A DNA stretch of 64,000 bases from a virus, in the IMG/VR virus record IMGVR_UViG_3300010354_000054, positions 34,645 to 98,644 of that record. One strand, written 5' to 3'. The position numbers and the translations under genes were made by a program. Shown here piece after piece: positions 1 through 64,000 of this stretch. The notes below the pieces were generated by a model that saw only the letters and a list, made by a program, of their open reading frames with translations, did no database searches and had not been told where the DNA came from. Position 1 is the stretch's first letter; each line of letters begins with the position of its first letter.

Positions 1-283
1 ACATGGGGTCGACATCTTCTCCAACCCTCTTTGCTATTATTGTATTTCTTGGAAGTGAATCTGCGTATCTCATATTTGAGATGCCCATTGACTGCCAAGA
101 AACCTTTTTGTCTTCGCTCTTTAGATCTGTGTTGGGATCAGAGATTACATCTAGGACAATCATTCTAACAAAAGTCGAAGATTGATGCGTAGGGGGTACG
201 TAATTCTCTGTGTCAAACCTTCCCTCGGCTATCTCCCTAAGATTGTCAGAAAATTTAGTTTTTGTCGAAGACTTAAGCGTCAT
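1..283 (-). CDS. Hypothetical protein, N-terminal 94 residues (runs off the window)
   Basis: Read from the reverse strand, an ATG at 283 opens a frame without stops to the window edge. The protein begins MTLKSSTKTKFSDNLREIAE and contains a stretch ending in RYADSLPRNTIIAKRV. It starts two bases after the stop of the upstream gene, so it is the next member of the same minus-strand operon. I do not recognise the family. The RNTII-type stretch is reminiscent of baseplate-hub or tail-spike N-terminal domains of large phages, but this is a weak impression. The 3' part is missing, so length and domains cannot be judged. Confidence 0.6.
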   Translation of the reverse strand, partial: MTLKSSTKTKFSDNLREIAEGRFDTENYVPPTHQSSTFVRMIVLDVISDPNTDLKSEDKKVSWQSMGISNMRYADSLPRNTIIAKRVGEDVDPM

Positions 284-285
284 TA

Positions 286-627
286 CTAAGAACCTATCTT
301 TTTAAACATTTCTTCTGGGTCTATGTCTTCTTCTTGCTTTTGCTCCGACTTAGATACCAATTCCGCAAGCTTTATTATTTGATCGTTTGCTCTGCTCATT
401 CTTTCGATATAAGTCGCCATTGTCTTTCCGTGTATGGCATGCTCTGTACTCTTGTCTTGTACCATCTCGACCAGAGTAGTGAACAAAACATATGCATTTT
501 GACGATCAGTTACAGCGTTCTCATAAATCTCTTTCCAGAGTCGCTTTTTCTTATCTGTGACGCCATCTATCTGTTGCAATAGGTCTGAAAAATCTTTAAT
601 TTTCTCTTCCAGGGTCATTTTCTTCAT
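286..627 (-). CDS. Small helical protein, possibly small terminase-like; unknown
   Basis: 113 residues, largely helical and charged. A conserved-looking core (about residues 30-95) holds an LWKEIYENAVTDR segment, a HAIHG turn and an RMSRANDQIIKLAELV helix. I recall similar small proteins from environmental T4-like phages, and some are labelled small terminase subunits, but I cannot confirm that here. The ATG at 627 sits just behind a GGAGGA ribosome binding site. It lies 15 bp downstream of the late sigma factor gene, so the two are probably co-transcribed. Function is unproven; a packaging or late-gene role is only suggested by that neighbour. Confidence 0.6.
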   Translation of the reverse strand: MKKMTLEEKIKDFSDLLQQIDGVTDKKKRLWKEIYENAVTDRQNAYVLFTTLVEMVQDKSTEHAIHGKTMATYIERMSRANDQIIKLAELVSKSEQKQEEDIDPEEMFKKIGS

Positions 628-642
628 AGCTCCTCCGTAGAC

Positions 643-1431
643 TTACAAGTCCCTGAAGTCGAATCTTGATTTTTTATATCTTCTCTTTATAGATTGCATT
701 GCAGTCGTTAATTGCTTTGGAGAAAGCCCTGAAAGCTCTCTCATATACAGGAGGACAGCACTCTTGTTAAGAAGATCTATTTCGTCAATATTCTCAAAAA
801 TTGTAATTATTGCATTTATGCAAGTCAATTCATTTTCTGTTTTAACTCTTGACCTTATCTCGTAGAGAAGCCCTACAGTGCTTTCGACTGTGCTACTTGG
901 TTCAAGAAAAAAATCATTTGCCTCAATGGTATTGTGCTCTTCTATGATTAGAGACTCATGCGTAGTAAGAGACTGTGGATCGTCAAGACTCACACTCTTC
1001 TTGGTTCTTTGAGACTTTTGCTTTGTCTTAATGATAAGCCAATTTTTAGCAACTACGTTAAAGTAAGAGAAAGCGTTTGTTCCACGAGAAGCATCGAACT
1101 TATGAATTGTTTCAAAGAGAAAATTGACACAATCGTTTTTTAGCTCTTCATATGTGTCATGCATTCCCGTGAACTTATGAATGTTTATTAAGTTTTCAAC
1201 AAGTTTCTTAAAAGCAGGAAGAATTTTTTCTACGTACAGCTTGTCTTTTTCTTTTTTTGAAAATTCAGACTGGTATGCTACTATTGCATCTTGTGTGTCT
1301 GAGTTGAAATAGAGTTTTAGCTTGTCTTTCTCCTCTTTGGTGTCTTTCTTTTGAGACAACTCTGACGTATTTTCTTCGGAGATTTTCTTATTCTTTTTCT
1401 CCCTTCTCTTTTTTGAAACATTTGTTTTCAT
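643..1431 (-). CDS. T4 gp55-like late-transcription RNA polymerase sigma factor
   Basis: 262 residues. Residues 101-133 carry the signature of gp55-type minimal sigma factors: a helix ending in IHKFDASRGTNAFSYF followed by VVAKNWLI, matching the region 2 block of T4-like late sigma factors (family knowledge). The first 40 residues are lysine-rich and disordered-looking. A C-terminal helical segment ends in SIKRRYKKSRFDFRDL. In T4 such a protein directs host RNA polymerase to late promoters of type TATAAATA, usually with the sliding clamp and gp33. The gene overlaps the preceding gene by 4 bp (ATGA), so its expression is translationally coupled to the glycan operon. Candidate target sites are at 49086 and 51160. 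Confidence 0.75.
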   Translation of the reverse strand: MKTNVSKKRREKKNKKISEENTSELSQKKDTKEEKDKLKLYFNSDTQDAIVAYQSEFSKKEKDKLYVEKILPAFKKLVENLINIHKFTGMHDTYEELKNDCVNFLFETIHKFDASRGTNAFSYFNVVAKNWLIIKTKQKSQRTKKSVSLDDPQSLTTHESLIIEEHNTIEANDFFLEPSSTVESTVGLLYEIRSRVKTENELTCINAIITIFENIDEIDLLNKSAVLLYMRELSGLSPKQLTTAMQSIKRRYKKSRFDFRDL

Positions 1432-1742
1432 TCTTCTGCTTCTTTGCTTTCATTTGTTTCTGTATCTAGCGAATCATCGAGTATCTTTGCCACATTGATA
1501 ACTGCATTTTTTGATTCAACGATGTCTTTTATTAGATTTCTTACAACTGGTTCGTCTGAAAAAACTTCTAGGCGTGACTTTTGATCAATTTTTTGCTTTT
1601 GTATCTCTAGGATCTCTAGAGAATTCTGAATTGTTTCTTGAATTTCATCAAATTTGTCCATAAACTCTAGGTTCTTTTTAAGACTTACGGCGAGAATTGC
1701 CGTAAGTGAAATTGATAAAATTGAAAGAAACTCAATGATCAT
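1428..1742 (-). CDS. Small membrane-anchored coiled-coil protein
   Basis: 104 residues. Residues about 2-21 form one hydrophobic membrane segment (FLSILSISLTAILAVSL). A charged helical region with coiled-coil character (about 25-55) and an acidic C-terminus follow. It overlaps both neighbours by 4 bp (ATGA junctions), which places it firmly in the operon between a glycosyltransferase and the late sigma factor. No family is recognised. It could be an inner-membrane anchor or a spanin/holin-like accessory, but there is no direct evidence for lysis function. Confidence 0.6.
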   Translation of the reverse strand: MIIEFLSILSISLTAILAVSLKKNLEFMDKFDEIQETIQNSLEILEIQKQKIDQKSRLEVFSDEPVVRNLIKDIVESKNAVINVAKILDDSLDTETNESKEAEE

Positions 1743-2935
1743 ATCAAGTCTTTTGTTGCTTCTTCATACAGCGATTTTACAGCCTCTATGGAGTATTTCT
1801 CTTGAATTTTTAAACTTAAGTCTTTTGCCCATTCTTTTGGAATGGAAGATGCAGACCTAAACTTAAGAATCTTTCTCTTGAAGTCGTCTTCTTGTGCAAT
1901 TGCCCACTTACTTCCTCTCATGAAGATTCTGTTATCGACTCTTGTGCTGTGAATTTCGCTCAACTTGTAGTCTACTTCGATAAACTTTCCATGAGACAAG
2001 AAATCCTTGTGTCCTGACCAATTTGTTGCAATGACAGGAAGAGATGATGCTGCAGCCTCAAGAATTGGTAATCCATATCCCTCACCCTTAGTAAGGGAAA
2101 CTAAGGCTTTGATCTGCGGATGTCTGTAAAGGGAAGAAACTTCCTCATCAGATAGATCTCCATGTAAAAGATGAACTCTTGGGCTAATTCCTCTTCTTAC
2201 CTCTTTCACCAGACTTTCAAAAGTTTGCTGCACTAGCTTTCTGTCTATACAGGTATTTCTTCCAGAATTAGTCTTAACGACAATTCCTACGTCCTTGTCT
2301 TTTTCAAATGCCTCACAGAGCCACTTGACTGTATAGAAGATGTTTTTTCTTTCATTCTCCGGGTTGTTTCCCGTTATTTGTCCAAAGATCAAAAAATTGA
2401 AATTAGTAGAAAATTCAAGATCATCTACTTTGGTCTTTACATTTTTTGTTATTGCCTCAGTGTAAGATTCTGGCACTACTTTTATTGGTGTTGTTACATT
2501 TCCCGTCGATGTCAGGCTGCTCTTCGAGTGCTGTGAAGGAACTATGACTAGACTCATTCTGTTGCAATCCGCAATCCATTCTGGATTGCACTTGTCTGTC
2601 TCTACAGACGCCGTAACTCCTATGTTGACTTTGGAGAAACTCGTGTCCCATTCATTGGGCAGTTGTATTTGAATAGTTGCATCATAGTGTCTACCAGAAG
2701 GATCTGTGGTTTTTTCCATAATTCTTCCAATAAAACCGTCATATAGATTTCTATCAATTAACCACGGGGTATCTCCCCAAGGCAAAGCCTGCACATCGAC
2801 GTCCAGATCGTCTCTATCAAGGAGCCACTTTGCTATTTGACGAGCGTGAACGCCATAGCCTGACTGTGTTAAGACGGGTCCCCTGATTAGAATTTTCTTC
2901 TTTTTTAAACCACCTGTTAAATCGAAAAGATTCAT
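1739..2935 (-). CDS. GT-B glycosyltransferase (GT4-like)
   Basis: 398 residues. The N-terminal Rossmann-like half opens with KILIRGPVLTQSGYGVHARQ, a typical GT-B donor/acceptor entry loop. The C-terminal half holds KGEGYGLPILEAAASSLPVI at about 283-302, the classical E-x7-E motif of GT4 enzymes that binds the nucleotide-sugar. It would transfer a sugar from an activated donor to an acceptor in the cytoplasm; donor and acceptor are unknown. It overlaps the genes on both sides by 4 bp. It is one of about a dozen transferases in this train and is not closely similar in sequence to its neighbours. Confidence 0.85.
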   Translation of the reverse strand: MNLFDLTGGLKKKKILIRGPVLTQSGYGVHARQIAKWLLDRDDLDVDVQALPWGDTPWLIDRNLYDGFIGRIMEKTTDPSGRHYDATIQIQLPNEWDTSFSKVNIGVTASVETDKCNPEWIADCNRMSLVIVPSQHSKSSLTSTGNVTTPIKVVPESYTEAITKNVKTKVDDLEFSTNFNFLIFGQITGNNPENERKNIFYTVKWLCEAFEKDKDVGIVVKTNSGRNTCIDRKLVQQTFESLVKEVRRGISPRVHLLHGDLSDEEVSSLYRHPQIKALVSLTKGEGYGLPILEAAASSLPVIATNWSGHKDFLSHGKFIEVDYKLSEIHSTRVDNRIFMRGSKWAIAQEDDFKRKILKFRSASSIPKEWAKDLSLKIQEKYSIEAVKSLYEEATKDLI

Positions 2936-4185
2936 ATCTCAGACACCTTCCACTTAGTATCGATCTTAGCATTCCACTTTTCAATTGTGTCTGTTAAAGT
3001 TCTATCCCAGTCTGATACTACGTCTTTCAGGTTATATTCTTTCTTGGCTCTTTCCATAGCTTTTTTACCCAGCTCTTCTCTAGCTTCAGGACCCATCTCA
3101 TACATTTTCATAAATGCATTTGTTACAGTCTTGTGAGAGACAAAATCTTCATAGATGTAAGGAACCATGTGATTTCCAACCATGGTCCTAACCTCTGGGT
3201 CCATTCCTACGCCAAATTGCTCACCTGTTACTGGGTCTTCTACTTGGCGTGTTAGACCACCAGTCTTCAGTGCTATGATTGGCTTTCCACACATCATCAT
3301 TTCAAGGGTAGGAAGACCAAATCCTTCATTACAGCTTCTATTTACAATTGTGTCACACATATTGTAAAGAGACCGCATCTCATTAAATCCTATTCTATCC
3401 TTAGAAAAGACTATGTTCTCCCTAAGGTTGAGGAGATCTATGACTTGATGTAAGTTAGTTCCTTCTTGATCCATAGGGTCAGTATGCAACACCAGTGTTG
3501 CTTTTTTGTGACCATGCTTTGCCTGAAGCTCTTCTACGAAATCCTTCCAAGAGACAAGAATGTCGCTTATCATCTTGCGTCTTGCATTCCTCGAGACATA
3601 GAGGCACGTGAAATGGTCGGATCTGTCTTTCCCGAGAAGCGCAATCTTAAATTTCTGAGATTCTTCCTTCGGAAGGGGACAAAACAGGTCTTCCGGTACT
3701 GCATGCGGTATGTAATTCGTCTTTTCCGGGAACCGTTCCTTCACCATCTCATAGGTCGGGTAATTAATGCAGTTTATGAGATCAGTCGACTCATAAAGAG
3801 GACTATTGAATGCAGGCCAAGGCGGATTATCCCAAAGATGCCAATAGACTATGGGACATATTTGGTGTATTTCATCTGACATCTCCCATGTCCAGATGAA
3901 AAACCTTGGATCAGTGAAGAGAAAAACAGCATCTGGTCGAACTTGTGCAAGAGTCTTTCTCAAAAGTGCCTTATCACCAAAGCCATTAGTGGGCTTAATG
4001 ACAAAATCTGGATTGACAACTACAGTTTCGTAGTTGTCGTGCCTAATAGCGCCTCCAAAACACTTAAAGCTGTACTTACCCGTATTGATTAAACCACTTA
4101 TTAGCCATCTTGCCTGAGTTCCTACACCTGAAGTCGACAGGGGATGATCAGACAAAAATAAAATAGTCTTCTTTTGATTCTGCAT
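2932..4185 (-). CDS. GT-B glycosyltransferase (GT4-like)
   Basis: About 417 residues from the ATG at 4185. A longer reading would need a TTG codon at 4203, which I reject because AGGG precedes the ATG closely. It begins with a Rossmann strand (TILFLSDHP) and a glycine-rich loop (STSGVGTQARW). The C-terminal nucleotide-sugar site NRSCNEGFGLPTLEMMMCGK lies at about 282-301. It is probably paired with the next gene, which it overlaps by 4 bp; both start with the same kind of SGxG...AR loop, so they may be distant paralogues. Specificity cannot be read from sequence. Confidence 0.85.
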   Translation of the reverse strand: MQNQKKTILFLSDHPLSTSGVGTQARWLISGLINTGKYSFKCFGGAIRHDNYETVVVNPDFVIKPTNGFGDKALLRKTLAQVRPDAVFLFTDPRFFIWTWEMSDEIHQICPIVYWHLWDNPPWPAFNSPLYESTDLINCINYPTYEMVKERFPEKTNYIPHAVPEDLFCPLPKEESQKFKIALLGKDRSDHFTCLYVSRNARRKMISDILVSWKDFVEELQAKHGHKKATLVLHTDPMDQEGTNLHQVIDLLNLRENIVFSKDRIGFNEMRSLYNMCDTIVNRSCNEGFGLPTLEMMMCGKPIIALKTGGLTRQVEDPVTGEQFGVGMDPEVRTMVGNHMVPYIYEDFVSHKTVTNAFMKMYEMGPEAREELGKKAMERAKKEYNLKDVVSDWDRTLTDTIEKWNAKIDTKWKVSEI

Positions 4186-4230
4186 TGTCCCTATATTACG
4201 CAAAAATAAAAAGTTGTAACAAAAGTTTAG

Positions 4231-5046
4231 TTAAGTGCAGTGCTCTGTGCCTTTATACTCACAGTAAGTACAAGAATCACGATTCTTAAGAGCAATTCCA
4301 CGCTTAACAGAAGTAATCATGTTGCTTACAACCTTAAGAGACTTCTTAATCGGAACTTCCCCGAGAGACACTGAAAAAAGCTCACAATGCTGTCCTGCTT
4401 TTGCAGATTTCTTAAGAATTGCGAAGGCACATCTAATGTCTTTGAGAGGAACTTGAGGATTCTTCTGATGCCAATAGTTCTTGTAAAGAGCAAGCTGAGC
4501 CTTAATCATCTCATCAGACCGCTTTTCTCTACGCCAGCCATTAGCCGACGTCTTCCAGTCAATAATCCAGTACAAATCTTCTCCTCGCTTACCTTTGCAC
4601 TTGATTACACCGTCAATAAAGCCTTTAAAGGCGTGTGGATGACCTTCAACTGACTCATATAGCGCGTGTTCTGCATCCACCACGGTCCACTCAGGGAATT
4701 CCTTGTCTAAGAATGCAGGCACCTCTGAGAGAATTACTTCAGACTCTGCCTTTGCAATCCTTAAGGCTTTTTCTGAGAATTCTTCTTGCCCTTCGTGCTT
4801 CTTCCAAGCCTGTTCTAGCGAGTCGTGACACAGTTTTACATCCATCTCGCGTGTAAGCAGATACTTCTCACATGAAGCATGAACCGAAGTTCCAAACACA
4901 AGAACGGGCGAAGGCTTTGATAGATCTACTTTTTTTACGTGGTATAGGTGGTGTCTATACGAACAATCCTTCCACGTTTTTACCTCTGAGAATGAAACAT
5001 GAGGCTTCCCTGTAGGAAGTGATTGAAAACCTGTTGTGTCTGACAT
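4231..5046 (-). CDS. PD-(D/E)XK nuclease, Cas4/RecB-like, probable Fe-S
   Basis: 271 residues. Near the N-terminus HVSFSEVKTWKDCSYRHHLY is the usual entry helix of PDDEXK_1/RecB-like nucleases. The catalytic core reads GFIDGVIK, then YWIIDWKTS, giving the D...DxK active site, followed by a QLALYKNYW helix with the motif-IV Gln/Tyr. One Cys in the entry helix and a C-terminal CTYCEYKGTEHC triad fit the four-cysteine iron-sulfur arrangement of Cas4/AddB proteins. It would be a DNA exonuclease for recombination or repair. It is unusual here because all neighbours are sugar genes. Its start codon is buried in a 12-bp inverted repeat. Confidence 0.8.
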   Translation of the reverse strand: MSDTTGFQSLPTGKPHVSFSEVKTWKDCSYRHHLYHVKKVDLSKPSPVLVFGTSVHASCEKYLLTREMDVKLCHDSLEQAWKKHEGQEEFSEKALRIAKAESEVILSEVPAFLDKEFPEWTVVDAEHALYESVEGHPHAFKGFIDGVIKCKGKRGEDLYWIIDWKTSANGWRREKRSDEMIKAQLALYKNYWHQKNPQVPLKDIRCAFAILKKSAKAGQHCELFSVSLGEVPIKKSLKVVSNMITSVKRGIALKNRDSCTYCEYKGTEHCT

Positions 5047-5071
5047 GTTAATGTGATACTAACATGTCAGA
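5039..5071 (-). promoter_or_regulatory. 12-bp inverted repeat covering the nuclease start codon
   Basis: Two perfect 12-base arms, TCTGACATGTTA (5039-5050) and TAACATGTCAGA (5060-5071), are separated by 9 bases. The start codon of the nuclease gene (5044-5046 on the reverse strand) lies inside one arm. In the mRNA the AUG would be paired in a stable hairpin, and the other arm carries a second AUG opening a five-codon frame. There is no T-run, so it is not a terminator. A translational switch or a protein operator are both possible. Confidence 0.6.
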
Positions 5072-5081
5072 TTCACATAGT

Positions 5082-5996
5082 TCAAGTGTTCTTTCGACTG
5101 ACAGCTCTTCCCGACATCTTCTCCCAGTCTCTTTGTTCAGGAGATCTTACTTCTAGATTTTTCTCCCATGCTGCTTTCAAAACTTTAGGATCGACATTGT
5201 TCTTCTTTGCAACGTCTATCATTGCATTTACGTCTTTTGGAAAGCAGTGTCCTCCGTAGCCTCTTGATCCATCGGGACCCGGTACGTTCCAGTGACTTTC
5301 TCCTAGGCGCTTGTCATACTTTGCATATTCCACGACTTTATCATAGTCTACGTTAAGTCCTGACTTATCGAGAGCTTCACATATCTGAGCAATCTCGTTA
5401 GCAAATGCAACCTTAACTGTAAGAAAATTATTGGTCAGATACTTTACCATCTCAGCAGTGGTAGAAGACGTTTTTATGATTGGAACTTTTGGAAATGCCG
5501 TCTGAAATACCTGCTTTACAGCGTTAATCCATGGGCGAGGGCCACCTAAAACAATTCTGTTCTGGTTTCTCATGTCATCAAGCGCGTTTGCCTCAGTTAA
5601 AAACTCTGGGTTGAAAACGATGTGCAGTCCCTTCTCGCTGTATTTCTCGTTCCATCTCTCTGTTGAGCCTGGCGGTACTGTTGATTTGACTACTGCGATT
5701 CTTTCACCTGGAATCTGAGAGAGTTCTTCCAGAACACTTTCTACGATGCTCAGGTCTGCAGAACCATCTTCGAACATGGGTGTTGGAAGACAGACAAAGT
5801 ATACTCCTGAGAAACCCTCAACAGATTCAGCAAATTCAACAAGACTCTTAGTAGAGCTTGGTCTGTAGTCATTTGCCCCCACGGCAGTCTTACCCGCTTT
5901 GTCGTACGTAAAGACACTAAACCCATGCTCTGAAAAGACTGTTGTGAGTGATCCCCCCACAAAACCTTGCCCAATGACTGCTATTGACTTTTTCAT
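5082..5996 (-). CDS. UDP-glucose/GDP-mannose dehydrogenase family protein, short form
   Basis: About 304 residues from the ATG at 5996; a GTG at 6002 overlapping the previous stop is the alternative. The N-terminus is a Rossmann NAD site (IAVIGQGFVGGSL). FNPEFLTEANALDD and the catalytic cysteine motif GYGGHCFPKDVNAM are both intact. It would oxidise a UDP-hexose at C6 to a uronic acid with two NAD. It stops soon after the central helical domain and lacks the usual C-terminal UDP-binding domain; family members are usually 390-450 residues. It may be a minimal phage form or may depend on a partner. It sits next to UDP-galactopyranose mutase. Confidence 0.82.
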   Translation of the reverse strand: MKKSIAVIGQGFVGGSLTTVFSEHGFSVFTYDKAGKTAVGANDYRPSSTKSLVEFAESVEGFSGVYFVCLPTPMFEDGSADLSIVESVLEELSQIPGERIAVVKSTVPPGSTERWNEKYSEKGLHIVFNPEFLTEANALDDMRNQNRIVLGGPRPWINAVKQVFQTAFPKVPIIKTSSTTAEMVKYLTNNFLTVKVAFANEIAQICEALDKSGLNVDYDKVVEYAKYDKRLGESHWNVPGPDGSRGYGGHCFPKDVNAMIDVAKKNNVDPKVLKAAWEKNLEVRSPEQRDWEKMSGRAVSRKNT

Positions 5997-5998
5997 GT

Positions 5999-7102
5999 TC
6001 ACTTTGTTTGATCGTTAAAGAGTTTTATCGCGGCGGCCAGCGCCTGATGCATATCATAATACTTGTATCTACCAAGTCTACCTGCAACGATGTATTTTGA
6101 ATCTTTCTTAGATAGAGATTCATACTTTTCATATACAGAATTATTGTTACTGTCGTTTATAGGGTAATAAGGGACTGAATCGTTGGTCCACTCTGCAGGT
6201 GTTTCTGTTGTGATAACAGACTTTTTACCGCTAGCGAACTCAAAGTGTTTGTGCTCTATTCTTCTAGTCCAGGGAACAGATAGATCGCAGTAGTTGAATA
6301 TTGCATTTCCTTGGAAATCATCTACATCTTCGATTCTTGTTTCAAACTTTAGAGTTCTGTATTCAAGAGGACCAAACTTGTAGTCATACAGCCTGTCGAC
6401 ACAACCCGTATAGAGAATCTTTTTTCCAAGCTTCTCTAGAGAAGACTTTTCTTTGAAAAAGTCTACGCTGAGCTTGACCTCAATCCCGTCCAGCATGTTT
6501 TCGAAAATCTTCGTGTAACCATCCTTGGGAATTCCTTGATAGCAGTCTTCGAAATAATTGTCATCCCATGTTAATCTGATGGGAAGTCTCTTGAGTATGC
6601 TTGCAGGAAGGGAACTAGGCTCTCTTTTCCATTGCTTAGTCGTATATCCATGCACGAACATCTCATAGATGTCTTTTCCCACTTGCGTGAGTGCCCACTC
6701 TTCCATATTTCTTGGATTTGGGTACTTCCTAACATATTCTTCAGTGACTTCATTTAGTTTCTTCTTTGCCTGGTCTGGGGTTTCAACTCCCCAAAGCTGA
6801 TAAAGAGTCATCATGTTTATAGGAAAAGAAAATATTCTACCACCAGACACTGCCTTTGGTCTGTTAACATAATGATTGAATTCGGAAAATCTGTTGATGA
6901 ATTGCCAGACTTTTTTATCCGATGTGTGAAAAATATGAGGTCCGTAAACGTGAACGTTTATTCCTTCAATTTTCTGGGTATAACAGTTTCCACCGATGTG
7001 GTCTCTCTTGTCTATTACTAGACAGGACTTGCCTGACTCTTTTGCTAGATGCGCAAATGTTGCGCCCGTTAATCCGGATCCTACTATCACATAGTCATAC
7101 AT
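5999..7102 (-). CDS. glf: UDP-galactopyranose mutase
   Basis: 367 residues, the normal length of bacterial Glf. The N-terminal FAD dinucleotide site is YDYVIVGSGLTGATFAHLA. The hallmark GGNCYT and VHVYGPHIFHTSDKKVW motifs follow, then NRPKAVSGGRIFSFPIN and, near the C-terminus, AGRLGRYKYYDMHQALAAA. It isomerises UDP-galactopyranose to UDP-galactofuranose in the cytoplasm using reduced FAD, supplying Galf to the transferases around it. It overlaps the next upstream gene by 8 bp. A Galf-containing product is therefore likely. Confidence 0.93.
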   Translation of the reverse strand: MYDYVIVGSGLTGATFAHLAKESGKSCLVIDKRDHIGGNCYTQKIEGINVHVYGPHIFHTSDKKVWQFINRFSEFNHYVNRPKAVSGGRIFSFPINMMTLYQLWGVETPDQAKKKLNEVTEEYVRKYPNPRNMEEWALTQVGKDIYEMFVHGYTTKQWKREPSSLPASILKRLPIRLTWDDNYFEDCYQGIPKDGYTKIFENMLDGIEVKLSVDFFKEKSSLEKLGKKILYTGCVDRLYDYKFGPLEYRTLKFETRIEDVDDFQGNAIFNYCDLSVPWTRRIEHKHFEFASGKKSVITTETPAEWTNDSVPYYPINDSNNNSVYEKYESLSKKDSKYIVAGRLGRYKYYDMHQALAAAIKLFNDQTK

Positions 7103-8006
7103 AGCTCTCTCTTATTGCTGTAACAATATCCAGCCAGTTAAAATTTTCTCTAATGTATTCTACAGATCTATAGGTGACAGTGTCAACTGTGTCACTTCTT
7201 TCTTCTAGAAGTCTTTTTATTGTCTTTACGGAATGATCAAAATCTTGAAATCCAATTTTTGCTGGTATGTCTTCAGCAGAACCGTAAGCATTGTATTCTG
7301 GTTCGTAGTCTCTTATGCTAATGCATCCTCTTGCACACGCTTCGATGTCTTTTATCCACATTGCGTTGGCAGGTATTTTTTCTCCCTCAACTACCCAGTC
7401 GACCTTTTCACAATGAGCAAAAATTTTTATCCTTGAAAGCGTCTTCAAGTATCCTGAATAACCAGAGGTTGGTAGAATTTTTACATTAATTCCATTGTTA
7501 GAAAGATGATCGAAAAATTTCTTTCTATAGGGATGAATTTGTCCGCAAAATCCTACTTCAATGTCTTTCTTCTGCCAGGCCGTGTGTTCACAATAGCTAG
7601 AAAGAACACCCATTCTAACAAACCTAGACGGTAAGTTATTTGATCTAACATGAGAAGACCACCAGCTGGATGTGTTTAAAAATGTTTTTACATTTAGAGA
7701 CTTTGCAATTCTATGATAAGAGCCTTTGTAAGGTGAATCGTCTTTAAATGATTCCCACGGATCTTGTTCATAAACTATAACGGGATTCTCATTAAGGCAT
7801 CTCTTGAGATGCTCTAGGCTTCTGTCCAGTGTTCTTAGCTTTAAACAAGAAATAACAGGTGATTTGTCGACAGTGTACCCTGATAGAATCTCAGGCATCG
7901 TGATTAGTCTAACTTCAAAGTTAGATGCTAACGTATTTATGACTTGATGCTGATAACAATTACCCGTGACGTATTCGATAGAATCGACTAATACGTTAAT
8001 CTTCAT
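7095..8006 (-). CDS. Glycosyltransferase, CgeB/Glyco_trans_1_2-like
   Basis: 303 residues. It starts with a Rossmann strand carrying KINVLVDSIEYVTGNCYQHQ. In the C-terminal half, VGFCGQIHPYRKKFFDHL and IPANAMWIKDIEACARGC followed by an acidic DYEPEY match the pattern of CgeB-type GT-B transferases, in which a shorter motif replaces the E-x7-E of GT4. It overlaps glf by 8 bp and the upstream gene by 4 bp. Placement next to the UDP-Galf source makes it a candidate galactofuranosyltransferase, but this is inferred only from position. Confidence 0.65.
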   Translation of the reverse strand: MKINVLVDSIEYVTGNCYQHQVINTLASNFEVRLITMPEILSGYTVDKSPVISCLKLRTLDRSLEHLKRCLNENPVIVYEQDPWESFKDDSPYKGSYHRIAKSLNVKTFLNTSSWWSSHVRSNNLPSRFVRMGVLSSYCEHTAWQKKDIEVGFCGQIHPYRKKFFDHLSNNGINVKILPTSGYSGYLKTLSRIKIFAHCEKVDWVVEGEKIPANAMWIKDIEACARGCISIRDYEPEYNAYGSAEDIPAKIGFQDFDHSVKTIKRLLEERSDTVDTVTYRSVEYIRENFNWLDIVTAIRESYV

Positions 8007-8746
8007 AAGGACTTCTCTAAATTTGCTATAAGAATATCTTGATCACCAGGCGAAAGATTCAGTGCTTCTTCATAAGACTCTATGAACACACTGTTGCTGT
8101 AGGAACTATTGTCACCAGACAAAAACTTGCTTTTACTGTTTAAGGCAAAAGATGCTCCTAAAAGAGCAAATTTTCTTTGCTCTTCTCTTTTAGCTTTTGA
8201 CACCTTTCGCATGGTTTCTACTTGATTCTTCAGCATCCTGTGAAGACCATAATGAAAAGATTGCGCAAGAGATGGATTTTTGCAATGGTACCCTATTGGC
8301 TCTAGGTGCTTAACGCAGTCTCCTTTTAGAACGACATCATGATTTGTATCTACTCTATCACAATAGAGGTCAGGGCTAGTATTGAATTTCACAACAGGTG
8401 AAAAGAAATTAAGACCTGATATCAAGCTATCTGTGAAATAGTCGTGTAGACGAATTTGTACACCTGTGACTCTTTTGTTTTCTTCAAAAAGTTTCCAGAC
8501 TCGCGATATTGAATATTCGTCCATTAGCACAGTATCTGCGTCTATCTTTACGAATAAGTCAAAGTTTTCTTTCTGAGATTCCCAGGAAGCCCAAAGCGCA
8601 TTGTGAGCTTCTTTCTCTTGCAATCCTTCGATTATCTGGTGATGATGGCTTTGCAAGTCTTTTTGCAATGATACCATAAGTTTGCATTGATCAAATTCAG
8701 ACTCATTGCTGTGCATCGTTCCAAAAAATACGCGTGGATAATTCAT
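8003..8746 (-). CDS. Putative GT-A fold glycosyltransferase
   Basis: 247 residues. FDLFVKIDADTVLMDEYS (about 80-98) supplies a DxD-type metal/nucleotide-sugar site (DAD) inside a Rossmann-like N-terminal half. A histidine in GYHCKNPSL about 75 residues later could serve the same active site. The C-terminal 60 residues are helical. This fits a GT2-like or related GT-A transferase, though no exact family is recognised. It is joined by 4-bp overlaps to the acetyltransferase upstream and the CgeB-like transferase downstream. Confidence 0.55.
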   Translation of the reverse strand: MNYPRVFFGTMHSNESEFDQCKLMVSLQKDLQSHHHQIIEGLQEKEAHNALWASWESQKENFDLFVKIDADTVLMDEYSISRVWKLFEENKRVTGVQIRLHDYFTDSLISGLNFFSPVVKFNTSPDLYCDRVDTNHDVVLKGDCVKHLEPIGYHCKNPSLAQSFHYGLHRMLKNQVETMRKVSKAKREEQRKFALLGASFALNSKSKFLSGDNSSYSNSVFIESYEEALNLSPGDQDILIANLEKSL

Positions 8747-9240
8747 GTCAAAATTTTATACATACAAATTTGATCAAAAAATTTGCCGTCTCTATACAAG
8801 GAGGAAACCATCTTTCCTTCCTCTATAAATCCAAGCCCTCTATAGACTTTTTGTCCTACGAGATTGTACTCTGCTGTTGTTAAGCTTACTCTATGCAACC
8901 CCCAGCTCTTACAAAGATCTAACATTAGGGACCACATTCCTTTTGCATATCCCATACCTCGAAAGTCTTTGTGTATGTCTGCGCCGAGAACACAATTCTT
9001 GTTTGTTTGATCAATGCTGTAGAACTTTACAAATCCTACTCTTTGATCATCAACCAAGAATATTTGCCTTTTTTGAGAAGCGTCTTTCTGTATTTTGCTC
9101 CACCAAGACATGTGCTGGTTGAGATCTATCGGATTGGGATGTGTTAAATTTCTCAGAACTAACGGATCATTGTGAAGATCGACTAGCCACTGATGATCTT
9201 CGTCAATTACGTCCCTTAGCGACAATTTTTGGTTTTTCAT
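8743..9240 (-). CDS. GNAT N-acetyltransferase, PseH/RimJ-like
   Basis: 165 residues from the ATG at 9240; two in-frame GTG codons precede it. The layout is a GNAT fold: LRDVIDEDHQWLVDLHNDP at the N-terminus, HMSWWSKI, VGFVKFY, the acetyl-CoA loop DFRGMGYAKGMW, and YNLVGQKVYRGLGF. The LHNDPLVLRN...HMSWW spacing resembles PseH, which acetylates the 4-amino group of UDP-4-amino sugars. With the DegT aminotransferase and the PseB-like dehydratase a few genes upstream, it would complete a three-step route to a UDP-diacetamido-trideoxyhexose. Confidence 0.72.
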   Translation of the reverse strand: MKNQKLSLRDVIDEDHQWLVDLHNDPLVLRNLTHPNPIDLNQHMSWWSKIQKDASQKRQIFLVDDQRVGFVKFYSIDQTNKNCVLGADIHKDFRGMGYAKGMWSLMLDLCKSWGLHRVSLTTAEYNLVGQKVYRGLGFIEEGKMVSSLYRDGKFFDQICMYKILT

Positions 9241-9251
9241 CACCACTTATC

Positions 9252-10055
9252 TTACACAAGATTTTTAAAGTACTCGTCTAAGCAGTTATAGAACTTTTTA
9301 GATAGCTCGTGCTGTCTATATGCTTTAGAAAGAGATCCTCTTTGATGAGCCAAAAAAGGAACACCGTCAAGCTGATACTCCTCGTGGTAGTTGTCACCAG
9401 TTCTTAAAACCTTTGCATTGTCTGTTGGCTTTTCTTGAACTAGTATCTTGTAAGGTATCTGATTATCATTTAAGTAAGAGGGTATCTGCCAGCCAGTATC
9501 CCTTAGCAATTCATATCCAACCGGTAGGTTGTAAAGCTCTGAAAGCTCTGAATTTGAAATCTGTAAATTGTTTCCTTTTGCAGGAGTTACATCCATGCTA
9601 GAAAAACTGTATTTTTTCGAAGCAGCAAACCATGTAAATGAAGGTTTGTCTTTATATGTCTGTACAGTACCAGAACCAGAGCATCTTCCGCCTATTCTTT
9701 CGTAAGAGCTTCCAAAAACTCCGACATTTTTCAAGATATCGACTGTTGTCTCATCCCAGCCTTTTACTAGCATTGCAGTATCAGTATCGGCAATAATATC
9801 GATTGAATCTGGGTCTGTTTTTTCAAAATTACCCAATGCCACTCTAACAGCATTGCAATGACCAGTAGTTCCACTTCCGTCAGGAACTCTTACGGGAGTT
9901 GAAGTATTTGATACTGAATTATAGCTTTCGTTGTCAAGACAATAGCAATAGAAAGAAATTGCATGCTTTGTCGCCATATTCAAATAGTTTTCCCTCATGT
10001 ATTCATAGAAGGGAACTGAAAAACTACTGACAGTAGCATGTACGTTTATTATCAT
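9252..10055 (-). CDS. Putative GT-A-like glycan protein
   Basis: 267 residues. A short N-terminal strand region leads to SIDIIADTDTAMLVKGWDE (about 82-100), where DTD could be a DxD nucleotide-sugar/metal motif. The next segment, GSSYERIGGRCSGSGTVQTY, is glycine-rich. No known family is recognised. It overlaps the aminotransferase gene by 4 bp and lies 11 bp upstream of the acetyltransferase start, within the amino-sugar sub-block. A glycosyltransferase role is inferred from the DxD and the context; an acceptor-modifying enzyme is also possible. Confidence 0.45.
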   Translation of the reverse strand: MIINVHATVSSFSVPFYEYMRENYLNMATKHAISFYCYCLDNESYNSVSNTSTPVRVPDGSGTTGHCNAVRVALGNFEKTDPDSIDIIADTDTAMLVKGWDETTVDILKNVGVFGSSYERIGGRCSGSGTVQTYKDKPSFTWFAASKKYSFSSMDVTPAKGNNLQISNSELSELYNLPVGYELLRDTGWQIPSYLNDNQIPYKILVQEKPTDNAKVLRTGDNYHEEYQLDGVPFLAHQRGSLSKAYRQHELSKKFYNCLDEYFKNLV

Positions 10056-11197
10056 TTCAGGTAATCTCCCAAAGAATCAATAACAATTCTGGATATTTCC
10101 TTTATGTCTTCTTCTGACAACCACCATCCGCAGGGCAAAGAAAATTGAGTGTTTGAAAATTCTCTTACGCCCGGTAGATCTTTTTTAAATTTTGAGAAGC
10201 ACGTATAATCATCATTGGGTACATGCACAAGACCCGCCTTGATACCGAATGAATTGAGTTTTTCTATAAGGCTTAGTTTATCACTTTCCTTTAAAGGTGT
10301 TCTAACGGTATAGACCCATCTTGCCGTGTCCTCATCCTTCGATCTAACTAGTGGCGTAATAGAAGTTCCTGAAAAGAGAGAATCATACAAGGCAGAATTT
10401 CTCTTGTGTGTCTCAATTATGTTAGCAACGTGAGGCAATTGAGAGATTCCTACAGCAGCCGTCAAATTGTTCATGTTAAATTTGTAACCTGCTTCTATTA
10501 TGTCAACGTCCCACTGCTGACCTTTCCAGTCTCCTTTTGCATCTTTGCTAGAGTCCCTATCTAAACCAAACCACTTAAGTGATTTTGCTCTTGCAAAAGA
10601 ATCAGCGTGCCTTGAAGTTAGTATTCCACCGTCGCCGGTCGTGACGTGCTTTATAGCTTGCAAGCTATAGCAAACATAGTCTGCGACATTCAGCGAAGGA
10701 TCTACGCCTTTATATTTTGCGTTAAAAGAATGAGCTGCATCTAAGATCAAAGGTATTCCTTTGCTCTTGCAGACTTCATATACTTCTTCGATTCTTCCTA
10801 GATTTCCTGCCCACGCAACGTAAATGACAGCCTTAGTTTTTTCTGTTATCGCGCTAAGGATCTGGTCTGGGCCTGGCATGCCTGTTTCGGGATCTATGTC
10901 TGTCCAAACTATATTTGCACCTGATGTTACAACAGGTGTATTTGTTGCAACACAAGTCATGGGGGTCGTTACTACATCATCGCCGTGTGAAACACCGCAC
11001 AGCTTAAGAGAAAGTGTAATCGCACTTGTGCAGCTATTTAACAATGCTACGTTTGTTCCGAAAATTTTGCCTAGAGCTTCTTCGAAGTTTTTGACTTGTA
11101 TTCCTTCGTTGATATAACCAGACTCAAGAACTTCTCTTATTGAAGAGATTGCATTCTCTACATCGACATGAACTTTAAAGAGTGGATATGATTTCAT
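10052..11197 (-). CDS. DegT/DnrJ/EryC1/StrS-type sugar aminotransferase (PseC-like)
   Basis: 381 residues, full family length. NSCTSAITLSLKLCGV and TPMTCVATNTPVV are the PLP-phosphate and substrate loops, LILDAAHSFNAKYKG holds the PLP-ring aspartate, and SLQAIKHVTTGDGGIL contains the Schiff-base lysine. These enzymes transfer an amino group from glutamate to a 4-keto (or 3-keto) nucleotide sugar. The gene directly follows and overlaps (4 bp) the 4,6-dehydratase gene that would make its 4-keto substrate, so a PseC-like C4 aminotransferase is the best guess. Confidence 0.88.
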   Translation of the reverse strand: MKSYPLFKVHVDVENAISSIREVLESGYINEGIQVKNFEEALGKIFGTNVALLNSCTSAITLSLKLCGVSHGDDVVTTPMTCVATNTPVVTSGANIVWTDIDPETGMPGPDQILSAITEKTKAVIYVAWAGNLGRIEEVYEVCKSKGIPLILDAAHSFNAKYKGVDPSLNVADYVCYSLQAIKHVTTGDGGILTSRHADSFARAKSLKWFGLDRDSSKDAKGDWKGQQWDVDIIEAGYKFNMNNLTAAVGISQLPHVANIIETHKRNSALYDSLFSGTSITPLVRSKDEDTARWVYTVRTPLKESDKLSLIEKLNSFGIKAGLVHVPNDDYTCFSKFKKDLPGVREFSNTQFSLPCGWWLSEEDIKEISRIVIDSLGDYLK

Positions 11198-12225
11198 TGC
11201 TTAGCTCCGTCAATCTCTTCAATAGTTCTACCTTCAAACTTTTCAAGACCCATATCGAGTATTCCGAGCTTCATTAGCTTGTCTTCAAGTTGTTCAGCAG
11301 TCATTACATCGTCAGCAGACGTATATTCAAAAGCCTTTTCATCTCCCGGCGTCAGAGAAGAAGAGATTGCTATAACCTCATCCTTGATGGTACATCTGAC
11401 GGATTCTGAAGCATTGATCAATGCTTCGTGCATCTTCTCTCCAGGCCTTAGTCCTACCACCTTTATAGGTTTGCCAGATCTCTTTGAAAATATTTCAGCT
11501 AGATCTCCAATTCTCATTGACGGAAGTCGAGGAACAAATATCTGACCTGATTCTGCACCGTTGATTGCGCTGACTATAAGGTTAACACTCTCATCAAGTG
11601 TCATAACAAACCTAGTCATCTCTGGGTCAGTTACGGTGAGATGCGGTAGATTTTCTGACTGGTATTTGAATAGTGGAATGATGCTTCCTCTTGACTCAAG
11701 CACATTTCCGTATCGGACTCCGATGTATCTCGATTTTGTTTGAGTATCGAAAGACATGCTCGTTACAAGTCTTTCTGAGACTGCCTTGCACATTCCATAA
11801 ACATTTATTGGAGAGCATGCCTTGTCAGTACTCACAAAGAGAAGCGTCCTAGTCTTTCCTGTAAGTTTCTCAAGCTCATAAACGGACTCGACAACATTTT
11901 GTGTTCCTTGCAAATTTGTAAGGACGCTTTCTCTGGGAGAGAGTTCACAAGTATCAACTTGCTTTAATGCTGCAGCAACAATTACGATATCGGCATCGGT
12001 TTGATGAAGAGCTTGAGTTACTCTTTGTTTATCTCTAATGTCGCCAACAATAAAGTTGACATTTTTAAAACCTTCAACAGTAGAAAGTTCATTTCTTATA
12101 GTCCAATGCTTGGCCTCATCTCTTGAGTAAGCATAGACTTTGTTATCCGCCATAAATCTCTTTATAAGCGTCTTCCCTAAAGAACCAGTACCACCAAAAA
12201 TAAGAATGTTTTTTGACTCAGACAT
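11194..12225 (-). CDS. UDP-GlcNAc 4,6-dehydratase (PseB/CapD-like)
   Basis: 343 residues, extended short-chain dehydrogenase fold. The NAD loop is ILIFGGTGSLGKTL, then VAAALKQVD, the catalytic stretch FVSTDKACSPINVYGMCKA with Thr-Asp-Lys and Tyr-x3-Lys, RYGNVLESRGSIIPLF, and the C-terminal GLRPGEKMHEALI. This is very close in pattern to PseB and to the FlaA1/CapD inverting dehydratases. It would make a UDP-4-keto-6-deoxy-HexNAc. It lies first in the dehydratase-aminotransferase pair. An ATAGAAAT motif sits 18 bp upstream of its ATG on the same strand, in one of the few real gaps of the train. Confidence 0.88.
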   Translation of the reverse strand: MSESKNILIFGGTGSLGKTLIKRFMADNKVYAYSRDEAKHWTIRNELSTVEGFKNVNFIVGDIRDKQRVTQALHQTDADIVIVAAALKQVDTCELSPRESVLTNLQGTQNVVESVYELEKLTGKTRTLLFVSTDKACSPINVYGMCKAVSERLVTSMSFDTQTKSRYIGVRYGNVLESRGSIIPLFKYQSENLPHLTVTDPEMTRFVMTLDESVNLIVSAINGAESGQIFVPRLPSMRIGDLAEIFSKRSGKPIKVVGLRPGEKMHEALINASESVRCTIKDEVIAISSSLTPGDEKAFEYTSADDVMTAEQLEDKLMKLGILDMGLEKFEGRTIEEIDGAKQ

Positions 12226-12247
12226 TTTGTCTAAGTATAAACTATTT

Positions 12248-13105
12248 CTATCCGACGTTCACGAAATTTTCTTCGTTAACAGCCTGAATAGAGTCTTCTC
12301 TAGTCATTTTATATCCGTGTTGCTGAAGCTTGTTCTTGTCACTCCAGCTGCCTGTAAGTGTATCTGACTCGAAAGATTCTTTTGTGTTAAAGATGCCTCC
12401 GTCATATACGGCTGACTCTTTATAAAACTTAAAGTATTGTTCTTGAAAGTCAATTTCTGTAAATTTTCCCATTTTTCTGAGTTCACAGAAAGCATTTTCC
12501 ATAAAACTTATTCTGTTCAATGAACAAACTTGAGGTGACAAATTTGTTCTGTAGATGCTTCCTTCAGGTCTCTCAAAGTAAGCTTTCTGATTAGTGAAAT
12601 GGTTTGACTGTCTCATCCACGCCCATTTTCTTGAGTCTTGCGTGGGAAAGTTTTTGTCGTATAGATGCTTTTCTTTTACTGAAAACTCTTGCAGTCTAAT
12701 GGATCCTACGTCGGCATTATTTTCTAAATATTTTTCGCATTCAACGATTGACTCTACGTATCCTGGGAAGTGTATTGCGTCCGACTCTATGACATAGACG
12801 TAATCTAGCTTACTTTTCAGTATAGACTCATAATTTTGCAAGCACCAGTCTACTGCAGTCCAAAATCCATAATTCGTAGAAGAGAAGAAGGAATTTTTAG
12901 TCAGGCTTTTTAATTTCTCTTTAGTGTTTTGGTAAACTGAAGAATTATCAAAAGCGATTACTCTGTCTTTTGGTAGATCTTGTATGGAATTGACAACTTT
13001 TTCAGCTATTTCATCTCGAATTTTATCTCGAGAGCAAGTTACCAATACGAAAAGAGTGTTCTTTGGTACTTCTTTCACGACACCTTCTCCAAGAAAGATC
13101 TCCAT
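12248..13105 (-). CDS. Putative GT-A (GT2-like) glycosyltransferase
   Basis: 285 residues from the ATG at 13105. That start overlaps the previous gene by 31 bp; a GTG at 13078 would give the 4-bp overlap usual here and may be the true start. NTLFVLVTCSRDKIRDEI opens a Rossmann-like half. DYVYVIESDAIHFPGYVESI (about 110-130) is a GT-A DxD-type motif (ESDA). A WAWMR...HFTNQ segment and an ENAFCELRKMGKFTEIDFQE helix follow. It resembles glycosyltransferase-like proteins of large phages; donor unknown. Confidence 0.55.
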   Translation of the reverse strand: MEIFLGEGVVKEVPKNTLFVLVTCSRDKIRDEIAEKVVNSIQDLPKDRVIAFDNSSVYQNTKEKLKSLTKNSFFSSTNYGFWTAVDWCLQNYESILKSKLDYVYVIESDAIHFPGYVESIVECEKYLENNADVGSIRLQEFSVKEKHLYDKNFPTQDSRKWAWMRQSNHFTNQKAYFERPEGSIYRTNLSPQVCSLNRISFMENAFCELRKMGKFTEIDFQEQYFKFYKESAVYDGGIFNTKESFESDTLTGSWSDKNKLQQHGYKMTREDSIQAVNEENFVNVG

Positions 13106-14184
13106 CCTTCCCAGTAAGCTTCATTTATGAGACTATTCTTCATGTCTTTCATTCCTGCCGAAAGCTTTGAAAATTCTTTCTCATCTAGAAGTCTTTCTAT
13201 TGAATTTGCAGCTTCTTCTGGAGAGCTAATATGAATGCTATTTACGCCGTCAACAAGATACTTCCCAGAATTAGATTTCTCAACGTATCTCCTGGTTGTG
13301 ACTACGGGAGTATGACTAAAAAGTGAGTGAAAGAATACTCCACCGCCCCAGTCTGTCTGTTTAAAATGTACCACTCCAGTTAAAGTCTTGTATTTCTTAA
13401 TTGTCTCTATGGGAGAAAGCGTTTCATAGTTACCTACGGGGCCTCCGTTGCTATAGCGAATATCAGCGCCCATCGCTCTTATGTTGCCTCCGTAATTGGT
13501 AACTTTTTGAATGCCTTTCTTTGATAAAATCTCGTTCATCTTGCAAAAAAGATCGTAGTCATCGGGCTGTCTAACATGAAAATTATGATTAAAAGATGCA
13601 AAGCATTTTTGACGATTTTGTTCTTCTTTGCTGAGAGAAAACAAGTCATATTCTATGTCTAGACACCACATATTGAAAGAATTTTCATATTTTGTACTTT
13701 CATAGCGAGCAGGCAATATTTTTGCAACGTTTCTAGGCGATAGACCTCCTGGTTTGTCTTCCCAGGCATTAACCGTTGAGGATACCCAGACAGCCTTCTT
13801 TTTCTCCATTAGGCTCTTGTAGTGAAGTAGATGATTTTCGCCTCCACGTAACGTGTGATAGATGTTAATTTCTGTGTCTGCTATTTCTTCTTCAGAGCAA
13901 ATTCTTACTAATGGAACATCTTTAGATGTGGGTATATTTTGCACTTCTATGAAAGCATCTTCTCCAAAAAAAGCACCTTCTTTACGAAGACCATGAAGCT
14001 CCAAATTTCTCTTTCCCGAGTCAGGATCAAGACACAAAAGAGCTGGCCACTGTGCTCCTGTAGACCAGTCCAGACCTAGCGTTCCATGCTTTGGTACGTG
14101 TACTTTATGTCCAAGCTTGTTGTAGTGAGCAATAGCTGACGCAAGGCCGAGACGATCGCTTGTTGGAAAAATTAATACGTTCAT
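13075..14184 (-). CDS. Putative GT-B glycosyltransferase
   Basis: 369 residues. It starts MNVLIFPTSDRLGLASAIAH, a Rossmann strand-loop-helix with an HYNKLGHKVHVPKHG second strand. The C-terminal half reads TGVVHFKQTDWGGGVFFHSL, then FSHTPVVTTRRYV and a helix with SPEEAANSIERLLDE, the usual end of GT-B transferases. The E-x7-E motif is not clear, so the acceptor/donor class is uncertain. It lies six bases after the next transferase gene. Confidence 0.6.
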   Translation of the reverse strand: MNVLIFPTSDRLGLASAIAHYNKLGHKVHVPKHGTLGLDWSTGAQWPALLCLDPDSGKRNLELHGLRKEGAFFGEDAFIEVQNIPTSKDVPLVRICSEEEIADTEINIYHTLRGGENHLLHYKSLMEKKKAVWVSSTVNAWEDKPGGLSPRNVAKILPARYESTKYENSFNMWCLDIEYDLFSLSKEEQNRQKCFASFNHNFHVRQPDDYDLFCKMNEILSKKGIQKVTNYGGNIRAMGADIRYSNGGPVGNYETLSPIETIKKYKTLTGVVHFKQTDWGGGVFFHSLFSHTPVVTTRRYVEKSNSGKYLVDGVNSIHISSPEEAANSIERLLDEKEFSKLSAGMKDMKNSLINEAYWEGWRSFLEKVS

Positions 14185-14190
14185 TTTTTC

Positions 14191-15090
14191 TCACAAATTA
14201 GAAATTAATCTTCTATATTGAACATAACCTTCTGGCAATTTCCAGGAAGATACATCCGGTATGTTTGGTATTGCCTCAGATATGTTGTCGTTTATTGAGT
14301 CCAAAGGTAAAACTTGGCTTGCAATTCCGACATTTCTTGATATTACAGGAATATCAAGAAGGCCACATTCTATTAACGATTGAGGTCCGCCCTCTGTTCT
14401 TGCAGTAACTGGATATAGATCAAGACACTGATATAAGTCATTTATTGTGTCGTGGGGTGGTCTTTCAAAATAAGCATAAGGAATTCCTGCCTTCTCCAGG
14501 CGGGATATGACGTATTGTCTTCTCCAGCCCGCTAAAACTACAAACAAATCTTTCCTTTTAAGGAATAGTTTCTCCAAGTAGTCAGCTAGAATATCAGGTC
14601 CCTTTTCTAGCTTTGGGCTTTTTAAATCATGACCTTCTGTATCTCTTTGAAAAGATCCAACCAGGTAAGCGCCAGCAGGTAAATTATATTTTACTCTTAG
14701 GCTTAATCTATCTTCTGTTTTTTTCCAAATTTTCTGATTAGCCCAGTAGGGTATCAGGTGTATTGGTTTGCTAGTAAGCGGTCTTATGAAGTCTAAAGTA
14801 GACTGATTATAGACGTGATAAACAGTAGTAATGCTATCTCTTAAAGCGAAATCATCTTTTTCTTTTTCCCCAAACTTTTCGGGAACTATATGATGAACTG
14901 TCGTTATTACTTTCTTAGTGGATAAAATGGAAGGTGGAACGTTCCTCCAGCACCAATCTGCTAAAAGCCAAATAACATCTGCATTATGTGGGTTGTCTAC
15001 ACACATATCAGCATTGTCTTCGGTCCACTCCTTGACCATTCTATCAACTATCCATCCCTCTCCTGGTGGAAGAACATAGACTTTGGGCAT
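14191..15090 (-). CDS. GT-B glycosyltransferase
   Basis: 299 residues. KVYVLPPGEGWIVDRMVKEW is the N-terminal loop, VITTVHHIVPEKF an acceptor-side strand, and YLVGSFQRDTEG starts the second Rossmann domain. FVVLAGWRRQYVISRLEKAG and ARTEGGPQSLIECGLLDIPV (about 232-251) form the nucleotide-sugar site, a GT4-like E-x7-E. At about 300 residues it is compact compared with usual GT4 enzymes. It has its own short leader of 24 bp without an obvious ribosome binding site. Confidence 0.75.
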   Translation of the reverse strand: MPKVYVLPPGEGWIVDRMVKEWTEDNADMCVDNPHNADVIWLLADWCWRNVPPSILSTKKVITTVHHIVPEKFGEKEKDDFALRDSITTVYHVYNQSTLDFIRPLTSKPIHLIPYWANQKIWKKTEDRLSLRVKYNLPAGAYLVGSFQRDTEGHDLKSPKLEKGPDILADYLEKLFLKRKDLFVVLAGWRRQYVISRLEKAGIPYAYFERPPHDTINDLYQCLDLYPVTARTEGGPQSLIECGLLDIPVISRNVGIASQVLPLDSINDNISEAIPNIPDVSSWKLPEGYVQYRRLISNL

Positions 15091-15114
15091 AAAAGTAACT
15101 ATATTAACAATCTT

Positions 15115-16044
15115 CTACTTTGTATTCGTCTTTAACTTCTGCAGAAGATGTACAACTCTTCTAACATTTTCTTCCATGTCATGGATCTCTTCAGTTGCTG
15201 ATGAATATGTCTCTATTCTTCTGATGAGGCTTTCTTTGTTGCTTAGACATTCTTTTATTTTGCTTATTATTTTTTCTTCTGAGTCGCTTTCTTCTATTGA
15301 TAGCATACTCTCTGACATTCTCTTGTCCATGTAAGTGGGTACATCTCCCACGGGCAAAACTTTCGAAAATCCAAACTCAACATATTTGGCAACTAATCTG
15401 TCTCTAAAATTTCCTGCTTTGCAAGTTACGCCCAGCCAGCATCTATCTAGCAGTTCTAGAAATTTTTCTCCATGATACTGGTGTGTTGCTTTTGAAGCTT
15501 CCATACCTGAGTGAGGTAGATAGGCAAATTTTACATCCGACTTGCTCAATGCACTTAGAATCTTAGTTCTTGTTGGATAATAAGACGCATCCATTTGGCC
15601 CGAAACAAGCACATCGATATCTTTGTTTGATATGTCTACCATTCTTTTAGATCCACAAAGCGGTAGAGTAATAACTTCCAGCCCTTTAGACGATAAGAAA
15701 TCTAAATTTCTCTTAGAGGGATAAGCATTTATGATAGTGTTAGATCCTACTTCTTCTAGAAATTTTAGCTGAGTTCTGTACAGAATTGCATCACTTTTGC
15801 TTTCGTCTATTGAATGTAAAACTTTTACACAGTTTAAAGACTTAAGTTTCTCTAGACTCTTTTGAGATTCTACTGAGATATAGACGACTACTACGTCTTC
15901 ATCTGATGGATTGAAATTGCTATTAAGAAAATTTGATTCAGTAAGTGCTATGCATCCGTTTTTTTCAAACGTAGATATCAAATCTGATCCGCTTGATTTA
16001 CACGTGTAATCTTTTTGAGAGTCTTTAAAAACGTAGTAGATCAT
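15115..16044 (-). CDS. Putative CgeB-like glycosyltransferase
   Basis: 309 residues. The second half holds IDVLVSGQMDASYYPTRTKI, FAYLPHSG and GEKFLELLDRCWLGVTCKAG, then RLVAKYVEFGFSKVLPVGDV and a C-terminal helical coil. This order (SG strand, C-rich loop, KYxEFGxxKVLPVGD) matches CgeB/spore-maturation-like and related GT-B transferases, in which the protein marks a sugar donor with a short acidic loop. It overlaps the next gene by 4 bp. Substrate unknown. Confidence 0.6.
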   Translation of the reverse strand: MIYYVFKDSQKDYTCKSSGSDLISTFEKNGCIALTESNFLNSNFNPSDEDVVVVYISVESQKSLEKLKSLNCVKVLHSIDESKSDAILYRTQLKFLEEVGSNTIINAYPSKRNLDFLSSKGLEVITLPLCGSKRMVDISNKDIDVLVSGQMDASYYPTRTKILSALSKSDVKFAYLPHSGMEASKATHQYHGEKFLELLDRCWLGVTCKAGNFRDRLVAKYVEFGFSKVLPVGDVPTYMDKRMSESMLSIEESDSEEKIISKIKECLSNKESLIRRIETYSSATEEIHDMEENVRRVVHLLQKLKTNTK

Positions 16045-16973
16045 TTCAATAGTCTTTCAAATATGTCTAGATACTTGTTGACACAAGATTCAATAGAGAC
16101 GTCTATGTCGTAAGTAAGGTCTTTCTTTTCAGGAAGATATTTTAGCTGAGTAACGTCTAAATCTGGTGGATTATCGTAATCCGTAAGCTGATATTCGTAA
16201 GGAATATTTTCTTTTAAGACTATTCCAAAACTTCCAAGAAGTTCTTTTGTGCCTCCGTCTTCGGAGCATATGACTGGTGTTCTTACAGATAGTGCTTCGA
16301 CAACTGTATTGGGGCAATGATCCAACCAACCAAGATGAATCATCCAGTCTGATTCTTTGAATATTTGCATACAGACATCATGCGGTATGTTTCCTGTAAC
16401 ATACACGTCTTTTTCATTAAGTCTTCCATCTAAAGATCCCATTATCACGAGACAAGAATTCTTGTGAAAGTTATTCTTGATGTAGTTAAAAAGCTCTATA
16501 TTGCTTTTTAACCTTTTTTGAGGATGCCAGTTAGCAGAAGACACAAAAATTTTTTCATGTCTTTCTCTTAGATTTTTTATGGCATTTTCAGTCTCTTGAC
16601 TAAAGCTTTTTGGCTGTGGACATCCATTCCTTATCACTGATCCTAGCTTAGGAATCCCCCACCACTTAGTAATCATACTTTTATCAAATTCTGATTGCCA
16701 TACCACGTAATCAGCGGACTGGTATGTTGATTTTATACCCGTGTTGTTGGTATAAAATTGATTAGGAGCAAACCAAATACCATCTATCCGCTGTACTACT
16801 TTCGGTGCAAGCGGTCTTCCTGATTTTTCTATAAAAACCAGAGAAATATCAGCATCTTTACCAGAAAAAGTGATTTCATGACCCAGCTCAATCACTTTTT
16901 CAGAAAATCTTTTTGCAAATGAATTAGGACCTGATCTAGAGCTTAAGTTAACATTGTCTAGATGTATTTTCAT
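16041..16973 (-). CDS. GT4-like glycosyltransferase
   Basis: 310 residues. NVNLSSRSGPNSFAKRFSEK is the GT-B entry loop, VVQRIDGIWF and ADYVVWQSEFDKSM are acceptor-side strands, FVSSANWHPQKRLKSNIELF is the lysine-bearing GT4 linker, and HCPNTVVEALSVRTPVICSE is the nucleotide-sugar motif near 215-235. All GT4 hallmarks are present. It overlaps its neighbours by 4 bp on both sides. Specificity unknown. Confidence 0.82.
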   Translation of the reverse strand: MKIHLDNVNLSSRSGPNSFAKRFSEKVIELGHEITFSGKDADISLVFIEKSGRPLAPKVVQRIDGIWFAPNQFYTNNTGIKSTYQSADYVVWQSEFDKSMITKWWGIPKLGSVIRNGCPQPKSFSQETENAIKNLRERHEKIFVSSANWHPQKRLKSNIELFNYIKNNFHKNSCLVIMGSLDGRLNEKDVYVTGNIPHDVCMQIFKESDWMIHLGWLDHCPNTVVEALSVRTPVICSEDGGTKELLGSFGIVLKENIPYEYQLTDYDNPPDLDVTQLKYLPEKKDLTYDIDVSIESCVNKYLDIFERLLK

Positions 16974-17326
16974 GATCTTCTCTTGACAGCAGAAATGAAC
17001 ACATCACCGAATACCGTTCCATTCATCATAGTTGCCAACAAAGCCAACTCTTTTGTCGGTATTTCAGTCGTTGTTGCTCGCTTCGTGAAGATTGAGGGAT
17101 CTAACTCCTGGTTTCCGTTAACTGTTACGCTGTCATAATACATCTGAGAAAGAAGATTGACCGATTCATTGCTAAGTGGAGTTTGTGTCTCTTTGACAAG
17201 TTCAGATATGGTGTAAAAAATGTCTCCATAAATTTCCATACACGTAGACTTATCAAATTTCTGCTCTAGCCTTCTTTGAAGTCTATCATTTAAAAGTTTA
17301 GTAACTGCTTCGTGTATGCTTTTCAT
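16970..17326 (-). CDS. Small helical protein of unknown function
   Basis: 118 residues with no recognised family. The N-terminal half is helical (MKSIHEAVTKLLNDRLQRRL...), followed by SELVKETQTPLSNESVNLLS, and the C-terminus carries a ALLATMMNGTVFGDVFISAV stretch that is not long enough to be a clear membrane span. It is flanked by two GT4 transferase genes, one base away from the upstream one and overlapping the next by 4 bp. It could be a chaperone or partner of one of these enzymes. Real by gene packing and codon use. Confidence 0.55.
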   Translation of the reverse strand: MKSIHEAVTKLLNDRLQRRLEQKFDKSTCMEIYGDIFYTISELVKETQTPLSNESVNLLSQMYYDSVTVNGNQELDPSIFTKRATTTEIPTKELALLATMMNGTVFGDVFISAVKRRS

Positions 17327-18232
17327 TCAATTCACTTTCTTTAAAACTTCATAGAAACTTTTTACACAAGCTTCCCAATTCTTAGGTAGCCAACAAGTGT
17401 TCTTAGAATATGATTTGCTTGACAAGATGTTTAATAGCTGATTGACGTCTTGGTATACGTGATCTTGACCTGCAAATTCCACGCATCCACCGCCATCTTT
17501 GTGAACATAAGTTGGTAATCCGCAAGATATAGATTCTATGATGTGATTGGGACCAGGATCAAATCTTGAAGCAGATACATAAACATCGTATTTACCAAGT
17601 TCTTCTCCTAGCTCTTTTCCAAATAAAGGCTTTACAACTTTAGCATTCTTGAAAGTTCCTCTTTCTCTGCCGATGTATGTGAAAGTAAAGTCCTGATTCT
17701 TTAAAGTCCACTCATCTATTAAATCATAGATGTCAAATCCTTTCATAACATTGTCGGACCAGTGATGTGTCACAATGTTTATCTTTTCATTCTGTAATTT
17801 TGGTGATTCTCTATAGATTTGACTGTCGACACCGTTGTAGATATAGGAGGCTTTTTCACCCAGGCTTTCTGCTTGAAAGTAATCGTATAGCCATCTGGAA
17901 ACGAAAACTACGTGATCACAATGTCTTGCAATTCTTCTTATTGAATCATCTACACCTGTAGTAGATTTTCTTGCGTCATTCTCGTTTACCCTCATGACAA
18001 GTCTTACGTTTCTTCCATGAGATGCTGACATTTCTTTGTATCTAATCGCTTCATCAGCTGATATACAGTTGCCTTCTCTGCCTATTCCTGCGATTAAAAT
18101 AACATCTGGTGATTCCGATATCTCTACAAGAGATATTCCAAGGCTTGGAAGAATGCTGTACATAGATTGTACCCACATATTTCCACCTCCCCATGGACCA
18201 ACAACAGGCTTTCTGTTTATGTAGACTTTCAT
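17327..18232 (-). CDS. GT4-like glycosyltransferase
   Basis: 301 residues. VYINRKPVVGPWGGGNMWVQ is a glycine-rich GT-B entry loop. VMRVNENDARKSTTGVDDSI is an acceptor strand, HHWSDNVMKGFDIYDLIDEW the second-domain start, and RFDPGPNHIIESISCGLPTY (about 230-250) the E-x7-E-like donor site. It begins immediately after the GT2 gene and overlaps it by 4 bp. The GPWGGGN loop resembles those of environmental phage transferases. Confidence 0.8.
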   Translation of the reverse strand: MKVYINRKPVVGPWGGGNMWVQSMYSILPSLGISLVEISESPDVILIAGIGREGNCISADEAIRYKEMSASHGRNVRLVMRVNENDARKSTTGVDDSIRRIARHCDHVVFVSRWLYDYFQAESLGEKASYIYNGVDSQIYRESPKLQNEKINIVTHHWSDNVMKGFDIYDLIDEWTLKNQDFTFTYIGRERGTFKNAKVVKPLFGKELGEELGKYDVYVSASRFDPGPNHIIESISCGLPTYVHKDGGGCVEFAGQDHVYQDVNQLLNILSSKSYSKNTCWLPKNWEACVKSFYEVLKKVN

Positions 18233-18954
18233 TCTACGTAGCCTCTGCTTCTTAGGAAGACAGCTTCGTCTCTTTGAAACCTTGCATCATCAGTCTGATA
18301 AGTTTCAGGAACGTCTTTAATCGTGTAGTGATACATTACTCTTGGAATAAAAACTCTATTGCTAGAATTTCTTAAGGCGGGCAAATAAATTGCCTGATCA
18401 CCTGCTCGCCTTATGTAATTTCCGTCTTCGCCCCTAAAGTTTTCGTCCTTAACGTCTCTTAAAAGTTTCTTTCTAAATGTTTTTAGATGACTTGATACCC
18501 ACGGGTGAGAATAAGGATCTGCATCATTTGACATTGGTCCGCTAATGTTCTTATCTGAAAAACTCCATCGATGTGCAGTCCAGGCAATGTCACACTTTGT
18601 GTTCTCGTAAGTGTAATTGATGATAGCAAGACCGTCTAAGTCTGTAAGCCAATCATCCGCATCTATTCTGCAGACTATGTCTTCATCATTACACATCGAT
18701 ATTCCTTTTAGAACATTAGAGACTTCCCATTCTTTAGTGTCGTTCCAAATGGCTGTTGTTTTACCTGGTTTTAATTCTTCGAATTTTCTGACTGTTTCTT
18801 TTGCAGCTTCGCTATGATCCTTGTTAGATACATCATCTATTAGTACCAATCTCCAGTTATCGTAAGACTGACCATACAAGGAGTGCATCATTCTAGGTAG
18901 AGTTTCCGATGCATTGAACATCGGTGCTACAAAAACGAAGTTGTTAGACTTCAT
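18229..18954 (-). CDS. GT2 family glycosyltransferase
   Basis: 241 residues. FVFVAPMFNASETLPRMMHS, SYDNWRLVLIDDVSNKDHSE and IVCRIDADDWLTDLDGLAII are the GT2 core: the uridine-binding strand, the first acidic motif and the DxD (DADD). A MYHYTIKDVPETYQ C-terminal loop follows. It is a compact, soluble transferase without membrane helices, so it would act in the cytoplasm on a nucleotide-sugar donor. It overlaps the methyltransferase gene by 4 bp. Confidence 0.88.
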   Translation of the reverse strand: MKSNNFVFVAPMFNASETLPRMMHSLYGQSYDNWRLVLIDDVSNKDHSEAAKETVRKFEELKPGKTTAIWNDTKEWEVSNVLKGISMCNDEDIVCRIDADDWLTDLDGLAIINYTYENTKCDIAWTAHRWSFSDKNISGPMSNDADPYSHPWVSSHLKTFRKKLLRDVKDENFRGEDGNYIRRAGDQAIYLPALRNSSNRVFIPRVMYHYTIKDVPETYQTDDARFQRDEAVFLRSRGYVE

Positions 18955-19664
18955 AGTAGCTCCGGTTTTGTCATCAAAACTTGACCATAATCGACTTGAT
19001 CGTCCGGTATTCTTCGGTCGTCGAAGAATATTCTTCTATCCATTATGATCAGCTCTTTTGTAGCATCTTCAATACTGTCTATTAGATCTCTGCATTGTAT
19101 GCCGGGATCATTTTTTGTGGGCATATGATAGTCGTCGAACAATATGCACTTGTTCCACTTGTCCTTAGTCATCTCCCAGTCAAATTTAGTCCCTTCATAC
19201 GAATGATCTCCATCGATATAGACAAGATCAAATTTCTCATTGATTTGCGGGAGTGCTTGAGTGGAAGTACCCTTCATGAAAGTAATGCAATCAAACCAGC
19301 TTGAAGGGAATACAGACTGTAAGTTTCTTATGTGATTCTCATCGAAGTTAGGGTCAACCGTTACAATTCTTCCCTTTATTCCCGCATCGCTAAAAGCTTT
19401 TGCTGCGCAAAAAGTTGAATATCCTCTTCCGAATCCTATCTCAAGCATTGACTCTATCTTGTATTTCTTGATAAGCTCGCTTATTAGAATTCCTCTCTCG
19501 TAATTTGATCTATAGAAAGCACCGACTTTTCTATAGAGCTCACTTTCTTGACCTCTACTTCTTTCAGCAGTAAATCTTCCAATTATATCGAAATCTCCTA
19601 GAGCAACATTCTCTACAGAAGTCCCTAGATCAATCAGCTTTTTTCTTATGTCGATAATCTTCAT
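18951..19664 (-). CDS. SAM-dependent methyltransferase (Methyltransf_24 type)
   Basis: 237 residues. SMLEIGFGRGYSTFCAAKAF is motif I (SAM-binding glycine loop), GRIVTVDPNFDENHIRNLQ carries the acidic residue for the ribose, and KFDLVYIDGDHSYEGTKFDW is motif IV with the metal-type IDGDHSYE of the cephalosporin hydroxylase/Methyltransf_24 group. It would O-methylate a sugar or a short glycan. Placed between a GT2 enzyme and the large two-domain transferase, it may cap a growing chain. Confidence 0.82.
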   Translation of the reverse strand: MKIIDIRKKLIDLGTSVENVALGDFDIIGRFTAERSRGQESELYRKVGAFYRSNYERGILISELIKKYKIESMLEIGFGRGYSTFCAAKAFSDAGIKGRIVTVDPNFDENHIRNLQSVFPSSWFDCITFMKGTSTQALPQINEKFDLVYIDGDHSYEGTKFDWEMTKDKWNKCILFDDYHMPTKNDPGIQCRDLIDSIEDATKELIIMDRRIFFDDRRIPDDQVDYGQVLMTKPELL

Positions 19665-19679
19665 TTCTTTTTAGACTTT

Positions 19680-21587
19680 CTAGCTTGACATTATCTTTGG
19701 TTGCGTCTTTTTTACAACAATGTGTGGTGTTGATCGACCATCCCACTTTCTATGCCAAATCCATCCGCCTGTTTTTTCAGTGAGTAATTTTGCTCTTTCT
19801 TCTATCATTTCTTCGGTGACTTCTGACCAAGGCACGTCAAACATCATATTCGTTGAAGATGTGTCTTCAAGAGAACCATTAAAAAGAGAATTCCAATGAC
19901 GTGTCCAGTAGTCTCTATAGAGTCTCATTTTTCTTGACATGTTATACCAAGAATAGTGATGAACACCAGGTATATTTTCAACAACTCTGTTGAACCAGTC
20001 TTGATAAACAGAGATTGCCTCCAAATTTCCAGAGACAGCAGCAATTCTTACTCTTTCTGACTCCTCCGTATGAAAAGTCAAATGATTGATAATTTCTCCG
20101 GTTACCTTGTGAATCATGTCACAGCCATCGGTACCTTGCAAAGCATAAACACCTAGTTTATCTTCTCTCCTCAAGTGTGAGGGTATTCCGTGCGTGATAT
20201 GAGGAAGATTTCTACTCAGTCTCCATTTCCAGGGCTGAATGTCTGCTCGAACCTTTTCTGGTCCTCCCCAGTATTCTATGACTGGAAGTGAAAGAATTTC
20301 TACATTGGCGGGGAATTTGCTACAGAGGTCTACAATCTTTTGATAATCTTCTTCGTGAACAACTTCGTCAGAGTCCATCTGCCAGCAAAATTCAGACGTG
20401 CACATAGATCTTGCTTCTGCCTTCTGCATACCGTCAAAAACAGCATGTCTTGGGTGAGACCAGTCTCTTTGTACCTTTTTTACTTTTAGACGAGGATCTT
20501 GTCTGGAGATCTTCTCGAGATTTTCTAGAGTTCCGTCAGTGCTACCGCCGTCTACAACACAAACTTCGTCACAAAATCCAAGCATGGATTTGATAGATTG
20601 CTCGTATGGGTATCCCTGCTTTTCACAGTTATAAGTAGTGATGTAACCACTAATCGTAGGCTTCTTGTTCATAATTTTAGTTATCGCTTTCCAGAAAAGA
20701 TCTGGTGATACACTTAGGTACTCTTCGATCGAATCCAAATCATCTGTTGCAAACCATGTTTCATCTTTGTGCTGAACGTTTTCATTAATATGAAGTTTGC
20801 ATCCCAAAAGTTTTGCTTCTATGACCATTCTTGGACATGTGTCTCCGCCTGAAGGCAAGTAGACAAATCCTTCTGCCGCAGCCATTTTTGCCAAGAGCTG
20901 TTCATAAGGAACATCCCAAACTATTTCATAGTTTTTCTTATTTTCTTCACACCAAGTCTTTGCTGCCTCAAATCCTTTTACCCACGACTGAGATCCCAAA
21001 ACAATCCAACCATTACGTTCATCTTCTTTGATAGTCTCTCTCAAAAGTTTAAGAATTCCAAGAGTTTTTCTGGAGAATACAGAAGATAAAACGATGTTGT
21101 CTTTTTCAGCAAGAAAAGGAAAAAGAGTGTGATATCTTTCTTTTTGCTTCTCTGACATCCACCACATAGACTGAGCGCCGTAGTAGAAAGCTGATATCAG
21201 TTTTCCATTCATCTGATTGTGACAGTCGCAAAGAAGTCCTGTAGAAACCTGATGTTTCTCGGGAGATCTAAACTTACAATACTTGTAGTCGTACTCAAGA
21301 ATAGAATATTTGAGATTTGCAACGATGCTTGGAATTAGCTCTGGGTTCATTTGAGAAAAGTTACCAAATAACCAGAACTTTTTAAGTCCTTGATTCAATA
21401 CTGAAAGATTGACATCTTTTGCGTAGATCTTTTGAATCTTGTAGGGTGATCTTTGAATTATCGCTTCCGATGTCATCTCTGCACCACCAGCGTAATCTTC
21501 TTCAAATAGATCAGCTACAAATACTACTTCTGTATCATCTCTGATTAGTTTATTTGGATTTATAAAGATCTGATCTTTAAAATTCAT
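19680..21587 (-). CDS. Two-domain glycosyltransferase: GT-B-like plus GT2
   Basis: About 635 residues from the ATG at 21587; a longer reading needs TTG at 21602. The first about 310 residues look like a GT-B enzyme (VVFVADLFEEDYAGGAEMTS at the start; EGFVYLPSGGDTCPRMVIEA as donor site). The rest begins TISGYITTYNCEKQGYPYEQ and is a GT2 enzyme: EVCVVDGGSTDGTLENLEKI, then CWQMDSDEVVHEEDYQ (DSD). One polypeptide thus has two catalytic folds, able to add two sugars in sequence. It is the first gene of the minus-strand train, right behind the divergent promoter region. Confidence 0.82.
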   Translation of the reverse strand: MNFKDQIFINPNKLIRDDTEVVFVADLFEEDYAGGAEMTSEAIIQRSPYKIQKIYAKDVNLSVLNQGLKKFWLFGNFSQMNPELIPSIVANLKYSILEYDYKYCKFRSPEKHQVSTGLLCDCHNQMNGKLISAFYYGAQSMWWMSEKQKERYHTLFPFLAEKDNIVLSSVFSRKTLGILKLLRETIKEDERNGWIVLGSQSWVKGFEAAKTWCEENKKNYEIVWDVPYEQLLAKMAAAEGFVYLPSGGDTCPRMVIEAKLLGCKLHINENVQHKDETWFATDDLDSIEEYLSVSPDLFWKAITKIMNKKPTISGYITTYNCEKQGYPYEQSIKSMLGFCDEVCVVDGGSTDGTLENLEKISRQDPRLKVKKVQRDWSHPRHAVFDGMQKAEARSMCTSEFCWQMDSDEVVHEEDYQKIVDLCSKFPANVEILSLPVIEYWGGPEKVRADIQPWKWRLSRNLPHITHGIPSHLRREDKLGVYALQGTDGCDMIHKVTGEIINHLTFHTEESERVRIAAVSGNLEAISVYQDWFNRVVENIPGVHHYSWYNMSRKMRLYRDYWTRHWNSLFNGSLEDTSSTNMMFDVPWSEVTEEMIEERAKLLTEKTGGWIWHRKWDGRSTPHIVVKKTQPKIMSS

Positions 21588-21662
21588 AATTTCATTTCTC
21601 AAATTTCTAAATTTATTTCTATTTAACAGAGATAGAAATTACTGTCCCAGGGAGAAATGTAT
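21588..21662. promoter_or_regulatory. Divergent intergenic control region with ATAGAAAT dyad
   Basis: This A+T-rich stretch separates the 21 kb minus-strand train from the plus-strand genes. It contains ATTTCTAT (21615-21622) and its perfect inverse ATAGAAAT (21632-21639), nine bases apart, so the same octamer points outward to both sides. ATAGAAAT also occurs upstream of the dehydratase gene (12244-12251, reverse strand) and of the portal group (51165-51172). AGGGAG at 21649-21654 is the ribosome binding site for the plus gene. No full sigma-70 pair is clear. Confidence 0.5.
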
Positions 21663-22178
21663 ATGAAGAAAAAATCAACTGCGAAGAATCCTGTATCTAC
21701 AAACAGTTCTTCTACAAATCATAAGCAAACTCTCAGTGAGATTCAGAAAAAGCTTGCTAGTAGTGCAGCTCTGAACGGTGGATTTGACACTCTTTTATTT
21801 AAGATCGACAAGATTGAACAAAGTCAAGGTAACCTGGTTACAAAGGTTGACAAGATACACGAAGCAATCTATGATCCTCAGGATGGTATTTTTTCTAAAC
21901 TCTCAGAGTACAGACTTAACAATACGAATGAAGTAAACGACGTTAAACAAAAAATAACAGAACTTCAAGTCTGGAAGATTCACTCTGAAAGAGACGATAT
22001 GAGAGATGACAGAGCAGTGGAAATTGCAACTAAAAAAATTGCTGTTCTTGAGAACTCTGTTAATTCTCTTTCAAAGAGCAAAGAAGCAGCCTGGTCAATA
22101 CTTCGCTGGCTCTTTGTTGCTGTGGGAGGAGCTCTAGTTACTTTTATTTTTGATTGGGCTCAAAAGAGATTTAATTGA
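21663..22178 (+). CDS. Coiled-coil protein with C-terminal membrane anchor
   Basis: About 171 residues from the second ATG (21663), which has AGGGAG at ideal distance; an ATG at 21657 is possible. A Ser/Thr/Asn-rich start is followed by long heptad-like helices (LLFKIDKIEQSQGNLVTKVD, then KQKITELQVWKIHSERDD and KKIAVLENSVNSLSKSK). A single hydrophobic span ILRWLFVAVGGALVTFIFDW comes close to the end, with a KRFN tail. Topology suggests a large coiled coil tethered to the inner membrane. I do not know its role; superinfection exclusion or a lysis accessory are possibilities. Confidence 0.65.
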   Translation: MKKKSTAKNPVSTNSSSTNHKQTLSEIQKKLASSAALNGGFDTLLFKIDKIEQSQGNLVTKVDKIHEAIYDPQDGIFSKLSEYRLNNTNEVNDVKQKITELQVWKIHSERDDMRDDRAVEIATKKIAVLENSVNSLSKSKEAAWSILRWLFVAVGGALVTFIFDWAQKRFN

Positions 22179-22210
22179 CCAAAACAAGTATAAGTTGTTA
22201 GAATCTTGAT

Positions 22211-23344
22211 GTGTTACTTCAAGATGAAACCTTGTCGAAGGTAAAAGACATAGTTAGAGAAAATTTAGAAGTAAATCTTTCTTTAGATCTACTCTCTAAA
22301 GAGATACGAACTAGAAGAAATTTTCAACACTTGTCTTGTCTAAATCCTAAAGAGAAATCTACAAAAATTGTCTTAGACAGTCTTTTGAGCTATGCTTTTC
22401 AAGCAGAAACTAAGTGTCCGCTTTCCGGTTCTTTATTTCTAAAGATGTTTTGTGGTTTTTCTGTAGACCCAACGCTCCACAGAATACCAAGAGACAAAAA
22501 ATCAGTTATAAAAATTCTAAAAGATAGGAATTATTCGAACGTTGTAGTCGACTTATTGGAAGAGGCAATGAACTTGTCTTCATCTAATACTAGAATTTTG
22601 TTGAAGAAGTCTTCAACAAGTAACTCTTACGTTGAGCTTTCAGAGGGTTACAATTTCGACATAACGTCTTTGCTAAATCTTAAAAATCAAGAATCTTTCA
22701 ACGTAAAAGTTGCTTGCATAGACGGTTATATTGAAAGCATTTCTGAGATTCATCATCTGCTAAGCTATCTTTCTGAATCTGGAAGGACATGCCTTTTGGT
22801 ATCTCGCGGTATGTCAAATGATGTTCTAAATACCATCAAGGTAAATAACGATAGAAAGACACTCTCTGTTTTTCCGTATAGAAGTCCGTTTGACGTAGAA
22901 AGTGTGAATACCCTTGTAGATGTTGCAATTGCGTCAGGAAACGACGTAGTTTCAACTACAAAAGGAAATCTAATCTCCACAATCAAACCAGAAGATCTCG
23001 GAGAATTGAAGAGCTGTACATTTTCAAATTTGTCTGTCAGAGCAAAATCTAACTTTCACACAGCCTCTATAAAAAATCACGTCAGGAATCTAAGAAAAAC
23101 AGCAGAGGAAAGACCTGAGATATCTTCTCTTCTGTACAAAAGAGTAAGATCTCTTTCCTCTTCTTGTGTAGACATCTGCATACCAGATGACATCAATTAC
23201 TATTCTAGGTCAAGCCAGATCGATGAAGGCATAAGGATAATTTCTTCTGTCATGAACAACACATATGATCCTTACGAGACTTCAAAATTTTTTTACAGAT
23301 CTTTTCAGGATAATTTTGAAAATTCTGCAAAACTTTTACTTTAG
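22211..23344 (+). CDS. Divergent chaperonin: GroEL apical-domain-like protein
   Basis: 377 residues from a GTG start (a stop precedes it in frame). From about 141 the order of GroEL's apical domain is recognisable: VELSEGYNFD (GroEL VVEGMQFDRGYLSP), then IESISEIHHLLSYLSESGRT (GroEL [20 protein letters not shown]), CLLVSRGMSNDVLNTIKVNN, and TIKPEDLGELKSCTF (GroEL ATLEDLGQAKRVVI), followed by a coiled KNHVRNLRKTAEE segment. The ATP-binding GDGTTTA motif is absent, and the equatorial part is short. It could bind unfolded phage proteins without ATPase cycling or redirect host GroEL. Confidence 0.6.
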   Translation: MLLQDETLSKVKDIVRENLEVNLSLDLLSKEIRTRRNFQHLSCLNPKEKSTKIVLDSLLSYAFQAETKCPLSGSLFLKMFCGFSVDPTLHRIPRDKKSVIKILKDRNYSNVVVDLLEEAMNLSSSNTRILLKKSSTSNSYVELSEGYNFDITSLLNLKNQESFNVKVACIDGYIESISEIHHLLSYLSESGRTCLLVSRGMSNDVLNTIKVNNDRKTLSVFPYRSPFDVESVNTLVDVAIASGNDVVSTTKGNLISTIKPEDLGELKSCTFSNLSVRAKSNFHTASIKNHVRNLRKTAEERPEISSLLYKRVRSLSSSCVDICIPDDINYYSRSSQIDEGIRIISSVMNNTYDPYETSKFFYRSFQDNFENSAKLLL

Positions 23345-23368
23345 ACCTTACTTGTGTATAAAAAAATC

Positions 23369-23587
23369 ATGAACAGCATTGATAAAATTTCAAAAGATTC
23401 AAAGATTCTTATCGAGAGCGCCAAGGATTCAATTAACTCAAATTTGGTTTCTTTGGTAGCAAATAAAGAGATCAACTTAGAGCCTGCTCAGGTTGAAAAG
23501 CTATTGAATCTTATAAATATTTCTCTTGATGAAGGATACCAAAAGGCGCTTCCTTACTATCAGAATACTATCAAGAAGCATCTCTGA
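23369..23587 (+). CDS. Small helical protein
   Basis: 72 residues from the ATG at 23369; a GTG at 23354 would add five. It has two amphipathic helices rich in Lys/Ser/Asn (SIDKISKDSKILIESAKDSI, then AQVEKLLNLINISLDEGYQ). No known family. The chaperonin-like gene ends 24 bp earlier, and its own stop overlaps the next start (TGATG), which suggests coupled translation of this small group. Confidence 0.5.
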   Translation: MNSIDKISKDSKILIESAKDSINSNLVSLVANKEINLEPAQVEKLLNLINISLDEGYQKALPYYQNTIKKHL

Positions 23588-24060
23588 TGAGAGGACAAAG
23601 ACATCTTGTCAAGTGCAGGTGTGTACTCCCCCAATTTAAAGGGGTTGTAAATCCTCCTGCCCATCAATTTGTCGTATTTTCAGTTATTTCTGATGATAAC
23701 TCTGTCAAGCCTAAATACTCTCAGTGCAATAACTGTGGAATAATTCACAAAGTAGTTGACATTTGTACCTCTGAGATACTTTCTGGAAAAGAAGCGATGG
23801 GATCCATCGTTAAAATAGAAGACATTAAACTCTCTCTGCCTGCTAACCTTGCAGACATACTAGAGAGAAATAATGTTGATATTGCGACCTGGGAATCTGC
23901 TCAGTTTATACTTGAAAATAAAGAATGGGGAAACTTTGTTATCCTAGCTCAAGAAGAAGAGTCTGGTACAAAGCAAGGAAAGTATGTTAGGATCATGAGT
24001 GAGACCTTCTTCAAGGTGGAGTCATTTTCCCGAGAAGAAGTAGCAGTTCCATCGGAGTAA
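23587..24060 (+). CDS. Zinc-ribbon-like protein of unknown function
   Basis: 157 residues. Cysteines lie as KCRC near residue 10 and CNNCG near residue 48, the pairing expected of a zinc ribbon, with about 35 residues between. The rest is a mixed alpha/beta region (ADILERNNVDIATWESAQFI) ending in acidic residues. It starts within the TGATG overlap of the previous gene. Similar zinc-ribbon proteins occur in large phages, but I cannot name a function. Confidence 0.55.
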   Translation: MRGQRHLVKCRCVLPQFKGVVNPPAHQFVVFSVISDDNSVKPKYSQCNNCGIIHKVVDICTSEILSGKEAMGSIVKIEDIKLSLPANLADILERNNVDIATWESAQFILENKEWGNFVILAQEEESGTKQGKYVRIMSETFFKVESFSREEVAVPSE

Positions 24061-24062
24061 GC

Positions 24063-24311
24063 ATGTCAGAAATATATGGACAACTCGAGTCTGAAAAACT
24101 CGCAGCTGACAATAAAGTAGCACACGAAATCGTTAGAGAGATAAACCAATTTGGCATAAACGATCGCCAGAGATGGCTAGTGATTTACTACTTGGCTCTT
24201 GAACTAGAGAACGTGGACGAAATGAAAGAACTAACAGGCTATGTCAAGGAGACTAAGGGTAAAGACCTTTTCATCTCCAGAATCTACGGCGCAAGCGAAG
24301 GAGACGAGTGA
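24063..24311 (+). CDS. Small acidic helical protein next to clpP
   Basis: 82 residues, mostly helical: ESEKLAADNKVAHEIVREIN, then DRQRWLVIYYLALELENVDE, ending in acidic EGDE. No family recognised. Its stop overlaps the start of the ClpP-like gene (TGATG), so it may be translationally coupled to it and act as an adaptor or regulator of that protease; this is inference from position only. Confidence 0.55.
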   Translation: MSEIYGQLESEKLAADNKVAHEIVREINQFGINDRQRWLVIYYLALELENVDEMKELTGYVKETKGKDLFISRIYGASEGDE

Positions 24312-24904
24312 TGGGAAGATCTGTAACAAATTCAGCAAAAATTTCTAAGAATAACAGCGAAGAGTCCTCTACTACGATGGGGATAGCAATGGGAGACTCG
24401 CAGCGCCTCGTTGTTCTCCACGGAGATGTCAATGAGGCATCGATCTCACTCGTGGTAGCTCAGTTACTCCATTTAGCATCTCAAAACCATAAGCCTATCC
24501 ATCTAGTTATCTCTACGTACGGCGGATCAGTGGACGAGATGTTTACTCTCTATGACACTATTAAGTTTCTCCCGTGCCCAGTCCATACCATTGCTCTTGG
24601 CAAAGTTATGAGTGCAGGAGTTCTACTTCTCGCCACTGGAGCTAAGGGTAAGAGGATGATTGGACGTAATGCTCGTGTGATGATCCATCCCATCTCCGGA
24701 GGAGTCGGAGGTAACGTATTCGAGGTCATTAACGAGTCTAAGGAGCACAAGCGCATGCAGGACCAGATGGTTGATGCAATTGTTCGTGAAACAAAGGCTT
24801 CAAAGACTGAGATCGAAAAGATCATGAAGTCTGGACATGACTTCTACCTCCTTCCGGACCAAGCTGTTAAGCTTGGTATTGTCGACAAGATCATTGGTGA
24901 CTGA
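24311..24904 (+). CDS. clpP: ClpP-like serine protease
   Basis: 197 residues, normal ClpP length, from the ATG at 24311. HLVISTYGGSVDEMFTLYDT is the oxyanion/handle segment, LGKVMSAGVLLLATGAKGKR contains the nucleophile serine, ARVMIHPISGG the histidine, and SGHDFYLLPDQAVKLGIVDK the aspartate, so the triad is complete. A Ser/Asn-rich N-terminus of about 25 residues replaces the usual processed peptide. It may form a proteolytic chamber with a host Clp ATPase or act on phage proteins. The head module has a separate gp21-like protease, so this need not be the maturation enzyme. Confidence 0.88.
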   Translation: MGRSVTNSAKISKNNSEESSTTMGIAMGDSQRLVVLHGDVNEASISLVVAQLLHLASQNHKPIHLVISTYGGSVDEMFTLYDTIKFLPCPVHTIALGKVMSAGVLLLATGAKGKRMIGRNARVMIHPISGGVGGNVFEVINESKEHKRMQDQMVDAIVRETKASKTEIEKIMKSGHDFYLLPDQAVKLGIVDKIIGD

Positions 24905-24910
24905 TATAAT
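24882..24910 (+). promoter_or_regulatory. Candidate sigma-70 promoter before the helicase gene
   Basis: TCGACA (24882-24887) and a perfect TATAAT (24905-24910) are 17 bases apart, close to the sigma-70 ideal. It lies at the end of clpP and 38 bp before the helicase ATG at 24948. A second TATAAT occurs at 24931-24936 without a matching -35. It would allow transcription by unmodified host polymerase, so early or middle expression of the helicase is plausible. Confidence 0.5.
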
Positions 24911-24920
24911 GCAAAGTATG

Positions 24921-24971
24921 CCTCACGTGGTATAATGTTGGGCCAACATGCCTAAACATGACTACGTGAGG
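24921..24971 (+). promoter_or_regulatory. Nested inverted repeats over the helicase start codon
   Basis: Inner repeat ATGTTGG-G-CCAACAT (24935-24949) includes the first two bases of the helicase ATG. An outer pair, CCTCACGT (24921-24928) and ACGTGAGG (24964-24971), encloses it. The mRNA could fold so that the AUG is hidden in a double stem. No ribosome binding site is seen. This resembles the arrangement at 5039-5071 and 61850-61875. Confidence 0.5.
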
Positions 24972-26597
24972 TATTTTCCATTTGACAGGATCCGTCCTGA
25001 ACAACGCAAGGCGATTGAGTTCGCACTCGATGCATACGAGTCGGGTAAGAAAGCAGTTCTACTAGAGATGGGAACCGGCACGGGCAAATCTGCCACCGGT
25101 ATCTGTATTGCCCGTTACATGGAGGCCCACGCTCCCGTGGTTAAGGACGAGGAGGGAATGCCCCTCACCGGAGCCTACGTGATCACTACACAGAAGATAC
25201 TCCAGGAACAGTACATGGACGACTTCGGGCCACAGTCAGGGAGGAACCTCATCAGGACCATCAAGTCCTCCTCCAACTACCGGTGTAAGCACTACTCTGA
25301 TAACTCCTGCGCTGAGTCTAAGCGCCTGCTACAGAAGCTCGGCAAGCAGGTTGCCGGAACCGACTTCGCGAAGACCTGCAAGAACGAGTGCACGTACTCC
25401 CTAGAAAAACAGGACTTTATCGAGTGTCCCATCTCCATCACGAATTTCTCTTATTTTCTGGCGGAGACCACGTACGCCGGAAAGTTGACTCCTAGATCTC
25501 TCCTAGTGGTGGATGAGTGCCACAACACAGAAACGGAACTGGGTAAATTCATCGAGGTGAGTTTCTCTGAGAAGTTTGCTCGTGACATCCTCAAGTGTAA
25601 GATTCCCAAGCTAGATACTCAAGAGGCCGTCCTCGAATGGGTGAAGGGACCTTATCGCAAGGCAGTAAACAAGTACGTTCGTGAACTTGAGAAGAACCTC
25701 GTGAAACTTTCTGATTCTGAGGGCCACAACGAGTTCTCTAAACAGTACGAGATGCTGGAGAAACACACGGGAAAGATCGATCAGTTCATCGAGGTGTATA
25801 ACCCTACTAACTGGGTCATGAACGTGGCTTATCCTCAGGAGGGTAACCGGAGAGGCGCTCGAAAGTTCGAGTTCAAGCCTGTAGATCTAGGACCGTACTC
25901 TCAGAAGGTATTCCTCAAGTCCGGTGCCCGCACCCTGATGATGAGTGCCACTGTGGTGGACCACGAAGTATTCTGTAAGTCGATTGGACTGGATCCTGCA
26001 GAAGTGGCCTACCTCCGCATAGGATCACCCTTCCCAGTGGAGAACAGACCTGCCCACTACATCCCCGTAGGATCAATGGGAAAGGATTCAATCGACAAGA
26101 CCCTACCGGTCATGGCGGAGGCGGTCAAGATGATCCTCGATAAACATCCGAATGAGAAGGGAATCATTCACACCGCGAACTACAAGGTGGCGAAGTACCT
26201 CGTGGAGAACGTGAAGACAAATCGTTTCCTCACCCACGAGTCCGCCAACCGCGATGAGATTCTTAAGTTCCACGTGAACTCTTCAGAACCCACTGTACTC
26301 CTGTCTCCCTCGATGATGGAAGGCGTCGACCTCGCTGATGATGCCTCGCGGTTTCAGATACTGTGCAAGGTTCCCTTCCCATACCTCGGTGACCTCGTGA
26401 TCAAGAAGCGAATGGAGAAAGACAAAATGTGGTACCCATACACCACAGCGAAGTCAGTAATCCAGGCTTTCGGTCGATCCATCCGAAACGAGAAAGATCA
26501 TGCGGTTTCCTACATTCTAGACGCGGACTGGGATCGATTCTATTCTCGCAATCTTCACATGTTCCCGCAGGAATTTAGGTCATCCTTCGTCAAGTAG
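24948..26597 (+). CDS. XPD/DinG-family DNA helicase with Fe-S cysteines
   Basis: 549 residues. RPEQRKAIEFALDAYESGKK, then LLEMGTGTGKSATGICIARY (Walker A), LLVVDECHNTETELGKFIE (DEAH box), TLMMSATVVDHEVF and VIQAFGRSIRNEKDHAVSYI (motif VI) are present in order. Between motifs Ia and II lie four spaced cysteines (YRCKHYSDNSC, then TCKNEC and ECP), as in the 4Fe-4S clamp of XPD/DinG. It would unwind DNA 5' to 3' for replication or repair. Base composition is much richer in G+C than the genes before it. No clear ribosome binding site; the ATG lies in an inverted repeat. Confidence 0.87.
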   Translation: MPKHDYVRYFPFDRIRPEQRKAIEFALDAYESGKKAVLLEMGTGTGKSATGICIARYMEAHAPVVKDEEGMPLTGAYVITTQKILQEQYMDDFGPQSGRNLIRTIKSSSNYRCKHYSDNSCAESKRLLQKLGKQVAGTDFAKTCKNECTYSLEKQDFIECPISITNFSYFLAETTYAGKLTPRSLLVVDECHNTETELGKFIEVSFSEKFARDILKCKIPKLDTQEAVLEWVKGPYRKAVNKYVRELEKNLVKLSDSEGHNEFSKQYEMLEKHTGKIDQFIEVYNPTNWVMNVAYPQEGNRRGARKFEFKPVDLGPYSQKVFLKSGARTLMMSATVVDHEVFCKSIGLDPAEVAYLRIGSPFPVENRPAHYIPVGSMGKDSIDKTLPVMAEAVKMILDKHPNEKGIIHTANYKVAKYLVENVKTNRFLTHESANRDEILKFHVNSSEPTVLLSPSMMEGVDLADDASRFQILCKVPFPYLGDLVIKKRMEKDKMWYPYTTAKSVIQAFGRSIRNEKDHAVSYILDADWDRFYSRNLHMFPQEFRSSFVK

Positions 26598-26651
26598 TTT
26601 ACTTTTTTATTTGCCACCATATATTCCTGAATCAGGAGGTCACATTAACCA

Positions 26652-26855
26652 ATGAGTGATAACCCAATCGTAGCGAAGTGGAATGAATTGAAGACCCTCG
26701 TGGAGAGCCTCGAGGCTGATGTTGCTAAGAACGCAAAGGGCGTTGCAGCCGCGGGCGTGAGAGCTCGCAAGGGACTTCGATTGCTTCAGGCAAAGTCTAA
26801 GGAACTTGTCAAGCTTACACTTGAAACTGAAAAGTCAGAGAAGCAAGAGAAGTAA
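26652..26855 (+). CDS. Histone H1-like (Hc1 family) small DNA-binding protein
   Basis: 67 residues. The segment NELKTLVESLEADVAKNAKG followed by VAAAGVRARKGLRLLQ has the pattern of Hc1-type histone-like proteins (LVES.EAD...G..AAG.RARK). A lysine-rich C-terminus follows, but the long basic tail of chlamydial Hc1 is missing. It would bind DNA through lysines and help to compact the genome or the replicating nucleoid. A strong AGGAGG ribosome binding site 12 bases before the ATG suggests high expression. Confidence 0.6.
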   Translation: MSDNPIVAKWNELKTLVESLEADVAKNAKGVAAAGVRARKGLRLLQAKSKELVKLTLETEKSEKQEK

Positions 26856-26856
26856 C

Positions 26857-27144
26857 ATGAGACATGTTGAATTACTTCGAAGAGTTGTAGCAAAAAAACT
26901 TCGAGAGGATTCTAAAAAGAAAAGAAAGGCGGTGGAAAAACCTGCCGCCTTTCTTTCTGAAAAGTCTGAAAATGTCCCAGTTAAGACAAGTGAAGATTTT
27001 ATTCTTTCTGAGACAGCAAAGAGTATTCCTGAATCTCTAGAAGAAAACACTGAAACAACTCCTTTGGCATCTGAAGAGAAGACTTCTTCCAGCAAGAAGA
27101 AGCCTTTCCCAAAGAAGAAAAAAGAAGAAGATCCAATCAGTTAG
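26857..27144 (+). CDS. Basic N-terminus, Lys/Glu/Ser-rich disordered protein
   Basis: 95 residues from the ATG at 26857, which directly follows the stop of the Hc1-like gene; a longer reading from 26806 would overlap it in another frame. The N-terminus MRHVELLRRVVAKKLREDS has the basic amphipathic helix plus LRE site shared with five other small proteins here, so it may be a packaged head protein. The remainder is low-complexity (EKPAAFLSEKSENVPVK ... SSSKKKPFPKKKKEEDP). A terminator-like hairpin lies within the frame. Confidence 0.5.
   Translation: MRHVELLRRVVAKKLREDSKKKRKAVEKPAAFLSEKSENVPVKTSEDFILSETAKSIPESLEENTETTPLASEEKTSSSKKKPFPKKKKEEDPIS
26921..26956 (+). terminator. 12-bp hairpin with U-rich end inside a coding frame
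   Basis: Perfect 12-base arms, AAAGAAAGGCGG (26921-26932) and CCGCCTTTCTTT (26945-26956), flank a 12-base loop, followed by CT and A-rich sequence. It has the G+C-rich stem and T-rich 3' end of an intrinsic terminator and lies 66 bp after the Hc1-like gene, in the coding frame of the next gene. It could trim or attenuate transcription after Hc1. It works in both directions because the arms are A-rich and T-rich. Confidence 0.5.
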
Positions 27145-27410
27145 CACTGAATAAAACTTCTAATCTTCTGATAGATGTTCTTTTCTATCTGGCAAATACG
27201 CATTCTCGTCAGGCCGTAGATCTTTCCTATTTCACTTAGGGTTAAAGGTCCGGCTTGAGTCGTTATTAGTGTGCAATTTTTACCTTGCGGGAAATCGATC
27301 CACTGTTTGCATGACTTTCTTTCACATGCACATGTGCTTTTTTCAACTGCTTCGTAGCACTTATTATCTTGCAACACATTTAACTTTATTTTTTGTTGAT
27401 TGTTACTCAT
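27141..27410 (-). CDS. Sigma-region-4-like HTH protein with cysteines
   Basis: 89 residues, antisense to the surrounding genes. The C-terminal 35 residues, GPLTLSEIGKIYGLTRMRIC plus QIEKNIYQKIRSF, match the region-4 helix-turn-helix of sigma factors (TLEEIG..lGvTReRVrQIE). A CACERKSCKQW segment before it may bind metal. There is no region 2, so it cannot be a complete sigma factor; it may be a transcription co-factor that recognises a -35-like element. It converges with the preceding gene with overlapping stop codons. Confidence 0.65.
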   Translation of the reverse strand: MSNNQQKIKLNVLQDNKCYEAVEKSTCACERKSCKQWIDFPQGKNCTLITTQAGPLTLSEIGKIYGLTRMRICQIEKNIYQKIRSFIQC

Positions 27411-27471
27411 GGATCTTGTGTAAGATATTTTAGTAAGGAATGATTTTTGTATAAGTCAACTTCTAAATCAC

Positions 27472-28875
27472 ATGAAAAAAACTTACATCCTAGACACCAA
27501 CGTCCTCCTAAGCGATCCAAACTGCTTCAATAACTTTCAAGACAATGATTTAATAATTCCTATCCTTGTTCTTGAAGAGCTGGATAAACATAAGGGAAGA
27601 TCTGACGAGGTCGGAAGAGCTGCTCGAGAAGTAAACAGAATTCTCGACAAGATAAGCGAATCAGGATCTCTAAGAGACGGTGTCTCTCTCCCGTGCGGAG
27701 GAACACTTAGAGTAATGTCTTCGCCTACGGGATACAGCGCTCTTCTCCCGCCGGAGCTCGTTCTTGGTTCTTCTGTTGATAACATGATCATCGGATTCGT
27801 TCTGATGATGAAAAAAGATCATCCTGATGCAGTGCTGGTTTCGAAGGACATTAACGTTAGAGTTAAGTGTTCTTCTCTTGGCATCGAGGCACAGGATTAT
27901 CTGTCTAACAGGGCTACGGATTCAGCCGAGCATCTCTACACGGGAGTCAAGGTGTTTGTCGTTCCCTACGAAGTAGTGGAAATGTTTTACGCGAGAGATT
28001 CGATACACGTAGACAACGTAACCTCAGAAAAGTTGTACCCCAACCAGATTCTCGTGATCAAGTCTGTAGATTCAGAAGGAAATACCCTTAAGTCTGCAAT
28101 CTGTCGTGTTAAGGGAGATATGCTCCACCACTGCAGAAAAATAGATCAAGTCTTTGGGGTAAAACCACGTAACAAAGAGCAAACATTCTCTATTGAGCTT
28201 CTGATGGACCCTAGCATCAAGCTTTTGACTCTTACGGGAAAGGCTGGCTGCGGCAAGACTCTTCTTGCTATTGCCGCCGGATTAGAGCAGCTCGAAGCAA
28301 TGGGAAATGATGGACCATATCAGAAACTGATTGTTTCACGCCCCGTCCAACCTGTAGGTAGAGACATTGGATTCCTTCCAGGTACTCTTGCAGAAAAGAT
28401 GGAACCCTGGATTGCTCCCATTAGAGACAATCTAGAGTACCTTCTAAGCAGTAAGTCAGGAAAGAAGGGACAATCTCGAGGAAGAAAGAAGTCAGATGAA
28501 CTCATGGGAGGAAGCGGTGTTTCAGGTCTCAGTAAAGACCCGTTCCTTGAGCTCATGCAGTCTAAGGGACTCATCGAGGTCGAGGCCATTACCTTCATCC
28601 GTGGTCGTTCTATTCCTAACGCTTTTATCATCATAGACGAGGCTCAGAACCTCTCGATGCATGAGCTCAAGACTATTGTAACGAGAGCCGGGGAGGGAAC
28701 GAAGATTGTCCTTACTGGTGACGTTGAGCAGATTGACAATAACCACGTAGATACATTCACAAACGGACTCACACACGCTGTAGAGAAGTTCAAAGAATAT
28801 GATATTTCTGGGCACGTGACCCTCTTGAAGGGAGAGAGAAGTGAGCTGGCAACACTTGCATCTAAGATTCTTTGA
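27472..28875 (+). CDS. phoH: PhoH2-type protein: PIN nuclease domain plus PhoH ATPase
   Basis: 467 residues. Residues 1-150 form a PIN domain (TYILDTNVLLSDP with the first Asp, ILVLEELDKHKG, then DAVLVSKDINVRVKC). The second half is a PhoH ATPase: LTLTGKAGCGKTLLAIAAGL (Walker A) and AFIIIDEAQNLSMHELKTIV (Walker B), ending with TKIVLTGDVEQIDNN. PhoH2 proteins couple RNA cleavage to RNA unwinding; phoH genes are frequent in marine phages. A GTATAAG motif precedes the ATG, which has no strong ribosome binding site. Confidence 0.9.
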   Translation: MKKTYILDTNVLLSDPNCFNNFQDNDLIIPILVLEELDKHKGRSDEVGRAAREVNRILDKISESGSLRDGVSLPCGGTLRVMSSPTGYSALLPPELVLGSSVDNMIIGFVLMMKKDHPDAVLVSKDINVRVKCSSLGIEAQDYLSNRATDSAEHLYTGVKVFVVPYEVVEMFYARDSIHVDNVTSEKLYPNQILVIKSVDSEGNTLKSAICRVKGDMLHHCRKIDQVFGVKPRNKEQTFSIELLMDPSIKLLTLTGKAGCGKTLLAIAAGLEQLEAMGNDGPYQKLIVSRPVQPVGRDIGFLPGTLAEKMEPWIAPIRDNLEYLLSSKSGKKGQSRGRKKSDELMGGSGVSGLSKDPFLELMQSKGLIEVEAITFIRGRSIPNAFIIIDEAQNLSMHELKTIVTRAGEGTKIVLTGDVEQIDNNHVDTFTNGLTHAVEKFKEYDISGHVTLLKGERSELATLASKIL

Positions 28876-28924
28876 TCTAAAGGTGGCTAGATATTGATGT
28901 CTCGCCATATTTTCCTAAAGAGCA

Positions 28925-30376
28925 ATGAGCGGAATTTTAGATAGCAAGTCGAGAATAATTGATGCCATCCTTACGTCTGAAGGTAGACGACAAATGGCAG
29001 AAGGAACATTTGAGGTTTCTTATGTCACTTTTACAGATTCAGGTGTATCTTATGTTCCTGATTTAATGGATGGTCATCAAGATCCAACAGGAAGAATTTA
29101 TTTTGAAGCTTGCAATCTCCCCCAAGACCAAATAACTTTTGAAGCGAATGATGAAGGTAAGCTAGTACCTTTCAGATCTCATGACATTAAAGTTAGCAAT
29201 CTTGGAGGAAATATACCTTCAGAATACTCTGAAGGCTCCATAGTCAACGGAAGATTGACTGCCTATCAATACCATCACGGAAGAAGAGTAAAGACTTCTT
29301 TAATATCTGAAAATGTCAATGATGACAACAAAGGATTCATTTATTCAGATACTCTGGGAATAACAGGAAGTATCTTAGTCAGATCAAGTCTTCAAGGCGG
29401 ATCATACCAAGTTATTTCTCCCGCACTGGGCGGACCTTTCGTAGCTTATGTTGGAACTCGTGGAGGAGTTGGTCCAAAAGAATTTTCTACTGCTATTTCA
29501 GGAGCGATTGATGGTCTAAAGAACATAGGTGGTCCAAATGTTTCTTGCAGGGCTGTAAATGATTCTGTCTATCTTGATGTCTTAGACACTTTTGTTGGAA
29601 CAAAAATTTTTGCAACAGGTACACTTTCTTCTCCTCTCTTGATAGAAGAGGGTGCAATTGGTGGAAAATTACTTGTTGATGAAATTGAAAATGCTTCTTT
29701 TGCCACACAGATAAAGGGCATCTTAACTTCATCATTGGACAATTTCCTAGATTTACAGACGATAGCAAGCATCGATAGACTTTTTGAAGACGATCAATTC
29801 ATTCTATCTACGGAAGATTTGACTTTTGATCTTTCTCGATCTTCTACAAAAGTTTTAAAATCTTTTAAAGAATCACCTCCCACACTCAATTCTATTGACT
29901 CTCTTTTTAACGATAACAAGATGAGCCACTTAGAAAATTTTATGTATCTCCCGCCGATTGTCAAGACTTCAGACTCGTTACTACCAGACAAGTCAAAGAT
30001 AGAAAATTTATCTCCTTATTTTCTTGGTAATTACCCGTCTTGGGGAGACAATGAGAAGAAGCTTACGTTTTCTAAGCTTATGGAAGAAGTTAAATCGTAT
30101 GAAGAGACTCAAATACCCGTATACTTTAACGTAACTTCTAAGAAGAACAGAATTATTGGGCAATTTTTTGAAGTTACAAGCAACAACGTCAGCAAGTTAG
30201 ACATCGTTGATTTTGGAAACATTTCAAATGATATGCAAGAAAGTTCTCCTGATAACAATAGAGTCTTCTTTGTAGGAAAGACGTTCTTGGACAACAGAGG
30301 GACAACTTGTTTTGTTAACATGTTTACTCTGATTTTTTCAAGAGATGACAGGAAGTCGGTCGAGGTCGTTAAATGA
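28925..30376 (+). CDS. Virion structural protein with N-terminal 'LTxxGR' module
   Basis: 483 residues. The N-terminus MSGILDSKSRIIDAILTSEG, then RRQMAEGTFEVSYVTFTD and GVSY, resembles that of the gene at 39038 (IILDAVLTDYGRQRLA...DDEVDY); I know this opening from structural proteins of environmental T4-like phages. The rest is beta-rich and Ser/Asp/Asn-rich with no enzyme motif. It starts the block of large virion genes and overlaps the next by 4 bp (ATGA). Tail, neck or fibre placement cannot be decided. Confidence 0.65.
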   Translation: MSGILDSKSRIIDAILTSEGRRQMAEGTFEVSYVTFTDSGVSYVPDLMDGHQDPTGRIYFEACNLPQDQITFEANDEGKLVPFRSHDIKVSNLGGNIPSEYSEGSIVNGRLTAYQYHHGRRVKTSLISENVNDDNKGFIYSDTLGITGSILVRSSLQGGSYQVISPALGGPFVAYVGTRGGVGPKEFSTAISGAIDGLKNIGGPNVSCRAVNDSVYLDVLDTFVGTKIFATGTLSSPLLIEEGAIGGKLLVDEIENASFATQIKGILTSSLDNFLDLQTIASIDRLFEDDQFILSTEDLTFDLSRSSTKVLKSFKESPPTLNSIDSLFNDNKMSHLENFMYLPPIVKTSDSLLPDKSKIENLSPYFLGNYPSWGDNEKKLTFSKLMEEVKSYEETQIPVYFNVTSKKNRIIGQFFEVTSNNVSKLDIVDFGNISNDMQESSPDNNRVFFVGKTFLDNRGTTCFVNMFTLIFSRDDRKSVEVVK

Positions 30377-33048
30377 AAATTTTTCAAAAGCCTGCCGTAT
30401 TTGATACATCTTCTTCTATTCTGAAGATCAATAATGATACATTTGCAGAGATAGTTGGACAAACCGAAGAATTTTTCAATTTCAAGTTTTCCTTTAGAAT
30501 TTCTCTTACAAATACAAGGAAAAATCCTGAAGATTATGAAAAAGTAGTAATAACTGTCAAAAGAAAAGAAACTGAAGAAGCTTCTGCTTCTTCTATGTTT
30601 TCTAGTGTTGCCAATTCAGTGATGGAAAAAGTACCAAATGTTTCATTGAAAAACAGAATGACATCTGGGCTTAATCAATCATTATCTTCTCCATCTCTAC
30701 CCAGCAAAGTTACTAAAAAGCTATATTCAGGATTGCAATTAGTCAAAGACATACAGAAAAAAGAACAGTTTATTTCTCAGACTAACGTTCCCATTTCTTC
30801 TCTTGTGAGTGAAGCCCTCACTGAAAAATACAGTTTTGTTGAACTATATGCAGACACATATAAAAGAAACATACAGGAAGCAAGAAACAGAGATTCAAAA
30901 CTCAGAAATGAACTTGTTGCAGACGAAAATTCCTCCACAGTTAATGATCAAGATACTTCAAGGATAAATCCTTTCTTTGTCATTGGAAGAATTAATTCTG
31001 AGCTTTGTGACATAACACAGCCAGTCACTGAAGACACTATAAAAGGTCTTACGTCTGAGTCCCTTATTGACAATCCCAGACTAAGAATGTCTGAAATATC
31101 AAAGGGTAGACCTGCTCTTTTCTTCGATATTGCAAAATATTATTTAAATGACGTTCCACCGGGAACAGTTGAAGAAACAGCGGTTTGGTACGACAAGAGA
31201 GTTACAACAAAAAATGTTGAAGACTTAGAAGTAAGTCAATTAATTCCAATCTTAAAAGGAAATAAGAATCTAAATCTAACAGTAAGATTTGATCTTTATA
31301 GAATTGGATCTAATGTAGTTGAAGAAACTTACTCCACAGACTTGTTTGTACCAAGTCATGTCGAAGCATTTGAATGTATTTCAACACCTCCCGACTTAAA
31401 AGTTTCTTATCAAAATAAGAATATCCACGTTCTAACAATAGTTGACAGAGAAGTACCTGGCAAAATTCAAGGATACAATATTTACATAAAATCAGTAGAT
31501 GAACAAGGTTCTGCTAGTTCTTATCAGAAGCTGGGAGAGGTAAAAAACGAAAAGATAACTGAGTATAAATTTTTTGCTAAGTCTAAACTTTCAGTTATCA
31601 GGGTGATACCAACCGATTCTCAGAATAAAGAGTCAAATGTTTTTACGAATATAGTTGTAGGTTCTGGGCATAAAAGCATCGGAAATCTAACGATATTACC
31701 CAGTCACTTTGGGAAAAATCAGATAAAAATAGATGTTCTTAACATTCCAAATGACTGTATTTCTTTGACTTTGTATAGAAGAGACTGTACCGACAACATT
31801 GACGGTTCTTTCTATGCTATTGAATCTATAAAATTTGACAAACCCGGTGTCAATGCTGTTATCACAGACCAGTCAACAGAGATTGGAAGAACATACGAGT
31901 ATTACGTTATAGCAATCAGTCTTTCTAATGAAACGAAAGAAGAAAAGCCTAATTTTTCAAATTATGCTATTTTTAGAAATTCTCACGGATCATTTTCAGA
32001 AGGATCAATAAACGTAAAATTGTCCAATCCTTCTATGAAAAATTCAGGAGAGTCTTACGAAGTTACATTTGATTTGTCGACAAGCATTTCAAAGTCTGAA
32101 AATGAAAAAATAACTCAAACTCTAAAGGATCAATTAGGTGAAGTTTATGATCAATATTTGAATCCTGCTACTAACTCATCCTCGCCTCTTGGAGAGGGAG
32201 ACAAGGGAATTCCGCAGTATTCGAATTTATTTTTTCATGAGGTTGTAAGAACAAACTTAAATACTTCTGAGAGGGAGACTTTTGAGCTTGTATCTGATGG
32301 AACTTTCAAAGATAATCAAGAAACTCAGATACTTTCAAACATAAAGCCCATAAATCCTCAGCATGTTTACAGCTATCAAGTTTTCACATACAAGAAGAAT
32401 CCTATAGAAATCTTCAAAAAATTTGTTGCAAGAGGAATAGACGTGAAAGGAAGAGAATGGTTTTATCTTCCTTACAAATGGAAACAGCCTGTTGTTAAGC
32501 TCGGGAAGCTATATGCCGATGACACACAGGGAACACCTGTCGTGGATGCATACGATAATTTTACTTCAGAGCCTTTCGGAATAACTGCACAGTACCAAAC
32601 AGATGGTTCTACCCAATATTTTTCAATAAGTCAAATAAATCTCGATAGGGTGGATGTCAATACAGTGAAGCTAAGCTGGACATCTGAAAATAATTCACAA
32701 GATTTGATTGATTCATTCATTGTGATGAAAGTAGTAAATGGTGTAAGAAGTTTTGTTGGAAGAACCTGCAAAAATTACATCTATCATCAACTTTCAGAGA
32801 ATGATGTTGGATCCTTGTACTACATAATAGTTCCGATCATGTCGGAATTTGACATAGACTCTCCCGGTTATTCAGATGTAATTTACATCTCTCCAGAAGG
32901 AATAACACCTAGAATTAAGGCGACGACCTCAGGCACTTCTTTATCAAATGACACGGTTTCAAAAGTAAAAGACGGTCTCTTTAGTGCAGAGAAGAACAAG
33001 TCGTTGCTTTCTTCGATTATGCAAAATAAATTGATAAAGAAATTTTAA
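30373..33048 (+). CDS. Large virion protein with fibronectin-III-like domains
   Basis: 891 residues. Beta-strand patterns of FN3 type recur: DLKVSYQNKNIHVLTIVDRE and QGYNIYIKSVDEQGSASSYQ near the middle, and VNTVKLSWTSENNSQDLIDS with SLYYIIVPIMSEFDIDSPGY near the end. The first 250 residues are helical and charged. A SSP/GEGDKG segment divides the halves. No signal or membrane segments. It overlaps the previous gene and sits before a 1311-residue protein; likely part of the tail or baseplate. Confidence 0.65.
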   Translation: MKIFQKPAVFDTSSSILKINNDTFAEIVGQTEEFFNFKFSFRISLTNTRKNPEDYEKVVITVKRKETEEASASSMFSSVANSVMEKVPNVSLKNRMTSGLNQSLSSPSLPSKVTKKLYSGLQLVKDIQKKEQFISQTNVPISSLVSEALTEKYSFVELYADTYKRNIQEARNRDSKLRNELVADENSSTVNDQDTSRINPFFVIGRINSELCDITQPVTEDTIKGLTSESLIDNPRLRMSEISKGRPALFFDIAKYYLNDVPPGTVEETAVWYDKRVTTKNVEDLEVSQLIPILKGNKNLNLTVRFDLYRIGSNVVEETYSTDLFVPSHVEAFECISTPPDLKVSYQNKNIHVLTIVDREVPGKIQGYNIYIKSVDEQGSASSYQKLGEVKNEKITEYKFFAKSKLSVIRVIPTDSQNKESNVFTNIVVGSGHKSIGNLTILPSHFGKNQIKIDVLNIPNDCISLTLYRRDCTDNIDGSFYAIESIKFDKPGVNAVITDQSTEIGRTYEYYVIAISLSNETKEEKPNFSNYAIFRNSHGSFSEGSINVKLSNPSMKNSGESYEVTFDLSTSISKSENEKITQTLKDQLGEVYDQYLNPATNSSSPLGEGDKGIPQYSNLFFHEVVRTNLNTSERETFELVSDGTFKDNQETQILSNIKPINPQHVYSYQVFTYKKNPIEIFKKFVARGIDVKGREWFYLPYKWKQPVVKLGKLYADDTQGTPVVDAYDNFTSEPFGITAQYQTDGSTQYFSISQINLDRVDVNTVKLSWTSENNSQDLIDSFIVMKVVNGVRSFVGRTCKNYIYHQLSENDVGSLYYIIVPIMSEFDIDSPGYSDVIYISPEGITPRIKATTSGTSLSNDTVSKVKDGLFSAEKNKSLLSSIMQNKLIKKF

Positions 33049-33071
33049 AGAGAAACATCAGGGCAATAAAA

Positions 33072-36000
33072 ATGATTAAATCTTCAAAATTGTTTAGCGG
33101 AACGGCATCGAAGATACCTTCTACTACACTTCATTCTACCCCCGTCACGAGTGCTTCTCCGACACCTTCGAAAGCCAATTCTTCGACAAATTTTAATCAG
33201 CAGAATGCACAGAGCTTATTTTCTTCTGCAAGAATAGAGGAATTTGCTTCTAGCTTAAGTAGCGTAGCTAATAAATTACCCATAGTTTCAATCAAACCAC
33301 CAATACTTCACAAGCAGTTAGAGATACCAAATCTTTTTCAAGATTCCGTTGATCTAGAGGTAACATCTCCTTCAAATTCAAATCAGAAAGTTTTTTCTCA
33401 ATACACGGGAATCGTAGAGACAGAACCCAGTGTAATACTGATGTCCGAGTTTATTCCTATCTTTTCCAGTAATCAAAAAAGTGATCAAGGAAAAGCTTTG
33501 AGTTTAAAAGAAAATTCAAAGATCATTAATGCAAAGACTGCCATCAATATTCTCTCTCAAAGCATTGATACTAAGTCATTTATCAAATCTAACAAAGAAG
33601 AGCTGTCTTTCTATATCTCAAAAGAAGACTCTTTTCTAAATCAGCTTTCTAACACTACTTCAAAAGCACTTGAAGCACTAGACTTAAGCTCTTATTCAAT
33701 ACCAAGCTTCGCCACCAGAGATTCAATTGGTAGTCTGTATGAGATACTGAAGAGAGCAGGCTACAGCTCAGAAAACATAGCTAAATTTACAGAGTCAAAG
33801 CTCTGGAATCAGTCTCTCGTAGAGTTAAAAAGATCTCTCTTGACACACAGCCCAGACTTAACTTCTACGAAAGTTAATAGAAAAAATACAAAAACAGACA
33901 GTGATCCATTCGAGCTTTCAGACATAGAAAATCAACCTGAAGGAATAAAAAGAATATGGTTAAATCCCTATTCAGACCTTCCAAGTCTACAGGAAGTTAC
34001 TTCATTCGAAAAGATAGAAGACAATATTACTGAGATGTCTAGGTTTGACGATAAAAAATACGTCAATCTTTCTGAGATCAACGTAACTAACAACATCAAG
34101 TCAAAGAGCTTAACAGCAAAAGTTTTAAACAACTTGCTGGGTTCATATTCAGACTCAGGAAGAGACATATCGATAGCTTCAAACTCAGTCTTTAAAGAAG
34201 CCATCTATTCAGTTTACATCCTAAACCCGGAAAATTCATCTAACATAGAGTACAAGTTCGGATACAGGTCTTCACCTGTAGGTGATAACTTGCAGCTATG
34301 GGATTACGTTGTTGGAAGATTTCCAAAGTCTATTCTTGAATTTTCAAAAAACCCGACAGGAAAAGGAAAGTCTCTTTCTTCTTTTTCTCAAGAGATTGTC
34401 TCACAAGGAGATGACTCTTACGACGTTTTAACTTTTGAAAATAACGTGATCGAAGGATCAGGTATTACACCTGGTTCGAACTATTACATTGATAGCTCTT
34501 TAACGACTCAAGACGGGACGTCTTTTGATATTTCTCGTCTTGACAAATTAATTGGAAAAACAAAAGAAGCACACGATACAACCAAGACAATCATTGACAT
34601 TTTAGGCTACAACATACAAAGAAACTCTAATGTCTCTGGAGTTAATGAAGACTACAGGAGAAAGTATGAAGGCCTAGTATCTCTTGAAAGTCTTGTTGAC
34701 AGATTTTCTAATGTTGCAACCACGTACCAAAAATGCATGGTCATCTCTTCTGCTGATGAAATAAATTCTCTAGATGCTTCTTATATGAGAACAGGTTTCG
34801 GTCTAACCACCAGTGAGTCTATTGGTATAAGGTTAGTCTCTCTTATCTGTAAAGCTGCAGTTTATCCAACTAAAAATTATGAAAGAACTTCAAATAAGCT
34901 AAAGTCACTACTCTTTCTTTGGCTTTTAAACGTTGCATTAAAGCAATTAGATCCTTCTATTGGCAATGAATCGACTATAAGTGATCTAAAGAATAGAATT
35001 TCTTCTTATTTTTCATCAATAACTGTAAATACGACAGGTCAAGAAATAATAGCTGCATCAAAAGAAGCACGAACATTTCCTTTTTCTGTCGGAAACTCAC
35101 CTGACATAGGAACTTACGCGGAGTCTTCTAACGATACAGAGGCTGTTAGAGAGAAAAAAGCTGCTCTCATAACTTACGTTCAGTCGGTCAGTAGTAGAAT
35201 ATTCCAGTTAGATGCAGACAAAGGATTATGGTCTGAAATTATCTCTATTTTTAAAGAGTTACTTAACGTAAATTTCTTTTTTACGGGAGATTACACGGGA
35301 TACTCTGGAATATCAAAGATCGGCTATATCTTTGGATACTTTGACCTGATATTGAGAGTAATTTCTTCTCAGACTCCTGAGAACCTGCTGGGATCTTATA
35401 GCACTTCATATGAATATAGTTCGTCTTTTAAGACGATTACAATATCAGAGACTGGATTTCTAATCAGCCCTGTCGCTAAGAATCAGCTCAATGAGATCTA
35501 CAATGCAAGATACATAAAAACTGGACACAAGCCAAAAAAGTACGTTAAGAAACTTTCTGATGCTATCAGTTTTTTGAAGTCAGAAGATGACTCTATCATA
35601 AGGCAAGTTGCAGTCTTTAGAAAGTACTTGCTAGATCTGGGTACAAGTCTTAATTTCTTTAGAACGTTCTTGAAGAATAATTTCGAGTCGCACATTGCTA
35701 GCATCAAGAGTCTTTACGATGCAGATGACAATCTTGACAAAAATCAAAAAGTTTCTTTGCTGAATCTTTCTTTTTCTGAGGAGCAAATAAGGCTTTCTCG
35801 CTACGTTATGTCCGAGATAGGAGACAGGATAAAAGAATCTAATGATCTAGAAGGCAAGCTAAAGTCAATTCCTTCTTTCACAGATTTCCCTGTAGGTTTT
35901 ACTGAGTTTTTACCTATTAATGAAACAGACATAATCTCTTATACGATGCTTTCTCCTTACTTCAAGTCAGTTGAATTCTTAAAGGAGAAAGGTAACAATA

Positions 36001-37007
36001 AAAAGATATTGTCAGTAGGAATACCTCCAAGGCTCAATAGAAATTTAAGAACAATATTGAGATCTTCGTCCGGGGGAGAGAAGGCAATAAAGCAAAGCCT
36101 TATCAAGATCAAAGTGTATAAGCTGGATAGACTCCATCCAGACGTGGTGTATTTGCCCAAGACCTACTTGTTTGAAATGAATAGATTTCCAACAAGAGTT
36201 ATTAGCAACTGGAATTATTCTTCATTTATTGAAGACGATTTTAACTTGCTTAACATGCCAAGCAAGCTTGTCTCCCCGAACGGAAATATTTCTGTTCACA
36301 AAGATTTCACTGAAGCATTTCCTTCAAACATTTACGGAAACATACTGCTAGATGAAGAAAAATTTCATCTATACATCAACCATTCCATTAGTTTTCTTTC
36401 CGAAGAATATCTTAGGTGGTTTACAGATATTCACTTTGACGAGAGCAGATATAACAATTTTTCCAACATAAAGGATTCTTCTACTGCTTCAGAAGAACAG
36501 TTTAAATCTTATGTTAATTTTGCAAAAAAGATGTCGCTTGGTCAAGACATCTCGCAGCAAGTAAAAGCAAGATTTACAGATCCTACAAGCGGTGAAACTT
36601 TTGATATTTCTGTAAAGTCTCCTAACGTAGACGAGAAATTAGCAAGCTCTACTACCTCAGCAAACACTAAGTCTTATGTTATCCCCATGGACAACACTCT
36701 TCTTTCTTACTTTGAAAACGAAACATTTGTTACAAATGTAGAGACAATCAAGAGAAGAATGAGCTATATGAAAAAATTCGATAGAGTCTTTAATGTCATC
36801 TTCGACCCAGATGATTTCTATGTAGACGATTCTGTTTCTGCAAAGACAACGCTTGAGTCTTTGAAAAATCTAGGAATGCTTGTAGGAGGAGATCAAGGAA
36901 CATCAAAGAGCTCTTTTCCCTACAAGCACAGGGATACTTCTCCCGGAGATGTTACTCTTGACGAATACTTTGTCACGATAGAACCTTATGACTATGCTCA
37001 GCAATAA
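33072..37007 (+). CDS. Very large virion protein of unknown function
   Basis: 1311 residues, the largest protein in the window. The first about 120 residues are rich in Ser/Thr/Pro and look disordered (STTLHSTPVTSASPTPSKAN). The middle is helical with Leu/Ile-rich stretches, for example KSLLFLWLLNVALKQLDPSI and FFFTGDYTGYSGISKIGYIF, but no enzymatic motif is seen. The final part has many Asp/Tyr (DPDDFYVDDSVSAKTTLESL). Position between FN3-type proteins suggests a baseplate, neck or fibre scaffold component. Confidence 0.6.
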   Translation: MIKSSKLFSGTASKIPSTTLHSTPVTSASPTPSKANSSTNFNQQNAQSLFSSARIEEFASSLSSVANKLPIVSIKPPILHKQLEIPNLFQDSVDLEVTSPSNSNQKVFSQYTGIVETEPSVILMSEFIPIFSSNQKSDQGKALSLKENSKIINAKTAINILSQSIDTKSFIKSNKEELSFYISKEDSFLNQLSNTTSKALEALDLSSYSIPSFATRDSIGSLYEILKRAGYSSENIAKFTESKLWNQSLVELKRSLLTHSPDLTSTKVNRKNTKTDSDPFELSDIENQPEGIKRIWLNPYSDLPSLQEVTSFEKIEDNITEMSRFDDKKYVNLSEINVTNNIKSKSLTAKVLNNLLGSYSDSGRDISIASNSVFKEAIYSVYILNPENSSNIEYKFGYRSSPVGDNLQLWDYVVGRFPKSILEFSKNPTGKGKSLSSFSQEIVSQGDDSYDVLTFENNVIEGSGITPGSNYYIDSSLTTQDGTSFDISRLDKLIGKTKEAHDTTKTIIDILGYNIQRNSNVSGVNEDYRRKYEGLVSLESLVDRFSNVATTYQKCMVISSADEINSLDASYMRTGFGLTTSESIGIRLVSLICKAAVYPTKNYERTSNKLKSLLFLWLLNVALKQLDPSIGNESTISDLKNRISSYFSSITVNTTGQEIIAASKEARTFPFSVGNSPDIGTYAESSNDTEAVREKKAALITYVQSVSSRIFQLDADKGLWSEIISIFKELLNVNFFFTGDYTGYSGISKIGYIFGYFDLILRVISSQTPENLLGSYSTSYEYSSSFKTITISETGFLISPVAKNQLNEIYNARYIKTGHKPKKYVKKLSDAISFLKSEDDSIIRQVAVFRKYLLDLGTSLNFFRTFLKNNFESHIASIKSLYDADDNLDKNQKVSLLNLSFSEEQIRLSRYVMSEIGDRIKESNDLEGKLKSIPSFTDFPVGFTEFLPINETDIISYTMLSPYFKSVEFLKEKGNNKKILSVGIPPRLNRNLRTILRSSSGGEKAIKQSLIKIKVYKLDRLHPDVVYLPKTYLFEMNRFPTRVISNWNYSSFIEDDFNLLNMPSKLVSPNGNISVHKDFTEAFPSNIYGNILLDEEKFHLYINHSISFLSEEYLRWFTDIHFDESRYNNFSNIKDSSTASEEQFKSYVNFAKKMSLGQDISQQVKARFTDPTSGETFDISVKSPNVDEKLASSTTSANTKSYVIPMDNTLLSYFENETFVTNVETIKRRMSYMKKFDRVFNVIFDPDDFYVDDSVSAKTTLESLKNLGMLVGGDQGTSKSSFPYKHRDTSPGDVTLDEYFVTIEPYDYAQQ

Positions 37008-37018
37008 GAGGCTTAAAA

Positions 37019-38962
37019 ATGGTCCGATCAATAATTTCAGACGTTAGAAGAATTGAAAGCCCAGGTCAAAACATAGTAGACCTTTACGAAGAGTCAGGAA
37101 TACCTGCCTCAGACATCGGGAAGTCATACCAGTATTCTAAGAATAAAGTTTCAGATCCTTCTACCTCAATTGATCACGTTAATGTTCCTGAAGTGACCGA
37201 TTATAGAGGAGAATTTGTATACAACTTCTACACCAAAGACGAAAGAATTAGTCCGTCAGCTGAAAATTCTGTAAATAACCTCACTAAAGTACCGAGGTAC
37301 GTATCAATAAGATGGACATCTCCTCAAAATTCTAACCTTGAAATTGATAAACTTGACCTAGAAAAGCAAAGCAATAAAGGATTATCAATAGAGAAAAATG
37401 CCGAAAAGATAATATCTGAAGACAACTTTTTCAATCCCGGTTACATCAATCACACGTTCTCTAATGTTGAGATAATAGAACAGGGAGCCTCTGATATTGA
37501 GAACTACAGTAGACTCTCTAGAAGAGATGATGAAAGTCTCTTTAAGATGTCAAAAGTACAGATACAAGAAATATCTCCGTCTTTGACTACTAACAACTTG
37601 AATGTCAATAGAATTGCCGCAGACCTAACCGAAACTTATGCTAAGCTGGCTGATTTCCCAAAGACTTCTCTTGGTCTAAGAGTCTATGATGAAAGAAAAG
37701 TTGAAGTAGATGAAGACGATCTTCTGAGATCAATAACAGACTCAGTATCTTTGTCGATGAAGATAAGCAACACAATAATACCTGACGTCTTTAAAAATTC
37801 TAAAGTAAAGAAGAACTCCACGAATCTAGAAGCTCTAAGAGTTTCTCACTCTGAAGCGCTGAAAGGATTTAAAAATAGAGAAGGACTGAGCCTGGTCCCA
37901 GTACAAAATGACTACACTGATACGTCGACATCAAGGATCACACAACCCGTAAAATTGATTGGATACATTGTTGATAGATACAAAGTGACCAGAGAAGGAT
38001 TTGAAAAAGAAAAAACCTTCTACATAGAAGATATTCAAAAAACAAACCTTGAAGATGTTTCTGTTCTTTACGGAGTCACTTACGTATATACCGTTAGAGT
38101 GGTTTCAAGCGTCAAGCTTCTTACCTACAATTCAGACGGGTCTTCTGTTAACTCTTCCACTGTCTACGTTAGCTCGAGACCTGTTTCAATTCCTGTAGAA
38201 TGCTATGAATATTCTCCGCCTCCTGAGCCCAATAATATTAGATTTGTTTTTGATTACGTGAAAAGAAATTTGAAAATTCACTGGGACATGCCTGTCAATC
38301 CTCAGAAAGATGTAAAGCAATTTCAAGTCTTTAGAAGAAAGACGATAAGAGAACCTTTTGAGCTAATTGCACAGTACGGATTTGACAACACAGACTTTGG
38401 TAGCGGAACAACTCGGTATAAAACAGGAGAAGTCGTAGATGCAAATAATTTGGGACAAATGTCACAAGATAATAAATTCTTGGTGAAAGTATCAGAAAAT
38501 CCTGTTTACATGCACGTCGATGAAGACTTTACAGTCGACCCAGAATTTTTCATATCTTCGGACTACATCTACGCAATATGCAGCATCGATGCTCATGGAA
38601 TGATATCCAACTATTCTTCTCAGCACAGGGTTACTTTCGACCCTTATAAAAACAAGATAGTCTCAGAAGTTATTTGTGATACTGGGTCTCCTAGGCAATA
38701 CCCCAACATGAATCTTAGGATGGACGCTTTTAAAGACGTTATTTCCGTCTCAGGTGACTCTTCTAAGAAGCTTGACGTTTACTTTACGCCCGAGTACCTT
38801 AAAGTCAGGGATGAAAGAAATATTTCATATAAAGTAGTTGAAGCGCAAACAGACAAAAAAGACTCCTACTATCTTTTGCAATTCATCAATCTCGACAATC
38901 AGAAAGTACAGTCAGTAAAAATATCCATAAAAGATCCTGAGAAGCTAACTGAATCTTCTTGA
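37019..38962 (+). CDS. Virion protein with fibronectin-III-like domains
   Basis: 647 residues. Two FN3-like units are visible: one around residue 320-400 (LIGYIVDRYKVTREGFEKEK, then YGVTYVYTVRVVSSVKLLTY) and one from about 400 (PPPEPNNIRFVFDYVKRNLK, then KQFQVFRRKTIREPFELIAQ and DYIYAICSIDAHGMISNYSS). The first 200 residues are charged and without clear domain. It follows the 1311-residue protein by 11 bp and probably assembles with it. Confidence 0.65.
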   Translation: MVRSIISDVRRIESPGQNIVDLYEESGIPASDIGKSYQYSKNKVSDPSTSIDHVNVPEVTDYRGEFVYNFYTKDERISPSAENSVNNLTKVPRYVSIRWTSPQNSNLEIDKLDLEKQSNKGLSIEKNAEKIISEDNFFNPGYINHTFSNVEIIEQGASDIENYSRLSRRDDESLFKMSKVQIQEISPSLTTNNLNVNRIAADLTETYAKLADFPKTSLGLRVYDERKVEVDEDDLLRSITDSVSLSMKISNTIIPDVFKNSKVKKNSTNLEALRVSHSEALKGFKNREGLSLVPVQNDYTDTSTSRITQPVKLIGYIVDRYKVTREGFEKEKTFYIEDIQKTNLEDVSVLYGVTYVYTVRVVSSVKLLTYNSDGSSVNSSTVYVSSRPVSIPVECYEYSPPPEPNNIRFVFDYVKRNLKIHWDMPVNPQKDVKQFQVFRRKTIREPFELIAQYGFDNTDFGSGTTRYKTGEVVDANNLGQMSQDNKFLVKVSENPVYMHVDEDFTVDPEFFISSDYIYAICSIDAHGMISNYSSQHRVTFDPYKNKIVSEVICDTGSPRQYPNMNLRMDAFKDVISVSGDSSKKLDVYFTPEYLKVRDERNISYKVVEAQTDKKDSYYLLQFINLDNQKVQSVKISIKDPEKLTESS

Positions 38963-39037
38963 TTGTTAAAAACTAATTGAAGCTAAAAAAAAAGACCTTG
39001 AATAATTACAGCAGTAGAAGACCAAACCTGAGGGAAC

Positions 39038-39790
39038 ATGGGATATCTAGATCATAGCACCAACAACATTATTCTGGACGCAGTCTTGACAGATTACGGT
39101 CGTCAAAGGCTTGCAACAGCTAATAGTGCTTTTAACATTACGCATTATTCTCTCGGAGATGATGAAGTAGATTACGGGATTGTCAAGAAGTATGGAAGAA
39201 CTGTAGGGAAAGAAAAGATTGAGAAGAATACACCGATCTTTGAAGCGCTAACCAATTCTTCAATCGCGCTCAAGTATAGACTCATAGGTAGAGAAAACGA
39301 TGGAACATCTATCTCCACCATATACCTCCCAGTCCTTAAGACTACTACCTCAACTGTATCTTTAGAGAAAACTCAAAACTCTTCAGTTTCTGTTAAAGTA
39401 GATCTGTATTTTAACAACACGACAGGAGCATCAGTTCCTGCGGAATTGATACAGACAATTTACAAGATAAAAGTTTCTGACAGATTTTTCACCATAGATT
39501 CTCCGGTTGGAGGCAGTCTAACACAACCAGACATTGCAAGAAACCTTGTAAATGCAGGTGATCCTAATAAGATCGCAACCTACACTTTCACTGCTTCTTC
39601 TAGCACACAAACTACAATTTCTTTCAACGTCAGAGCCAGAAACATTGATAACACAACGCTTTCAGTCTACGGAAAAAGAATTTCAACTAACTCTTCTGTT
39701 AGACAAATCAACAGCTATATTACAGTCGTAGGAGAGAGACACGGCTGCACGCTTGATATTCCTGTCACATATAGAGCGTCATTAATCTGA
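39038..39790 (+). CDS. Virion structural protein with N-terminal 'LTxxGR' module
   Basis: 250 residues. MGYLDHSTNNIILDAVLTDY, then GRQRLATANSAFNITHYSLG and DDEVDYGI, forms the conserved opening also found at 28925. The remainder is Thr/Ser-rich beta sheet (TTTSTVSLEKTQNSSVSVKV; TYTFTASSSTQTTISFNVRA). It is probably a repeated tail or collar subunit. A 75-bp gap without a recognisable promoter precedes it. Confidence 0.65.
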   Translation: MGYLDHSTNNIILDAVLTDYGRQRLATANSAFNITHYSLGDDEVDYGIVKKYGRTVGKEKIEKNTPIFEALTNSSIALKYRLIGRENDGTSISTIYLPVLKTTTSTVSLEKTQNSSVSVKVDLYFNNTTGASVPAELIQTIYKIKVSDRFFTIDSPVGGSLTQPDIARNLVNAGDPNKIATYTFTASSSTQTTISFNVRARNIDNTTLSVYGKRISTNSSVRQINSYITVVGERHGCTLDIPVTYRASLI

Positions 39791-39807
39791 GATGGAATTA
39801 AACTAAA

Positions 39808-41106
39808 ATGGCAACAACAAAAGAGATTTTAGCTTCCGACAAAAAGACAACTCGATCTTTTCTCAACCAGTTGATCGACGTTCTTCAAGAAGACATTAGT
39901 TCTTCGGTGTCTAGAAGGAAATATCAGGTATTCGTAACAGGCGGTATTGGTCCCGGTGTGACTTCTTCGCTCTTCCAGACTGTATATGATCAAGACTTTA
40001 CACTGCAGACCGCAAACCCTGTTTTTGACATCACGTTCGGACTAGCTCCCGTGGACGCTGTAAAAGGAGATGGAACTTCCAATACAAGCGGAATTGCTGG
40101 CTATACATCTACAGCGCAAGATACGGCAGGTAAATATCTCTATCCAAGCAGCTCGCTTATGATGAGAGAAAAGACTGATGTGTATGGACAGTTTGCTCAG
40201 TCTCTTCTTGGTAACAGAAAGTCAATGTTTAAGTTGCCTATTGACGCATCTTTGACAACCACGACCACAACAACTGATATTGATGCTGCTCTTTTCATAG
40301 CATTTAAGCGTCTCTTTGCAAGAGACCAAATTAAAAGAGAGACGTTTGCAATGAGGTTTTATCAGTCTGCTTCTTACGTAAGCAGGACTGGTGCAGATCC
40401 TTCACTTCCGCCAAGTTCAGACGTCGACGGAGTTGCAAATCTTTATGTTACTTCAACATCAGGCTCAGCAATCTTCACTGACATAGGCTCTTCAGACTCA
40501 AGATACTTTGAGGTAGGCGGTCAGTACGGATACCTGGTTAACGCATCCAACACTTCTAACGCAGTTGGACTTATTTATTATGACTCAGGGATGGTCGTTC
40601 TTGACGCTGCGAAGATAGTTTCAGGTTCTCAGTTTGTTTCTGGAACCATTTCTGCAATGCATCCTCTTGGAAGAATTACTCTCGGAGGCAGGGGAACAGA
40701 GACTGATAAGAAAGCAAAAGTAATTCCTGATCTTGTTACATCGGGAAGCATAGATGACATCGTAGACCACTTCTGCTATTCAAGATTTGGAAGCGGAGCT
40801 CTGACAGCCATGACGTTCCAGAACGTCACTAACATAAACTCTTCTCTTATATTCTGCAGAGCTCTACCCGACGACTTCAACTATTCATCAAATCCTACTT
40901 ACGTAGAGACGACAGGTGATTATCAGGGAAGACTAACAATTTATGATCCCTCTGTACCTGAAGATACACAAGAGCCTTTTACGTATATCACGACAATTGG
41001 TCTTTACGACAATACAGGCGGACTTCTAGCTGTCGCCAAGCTCAGCAGACCCGTCGAGAAAAATCCAGGAAGAGATCTTACTTTTAGAGTTCGACTAGAC
41101 TTCTAG
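39808..41106 (+). CDS. Virion structural protein with shared C-terminal module
   Basis: 432 residues. The C-terminal part holds NAVGLIYYDSGMVVLDAAKI, YSSNPTYVETTGD and finally FTYITTIGLYDNTGGLLAVA plus KLSRPVEKNPGRDLTFRVRL-DF. The same order occurs at the end of the next gene (NSVGNIFYDEGVVVIKS; SSNPSFIEN; VYISGLNFHDENMNVVAKAR). This ending is one I recall from many environmental T4-like virion proteins. The N-terminus is helical (DKKTTRSFLNQLIDVLQEDI). Role in the particle unknown. Confidence 0.65.
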   Translation: MATTKEILASDKKTTRSFLNQLIDVLQEDISSSVSRRKYQVFVTGGIGPGVTSSLFQTVYDQDFTLQTANPVFDITFGLAPVDAVKGDGTSNTSGIAGYTSTAQDTAGKYLYPSSSLMMREKTDVYGQFAQSLLGNRKSMFKLPIDASLTTTTTTTDIDAALFIAFKRLFARDQIKRETFAMRFYQSASYVSRTGADPSLPPSSDVDGVANLYVTSTSGSAIFTDIGSSDSRYFEVGGQYGYLVNASNTSNAVGLIYYDSGMVVLDAAKIVSGSQFVSGTISAMHPLGRITLGGRGTETDKKAKVIPDLVTSGSIDDIVDHFCYSRFGSGALTAMTFQNVTNINSSLIFCRALPDDFNYSSNPTYVETTGDYQGRLTIYDPSVPEDTQEPFTYITTIGLYDNTGGLLAVAKLSRPVEKNPGRDLTFRVRLDF

Positions 41107-41127
41107 TGGTAACTCTAGTGGACCATC

Positions 41128-43638
41128 ATGTCGGTTATCCGTGTCACTAAGAATGATGTCGAGAACTTTACGTTAGTTACTACTCCTAGCAGAGTTTATG
41201 TTTCTAGCTCTACACAAGGTGTTACAGGCTCTGTAAAAGTTTTTCCGAGACTCTCTTCTATTGAGAAGGACTCTGAGTCTTCTTTTGTTTTTAGTGATGC
41301 TTCTGTCGCTATGGACACTAATTTTAGTAACTCTTCAAAAAAGATTGTTGATAAGGCGAGAACTTACAGATCTTTTGGTCAGTCCATAGAAGGTGTCGCA
41401 AATAGCTACTTCGATCTTGTGTCGATGACAAGCGGCAAAAAAGCTGCTGTTCTTGACATAGAGAGATTTACTCCTACCACGAGACTAACGAAATACACAC
41501 TCATAAAAAATAACATCAAAGATGTTTTGATGCCTTACTACAGGGCTGAATATCCACAAAGTCACTGGGCATATACAAACTATCATTCTTTGAATTTTTT
41601 TACTGCTTTTGACGGGACTGCACAACTCGTTCCAACGTCTTCTGTTCTTCTCTATCCAAACGTGCCTGATGACAAAAATGTCTCTCCCACAGGATTCACA
41701 TCTGGGTCTTATGTCTTTAAAGATGGATTTACTTTTGATTTCTACATAAATCCAAGGTACAAAGAAGACGGCATCGACGCAGGACACTTTAAAGCAGGAA
41801 CAATATTTCATCTCTCTTCTAGCTACAGTCTGTCTCTGATAACTGGCTCAAAGAAAGATCCTAATGGATTGCCGGAAGGATTTAGATTGCAGCTTCAGTT
41901 GAGTCACAGCGCGGATTATTCTCCTTCTAAGGCTTTGCCTGGATCTTGTCCTAACAACTTAACCTTCCTATCCGCAGATAATTCTCTCTCCTACAACAAT
42001 TGGCACCATGTCATTGTTAGATGGGGAACAAATTCTATAAATAACGGAACAGGTTCGTTCATTATAGACGGAATCAATAGGGGTAACTTCGTTATTCCCT
42101 CTGCTTCTCTTCTTCCTGCTTCTTTTTCTAACTCTCTAAACCCTGATGTTCTTTGTATTGGAAATTATTACGAAGGAACAAATTCAGGAGTAGATGCAAT
42201 GAGCCTCTTCTTCAATCCTGAAAATGCAAGAAGAGACGGAGTCGACCAGCTAACAAACGAATCAGGAGAACCAGAATATGGAGGACCTGTTTCCTATAAA
42301 TTTGCTCATCCTTTAAAAGCTGAAATACATGATCTTGTTTTCAGAAGATACTATATTTCTGATGCAGAAATTCAGCTAACGGGATCTAGAGGGATTGGAT
42401 ACGACGCCACAAGTAAAAATATAGCCTTTTACCTTCCTCCGTTTTTCGTTGAAAACACTACAATAAAGAGATATGTGAACGGCCACGGTGGCATATTACA
42501 GACACCGTTCTTCGAAATTGACGGCACTACAGATGATCCTTTCAATGTGGCGATGGCATTCGGCGTGAATGGACACTACATTAATCTGGATAATTTCGTT
42601 AAAGACTTTTCAACAGGTAGATTTCCAAGACTGCTAAATCTTACAGCCTCTGCAATAGACCACACGTCAGAAGCAAAAGAGGCAAATTATTTCTTGTATG
42701 AAGATGGAAATGTAGCAAAAAGAAATCTTACTGTTCTTCCCTGCGACGATGGAAATTTTGATCCAAACTATGAAATACTCTCTAGAGAGAGCTATACAGA
42801 CAAATTCTCAGCAAGCGGGTTTTCTGATTTTAGCTACATCAACTTGGACAGTTTAGTTTCAACAGCTTCTCTTGACGGCGGTGGAATAAACTCAGATGCT
42901 CCTGAGGACTACGTTGAACAACTCTACGGGGCAAGTCCTGAAAAACCCGGCCTAGAACCCGGTCTAGCTTACACAAATTACATAGCGGCTGTTACTGCAT
43001 CTCTGTCTTCTATAACCGACGACACTCTGTTCAACAAGGGAGTTCAAAAGAACGTTCCTCTCACCATCTATCAGCGTACACTAGACCCCTCTTCTAACCA
43101 GGTCACCATATTCAACATAAGCAACCTTTATTATGGAAGAAGGATTATGCCTGGGTCTTTTGAAATTAGAGATCCTGCAGTCTCAGGATCTTTTGGCTCT
43201 GTTTCGATAACCTTGAAAGATGATTCTCTTGGAAATCTCTATAGAGCAGATTCTTTGACTCCCCACGCAACGCAAAATTCTGTTGGAAATATTTTTTATG
43301 ATGAGGGGGTTGTTGTCATCAAGAGTCCACATCTCTACTTCTTTGGTAAGAATGAGTATGAAGTTTCATTCAGGGGTGTCTATAACATCTTCTCCTCGAA
43401 GTATGAGATAGTTGCCGGTTCTGGGTTGTTGAATTCTTCTTCCAATCCATCCTTTATTGAGAACTATTCAAATCTCAAGGCCTCAGGCAACCCTAAAGAC
43501 GATGAAGCTTTTGTTTACATCTCCGGCCTCAACTTCCATGATGAGAACATGAATGTTGTTGCTAAAGCTCGTCTCGCTCAACCAATAATAAAGCGAGAAG
43601 GCGACAAGGTTCTCTTCAAGGTAGCTTTCGATTACTGA
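41128..43638 (+). CDS. Virion protein with LamG-like domain and shared C-terminal module
   Basis: 836 residues. About residues 180-300 form a concanavalin/LamG-like sheet (GFTFDFYINPRYKEDG, then NWHHVIVRWGTNSINN and GSFIIDGINRGNF), often used for carbohydrate binding. The last 150 residues repeat the module of the previous gene (VGNIFYDEGVVVIKS ... VFKVAFDY-type ending). It may be a host-recognition or decoration protein of the tail. The two genes are 21 bp apart and share the C-terminal fold, so duplication with domain gain is likely. Confidence 0.65.
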   Translation: MSVIRVTKNDVENFTLVTTPSRVYVSSSTQGVTGSVKVFPRLSSIEKDSESSFVFSDASVAMDTNFSNSSKKIVDKARTYRSFGQSIEGVANSYFDLVSMTSGKKAAVLDIERFTPTTRLTKYTLIKNNIKDVLMPYYRAEYPQSHWAYTNYHSLNFFTAFDGTAQLVPTSSVLLYPNVPDDKNVSPTGFTSGSYVFKDGFTFDFYINPRYKEDGIDAGHFKAGTIFHLSSSYSLSLITGSKKDPNGLPEGFRLQLQLSHSADYSPSKALPGSCPNNLTFLSADNSLSYNNWHHVIVRWGTNSINNGTGSFIIDGINRGNFVIPSASLLPASFSNSLNPDVLCIGNYYEGTNSGVDAMSLFFNPENARRDGVDQLTNESGEPEYGGPVSYKFAHPLKAEIHDLVFRRYYISDAEIQLTGSRGIGYDATSKNIAFYLPPFFVENTTIKRYVNGHGGILQTPFFEIDGTTDDPFNVAMAFGVNGHYINLDNFVKDFSTGRFPRLLNLTASAIDHTSEAKEANYFLYEDGNVAKRNLTVLPCDDGNFDPNYEILSRESYTDKFSASGFSDFSYINLDSLVSTASLDGGGINSDAPEDYVEQLYGASPEKPGLEPGLAYTNYIAAVTASLSSITDDTLFNKGVQKNVPLTIYQRTLDPSSNQVTIFNISNLYYGRRIMPGSFEIRDPAVSGSFGSVSITLKDDSLGNLYRADSLTPHATQNSVGNIFYDEGVVVIKSPHLYFFGKNEYEVSFRGVYNIFSSKYEIVAGSGLLNSSSNPSFIENYSNLKASGNPKDDEAFVYISGLNFHDENMNVVAKARLAQPIIKREGDKVLFKVAFDY

Positions 43639-43647
43639 GGCTTAGCC

Positions 43648-44052
43648 ATGGCTACACTCAAGAAGAAGAGAAAGAAGAAGAGGAAGGGTCACTATATCCG
43701 CGGTACCTATACCTCTCCGATCGCTGGTGAGTGTAAGTTCCGATCTGGGTGGGAATTCAAACTCATGTTACACCTGGACGAGAATCCCGATGTGGAGTTC
43801 TGGTCCTATGAGAAGACGGTGATCGAGTACGTGTCCAACGTGAGGACAAAGAAGGTGCGTAAGTACTACCCAGACTTCCTCGTTCGTTACAAGGACGGTC
43901 GAACTGAACTCATTGAAGTGAAACCGAAGCGTAAGCTGGAACAGGCTGTTATTAAGAAGAAGATGGCTGCAGCTCTCCTGTGGTGTGCTGAACACGGGAT
44001 GACCTATAGAATAGTCACAGAAATACAATTGAAGGAACTAGGTCTTTTATAG
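43648..44052 (+). CDS. T4 gp4-like head-completion nuclease (PD-(D/E)XK, TnsA-like)
   Basis: 134 residues. A basic start (KKKRKKKRKGHYIRG) is followed by FRSGWEFKLMLHLDENPDVE, FWSYEKTVIEYV, then KYYPDFLVRYKDG and ELIEVKPKRKLEQA, which supply the E, D and ExK of a PD-(D/E)XK fold, and TYRIVTEIQLKELG. This order matches gp4/gp50 head-completion proteins of T4-like cyanophages. It would trim or seal packaged DNA before tail joining. It starts a G+C-rich block. Confidence 0.75.
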   Translation: MATLKKKRKKKRKGHYIRGTYTSPIAGECKFRSGWEFKLMLHLDENPDVEFWSYEKTVIEYVSNVRTKKVRKYYPDFLVRYKDGRTELIEVKPKRKLEQAVIKKKMAAALLWCAEHGMTYRIVTEIQLKELGLL

Positions 44053-44092
44053 GATAGTTTTACTGGACTCATTCTGGTGTAACAATCTGACC

Positions 44093-44650
44093 ATGGCGAA
44101 TCTCATATTAGGGCTAGACGTTTCTACCTCAGTGACGGGTGTGTGCATAGTAGATCCTACTATTGATCCTGGCAGTGGAAATATCTCACATCTCGACCGC
44201 ATAGAGTTCAAGAAGTGTGTGACGCTGTGGGACAAGGCCGATCGAGTGAAACAGGAACTACTTCTTCTCAAGACCAGATTTCCTTCCATCACAACTTTCG
44301 CCTTGGAGGAACCACTCCTCGGATTCTCGAAGGGAATGAGCTCAGCCGCTACGATAACAACATTAATGAGATTCAACGGCATTGTGTCCTACATCGGGCG
44401 CGAGGTCCTCGGTGTAGAACCCACCTACATACCCGCAGCATCGGCCAGGAAACTATGCGGTGTTAAACTTCAAAAAACATCCGTGGCAGGCATGCCACAC
44501 AAGGAGCAGGTCTTCAAGTACATGTGCGAACACGACCTGTCCCACGTGGAGTGGCCCCTCACCCCCAAGTCAGGTGCTATCGTGGGGTGGAGCAGAGATG
44601 CCACTGATGCATACGTGATCGCTCGTGCTGCTGGCCTAATGAACAAGTGA
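44093..44650 (+). CDS. RuvC-like Holliday junction resolvase
   Basis: 185 residues. LILGLDVSTSVTGVCIVDP is the first acidic strand of the RNase H fold, TTFALEEPLLGFSKG the second, and GWSRDATDAYVIARAAGL contains the final acidic cluster. The length equals usual RuvC. It would resolve recombination junctions or debranch concatemers before packaging. It lies between the gp4-like nuclease and the primase. The ATG has no evident ribosome binding site. Confidence 0.8.
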   Translation: MANLILGLDVSTSVTGVCIVDPTIDPGSGNISHLDRIEFKKCVTLWDKADRVKQELLLLKTRFPSITTFALEEPLLGFSKGMSSAATITTLMRFNGIVSYIGREVLGVEPTYIPAASARKLCGVKLQKTSVAGMPHKEQVFKYMCEHDLSHVEWPLTPKSGAIVGWSRDATDAYVIARAAGLMNK

Positions 44651-44674
44651 ACCTGGGTGTGATACGGTTGTATT

Positions 44675-45664
44675 GTGGCCGTATTCAGTATCAGTGATAA
44701 ACTTCTGTTCATCGAGTCAGTCTTCGGCAAGGGTCACCTCGCTGGAAACGGAAAGAACTTCGATGTTCGGTGTCCCATCTGTGCTCCCTCCGATGTCACG
44801 AAGAAGAAGCTGGCAATCAAGACAGATGATGACAGGTGTCACTGCTGGGTGTGTGGATTCAAGGCGAGGAATCTCGTACCTCTCATCCGCAAGTACGGTA
44901 CGCCTGGACAACTAGCGAAGTACAAGGAGGTCCTCGGTATCGCCGATGGTGGTTCAGGCGAACTGGTCACCGGTGAGAAGGTTGAGGAACAGCGTCTCGA
45001 GCTACCAAAGGACTTCTGTCTCCTCCCACTCTCCAATCAGAACGATCCCGATGTGAAGGCAATGTGGCGATACCTCTTCGGACGAGGTCTCACCGAGAAG
45101 GACGCGTGGTACTTCAAGCTCGGCATTTCTAACGAACCCCGATGGAAGAGGCGTGTGATCATGCCATCCTTTAACTTCAAAGGTGAACTCAACTATTTCA
45201 CCGCGAGGGCGATCGACAAGGACAGACGACCCAAGTACGACAACCCTGAGGTGGACAAGAACCCCATTATCTTCAACGAGATCAACATCGACTGGACGAA
45301 GAGATTGGCATTGGTGGAGGGTCCCTTCGACCTCGTCAAGTGCCCGGACAACACCACAGCTCTCCTCGGTTCTGACCTGGATGAGCGCCACGAACTCTTC
45401 AATCGCATCCTCCTAAACAACACACCAGTCGCCCTCGCACTGGATGGAGACATGTGGGATAGGAAGACTCCCAAGATAGCGAAGAAACTCCAGGAGTACG
45501 ATGTGGATGTCCAGATCGTGGATGTTCGCCCCTGGGGAGATCCTGGCTCCATGTCTCGTGCGGAGTTCGAGATAGCCTTGTCCGAGGCGCGCTATCTCGA
45601 CTGGAACGATAACTTTCTTATCAAGCTCAATAGGGTTGTTAGTACTTCTTCACTTGGAATTTGA
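44675..45664 (+). CDS. DnaG/gp61-type DNA primase
   Basis: 329 residues from a GTG start. FDVRCPICAPSDVTKKKLAI, then CHCWVCGFKARNLVPLIRKY, gives the CHC2-type zinc site. A TOPRIM region follows: LALVEGPFDLVKCPDNTTAL with the catalytic Glu, and PVALALDGDMWDRKTPKIAK with the DxD. A helicase-binding domain of DnaG is missing, so it is closer to T4 gp61 in size. The start codon lies in the loop of a small hairpin (ATACGG 44662-44667, CCGTAT 44679-44684). Confidence 0.82.
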   Translation: MAVFSISDKLLFIESVFGKGHLAGNGKNFDVRCPICAPSDVTKKKLAIKTDDDRCHCWVCGFKARNLVPLIRKYGTPGQLAKYKEVLGIADGGSGELVTGEKVEEQRLELPKDFCLLPLSNQNDPDVKAMWRYLFGRGLTEKDAWYFKLGISNEPRWKRRVIMPSFNFKGELNYFTARAIDKDRRPKYDNPEVDKNPIIFNEINIDWTKRLALVEGPFDLVKCPDNTTALLGSDLDERHELFNRILLNNTPVALALDGDMWDRKTPKIAKKLQEYDVDVQIVDVRPWGDPGSMSRAEFEIALSEARYLDWNDNFLIKLNRVVSTSSLGI

Positions 45665-45696
45665 ACTTATTCTGCACATGGGGTATCATTAACCTA

Positions 45697-48600
45697 ATGC
45701 GTATTGCTCATACTGCCGACATTCATATCAGGGCTCTTTCTCGTCACGACGAGTACAGACAAGTCTTCAAGGCGTTCATAGATGATTGTAAGGCACAGAA
45801 GGTAGATCATATCTTCATCGGTGGAGACATCTTCCACACGAAGGTGACAGGAATCTCACCTGAGTACATCGAGCTCCTCACGTGGTGGTTGGAGGAGATG
45901 GCGAAGGTAGCACCCGTCCACATGGTCCTTGGTAATCACGATGGAAATCTCGTGAACCTGTCCCGCCAAGACGCTGTCACACCCATCGTGGAGGCGATGA
46001 AGAATCCGCGTGTTTTCCTCTACAAGAAGTCGGGAGTTTATAACTTCTCACCAGGATATAACTGGTGCGTTTTCTCATGCTTCGACGAGGACGGGTGGGA
46101 TGATCTTAAGCCCGTTCAAGGAGATATTAACATTGCGACTTTTCACGGTGGTGTTAAGGGTTCCTATTCTGAGACTGGCTGGGAGATTGAAGAAGATAGA
46201 ATAACGACAGACTTTTTTAAAGACTATGATTTTTGCATGCTGGGTGACATTCACAAACAGCAGTTCCTTGGCTACAGGGATGGAAAGCCGTGGATAGGCT
46301 ATCCTGGCACCCCGATTCAGCAGAATTATGCCGAAGAATTAAACCACGGATACTATCTTTGGGAAATAAATAATTCTTCTGACTGGTCTGTCGTAAATAG
46401 GCCTCTTCCGAATCCAAAGCCTTTTATTACAATTGACTGGGCAGGGAAGCTTGACAAGACGCTTGGCCTTGCCAAGGCTTGCCCTCAAGGCACTAGATTT
46501 AGGATTAGATCTAACGTTTCTCTTACACAAGATGAAGTTCATATACTTTCTGAGTCTCTTAAGACAGAGATGAATGCCTCAGAAGTAACCTATAAGATCG
46601 ATGCACAGGTTAACACTGAGATAGTAAAGACTAGCACAACCTCTGTTGCAAAAACAGACCTTAGATCTTCCGAAGTTATTACTAAGCTTCTGAGAGAGTA
46701 TTACTCTGAATTAAATCTCTCTGAAAAAGAGATGGAGTCACTCAGTGATACTGCAAAGTCTTATCTTAAGCAAGTTTCTACTTCTGAAGATCATGCACGC
46801 AATTCTAAGTGGTCACTCCGACGGCTTGAGTGGGACAATCTCTTTTCTTATGGAGAAAGCAACGTTATCAATTTTGAAAAATTGAACGGCATAGTCGGAA
46901 TTTTTGGTCCCAATAGAACTGGTAAATCATCCATTGTTGGAACATTAATGTACGCACTCTTTAATGCGACTGATAGAGGTCCTATCAAGAACATTAATAT
47001 CTGCAACGTCAGAAAGGACTATTGCTCAGCAAGAGCTATTCTTGATCACAATGGTTCCACCTACGTGATTGAAAGGCAGACGGCAAAGAACACTAATAAG
47101 AAAGGTGTTGTCAGCGCTTCTACTTCTCTAAATCTTTTTAGAATGAGAGAAGATGAAGAAGACATGGACGATCTCTGCGGAGAGCAAAGAAATGATACAG
47201 AGAAGACCATAAGAACTCTTCTAGGAATTTCTGATGATTTTTTAATAACGTCTTTGTCAGCTCAAGGAGAAACTAACATCTTTCTCTCTCAGGGCTCTAC
47301 AAAGAGAAGATCTATTCTTACGAAGTTTCTTGACCTCGATGTGTTCGATAGAATGCATGAGCTTTCTTCGAAAGAAGTTTCATCTGTTAAATCACAGTTA
47401 AAAAACTTCCCAGACAGGAACTGGTCTGAATTGAAGTCTTCTAATGAGGCGCTTGCCAAAGAAAATGAAGATAAAATAAATCGACTTACTGACATGATTT
47501 CTGAGAATCAGACGTCTCTCACTCTCTTGAAGTCTGAACTCTTAAAGCACAATGCAACTCCCATAACAAAAGAAGACGTTGTATCTCAGGAGAGAAGAGT
47601 AACTTCTTTGGAGAAAAAAGCTGAAGATTGTCTTGGAAGTATAAGCTCACTCGAGCAAGAGATCCATTCCTTGCAGGAGAAGGTCGATGCACTTCAGCAG
47701 ATTATCGACTCAATAGACGTCAATGACTTAAAGGATCGTCAAGATACACAGCGCAAATTGCAGACTGCAATTTCAGAGCTTAGACATATTCATGAAAAAG
47801 AAGAGACAATCCTTTCGCAGCAGAAGAAATCTTTAGTCATTTTGGATGAAGTTCCTTGTGGAGACAATTATCCAACGTGCAAGTTCATAAAAGACGCACA
47901 CGTTAACAAGAATTATCTTCCTGATCAAATCAAAAAAGTTTCAAAGGCTTTAAGCGTCTTAGAGGAGGCACGAGCCTCTCTTGCTAGCGTCGAAGACAAT
48001 ACTATTGCTGAGAAAATATCGAAGTACGAAAAAGCTTCTCAGCTGTCGGACAAGATGAAACTTGAAATTTCAAAGAAAGAGACAGAGATAGCAAAGATCA
48101 AGACAGCTTGTGATTCTTGTCAAACATTGCTTGATGAGGCAAAGAAGAAGCTAGAGAATCTACGACTTTCACTCGATAATGATGTTGCAGAGGAGGTCAT
48201 CTCTATCAGAGATAAGATAACTGAGCTTTCACAACTATCTAGCTTGTATGACACTCAAAAGATAGAGGCTGCTGCCAAGCTCGGAAAAATACAATCCAGC
48301 ATTGAAAAACTGGAAGAAGAGAAGAAGACTAGAGATTTACTACTTCAAAGCGTTAGAATGCATGAATTAATTGCAAATGCATTTTCTAAGAAAGGAATTC
48401 CTCTTCTTGTCACTAAATCACAGCTTCCGCTTATCAATGCAGAGGTTTCAAAAATCTTGCAAGGAATTGTTGATTTTACTATAGAGCTAGAATCTGATGA
48501 GGACACAGATTCACTAGAGATTTACATTAATTACGGTGATTCAAGAAGAATCATAGAGCTTTGCTCAGGCATGGAAAAAACAATTTCTGCAATTGCTCTG

Positions 48601-48837
48601 AGAGTTGCAATGATCAACGTTTCTTCTTTGCCTAAGTCCGACTTTTTTATAATCGATGAAGGATTTGGAACTTTGGATAGTGCAGGCGTTGAAGCGTGTA
48701 GTAGATTTTTAGCCTCTCTAAAGAAATATTTTAAGACAGTTATCGTTATCACTCACGTCGATGGAATCAAAGACAGCGCAGATCATATTCTGGAAATTAC
48801 TAAGTCAGAAAAAGACTCAAGGATAGAATTTCTATGA
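45697..48837 (+). CDS. Fused SbcD-SbcC (Mre11-Rad50; T4 gp47-gp46) recombination nuclease
   Basis: About 1046 residues from the ATG at 45697; a TTG at 45661 is rejected. Residues 1-240 are a Mre11-type phosphoesterase (MRIAHTADIHIRALSRHDEY; FIGGDIFHTK; VLGNHDGNL; CMLGDIHKQQ). From about 368 an SbcC/Rad50 ATPase begins: WDNLFSYGESNVINFEKLNG, GIFGPNRTGKSSIV (Walker A), long coiled coils, a hook-like CGDNYPTC near 720, and the end LCSGMEKTISAIALRVAM and FFIIDEGFGTLD (signature, Walker B). In T4 these are two genes; here the DNA-end nuclease and its ATPase are one chain. Composition changes inside the first 450 bases. Confidence 0.88.
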   Translation: MRIAHTADIHIRALSRHDEYRQVFKAFIDDCKAQKVDHIFIGGDIFHTKVTGISPEYIELLTWWLEEMAKVAPVHMVLGNHDGNLVNLSRQDAVTPIVEAMKNPRVFLYKKSGVYNFSPGYNWCVFSCFDEDGWDDLKPVQGDINIATFHGGVKGSYSETGWEIEEDRITTDFFKDYDFCMLGDIHKQQFLGYRDGKPWIGYPGTPIQQNYAEELNHGYYLWEINNSSDWSVVNRPLPNPKPFITIDWAGKLDKTLGLAKACPQGTRFRIRSNVSLTQDEVHILSESLKTEMNASEVTYKIDAQVNTEIVKTSTTSVAKTDLRSSEVITKLLREYYSELNLSEKEMESLSDTAKSYLKQVSTSEDHARNSKWSLRRLEWDNLFSYGESNVINFEKLNGIVGIFGPNRTGKSSIVGTLMYALFNATDRGPIKNINICNVRKDYCSARAILDHNGSTYVIERQTAKNTNKKGVVSASTSLNLFRMREDEEDMDDLCGEQRNDTEKTIRTLLGISDDFLITSLSAQGETNIFLSQGSTKRRSILTKFLDLDVFDRMHELSSKEVSSVKSQLKNFPDRNWSELKSSNEALAKENEDKINRLTDMISENQTSLTLLKSELLKHNATPITKEDVVSQERRVTSLEKKAEDCLGSISSLEQEIHSLQEKVDALQQIIDSIDVNDLKDRQDTQRKLQTAISELRHIHEKEETILSQQKKSLVILDEVPCGDNYPTCKFIKDAHVNKNYLPDQIKKVSKALSVLEEARASLASVEDNTIAEKISKYEKASQLSDKMKLEISKKETEIAKIKTACDSCQTLLDEAKKKLENLRLSLDNDVAEEVISIRDKITELSQLSSLYDTQKIEAAAKLGKIQSSIEKLEEEKKTRDLLLQSVRMHELIANAFSKKGIPLLVTKSQLPLINAEVSKILQGIVDFTIELESDEDTDSLEIYINYGDSRRIIELCSGMEKTISAIALRVAMINVSSLPKSDFFIIDEGFGTLDSAGVEACSRFLASLKKYFKTVIVITHVDGIKDSADHILEITKSEKDSRIEFL

Positions 48838-49112
48838 CATCTTGGAAAAATTATTTAGGAAATCGTCTCATTTCTGACAGAGATAATTTTTTTGTGATCA
48901 TTCCCAAGGAAAGGGATAAATTTGTTCCTCTTTTTTGTGGGGTGTGTGAGAAAATTATGAGAACTGAAATGGATGAAGAAGCATACGAAAAGTTCGAATG
49001 CTGTGATTCATGTTCAACATTTTGGGCGTACCCCAACAAAGAAAAGTGGATGCAAGGGTGGCGACCATCTTCTGAGGAAGTAATGAATAAATATAAGATC
49101 GATCATACTTAA
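48834..49112 (+). CDS. Zinc-ribbon protein
   Basis: 92 residues, starting in the ATGA overlap with the fused recombination gene. CGVCEKIMRTEMDEEAYEKF followed by ECCDSCSTFWAYP gives two CxxC knuckles about 20 residues apart, a typical zinc ribbon. A KYKIDHT tail ends it. It may be a DNA-binding partner of the recombination protein, with which it is coupled. The gene also contains, near its 3' end, the NATAAATA site for the next operon. Confidence 0.6.
   Translation: MTSWKNYLGNRLISDRDNFFVIIPKERDKFVPLFCGVCEKIMRTEMDEEAYEKFECCDSCSTFWAYPNKEKWMQGWRPSSEEVMNKYKIDHT
49086..49093 (+). promoter_or_regulatory. Candidate late promoter AATAAATA before the terminase operon
   Basis: AATAAATA lies 40 bp before the ATG at 49133. 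It matches the NATAAATA -10 element of T4-like and cyanophage late promoters (T4 consensus TATAAATA), and a gp55-like factor is encoded at 643-1431. The octamer overlaps the end of the zinc-ribbon gene. No -35 is expected for such promoters. By chance an A+T-rich region can also give this word. Confidence 0.45.
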
Positions 49113-49132
49113 GGTTACAGGAGTCTTTCCAT

Positions 49133-49516
49133 ATGCCCAAGACACTCAACATCAACGCCCTCGGCCAAGCAATAGACACGACCTGGGGCAGGTCATCTAC
49201 ACCGAAGACAGCATCATACTCGGTCAAGTTTACTTTCCTCGGTGACAGCAGGCTTCTTGCTTCCTACAAGGTCATCACAAACTTCGTTTCTGAGGGAGAG
49301 ATGATTAAGATGAAGAGACAGTGTGCAGAGGAGTCTCAGGACGTCATCGCAGAACACGTCAAGTCCGTCAAAGAAATTTACAAGGAACTGACTGGTGATT
49401 CGATAACGCTAAAAGAAGAGAGTGCTACTGACTCTATTGAAATCATAGGATTTAACGTTCACAATCCGAAGCGTACCGCGTATTATAGACGCAAGGTAAT
49501 TTTCGAGATTGCATGA
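49133..49516 (+). CDS. Conserved unknown protein ahead of the terminase
   Basis: 127 residues. It opens with LNINALGQAIDTTWGRSSTP, then KTASYSVKFTFLGDSRLLAS, and ends in VHNPKRTAYYRRKVIFEIA, a mixed alpha/beta small domain. Proteins with this opening recur next to the large terminase gene in environmental T4-like phages, as far as I recall. AGGAG sits well in front of the ATG, and the gene overlaps the terminase by 4 bp. A neck, packaging or small-terminase-like role is possible. Confidence 0.55.
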   Translation: MPKTLNINALGQAIDTTWGRSSTPKTASYSVKFTFLGDSRLLASYKVITNFVSEGEMIKMKRQCAEESQDVIAEHVKSVKEIYKELTGDSITLKEESATDSIEIIGFNVHNPKRTAYYRRKVIFEIA

Positions 49517-51129
49517 CAACAACGACTCCTTCAAGACAGGCGGTAGTAGCAGAGATACTAAAGTGCGGTAAAGATCCAACGTACTTTATGAAGAAGTACT
49601 GCAAGATTCAGCATCAGCTGAGAGGTCTTATCCCCTTCGACACATATGATTTCCAGAACGATTGTGTAAAACAGTTTCAACAGCATCGATTTAACATTGT
49701 TCTCAAGTCTAGGCAGTTGGGACTTTCTACGGTCTCCGCTGCCTATGTTGTTTGGTATGCAATTTTTAAAAAGGACAAGAACATTCTTGTCATTGCAACT
49801 AAGCTTAACACAGCAATTAACTTCATCAAGAAAGTAAAGACCATGCTTGATGGTCTTCCTCCTTGGCTTCTGTTGACTAAGTTTGAACCTACAAAGCAGT
49901 CAATTCGTTTTGATAATGGCTCAACAATAACTGCTGTTCCAACATCTCCTGACGCCGGTCGTTCTGAAGCATTAGCGCTACTTATCGTAGACGAGGCAGC
50001 ATTCATTAGAGACTTCGATGAGATTTGGACGTCTCTTTATCCAACACTCTCAACCGGTGGTTCTGCTATCATCCTGTCCACTCCAAACGGCGTGGGAGGT
50101 CAGTACTACAAGCTGTGGACAGAAGCCGAGACTGGTGCAAATGACTTCAATCCTATAAGACTCCCATGGGACGTCCACCCAGAACACGACCAAGATTGGT
50201 TTAACAAAGAGACCAGAAACCTCACGAAGCGTCAGATCGCGCAAGAGTTTTTATGTGACTTCGTTTCGTCCGGTGACACGTTTCTACAGCCTTCTGAGTT
50301 TGAAAAACTTCGAGGTCTTATTAGACCGCCAAATCTAAAAGAAGGGCCACAGAATGGAGTCTGGATCTGGAAGAACCCAGAGCAAGGGCACAAGTATATA
50401 ATTTCTGCAGATGTCGCAAGAGGAGATGCTTCTGACTATTCAACTTTTCATGTCATAGACTACGAATCGTGCGAAGTGTGTGCAGAATTCATGGGGAAAA
50501 TACCTCCCGATAGGCTTGCAGAGCTTCTTTCTACTTATGGAAGGCGTTACAACAATGCCTTGATATGCCCAGAACAAAACACGTTCGGATACTTTACTTG
50601 TGTCAAGCTTAGAGATGAAGGATACCCTGCTTTGTACTATCACAATAATGGGGGAGATTTGTTTGGATACAAGCCTTCAGACCCAGAATCAGTGCCTGGA
50701 TTCTCGACACAGACCAAGACTAGGACTCAGATACTGACAAAGCTTGAAGAATCAATAAGAAATTCAAGGCTAAAAACTTACTCTCAACGTCTTTTTGATC
50801 AATTGCAGGCCTTTATCTGGAATGGTGCAAAAGCTCAGGCTTCCAAAGATGCCCACGACGACCTTATCATGAGTCTAGCTATTGGAACTTGGCTCGCTGC
50901 AGGCGAGGGCGGTGGAGATACTCAGGGCATGGCAATGGCCATGGCAATGCTAAAAGCGACAGCAGTAGGAAATAGAAATTTGAATGACCTGCCCGGCGGA
51001 GTCAATCAAGTGCGGCCTGTCCCAAATGCCCAGATACAGGGATTCACACCAGAAAATGTACACAAAGCGAAAAAGCCCGAGGACATAAAGCACGTCGACG
51101 TATCAGACTTTTCTTGGCTTTTTAGATAG
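49513..51129 (+). CDS. terL: Terminase large subunit (T4 gp17-like)
   Basis: 538 residues. ATPase: NIVLKSRQLGLSTVSAAYVV (Walker A variant SRQLGLST at 66-73), LALLIVDEAAFIRDFDEIW (Walker B, 155-173) and ILSTPNGVGGQYYKLW (motif III). Nuclease: KYIISADVARGDASDYSTFH (first Asp), a central ICPEQNTFG and a C-terminal AHDDLIMSLAIG with the last acidic pair. It pumps DNA into the prohead and makes headful cuts, which fits a permuted T4-like genome. No intron or inserted endonuclease. It overlaps the preceding gene by 4 bp. Confidence 0.94.
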   Translation: MTTTTPSRQAVVAEILKCGKDPTYFMKKYCKIQHQLRGLIPFDTYDFQNDCVKQFQQHRFNIVLKSRQLGLSTVSAAYVVWYAIFKKDKNILVIATKLNTAINFIKKVKTMLDGLPPWLLLTKFEPTKQSIRFDNGSTITAVPTSPDAGRSEALALLIVDEAAFIRDFDEIWTSLYPTLSTGGSAIILSTPNGVGGQYYKLWTEAETGANDFNPIRLPWDVHPEHDQDWFNKETRNLTKRQIAQEFLCDFVSSGDTFLQPSEFEKLRGLIRPPNLKEGPQNGVWIWKNPEQGHKYIISADVARGDASDYSTFHVIDYESCEVCAEFMGKIPPDRLAELLSTYGRRYNNALICPEQNTFGYFTCVKLRDEGYPALYYHNNGGDLFGYKPSDPESVPGFSTQTKTRTQILTKLEESIRNSRLKTYSQRLFDQLQAFIWNGAKAQASKDAHDDLIMSLAIGTWLAAGEGGGDTQGMAMAMAMLKATAVGNRNLNDLPGGVNQVRPVPNAQIQGFTPENVHKAKKPEDIKHVDVSDFSWLFR

Positions 51130-51159
51130 CTTGTCGTTGTTGTTTTTAAAGATTAAGTT

Positions 51160-51167
51160 CATAAATA
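51160..51167 (+). promoter_or_regulatory. Candidate late promoter CATAAATA before the portal operon
   Basis: CATAAATA lies in the 98-bp gap after the terminase gene, 60 bp before the ATG at 51228, and is an exact NATAAATA late-promoter word. It overlaps ATAGAAAT (51165-51172), the octamer also found at 21632 and 12251. A start a few bases downstream would give a leader of about 50 bases for the head operon. Confidence 0.5.
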
Positions 51168-51227
51168 GAAATTGCTCGTTTAAAAGGGCTGAAGATCTAT
51201 TATTTAACATATCTGATCAGAGGAAAC

Positions 51228-51518
51228 ATGTCAAAGATTAATCTAAATACTCTTAAGAGAATAATTCGCGAAGAGATAGAGTCTCTTAATGAAGGCGCAG
51301 ACCATGACTCTGCCTCTAAGATTATGGGAGCTGCTACCAAACTTTTAGGAGCTATCGAGTCTTTTAAGGAGAGCGCTAGCGAAAAAGCTAAGGCCGAGCT
51401 TGGAGGAAATCTTGATGGCCTAGAGCAGATTCTCAATAGAATTGTTGCCTCTCCGATGCAATATGTCGATGCAACAAAACCTTCAGCGCAAAAAGTAACT
51501 CTTAAAGCGCAGAAGTAA
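51228..51518 (+). CDS. Small helical protein with putative capsid-targeting N-terminus
   Basis: 96 residues. SKINLNTLKRIIREEIESLN-EG is the shared basic helix ending in LNE, a gp21-type (L/I)xE cleavage site. The rest is alanine/lysine-rich helix (KIMGAATKLLGAIESFKESA; NLDGLEQILNRIVASP) resembling internal or core head proteins. It lies between terminase and portal, at the head of the candidate late operon, with GAGGAAAC before the ATG. It could be a minor core or internal protein. Confidence 0.6.
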   Translation: MSKINLNTLKRIIREEIESLNEGADHDSASKIMGAATKLLGAIESFKESASEKAKAELGGNLDGLEQILNRIVASPMQYVDATKPSAQKVTLKAQK

Positions 51519-51545
51519 TTTTGTTGTATTTTAAAAAAACTTAGG

Positions 51546-51567
51546 GCTGATCCCTTAATGGATCAGC
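51546..51567 (+). promoter_or_regulatory. Hairpin in the leader of the portal gene
   Basis: GCTGATCC (51546-51553) and GGATCAGC (51560-51567) form an 8-bp perfect stem with a six-base loop, ending nine bases before the portal ATG. The sequence after the stem (GAGAATAAA) is not T-rich, so it is not an intrinsic terminator. It may protect the mRNA 5' end or modulate portal translation. Confidence 0.5.
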
Positions 51568-51576
51568 GAGAATAAA

Positions 51577-53586
51577 ATGGCGAAAAAAGAAGACCAAAAC
51601 ATCTTTCAGAAATTAACAAAGCTATTTCGAAGTGGTCCTGTTGTCAAGAGAAAGATCAGGGCGCTCGATACTACTGTTGCTGTGGCAGATAAAACAAAGA
51701 GCAGTGGAGCTTTGTTATTTCAGAAGTCGATGGCGCCAACATATGCCACTATAACGGCTAATGCCTACAATCTTTCAGAGCGTCTCATGCGTTATCAAGA
51801 TTTCGCTGAGATGGAATACACTCCTGAATTGGCGGCGGCCCTGGACATCTATGCTGACGAGACATGTGCACAGGACGAGAAGGGACGAGTCCTCCACATC
51901 TACTCGGATAACGAGAAGATCAGAGAGATTCTTGAGGACCTCTTCTACAACACACTCAATGTGGAGTTCAACCTCAGGTCCTGGGTAAGAAATCTTGTCA
52001 AGTACGGTGACATGTTCCTCTATAACGACGTGTCACCGGAGCATGGTGTCATCAGTGCTTTCCCCATCCCGGTGAACGAGATCGAGCGCGAGGAGAACTA
52101 CGATCCTAACGATCCCATGGCAGTTCGTTACCGATGGGTCACTCTCGGCAATAGAACGCTGGAGAACTGGGAGGTTACACACTTCAGGCTCTTGGGAAAC
52201 GACATGTTTCTTCCCTATGGCTCCTCAGTGATCGAACCCGCCCGCAGGATTTGGCGTCAATTGATCCTCATCGAGGACGCCATGCTGGTCTACCGAGTTG
52301 TTCGCGCACCAGAAAGGCGCGTCTTCTACATCGACGTGGCCAACATACCGCCTGAGAACGTTCCTATGTACGTCGAGGAGCAAAGGAAGAACCTTCGTTC
52401 CTCACAAGTCATTGATCGTTCAACAGGTCGAGTCGATCTTCGTTACAACCCACTTTCTGTCGATGAGGACTATTTTATACCTGTCCGCGGCGGAGATTCC
52501 GGTACGAGAATCGATACACTTGCAGGCGGTCAGAACACTGCGGCTGTTGAAGATGTGGCCTACATTCAGAAGAAGCTCTTTGCAGCCCTTAAGATTCCAC
52601 GTGCATATCTCGGTTATGACGAATCTCTTTCAAGCAAAGCAACACTTGCTCAGGAAGACATCAGATTTTCCAGGACTATCAACGTTATTCAAAAGACAAT
52701 TGTTGCTGAGCTTAATAAATTGGCAATAATTCATCTTTATGCACATGGCTTTGATTCTGAAGATCTGCAGAATTTTGCTTTGCGTATGTCCAATCCATCG
52801 ACTGTTGCTCAGCAGCAGAAGTTGGAATTGTGGAGATCTAAGTTCGAGATTGCAGGTACTGCACCTGAAGGTCAGATGTCTAAGGAATTTATCCGCAAGG
52901 AGATTTGGGGACTTAATGACGATCAGTGCAAGGAAATTGATGATCAACGCCTTAGAGAGAAACTTGTAGATCAGGCCATAGAAAGTGCTGAGCCTGATTC
53001 TGGCAGTGAATCATCAGAGGAGCCTGAAGATACCGAAGAGCCTGAGGCAGGCGAGGAAGAAGGCGGGGAAGCAGAAGATCTCTTTGCAGGAGACGACGCT
53101 TCTCAGAAGAATCCTTATCTTGATCTCCTCACTGCCGGAGAAGACCCAGATGACGACGACGTCCCAGTTAAATTTTCTTTAAAGGATGTCGAAGTACCTG
53201 TGAAGGCTCAAAAGCAACTCGACCGAGCTCTCTACAATAGATCTAGGATCAGACATCACGGACCTTCTAAGACTCATTCTCCTGACTTCAATAGAATGAC
53301 AAGAGCAAATGACAAAAATTACTCTGATCCTTACGACAGAGAATGGATGAATTCTTACGTAAGAAATCCCTTTGGAGAATCTGCCAACAAGACATCACAT
53401 AAGACGCCCGTTGGAAATGACGTTATTTCTTCTTTGAGAAACATGTCTCTGTCTTCAAAGTTTCAAAAAAATACTAAAAATTCTACACAAACTCCACAAG
53501 TCCTCAGCGAATCAGATAATTTTGATGAGGCAGACGCACGCGAACATAGAGAAGTCCTCATAATAGACGACGACGGGAGCAAATGA
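51577..53586 (+). CDS. Portal vertex protein (T4 gp20-like)
   Basis: 669 residues. YNLSERLMRYQDFAEMEYTP with ELAAALDIYADETC is the T4-like portal clip/wing start, and VKYGDMFLYND, LGNDMFLPYGSSVIEPARRI and RAPERRVFYIDVANIPPENV follow in family order. AYLGYDESLSSKATLAQEDI is the late crown/barrel part. It forms the dodecameric ring for DNA entry. The C-terminal 200 residues are an acidic, disordered extension (EEPEDTEEPEAGEEEGGEAE). Bases 51780-52420 are much richer in G+C than both flanks. Confidence 0.92.
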   Translation: MAKKEDQNIFQKLTKLFRSGPVVKRKIRALDTTVAVADKTKSSGALLFQKSMAPTYATITANAYNLSERLMRYQDFAEMEYTPELAAALDIYADETCAQDEKGRVLHIYSDNEKIREILEDLFYNTLNVEFNLRSWVRNLVKYGDMFLYNDVSPEHGVISAFPIPVNEIEREENYDPNDPMAVRYRWVTLGNRTLENWEVTHFRLLGNDMFLPYGSSVIEPARRIWRQLILIEDAMLVYRVVRAPERRVFYIDVANIPPENVPMYVEEQRKNLRSSQVIDRSTGRVDLRYNPLSVDEDYFIPVRGGDSGTRIDTLAGGQNTAAVEDVAYIQKKLFAALKIPRAYLGYDESLSSKATLAQEDIRFSRTINVIQKTIVAELNKLAIIHLYAHGFDSEDLQNFALRMSNPSTVAQQQKLELWRSKFEIAGTAPEGQMSKEFIRKEIWGLNDDQCKEIDDQRLREKLVDQAIESAEPDSGSESSEEPEDTEEPEAGEEEGGEAEDLFAGDDASQKNPYLDLLTAGEDPDDDDVPVKFSLKDVEVPVKAQKQLDRALYNRSRIRHHGPSKTHSPDFNRMTRANDKNYSDPYDREWMNSYVRNPFGESANKTSHKTPVGNDVISSLRNMSLSSKFQKNTKNSTQTPQVLSESDNFDEADAREHREVLIIDDDGSK

Positions 53587-53587
53587 A

Positions 53588-54442
53588 ATGGCCGCAAATA
53601 AGCATAACAAGAGAAGAAACAGCCTCCTCATATACGAGTTTCTCGTGAGGACTATTTCTAAGTCAATCATAGAAGATAACAAGAAAAAGTCTTCCGCCGC
53701 CCTCAAGATCTTAAAGAAGCACTTTAGACAAGGCACAGAAATTTACAAAGAATTTCGTCTAATGAACGCTCTCGTAAAGACTACAGTTGCCTCTGAGCAC
53801 ACAGCGGCTTCAATTTTGAGTGAAGCAAAAAACGCAGTAGGTTCTTTTGATATTCAAAAACTTGATAGGGAGAAGTCAATTCTCATTCGAAACATCAATC
53901 ACATTTTGAATGATGAAGACTTTTATGATCAGCACATCAGCGAATACAGACTCTTTGCCACAATTCAGACCCTCATTAACGAGTGGACTATGTCTGACAA
54001 GGACCTCTACAGGGTTGCTCAGTATGAAGACCACATCATGAAGCATCTTGTTTCAGAAAAGGTACAGAAACCAGATACTTCAATTTCAGAAGATACTTCA
54101 GGATCTGCAAGACTTCTCATGAAAGTCATGACCAAGAAGCTCAATGAGAAGTACAACGGTGTTCTTAACGAGCATCAGAAGTCTCTCATCAAAGCTTACG
54201 CGTATTCGACAGCGTCAGACGATCAAACTTCAATAAAGATGAAGCTGCAAGAAATAAAGAATGATCTTGTTGGACTCATCGATGGCTACGAGTCAGAAGT
54301 GCAGAACGATTACCTCAAGAACAAACTCTCTGAGACAAAGAACGTTCTCCTCGAAGAGAATCTTGATTCAATCGACGACTCGACAGTTACCCGATTCATG
54401 CTCTACGCAAAACTCAACGACGAACTGGCATCTAAGGAGTGA
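53588..54442 (+). CDS. Helical head-module protein between portal and protease
   Basis: 284 residues, predicted all-alpha and charged: KHNKRRNSLLIYEFLVRTIS, then LKILKKHFRQGTEIYKEFRL, SILIRNINHILNDEDFYDQH and RLLMKVMTKKLNEKYNGVLN. Nothing enzymatic is seen. In T4 this spot holds small core proteins gp67 and gp68; this gene may replace them, but it is far longer and I see no clear match. It starts two bases after the portal stop, with AAATG spacing. Confidence 0.6.
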   Translation: MAANKHNKRRNSLLIYEFLVRTISKSIIEDNKKKSSAALKILKKHFRQGTEIYKEFRLMNALVKTTVASEHTAASILSEAKNAVGSFDIQKLDREKSILIRNINHILNDEDFYDQHISEYRLFATIQTLINEWTMSDKDLYRVAQYEDHIMKHLVSEKVQKPDTSISEDTSGSARLLMKVMTKKLNEKYNGVLNEHQKSLIKAYAYSTASDDQTSIKMKLQEIKNDLVGLIDGYESEVQNDYLKNKLSETKNVLLEENLDSIDDSTVTRFMLYAKLNDELASKE

Positions 54443-54447
54443 ACACC

Positions 54448-55059
54448 ATGGCACAAGACCTCAAGCTACTCAATTCATACGAAGTCTTCGACTACACTCC
54501 TGAAATGATCAAGGAGTCGCGGGAGAAGAACAACGGTAAGGTCATGATGAAGGGAATCCTTCAGAAGGCCGACACACTCAACCAGAACGGTCGCATCTAC
54601 CCGATGGCTGTTCTCGAGCGTGAAGTCCGTAACTATCAGAAGTTCATCGCTGAGAACCGCGCTCTCGGTGAGTTGGACCACCCGGACTCATCCGTGGTCA
54701 ACCTCAAGAACGTGTCTCACGTCATTAAGGAAGCATACCTGGATCGAGGGGTGGTTTATGGTACTGTGGAGCTATTGGATACACCTTCTGGCAAGATACT
54801 TCAGTCCCTCGTCGAGAGCGGAGTCAAGCTCGGAATCTCCTCGCGAGGTGTAGGATCAGTCAAGAAGCAAGGTGACTATCACATCGTTCAAGATGACTTC
54901 CAGCTAATCTGTTGGGACTACGTTTCAGAGCCTTCTACGCCCGGAGCATTTATGCTTCCTGAGGGTAGGACCATTAATTCGAATGAATTAAGAAACATAT
55001 TCAATAAGTCGGATAGAATTGATAGAATTGTTAACGATATTTTGACATTAAAGAAGTAA
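54448..55059 (+). CDS. Prohead core protease (T4 gp21-like, peptidase U9)
   Basis: 203 residues from the ATG at 54448, which has AAGGAG eight bases ahead; a GTG at 54439 would overlap the previous gene. KVMMKGILQKADTLNQNGRI starts the fold. The catalytic histidine is in GELDHPDSSVVN (about 78) and the serine in GISSRGVGSV (about 132), with VYGTVELLDTPSGKILQ between them, as in U9/herpes-assemblin-type proteases. It would cut after (L/I)xE in scaffold and capsid proteins. Downstream proteins carry such sites. Confidence 0.92.
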   Translation: MAQDLKLLNSYEVFDYTPEMIKESREKNNGKVMMKGILQKADTLNQNGRIYPMAVLEREVRNYQKFIAENRALGELDHPDSSVVNLKNVSHVIKEAYLDRGVVYGTVELLDTPSGKILQSLVESGVKLGISSRGVGSVKKQGDYHIVQDDFQLICWDYVSEPSTPGAFMLPEGRTINSNELRNIFNKSDRIDRIVNDILTLKK

Positions 55060-55071
55060 AGGTTGAACGGG

Positions 55072-55497
55072 ATGAAGATCACAAAATCTGAATTAAAATC
55101 TATTGTCAAAGAATGCCTTGTTGAAATATTGGGTGAAGGCCTGGGTTTAAATGCTGACTCTCCAAAAAGTGTTGTGAATCGTCAGCCAAGCGCGCCTCTT
55201 TCAGACAATCTTAGAAGGCAACCACCTCCTCAAAAGATGTTTTCTCCTAGTTTAAAAGAGACAATAAGGAGAGAGGCAGGAGGAAATAAAGTGATGGAAG
55301 ACATCTTTGCAGATACTGCAGCTTCTACACTTCCTGCATTTTTGCAGAACGACGGAAAATCACCCGTTCCTGCAGCAGCAGGTGGGGGATTAGTTGAACA
55401 GGTCGTCGCCAGGGCAAACCCGGAAGACCTTTTTGGAGATGATGTAACATCCAAGTGGGCATCACTTGCTTTCATGGATTCACCTCTAAAAAAGTAA
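55072..55497 (+). CDS. Small head protein with putative capsid-targeting N-terminus
   Basis: 141 residues from ATG 55072. MKITKSELKSIVKECLVEIL-GE has the shared helix and an LGE cleavage site. The middle is Pro/Asn-rich and disordered (SVVNRQPSAPLSDNLRRQPP), and the C-terminus has an Ala/Gly-rich stretch and EDLFGDDVTSKWASLAFMDS. A TTG at 55063 is the longer alternative. It lies in the head module right after the protease and may be an internal or core protein. Confidence 0.55.
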   Translation: MKITKSELKSIVKECLVEILGEGLGLNADSPKSVVNRQPSAPLSDNLRRQPPPQKMFSPSLKETIRREAGGNKVMEDIFADTAASTLPAFLQNDGKSPVPAAAGGGLVEQVVARANPEDLFGDDVTSKWASLAFMDSPLKK

Positions 55498-55547
55498 ATT
55501 TTTTCTTCTTGAATATACTTACCGTTTAAGTGAGAGGATTTTTTGAT

Positions 55548-55793
55548 ATGAAACTTACAAGCCAGTTACTTCGTAGAATCATTGAAGAGGAAGTTGCCAA
55601 GTTCGGCGACATGGAGTCGACAGAAGAACGAGCAAAAGACACAGAAGAGGTCGACGCTGACGAGGTCGGAAGCGAAAAGGTTGCAGCGAAGCACATTGAT
55701 TTTATGAAGGCGCTTAAGATCGAGGAGACTCGTCTTCGTCGTCGTCTCGCGAAGATCGAAGAGACGAAGAAGCGTCTTTCGAAGAAGATTTAA
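55548..55793 (+). CDS. Small charged head protein with putative capsid-targeting N-terminus
   Basis: 81 residues from ATG 55548, with GAGAGGA nine bases before it. MKLTSQLLRRIIEEEVAKFG begins it; IEE is the candidate cleavage site. Then comes a Glu/Asp-rich region (ERAKDTEEVDADEVGSEKVA) and a basic coiled C-terminus (LRRRLAKIEETKKRLSKKI). Its alternation of acid and base resembles core proteins such as T4 gp67/gp68 in style, not in sequence. Function unknown. Confidence 0.55.
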   Translation: MKLTSQLLRRIIEEEVAKFGDMESTEERAKDTEEVDADEVGSEKVAAKHIDFMKALKIEETRLRRRLAKIEETKKRLSKKI

Positions 55794-55814
55794 TTTGTCA
55801 ACAGGAGCAGTCCA

Positions 55815-56378
55815 ATGAGCGCACCAGGTAAAGGTAGATATACAACTTATGTTCCCGCAGCCACTACTACGAGTGCTGGTTCGCGCTATTCTCTTTTGTG
55901 GAAACTCTTCAATCAAAAGGCAAATGCCCTTAGATCAGGAATTGCTAGTTTTTATGGAGAGTCTTCTAATCCACAGACTGAGAACGGAAAAGCCGCAGAA
56001 TCTGTCGTAAAAAGAGCGAGAGATAACCAGAACGGACTTCTTCCTGAGTCTGGCATGCAGACAGGTGATTTGGGCATGTTCCCATCGGGTGTTGATCTCA
56101 CTTACGGAAAGGCGCCAAATCTCGCAGATGTGTCCTGGAGAAATCCTGGAGATCCTGCCAATCCATACGTACCTGATGTCACATCCCCCGGCCCAGGAGC
56201 TCCTGGAACTGTTAGAGTGGACGGCATAGATAAAAATTCAAATCCTGATATTTCCCCAAGTGAGATCAAACCAAACTACACACCAGGAGCAGAGGGATCT
56301 GGTACACGTTCTCCAAGTGAAGAAAGTGTCAATACTGTGTTAGGAGATTCACTTACGCCTGGAAAATCCTCGATTTGA
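55815..56378 (+). CDS. Unknown head-module protein, Pro/Gly/Ser-rich C-terminus
   Basis: 187 residues. The first 60 (RYTTYVPAATTTSAGSRYSL; LWKLFNQKANALRSGIASFY) may fold; the last 90 are Pro/Gly/Asn/Ser-rich and probably disordered (GPGAPGTVRVDGIDKNSNPD; SEIKPNYTPGAEGSGTRSPS). No family is recognised. It lies between the small core-like genes and the scaffold, with AGGAG before the ATG. A decoration or virion linker role is possible. Confidence 0.5.
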   Translation: MSAPGKGRYTTYVPAATTTSAGSRYSLLWKLFNQKANALRSGIASFYGESSNPQTENGKAAESVVKRARDNQNGLLPESGMQTGDLGMFPSGVDLTYGKAPNLADVSWRNPGDPANPYVPDVTSPGPGAPGTVRVDGIDKNSNPDISPSEIKPNYTPGAEGSGTRSPSEESVNTVLGDSLTPGKSSI

Positions 56379-56425
56379 TATTATACTTAGAGATGGTTAA
56401 CAGTTAGACGCAAGAAAGAGTAAAC

Positions 56426-58414
56426 ATGACTAAGCAATTGTACGAAGAAGCCTTAGCAGACGTGAAGAAGCTGAAGGAAGTAGCTGAAGATAACGCAAAA
56501 AGAGCACTTCTTGAGGCAGTTACACCTCGAATAAGAGATCTCATCGAGAATCAACTGCTCGGCGAGCTCGGAGAGATGGAAGCAGACCCAGAAGACATTT
56601 TAAAGGACGAAAACACGCTTGTTTCTCCTGATTCTTTTGAGACTGCACCTGTCACCGCAGCTCCTCAGGTAGGAGACGCAGCTTCTTCTGCGGTAGCAAT
56701 GTCTCTTCCTGATGAGGAAGGAAAGGTTACTCTCGACTTAGATGCACTCAAGGCTGACGATGGCTGCGGAAATGAGTATGAGCTTAGTCTAGAATCTGCT
56801 AATTCTCTCGGAGTTTTAATGGCTTCATCTGGTGATTCGAATTTCGACGTCAAGATGGAAGGTCTCAACAAGAAAATTGATTTAGTCAGCAAGACTGGAA
56901 AGCTTGTTAGAGAATCTAAAGGTTTTGAAGACGTACTTTCTTCAATTGTTGCTGAAGTAGAGGATACGTATTCGTACTTGCAGAATAACCTGCAGGATTG
57001 CCCCAAGAAGAGCTCTTATGAGTCGATTCTTGAAAATTATTATTCAACCCTCAAGCAGCTCACGGAGCAGAAAATGAAGAAAAACCACAAAACACTTTCA
57101 GAAGCAGACGTAACATTAAAGCTCACGGGCATGCCCGATGATCTGGATCTCGAATCTCTCGGCGTTGATCTTATCACAGGTGACGAAGAGGGTGAGGAGT
57201 CCGGCGCCGAAGCTGAAGAAGCAGGTGGCGACGAGGGCGGCGAAGAGCTTGACCTCGGAGACGAAAGTTCTGATGAGTCAGAAGATGCCGACCTTGATCT
57301 CGGCGGTGATGAAGAAGAGACACAGGAAGAATCGTTTGCTCTCGAGTCGAAGACTCTCAGCGACGACACAATCGTTGAAATAGACGAGGGAATGCTCCGT
57401 CGTGAGATTGCACGCATGAAGTCGATCCGCGAGGCGACTGATATGCCAAAGAATGCTGAAAAGGGCCACGGTCCAGGCGAAGTTTCTGATGATTTTGAAG
57501 ACGACGATCTTGGTGATCCCTTCACTGACGTCGAGCTAACCACAGAGTCCGAAGAGGATTCTGACGACAAGAAGATGGACGAGCAAGACGCTCAGGAAGA
57601 ACTCGACGAACTTGATCAGGCTTGGTCAGAGGCAGAAGAAATGGACGAGCAAGACGAAGCTGAGATGGATGAGTCAGAGATGGATCAAGCCTACGGTGGC
57701 ATGGATCAATCTGAGAAGCGTCGCTCCCACCCAGGACATGATCCCAAGGTTATGCAGCCAAATGTTCAGCCTGATATGCCTGTAGAATCGATCAAGCGAA
57801 AGCTCGCTGCAGAGGCAAATCTTCAGACGGAAGCCAAGAAGAAGGCTACGCAGGCCAAGAAGAAGCAGATGGAAGCCCAGAAGAAGGCTTCCCAGGCTAA
57901 GAAGATGCAGGAGAAGCAGCAGGCTAAGAAGCAGGCTAAGAAGATGCAGGAGGCCTACAACTTCTTCGCAACCAAGTTTAACGAGTCTGTTGCTCGCTGC
58001 AACAAGCTCAAGGGTATGCTCGCAGAGGCAACCCGCAAGGGAGAGGCCCTCAATGGCGCTCCGAAGTCGTCCGCGGCAGAGACTGATCTCCGCAATAAGT
58101 TGGCAGAAACGAATCTGTTCAACGCGAAGTTGCTCTTCACAAACAAGCTCCTCCAGAATGAGTCACTCACAAAACGCCAGAAGGCTGAAATCATAGAGAG
58201 ACTCGACGAGGCTAAGTCTGAGCGTGAAGTGAAGCTCGTGTATGAGAGCCTCGTGAAGACACTCTCGGCATCGACAACGAAGATCACGGAGTCGACCGAT
58301 CGTGGCGTCATAGGTTCAGCATCTCGCCCAGCACGTCCTGCATCGGCAACCAATACTCTCAACGAGGGATTTGAGTCTGACCGTTGGGCACGTTTGGCGG
58401 GAATAATCAAGTAA
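56426..58414 (+). CDS. Acidic prohead scaffold protein (gp22-position)
   Basis: 662 residues directly before the capsid gene, the place of gp22 in T4-like phages. It is very acidic in the middle (EGEESGAEAEEAGGDEGGEE; DESEDADLDLGGDEEETQEE) and has a lysine/glutamine-rich repeat near 465-510, then helices (FFATKFNESVARCNKLKGML; AETNLFNAKLLFTNKLLQNE) that look like gp22-type core helices. Many (L/I)xE sites, for example LLE, IRE and LGE, could be cut by the protease. It is longer than usual T4 scaffold (about 270). The 3' third is G+C-rich. Confidence 0.72.
   Translation: MTKQLYEEALADVKKLKEVAEDNAKRALLEAVTPRIRDLIENQLLGELGEMEADPEDILKDENTLVSPDSFETAPVTAAPQVGDAASSAVAMSLPDEEGKVTLDLDALKADDGCGNEYELSLESANSLGVLMASSGDSNFDVKMEGLNKKIDLVSKTGKLVRESKGFEDVLSSIVAEVEDTYSYLQNNLQDCPKKSSYESILENYYSTLKQLTEQKMKKNHKTLSEADVTLKLTGMPDDLDLESLGVDLITGDEEGEESGAEAEEAGGDEGGEELDLGDESSDESEDADLDLGGDEEETQEESFALESKTLSDDTIVEIDEGMLRREIARMKSIREATDMPKNAEKGHGPGEVSDDFEDDDLGDPFTDVELTTESEEDSDDKKMDEQDAQEELDELDQAWSEAEEMDEQDEAEMDESEMDQAYGGMDQSEKRRSHPGHDPKVMQPNVQPDMPVESIKRKLAAEANLQTEAKKKATQAKKKQMEAQKKASQAKKMQEKQQAKKQAKKMQEAYNFFATKFNESVARCNKLKGMLAEATRKGEALNGAPKSSAAETDLRNKLAETNLFNAKLLFTNKLLQNESLTKRQKAEIIERLDEAKSEREVKLVYESLVKTLSASTTKITESTDRGVIGSASRPARPASATNTLNEGFESDRWARLAGIIK
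57832..57952 (+). repeat. Degenerate AAGAAG/CAGGCTAAGAAG repeats in the scaffold gene
   Basis: Short imperfect repeats of AAGAAG-type units with CAG and GCT codons encode an Ala/Lys/Gln-rich helix (KKKATQAKKKQMEAQKK, then SQAKKMQEKQQAKKQAKK). The unit is not identical throughout, so slippage followed by drift is likely. It adds a long positively charged helix between the acidic part and the C-terminal helices. Confidence 0.6.
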
Positions 58415-58458
58415 TTGATTCAATTAAAACCAACCAACTATTTTAGGAGAATTTAATC

Positions 58459-60312
58459 ATGTCAAAGCACTTTAGTCTTGAACAACTCGCTCAGGGCATC
58501 CGCGAGAAGCACGTCGGAGCCGAGCGCGCACGTCTTACAGAGAAGTGGAGCCGCACAGGACTCCTCCGTGGCCTCGACGGCACACGCCGCGAGGTTATGG
58601 CCCAGCTCCTCGAGAACCAGGCAGCTCAGGTCCTCAAGGAGAGCAACGCTCTCTCGAGCGGCGGTGGAAACCTCGCCGGTTCGGGTCAGATCCAGGGCTT
58701 CTCGAACATCGCCTTCCCGATCGTTCGCAGAGTCTTCGGCGGTCTCGTTGCCAACGAGCTCGTCTCGATCCAGCCAATGAGCCTCCCATCGGGACTCATC
58801 TTCTATCTCGACTACACCTACGGTTCGAACGTCGGAACACCAGCTGGTGAGACAGGTTCGACATACACACGCGGACAGTCGCTCTACAACAACCCGACCG
58901 GCAAAGGCGTCCAGAGCGGATCGCTCGCCACCGGTGGTATGTACGACCTCGTCAACACAGGCTACAGCCGCGTGACAGGTTCTGCAACAGGCCTCACCTT
59001 CACGGTCGGTGCTTGGGGCGGAGTCAACGGCGACACCTGGGCAGCTAACCTCGAAGTTTCTTCTGCTGCAATGTTCTCGGGATCGAACGCTCGCTTCGCC
59101 GAGTTCGACGGTCAGGTCGAGAACGCTCTCGCAAACAACGACCTCGACATGGCCTTCGCAATCGTCGATATTAGCGGTCTTTCGAACATGGACAAGCTTG
59201 CTGTCAACCAGCTCGCTCTCTTCGCTGGTGTCACAAATGCGACAGCTTGGGGAGAGACATATCAGGGTGGCAATGGAGTCCTCAACCTCCGTCGCCTCAA
59301 CAAGCGCGGTAACTGGAGCGGTTCGGTCTTCACCCCAGACGCACTCAACGGCACACACGTCCTCACGGTCGTCAAGGGCGCCAACGGTGCAGCTCTTTCA
59401 GCCGGTGCTGCAGCTGGTACAGTTTCGTACTCGCTCTCGTCAGCCCTCTCGGTCGACGGAAACAGCGGCGCCACAGTCACAGTCCCCTCGTTCGAGTCGG
59501 ACTTCGGTGCAACACCAGCCCCAGTGATCCCTGAGATCGACATCAAGATCGAGGCCATCAGCATCACAGCTGAGACCCGTAAGCTCCGCGCCAAGTGGTC
59601 GCCGGAACTCGCACAGGACCTCAACGCCTATCACTCGATGGACGCTGAAGTCGAGCTCACATCGATCCTCTCGGAGCAGATCGCCCTCGAAATCGACCGC
59701 GAGATCCTCAACGACCTCGTGTCGCAGGCCAACGGCGCCAACTACTACTGGAGCCGCTCGCCAGGTCGCTTCGTTAACAAGGTGACAGGCGCTCGCCAGG
59801 CACTCACAGACGTGTACCAGATCGGACCACAGTTCACAGGTACAGTTCGCGAGTGGTACGAGACACTCATCGAGACGATCATCGACGTCGCGAACACCAT
59901 CCACCGCAAGACGCTCCGCGGATCGGCAAACTTCCTCGTCACAGGACCAGACGTTTGCACAATCCTCGAGGCCTCGGTCCTCTACAAGCCTAAGTTCTCG
60001 CTCGACGGCGAGGGCCAGGTCGGATCGCCCTTCACCATCGGCGCAGAGGCAGTCGGTACCCTCTCGAACCGCTTCACGGTCTATAAGGATCCTTACTTCT
60101 CACGTAACAAGATCCTCGTCGGCTACAAGGGCGGCAGCTACCTCGAGACAGGCTACGTCTACGCTCCATACGTCCCACTCATCGTCACACCGACGATCTT
60201 CGCTCCTGAGGACTTCACACCTCGCAAGGGCGTCATGACCCGCTACGGTAAGAAGACCGTTCGCTCGGACTTCTACGGAACAGTCACCGTCCTCGACATG
60301 AACGTTATCTGA
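58459..60312 (+). CDS. Major capsid protein (T4 gp23-like)
   Basis: 617 residues. LKE at 59-61 followed by SNALSSGGGN is the likely gp21-type cleavage, nearly the T4 position (65). Then IVRRVFGGLVANELVSIQPM and LPSGLIFYLDYTYGS give the HK97-fold N-arm, KLRAKWSPELAQDLNAYHSM the spine helix, and VGYKGGSYLETGYVYAPYVP with RKGVMTRYGKKTVRSDFYGT the family C-terminus. It is about 100 residues longer than T4 gp23, with an extra beta-rich, Gly/Ala-rich segment around 170-350. Codon use is extreme (TCG for Ser, CTC for Leu, CGC for Arg). AGGAGA lies before the ATG. Confidence 0.95.
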   Translation: MSKHFSLEQLAQGIREKHVGAERARLTEKWSRTGLLRGLDGTRREVMAQLLENQAAQVLKESNALSSGGGNLAGSGQIQGFSNIAFPIVRRVFGGLVANELVSIQPMSLPSGLIFYLDYTYGSNVGTPAGETGSTYTRGQSLYNNPTGKGVQSGSLATGGMYDLVNTGYSRVTGSATGLTFTVGAWGGVNGDTWAANLEVSSAAMFSGSNARFAEFDGQVENALANNDLDMAFAIVDISGLSNMDKLAVNQLALFAGVTNATAWGETYQGGNGVLNLRRLNKRGNWSGSVFTPDALNGTHVLTVVKGANGAALSAGAAAGTVSYSLSSALSVDGNSGATVTVPSFESDFGATPAPVIPEIDIKIEAISITAETRKLRAKWSPELAQDLNAYHSMDAEVELTSILSEQIALEIDREILNDLVSQANGANYYWSRSPGRFVNKVTGARQALTDVYQIGPQFTGTVREWYETLIETIIDVANTIHRKTLRGSANFLVTGPDVCTILEASVLYKPKFSLDGEGQVGSPFTIGAEAVGTLSNRFTVYKDPYFSRNKILVGYKGGSYLETGYVYAPYVPLIVTPTIFAPEDFTPRKGVMTRYGKKTVRSDFYGTVTVLDMNVI

Positions 60313-60333
60313 TAACGTCTCATAGGAGAAAAG

Positions 60334-60370
60334 AAGGAGGCCACCTTTCGGTGGCCTCCTTTTTGTTTTT
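60334..60370 (+). terminator. Strong intrinsic terminator after the capsid gene
   Basis: AAGGAGGCCACC (60334-60345) and GGTGGCCTCCTT (60350-60361) form a 12-bp stem with a TTTC loop, followed by TTTGTTTTT. It stands 21 bases after the capsid stop and before a convergent gene. On the opposite strand the stem is followed by a T-rich run too, and the loop reads GAAA, so it may stop both transcripts. Confidence 0.9.
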
Positions 60371-60423
60371 GTTCTGTAGAAGAATATTCGATCTAATTCG
60401 ACGGTCCTGACACTCGGATAATT

Positions 60424-61161
60424 CTATCGATAAAGCTCTTCGAACTTCTTTCTTGTGATTCCGTAATCTAGTAACACGAGACATCCTTTGTCATTCACTC
60501 CCCATGACGACAACTTCTCGATGTCTCCTGTGAGCATTCCACTATATCGATCCAAGAAGCTTCCGAGACTCTCGAGAAATTCTTTGCCTGTTGGACAGTC
60601 TGATCCTGTTTGACCTTTTGTCTTGCTGTTTCGAGATTCTTCTGGCTCAAGCTTCTTTGTTATCTGCGATACTGTCGATTCAATCTCAGATTTATTCGAC
60701 AAGCCGAGGACGCGTCTTACTTCTGACCATACAACTCCGCACACCCGTTCTGCAGCCTTATATTCTCCGTCCTCGAGAGGATTTACGAATTCAGCCACGA
60801 GCCACGCATATTCTGGTGAAGTATCATAAACAGAAGCCAAAATAGAGTGAACGTGTGGGTCTCGACCTGCTACTGCTTCGAGCTTATTTTGCTCGAGTCC
60901 TTTGTTGTTCCTTGCTATTTTTAGAACTTTTCCGTTTTTCAGGTTGAAGACGAACCTGCTTGATCCCATTCCGAATTCTTCAAGACCAAATCTTTTTGCA
61001 GCTCTTATCATTGCCCTGAAGGGATCTTTTGTGTTCCATTCTTCTGGATCTTGAAAAGCTGCTTCCACCCAATCGAGCGGGTCCTTAGAAGTTTTGACGT
61101 CTTCGTAAGACATCTCTAGAAGTATGGATCTAACGTATCTCTTTAAGAGCTTCTCATTCAT
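60424..61161 (-). CDS. Protein kinase-like fold with putative capsid-targeting N-terminus
   Basis: 245 residues. The start MNEKLLKRYVRSILLEMSYE is the shared basic helix with an LLE site. From residue 60 it follows a kinase fold: GMGSSRFVFNLKNGKVLKIA (glycine-rich loop 64-71, Lys 81), YAWLVAEFVNPL (hinge), TGDIEKLSSWGVND (Asp 213 at the HGD position) and CLVLLDYGIT (Asp 232, DFG-like). The Asn expected five residues after the catalytic Asp is Ser, so activity is uncertain. If packaged and injected it would be an early-acting effector, like T4 Alt. Last gene of a minus-strand trio. Confidence 0.6.
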   Translation of the reverse strand: MNEKLLKRYVRSILLEMSYEDVKTSKDPLDWVEAAFQDPEEWNTKDPFRAMIRAAKRFGLEEFGMGSSRFVFNLKNGKVLKIARNNKGLEQNKLEAVAGRDPHVHSILASVYDTSPEYAWLVAEFVNPLEDGEYKAAERVCGVVWSEVRRVLGLSNKSEIESTVSQITKKLEPEESRNSKTKGQTGSDCPTGKEFLESLGSFLDRYSGMLTGDIEKLSSWGVNDKGCLVLLDYGITRKKFEELYR

Positions 61162-61191
61162 GAAGATTAATTATCTCCACGACAGACAAAA

Positions 61192-61872
61192 TTATTCAGT
61201 GGTTTGCTTTACCTTTTCTTCCCTCTTTGACTTAATCAGATCGATAATCTCTTGTTTCGTTCCTTCTTGAGCGTTCTTCCATTGCCACGCCACAGAACCC
61301 CTTATCTTTCTTAACATCGCCTCGTAATGATTGCACCTCTTGTCGAGGTCCTCAAACATCTTTGGGTGAGGCTTCTCTAACTGTGCGTTCACCTCAGACG
61401 CCACGTCTAAGAGCTCGTCTCTTCTGTCCTTTTCGTACGCCGATGCGGCTGCTTTGTAAAGTGTGATTAGCTCGTCGTTGTTTCCTACAGCGTCAGGATG
61501 TGTAAGCTTTGCCACGACCCGCCAGAGGCGCTTGTAGTGGTGCTTCACTTCATCACCGCTGTCGTCCATCGATGGAGTCTCAATCTTTGATTCCTGCTTC
61601 GTCTCTGTTGCACCAGACGACTTCTCTTCACTCTTGCCCGTGAATTTTGTCATGTGCTTGGAGGTTTCGTTGACTGGTATCTTGCTTCCTTCTACGATGT
61701 CGTCTGGATCAATGACGACTGACCTTTCTTTTTCTTCTATTCTTGACTCTATCTCACTAACAGATTCTTCGAATGACTCAACCGCCTCAGACGCTTCCGC
61801 CCTGAGATACGCGAGGCGCTTGATTAGCGTCCGCCATCGTTTAGCATCATTCATGATCATAAGTATGATCAT
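61192..61872 (-). CDS. J-domain (DnaJ-like) protein
   Basis: 226 residues from ATG 61872, or about 220 from ATG 61854. HHYKRLWRVVAKLTHPDAVG (111-130) with HPD at 125-127, then LITLYKAAASAYEKDRRDEL, is a J domain helix II-loop-helix III. Helical, charged N- and C-terminal parts surround it (SEAVESFEESVSEIESRIEE). It lacks the G/F and zinc regions of DnaJ. It could recruit host DnaK to a phage target. The start codons lie inside a 26-base palindrome. Confidence 0.72.
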   Translation of the reverse strand: MIILMIMNDAKRWRTLIKRLAYLRAEASEAVESFEESVSEIESRIEEKERSVVIDPDDIVEGSKIPVNETSKHMTKFTGKSEEKSSGATETKQESKIETPSMDDSGDEVKHHYKRLWRVVAKLTHPDAVGNNDELITLYKAAASAYEKDRRDELLDVASEVNAQLEKPHPKMFEDLDKRCNHYEAMLRKIRGSVAWQWKNAQEGTKQEIIDLIKSKREEKVKQTTE

Positions 61873-61875
61873 GAA
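61850..61875 (-). promoter_or_regulatory. 26-base palindrome at the J-domain gene start
   Basis: TTCATGATCATA (61850-61861), AG, then TATGATCATGAA (61864-61875) make a perfect 12-bp dyad. The ATG at 61872 and two further in-frame ATGs are inside. It could be an operator for a dimeric repressor or an mRNA element, though a two-base loop does not fold well. AGGGTGAG stands upstream of the 61872 start. Confidence 0.5.
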
Positions 61876-61884
61876 CTTATAGTC

Positions 61885-62352
61885 TCACCCTGAAATCCAC
61901 CACTCGGGAGGATCGCAATATCTCCATTTTGCAAATCTGCTTTTTTCACCGAGGTAATAGGCTCTGTAGGAAGATACAACGTCTCCTAGGTGATATTTGG
62001 TGTCTTTAATTGCGACTGCAAATGGCGTGAGGTTACCGATAGGAACATTCTTCGGAATATTCTCCGCACACCACACCAATACCTCTTCAGCCTTGTGGAC
62101 CTTTCCGTACCTCTTCGTGTATTCATCGCAGAGCGTGAGACCGTGTGCAGCCAGCCATTTGTAGTTCTCGGTGGATGCACGAGTCCAAACCGTGCACGGA
62201 TGGTTGTAGTGAGTGCGCTTCCAGGGAGCTGAGCCTGGATCGTGAGCTGCGCACAGCATTTGACCTGACTCGAGGATCATCTTCACCACGTGCTTATCGC
62301 ACTGCATCCGTGCAGCCTCTTCTGGATCTTCTGAGAGGACAAATATGTTCAT
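61885..62352 (-). CDS. Conserved phage protein (MNIFVLxxDPxxxA...CDKHVVKM family)
   Basis: 155 residues. MNIFVLSEDPEEAARMQCDK, HVVKMILESGQMLCAAHDPG, HYNHPCTVWTRASTENYKWL, then DEYTKRYGKVHKAEEVLVW and a C-terminal YYLGEKSRFAKWRYCDPPEW. This full-length pattern is common in phages; some annotations call it pyrimidine-dimer glycosylase-like, but I see no resemblance to T4 DenV. The conserved His/Cys/Trp residues suggest an enzyme active on DNA or nucleotides. It begins the minus trio 60424-62352. Confidence 0.65.
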   Translation of the reverse strand: MNIFVLSEDPEEAARMQCDKHVVKMILESGQMLCAAHDPGSAPWKRTHYNHPCTVWTRASTENYKWLAAHGLTLCDEYTKRYGKVHKAEEVLVWCAENIPKNVPIGNLTPFAVAIKDTKYHLGDVVSSYRAYYLGEKSRFAKWRYCDPPEWWISG

Positions 62353-62401
62353 GCCTCTATCCTAGAATTTTAATTTCATGTGTATCATATAATTAAGGCT
62401 C

Positions 62402-62704
62402 ATGAAGATAACTGAGTCTACCCTCCGCAAATTAGTAAGAGAAGAACTTTCTGCGCTTGCCGAGGAGGACTCGGCAAATGTCGGGAAAGACATCAAGGGA
62501 AACACAGCTGCTGAGAAGGCTACTGGCAAGCTTGTTCAAAACAAGGCTTTAGTCTCCACGATGGATCAGATAACTACGACTGATTCACTTGCCTCTTTCA
62601 TTCAAGATGTTGTGAAGATTGCATCTCAAAAGGGCATCTCTCAGCAAGAGGCTGTTTCAGCCCTCAAGAAGGTTCTTGCAGCCGCGACTTCGTCTAAGAA
62701 GTAA
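62402..62704 (+). CDS. Small helical protein with putative capsid-targeting N-terminus
   Basis: 100 residues. MKITESTLRKLVREELSALA-EED is the clearest copy of the shared helix, with an LAE site. The rest is an Ala/Lys/Gln-rich helix pair (EKATGKLVQNKALVSTMDQI; SLASFIQDVVKIASQKGISQ; QEAVSALKKVLAAATSSKK). Like the protein at 51228, it looks like an internal head or DNA-associated protein. AAGG precedes the ATG; it is divergent from the minus-strand trio. Confidence 0.6.
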   Translation: MKITESTLRKLVREELSALAEEDSANVGKDIKGNTAAEKATGKLVQNKALVSTMDQITTTDSLASFIQDVVKIASQKGISQQEAVSALKKVLAAATSSKK

Positions 62705-62757
62705 ACAAAATTTTTTCTTGAACATGACAGCTACGTGTGTCTAAGATTAATCCAACG

Positions 62758-62776
62758 AGGCATCACTAATATGCCT
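62758..62776 (+). promoter_or_regulatory. Small hairpin in the leader of the gene at 62794
   Basis: AGGCAT (62758-62763) and ATGCCT (62771-62776) are six-base arms with a seven-base loop. The AGGAGA ribosome binding site (62779-62784) follows immediately, nine bases before the ATG. It may stabilise the mRNA without covering the site. Confidence 0.35.
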
Positions 62777-62793
62777 TCAGGAGAAATTAGACT

Positions 62794-63060
62794 ATGGCAA
62801 GCAAGAAGAACACCGTTTCGCAGAACAAGAACGCATCGATTCGTACCCGCGAGGACCGCAAGGGAAACCTTCGCACGGAGACTTTCCGTCGCGATGAAGA
62901 CAGTGTTAACGTGACAGTCAGCACTGATCCACGCAATGATTCGACTCGTCTCTCGATCTATACGTCGGAAGGCAATACTCTTCGGTTCGACGGTCGAACG
63001 GCTCGCACTCTTTATCGTACGCTTCAGAAGCACTATCAGGCGACAGACAAGTCTTACTGA
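62794..63060 (+). CDS. Small basic protein of unknown function
   Basis: 88 residues. The start is Lys/Asn/Arg-rich (SKKNTVSQNKNASIRTREDR), then a beta-rich part (VNVTVSTDPRNDSTRLSIYT; SEGNTLRFDGRTARTLYRTL). Charge and fold suggest nucleic-acid binding. It has a strong ribosome binding site and an intrinsic terminator close behind it, and its codon use is like that of the capsid gene (TCG, CGC), so it is probably an abundant product. Confidence 0.6.
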   Translation: MASKKNTVSQNKNASIRTREDRKGNLRTETFRRDEDSVNVTVSTDPRNDSTRLSIYTSEGNTLRFDGRTARTLYRTLQKHYQATDKSY

Positions 63061-63078
63061 TTATTGATGAAATCATAG

Positions 63079-63104
63079 GGGAGGCCGAAAGGCCTCCCTT
63101 TTTT
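63079..63104 (+). terminator. Intrinsic terminator
   Basis: GGGAGGCC (63079-63086), GAAA loop, GGCCTCCC (63091-63098), then six T. A GNRA tetraloop gives high stability. It lies 18 bases after the stop of the small basic gene and separates it from the acidic-protein gene at 63123. Confidence 0.9.
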
Positions 63105-63122
63105 ATAACTGGAGAACTTTAA

Positions 63123-63692
63123 ATGAAAATCGACAAGCCCGATGCTCTAATGCTACATTCTGTTCTTTTTGCGTATGTAAATTCTAACGTTAATCTAGAT
63201 TTTGTTGACGTAGAACATCTACAGTCTTTACAAGAGCGCTTGCAAGATTTTATCACAGACTCTCAAGAAGATTGTCAAGAAGCATCAGACACAGAAGAAG
63301 ATTACGACGAATCTGATGATGATGATGATGATGATTATGATGATGAAGAGAGCGAGGAAGAGGAAGAGGAAGAGGAGGAAGATCCTATTGATGTCTTCGT
63401 AGCTGCAAAAGATGCAGCTGATCTCTCGCCATTAAGTGTAGTCTCTCCTGATGGATCTACAGTATCTCTCGAATTCGAATATGTCGGAGAAGATGACATG
63501 GTAGATGCTCTAATAGATGAGGGAACAGTCATCGTAGACTCAGTTGTAAAAGTAGTTGTCGATGAAAAGAGCGTATCTCTGTATGACGGAGAGGAATGGC
63601 ACGACTTTAAGGTTGTAAAACTTTCTAAGTACTGGAAGAGATTCTTCCCGTCTGGTCAGGTCGTCGGATTCTCAACGGGAGAGAAAGAATGA
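63123..63692 (+). CDS. Highly acidic protein with Asp/Glu run
   Basis: 189 residues. A short folded start (DALMLHSVLFAYVNSNVNLD) leads to an Asp/Glu run of about 35 residues (ESDDDDDDDYDDEESEEEEE and on), then a beta-rich region (VVSPDGSTVSLEFEYVGEDD; VIVDSVVKVVVDEKSVSLYD). The acid run could mimic DNA or bind basic proteins. It has no recognised family. GGAGAA precedes the ATG; its stop overlaps the next start. Confidence 0.6.
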   Translation: MKIDKPDALMLHSVLFAYVNSNVNLDFVDVEHLQSLQERLQDFITDSQEDCQEASDTEEDYDESDDDDDDDYDDEESEEEEEEEEEDPIDVFVAAKDAADLSPLSVVSPDGSTVSLEFEYVGEDDMVDALIDEGTVIVDSVVKVVVDEKSVSLYDGEEWHDFKVVKLSKYWKRFFPSGQVVGFSTGEKE

Positions 63693-63964
63693 ACATTTCT
63701 TTCGATCCACACGAACTTCTCCACACCTTTGAGCTCCTCACAAAGAACCAAATGCTCTTCCCCGAGGACGACGAGAAGCTTCTCAATAAGTTCAGGACAG
63801 GAATCCTCATGGCTTTGAGCAAGCTACACGACGAAGACGTTGCATCGTCTTTCCAGGCATGGGAGGAGATGCAAGCTAAGAAGATTAAGGATCTTGAGCA
63901 ACAGAACGAGGAAGTGATCAAAGGCATGCCAAAAACGAAGGAGGAAGCTTCTCCCAAGAAGTAA
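63689..63964 (+). CDS. Small helical protein upstream of tmRNA
   Basis: 91 residues, mainly helical and charged: HELLHTFELLTKNQMLFPED, KLLNKFRTGILMALSKLHDE and QAWEEMQAKKIKDLEQQNEE, with a KKEEASPKK-type tail. No recognised family. It overlaps the acidic-protein gene by 4 bp (ATGA) and ends six bases before the tmRNA gene, so tmRNA is probably cut from the same transcript. Confidence 0.55.
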   Translation: MNISFDPHELLHTFELLTKNQMLFPEDDEKLLNKFRTGILMALSKLHDEDVASSFQAWEEMQAKKIKDLEQQNEEVIKGMPKTKEEASPKK

Positions 63965-63969
63965 GATTT

Positions 63970-64000
63970 GGGGGTGTAAAGGTTTCGACGGCGCACAGAA
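63970..64000 (+). ncRNA. ssrA: tmRNA gene, 5' end only
   Basis: The last 31 bases begin GGGGGTGTAAAGGTTTCGAC, followed by GG. This is the tmRNA 5' consensus: seven-base acceptor strand GGGGGTG, a short D-loop-like stretch and the GGTTTCGACGG block that marks nearly all bacterial tmRNAs. In tmRNA this part pairs with the 3' end to make the tRNA-like half. The rest, including the tag-reading frame, lies beyond the window. No tRNA genes were recognised upstream. Confidence 0.85.

Follow-up and report, generated by a model that had tools for sequence, protein, structure and literature searches.

The window analysed here is a stretch of 64,000 nucleotides (positions 34645-98644 of a 98,644-bp IMG/VR record), and its base 64000 is also the end of that record. 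A T4-type capsid gene lies near its right end, followed by several small ORFs and, on the last 31 bases, by a match to the start of tmRNA. The features discussed below are the following, where L005 and L006 denote the loci of two relatives, and G000-G002 the records of the window phage and its two closest relatives:

24308-24904, plus strand: ClpP-like protease (PF00574, 6e-41), with the Ser-His-Asp positions intact in an alignment to solved ClpP
58459-60312, plus strand: T4-type major head protein gene (phrog_138, 1.9e-75)
62794-63060, plus strand: 88-aa ORF, a lineage marker upstream of the tmRNA site (100% to G001, 85% to G002, 37-69% to others)
63077-63100, plus strand: terminator-like hairpin upstream of the 189-aa ORF (consensus match only)
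63123-63692, plus strand: 189-aa acidic ORF, syntenic in relatives, with a 4-base overlap with the 91-aa ORF
63689-63964, plus strand: 91-aa ORF (p91), directly upstream of the tmRNA (95% and 66% identity to L005 and L006, respectively)
63970-64000, plus strand: tmRNA gene (ssrA), first 31 bases (RF00023, E 1.2e-5; 31/31 identity to the L005 tmRNA)

The terminal bases, GGGGGTGTAAAGGTTTCGACGGCGCACAGAA, align by cmscan to positions 1-31 of Rfam RF00023 with 19.5 bits, which agrees with the resemblance to the tmRNA 5' consensus reported in the earlier note. The match is flagged as 3'-truncated; its score lies below the curated cut-off of 47 bits, and a gene truncated in this way could hardly score much higher. 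The conserved tmRNA 5' end (acceptor strand and GG-UUCGAC) is present, the fragment holding the 5' acceptor strand GGGGGTG, a D-loop-like part and the beginning of helix P2. It starts 5 bp past the stop of the 91-aa ORF and 3.7 kb downstream of the major head gene, on the same strand. Compared with the tmRNA 5' end of the relative, all other sites in the window stay below 20/31 identity. ARAGORN reports zero complete tmRNA and zero tRNA in the window; its silence on the tmRNA is expected, because the gene is cut. We also tried to complete the gene by joining the two ends of the record, and rejected this: no tmRNA results, and the record starts in an unrelated coding region. Since window and record end together and the tmRNA does not resume at the opposite end of the record, it is the end of the contig that truncates the gene.

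The hairpin at 63077-63100 has a counterpart in L005 (9376-9396) and, if it acts as a terminator, would separate the tmRNA transcript from that of the capsid. No match to a T4 late promoter was found near the tmRNA gene. Between capsid and tmRNA, a pyrimidine dimer DNA glycosylase gene (PF03013, 61885-62352) is placed in the opposite orientation, on the minus strand. At 45661-48837, the window also encodes a 1058-aa ORF matching an SbcD-like PHROG over residues 12-377 and an SbcC-like PHROG over residues 299-1056; judging from these matches, two recombination subunits appear to be fused in it.

The relatives were found through the 91-aa ORF, homologues of which are encoded by two IMG/VR contigs. 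In L005 (IMGVR_UViG_3300042987_003836), a complete one-piece tmRNA of 377 nt (74.4 bits) occupies the orthologous position, with the same upstream ORF and spacing as in the window; it encodes the tag ANDNGYAALAHAA followed by a stop, and its 3' end, CACCTCCACCA, includes an encoded CCA. The L006 tmRNA is likewise complete and in one piece (68.9 bits; tag ANDNGYAALALAA, then a stop), with CCA not encoded. The tRNA-like 3' half of both carries the alanine signal G3-U70, and their T-stem has a C-C mismatch or bulge. L005 agrees with the window at all 31 visible bases, and L006 at 29 of the 31. The earlier note had proposed that a phage tmRNA begins at the edge and suggested extending the sequence as a check. 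Run on the relatives, this extension yields a tag frame and a tRNA-like 3' half in L005 and L006 and a CCA end in L005; orthologues with a full gene and an ANDN-type tag ending in AA thus uphold the proposal. The 3' 90% of the window gene lies outside the record, and we infer the window phage's own tag, T-arm and CCA from these relatives.

From about 27 kb to its end, the window is colinear with both relatives, over about 36 kb or more; the block includes the terminase, portal, S77 prohead protease and major head protein. In G001, more than 30 kb of contig follow the tmRNA. This synteny, and the recurrence of the site throughout the lineage, place the gene within a phage genome and not in a host flank. 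Searches by megablast over 24 kb found no close phage relatives in GenBank. With blastn, matches of the full L005 tmRNA to phage records were confined to its final 38 bases and came from five records of Pseudomonas phages; no plasmid matched. Among 399 genomes of one phylum searched for a host source of the tmRNA, 71 gave matches, almost all confined to the conserved 3' end, and no donor or host emerged.

A scan with the major head protein gave a wider lineage of at least 80 loci. Among the loci listed, complete tmRNAs occur in 14 contigs (13 distinct sequences), always on the same strand and downstream of the head gene, at about 2 to 10 kb in locus coordinates. Every lineage tag starts with ANDN and then diverges. 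ARAGORN reads the tags ANDNSSLPLSLAA, ANDNGTAPLALAA, ANDNGIADDEVRIAA, ANDNAVAPLALAA, ANDNAFADVPRAIAA, ANDNGFADDVRLAA, ANDNGIADYALVA and ANDNDIAPLALAA, the tag start of L108/L115 being set here at the ANDN codon. For the three tmRNAs that ARAGORN misses, translation of the frame gives ANDNDYAPVALAA, ANDNGFASDLRLAA and ANDNGYVPVNLAA. The C-terminal ends vary among phages between LAA, HAA, IAA and LVA, most being LAA. One pattern scan for ANDNGYA in about 85,000 species genomes returned 10 places, none inside a tmRNA; the pattern demanded TTGC before the tag, and variants could escape it.

The acceptor stem is fully paired in all 13 lineage tmRNAs, with compensatory changes at position 5 (GC in 6, AT in 2, CG in 2, TA in 3) and position 6 (TA in 6, CG in 6, GC in 1) across the 13 sequences. 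This covariation indicates that the RNA is under selection. The single-sequence fold showed no stability beyond that of shuffles, a result that does not settle the matter where the RNA has pseudoknots. Of the 13 tmRNAs, 12 retain the alanine determinant G3-U70; in the exception, L101, G4-U69 replaces it and the discriminator base is G. This combination, noted for L137 (G434:C1:11610-11965), could alter charging by alanyl-tRNA synthetase. Non-canonical T-loops occur in 4 of the 13: GGCAGUA in L059 and L122, UGCAAU or a shifted loop in L133, and AUCAUUC in L115/L108. Loops of these types are recorded for the tmRNA genes L142 (G409), L144 (G444), L143 (G449) and L140 (G441). As controls we used 57 bacterial tmRNAs from two phyla, a 58th locus being left out; all 57 have a UUCRANN T-loop (R = A or G) and the 3:70 G-U pair. 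ARAGORN misses 3 of the 13 lineage tmRNAs, L059, L122 and L133, each with a non-canonical T-loop, and surveys relying on ARAGORN only can therefore undercount phage tmRNAs.

In the loci examined, iterated profile searches place the tmRNA downstream of one small ORF family, p91, and upstream of another, p59; tblastn missed most p91 relatives, which the iterated HMM recovered. The distance from p91 to the tmRNA ranges from 5 to 241 bp among relatives. In L064, L075 and L096 the site is empty, with p91-p59 gaps of 1, 15 and 14 bp, respectively, and no tmRNA between. The absences observed are clean and leave no remnants. L091, which is closely related to the window phage and lies on a 298-kb contig, has a tRNA-Gln (64 bits, 17086-17159) in the tmRNA site. 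On the capsid-protein tree, tmRNA presence is clustered, taking 6 changes where shuffling gives a mean of 11.8 and 0 of 500 shuffles reach so low a value; some of the absences may be false, being scored on contigs that extend just 5-6 kb downstream. For the most part the tmRNA tree agrees with the capsid tree, the exceptions being L083 and weak deep branches. This pattern fits inheritance plus repeated loss or gain at one site. The genome holding the gene is that of a T4-type phage, and the site, which follows the capsid module, is filled in relatives by a complete tmRNA or a tRNA, or is left vacant. In its gains and losses at this one position, the tmRNA behaves as an accessory gene rather than a remnant of prophage integration.

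The earlier note had also pointed to a phage ClpP that could degrade tagged proteins. The protease is indeed encoded in the window, with its family match and catalytic triad, but its partnership with the tmRNA did not hold up, ClpP occurring with or without tmRNA. We found it in 16 of the 23 lineage records searched, including the large tmRNA-lacking G414, G418, G429 and G431, and did not find it in the tmRNA-bearing 140-kb G434, possibly an incomplete record. A Clp-type AAA_2 unfoldase and tRNA genes were not found in G000-G002, nor was SmpB (PF01668) in these or in 21 further records. Host SmpB would then be needed, and host proteases are the most likely destination of tagged products; these absences are provisional, since records may be incomplete. 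Between the tmRNA and p59, a 248-aa ORF (L005 10702-11448, L006 10667-11413) has Cys pairs and a PD-(D/E)XK-like motif (IESDGIWH), with no match in Pfam, PHROG or PDB, and is perhaps a free-standing endonuclease. Of the loci tested, just G001 and G002 have it, and it was therefore rejected as a general partner of the tmRNA.

The edge could instead mark a prophage attachment site or host DNA, with a host ssrA fragment left at the border of an integrated phage or introduced by an assembly join. The contig does end there, and ssrA is a common integration site, frequently used by temperate phages (PMC12656738). We nevertheless consider this scarcely credible: in both relatives the complete tmRNA and the contig past the edge point continue, the upstream sequence is orthologous across the junction, and many relatives hold the gene at the same interior place. 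For the relatives, the colinear phage genes and the contig beyond the tmRNA refute the idea of a host flank or attachment site, and for the window phage they make it very unlikely; we reject a prophage boundary on synteny. The window gene might also be a decayed remnant of which the 5' end alone is intact, given that just 31 bases are visible and that several relatives lack the gene, their site being empty or holding a tRNA. Yet these bases are identical to an intact orthologue and the absences in relatives leave no remnants, so that we judge decay very improbable.

Two other readings accept the gene and differ on what it does. Beyond simply adding rescue capacity, a phage-specific tag may compete with the host tag and alter the fate of unfinished proteins, for instance through an HAA ending that slows degradation or through routing to the phage ClpP. 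The variable C-terminal ends behind a fixed ANDN, the lack of a bacterial tmRNA with an ANDNGYA tag in the single scan of about 85,000 species genomes and the wide spread of clpP in the lineage speak for such a role; most tags, however, end in LAA like ordinary host tags, ClpP does not track tmRNA presence, and no phage unfoldase was found in G000-G002. We regard it as possible but unlikely. It is unlikely, too, that the lineage tmRNAs as a group have diverged in function from the host tmRNA, as their rewritten degron ends, altered T-loops, one altered alanine pair and exchange or loss at the site might suggest. If they had, selection would probably have acted to escape host defence or redirect tagged proteins, not to copy the host function. 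We are confident, by comparison, that a genuine phage tmRNA of the one-piece form begins at the window edge, a gain-loss accessory that likely provides extra ribosome rescue.

This tmRNA belongs to an already known class of phage-encoded tmRNAs. The earlier note called such genes rare in phages, which is fair, although 'uncommon' is the better word: the authors describing marine phage Melnitz counted tmRNA in 402 phages, 2.3% of 18,146 genomes as reported (PMC9004378). Mycobacteriophages and Bacillus phage G are listed as carriers (PMC4131195), and tmRNAs have been reported in Streptomyces (PMC11237712), Bradyrhizobium (PMC12656738) and huge phages (PMC7162821). With the bacterial one-piece tmRNA (ssrA, RF00023), the lineage shares the 5' consensus, a tRNA-like domain with G3-U70, a tag of the form AND...AA, a length of about 370 nt and a resume codon near position 93. 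In contrast, the lineage gene is phage-carried, its ANDN tags are absent from the 57 bacterial controls read, and 4 of its 13 tmRNAs have T-loops other than UUCRANN. Mycobacteriophages Bxz1 and Wildcat, Bacillus phage G, Streptomyces BE phages and Bradyrhizobium phages likewise carry a full tmRNA in their genome. What differs from the known carriers is the T4-type head module, the fixed site near the capsid gene and a DNA match to phage records limited to the last 38 tmRNA bases. The Melnitz tmRNA is two-piece, whereas the lineage tmRNA is one-piece. Huge-phage sets of tmRNA and SmpB (PMC7162821) are similar in placing translation-rescue genes in metagenomic phages, but they include SmpB, while here neither SmpB nor, in G000-G002, tRNA genes were found. 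A 484-kb uncultured phage, LR756508.1, has a full tmRNA at 92434-92880 (L010 1501-1947), whose ARAGORN tag, GRRKPLSW, seems to be in the wrong place; a 32-aa tag ending in RKPAAV would result from an open frame that starts near position 109. At 414804-414915 (L012 1501-1612), it has a 112-nt tagless tmRNA-like element (58 bits), which resembles the tRNA-like-domain-only form of phage DS6A (PMC4131195).

From what is known of the tmRNA family, the RNA would be made during infection, probably together with the 189-aa and 91-aa ORFs, and processed by host RNases. Charged with alanine via the G3-U70 pair and bound by host SmpB, it would enter ribosomes stalled on broken mRNA and add the ANDN...AA tag, sending the product to host proteases. 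The phage would likely gain additional capacity to rescue ribosomes in the late phase of infection, as non-stop mRNAs would then be abundant owing to nucleases and to heavy translation of the capsid.

Altogether, a phage lineage with a T4-type head module joins the known tmRNA carriers. Its single site, with a tmRNA, a clean absence or a tRNA replacement, offers a natural setting for the question of how ribosome rescue benefits a phage.
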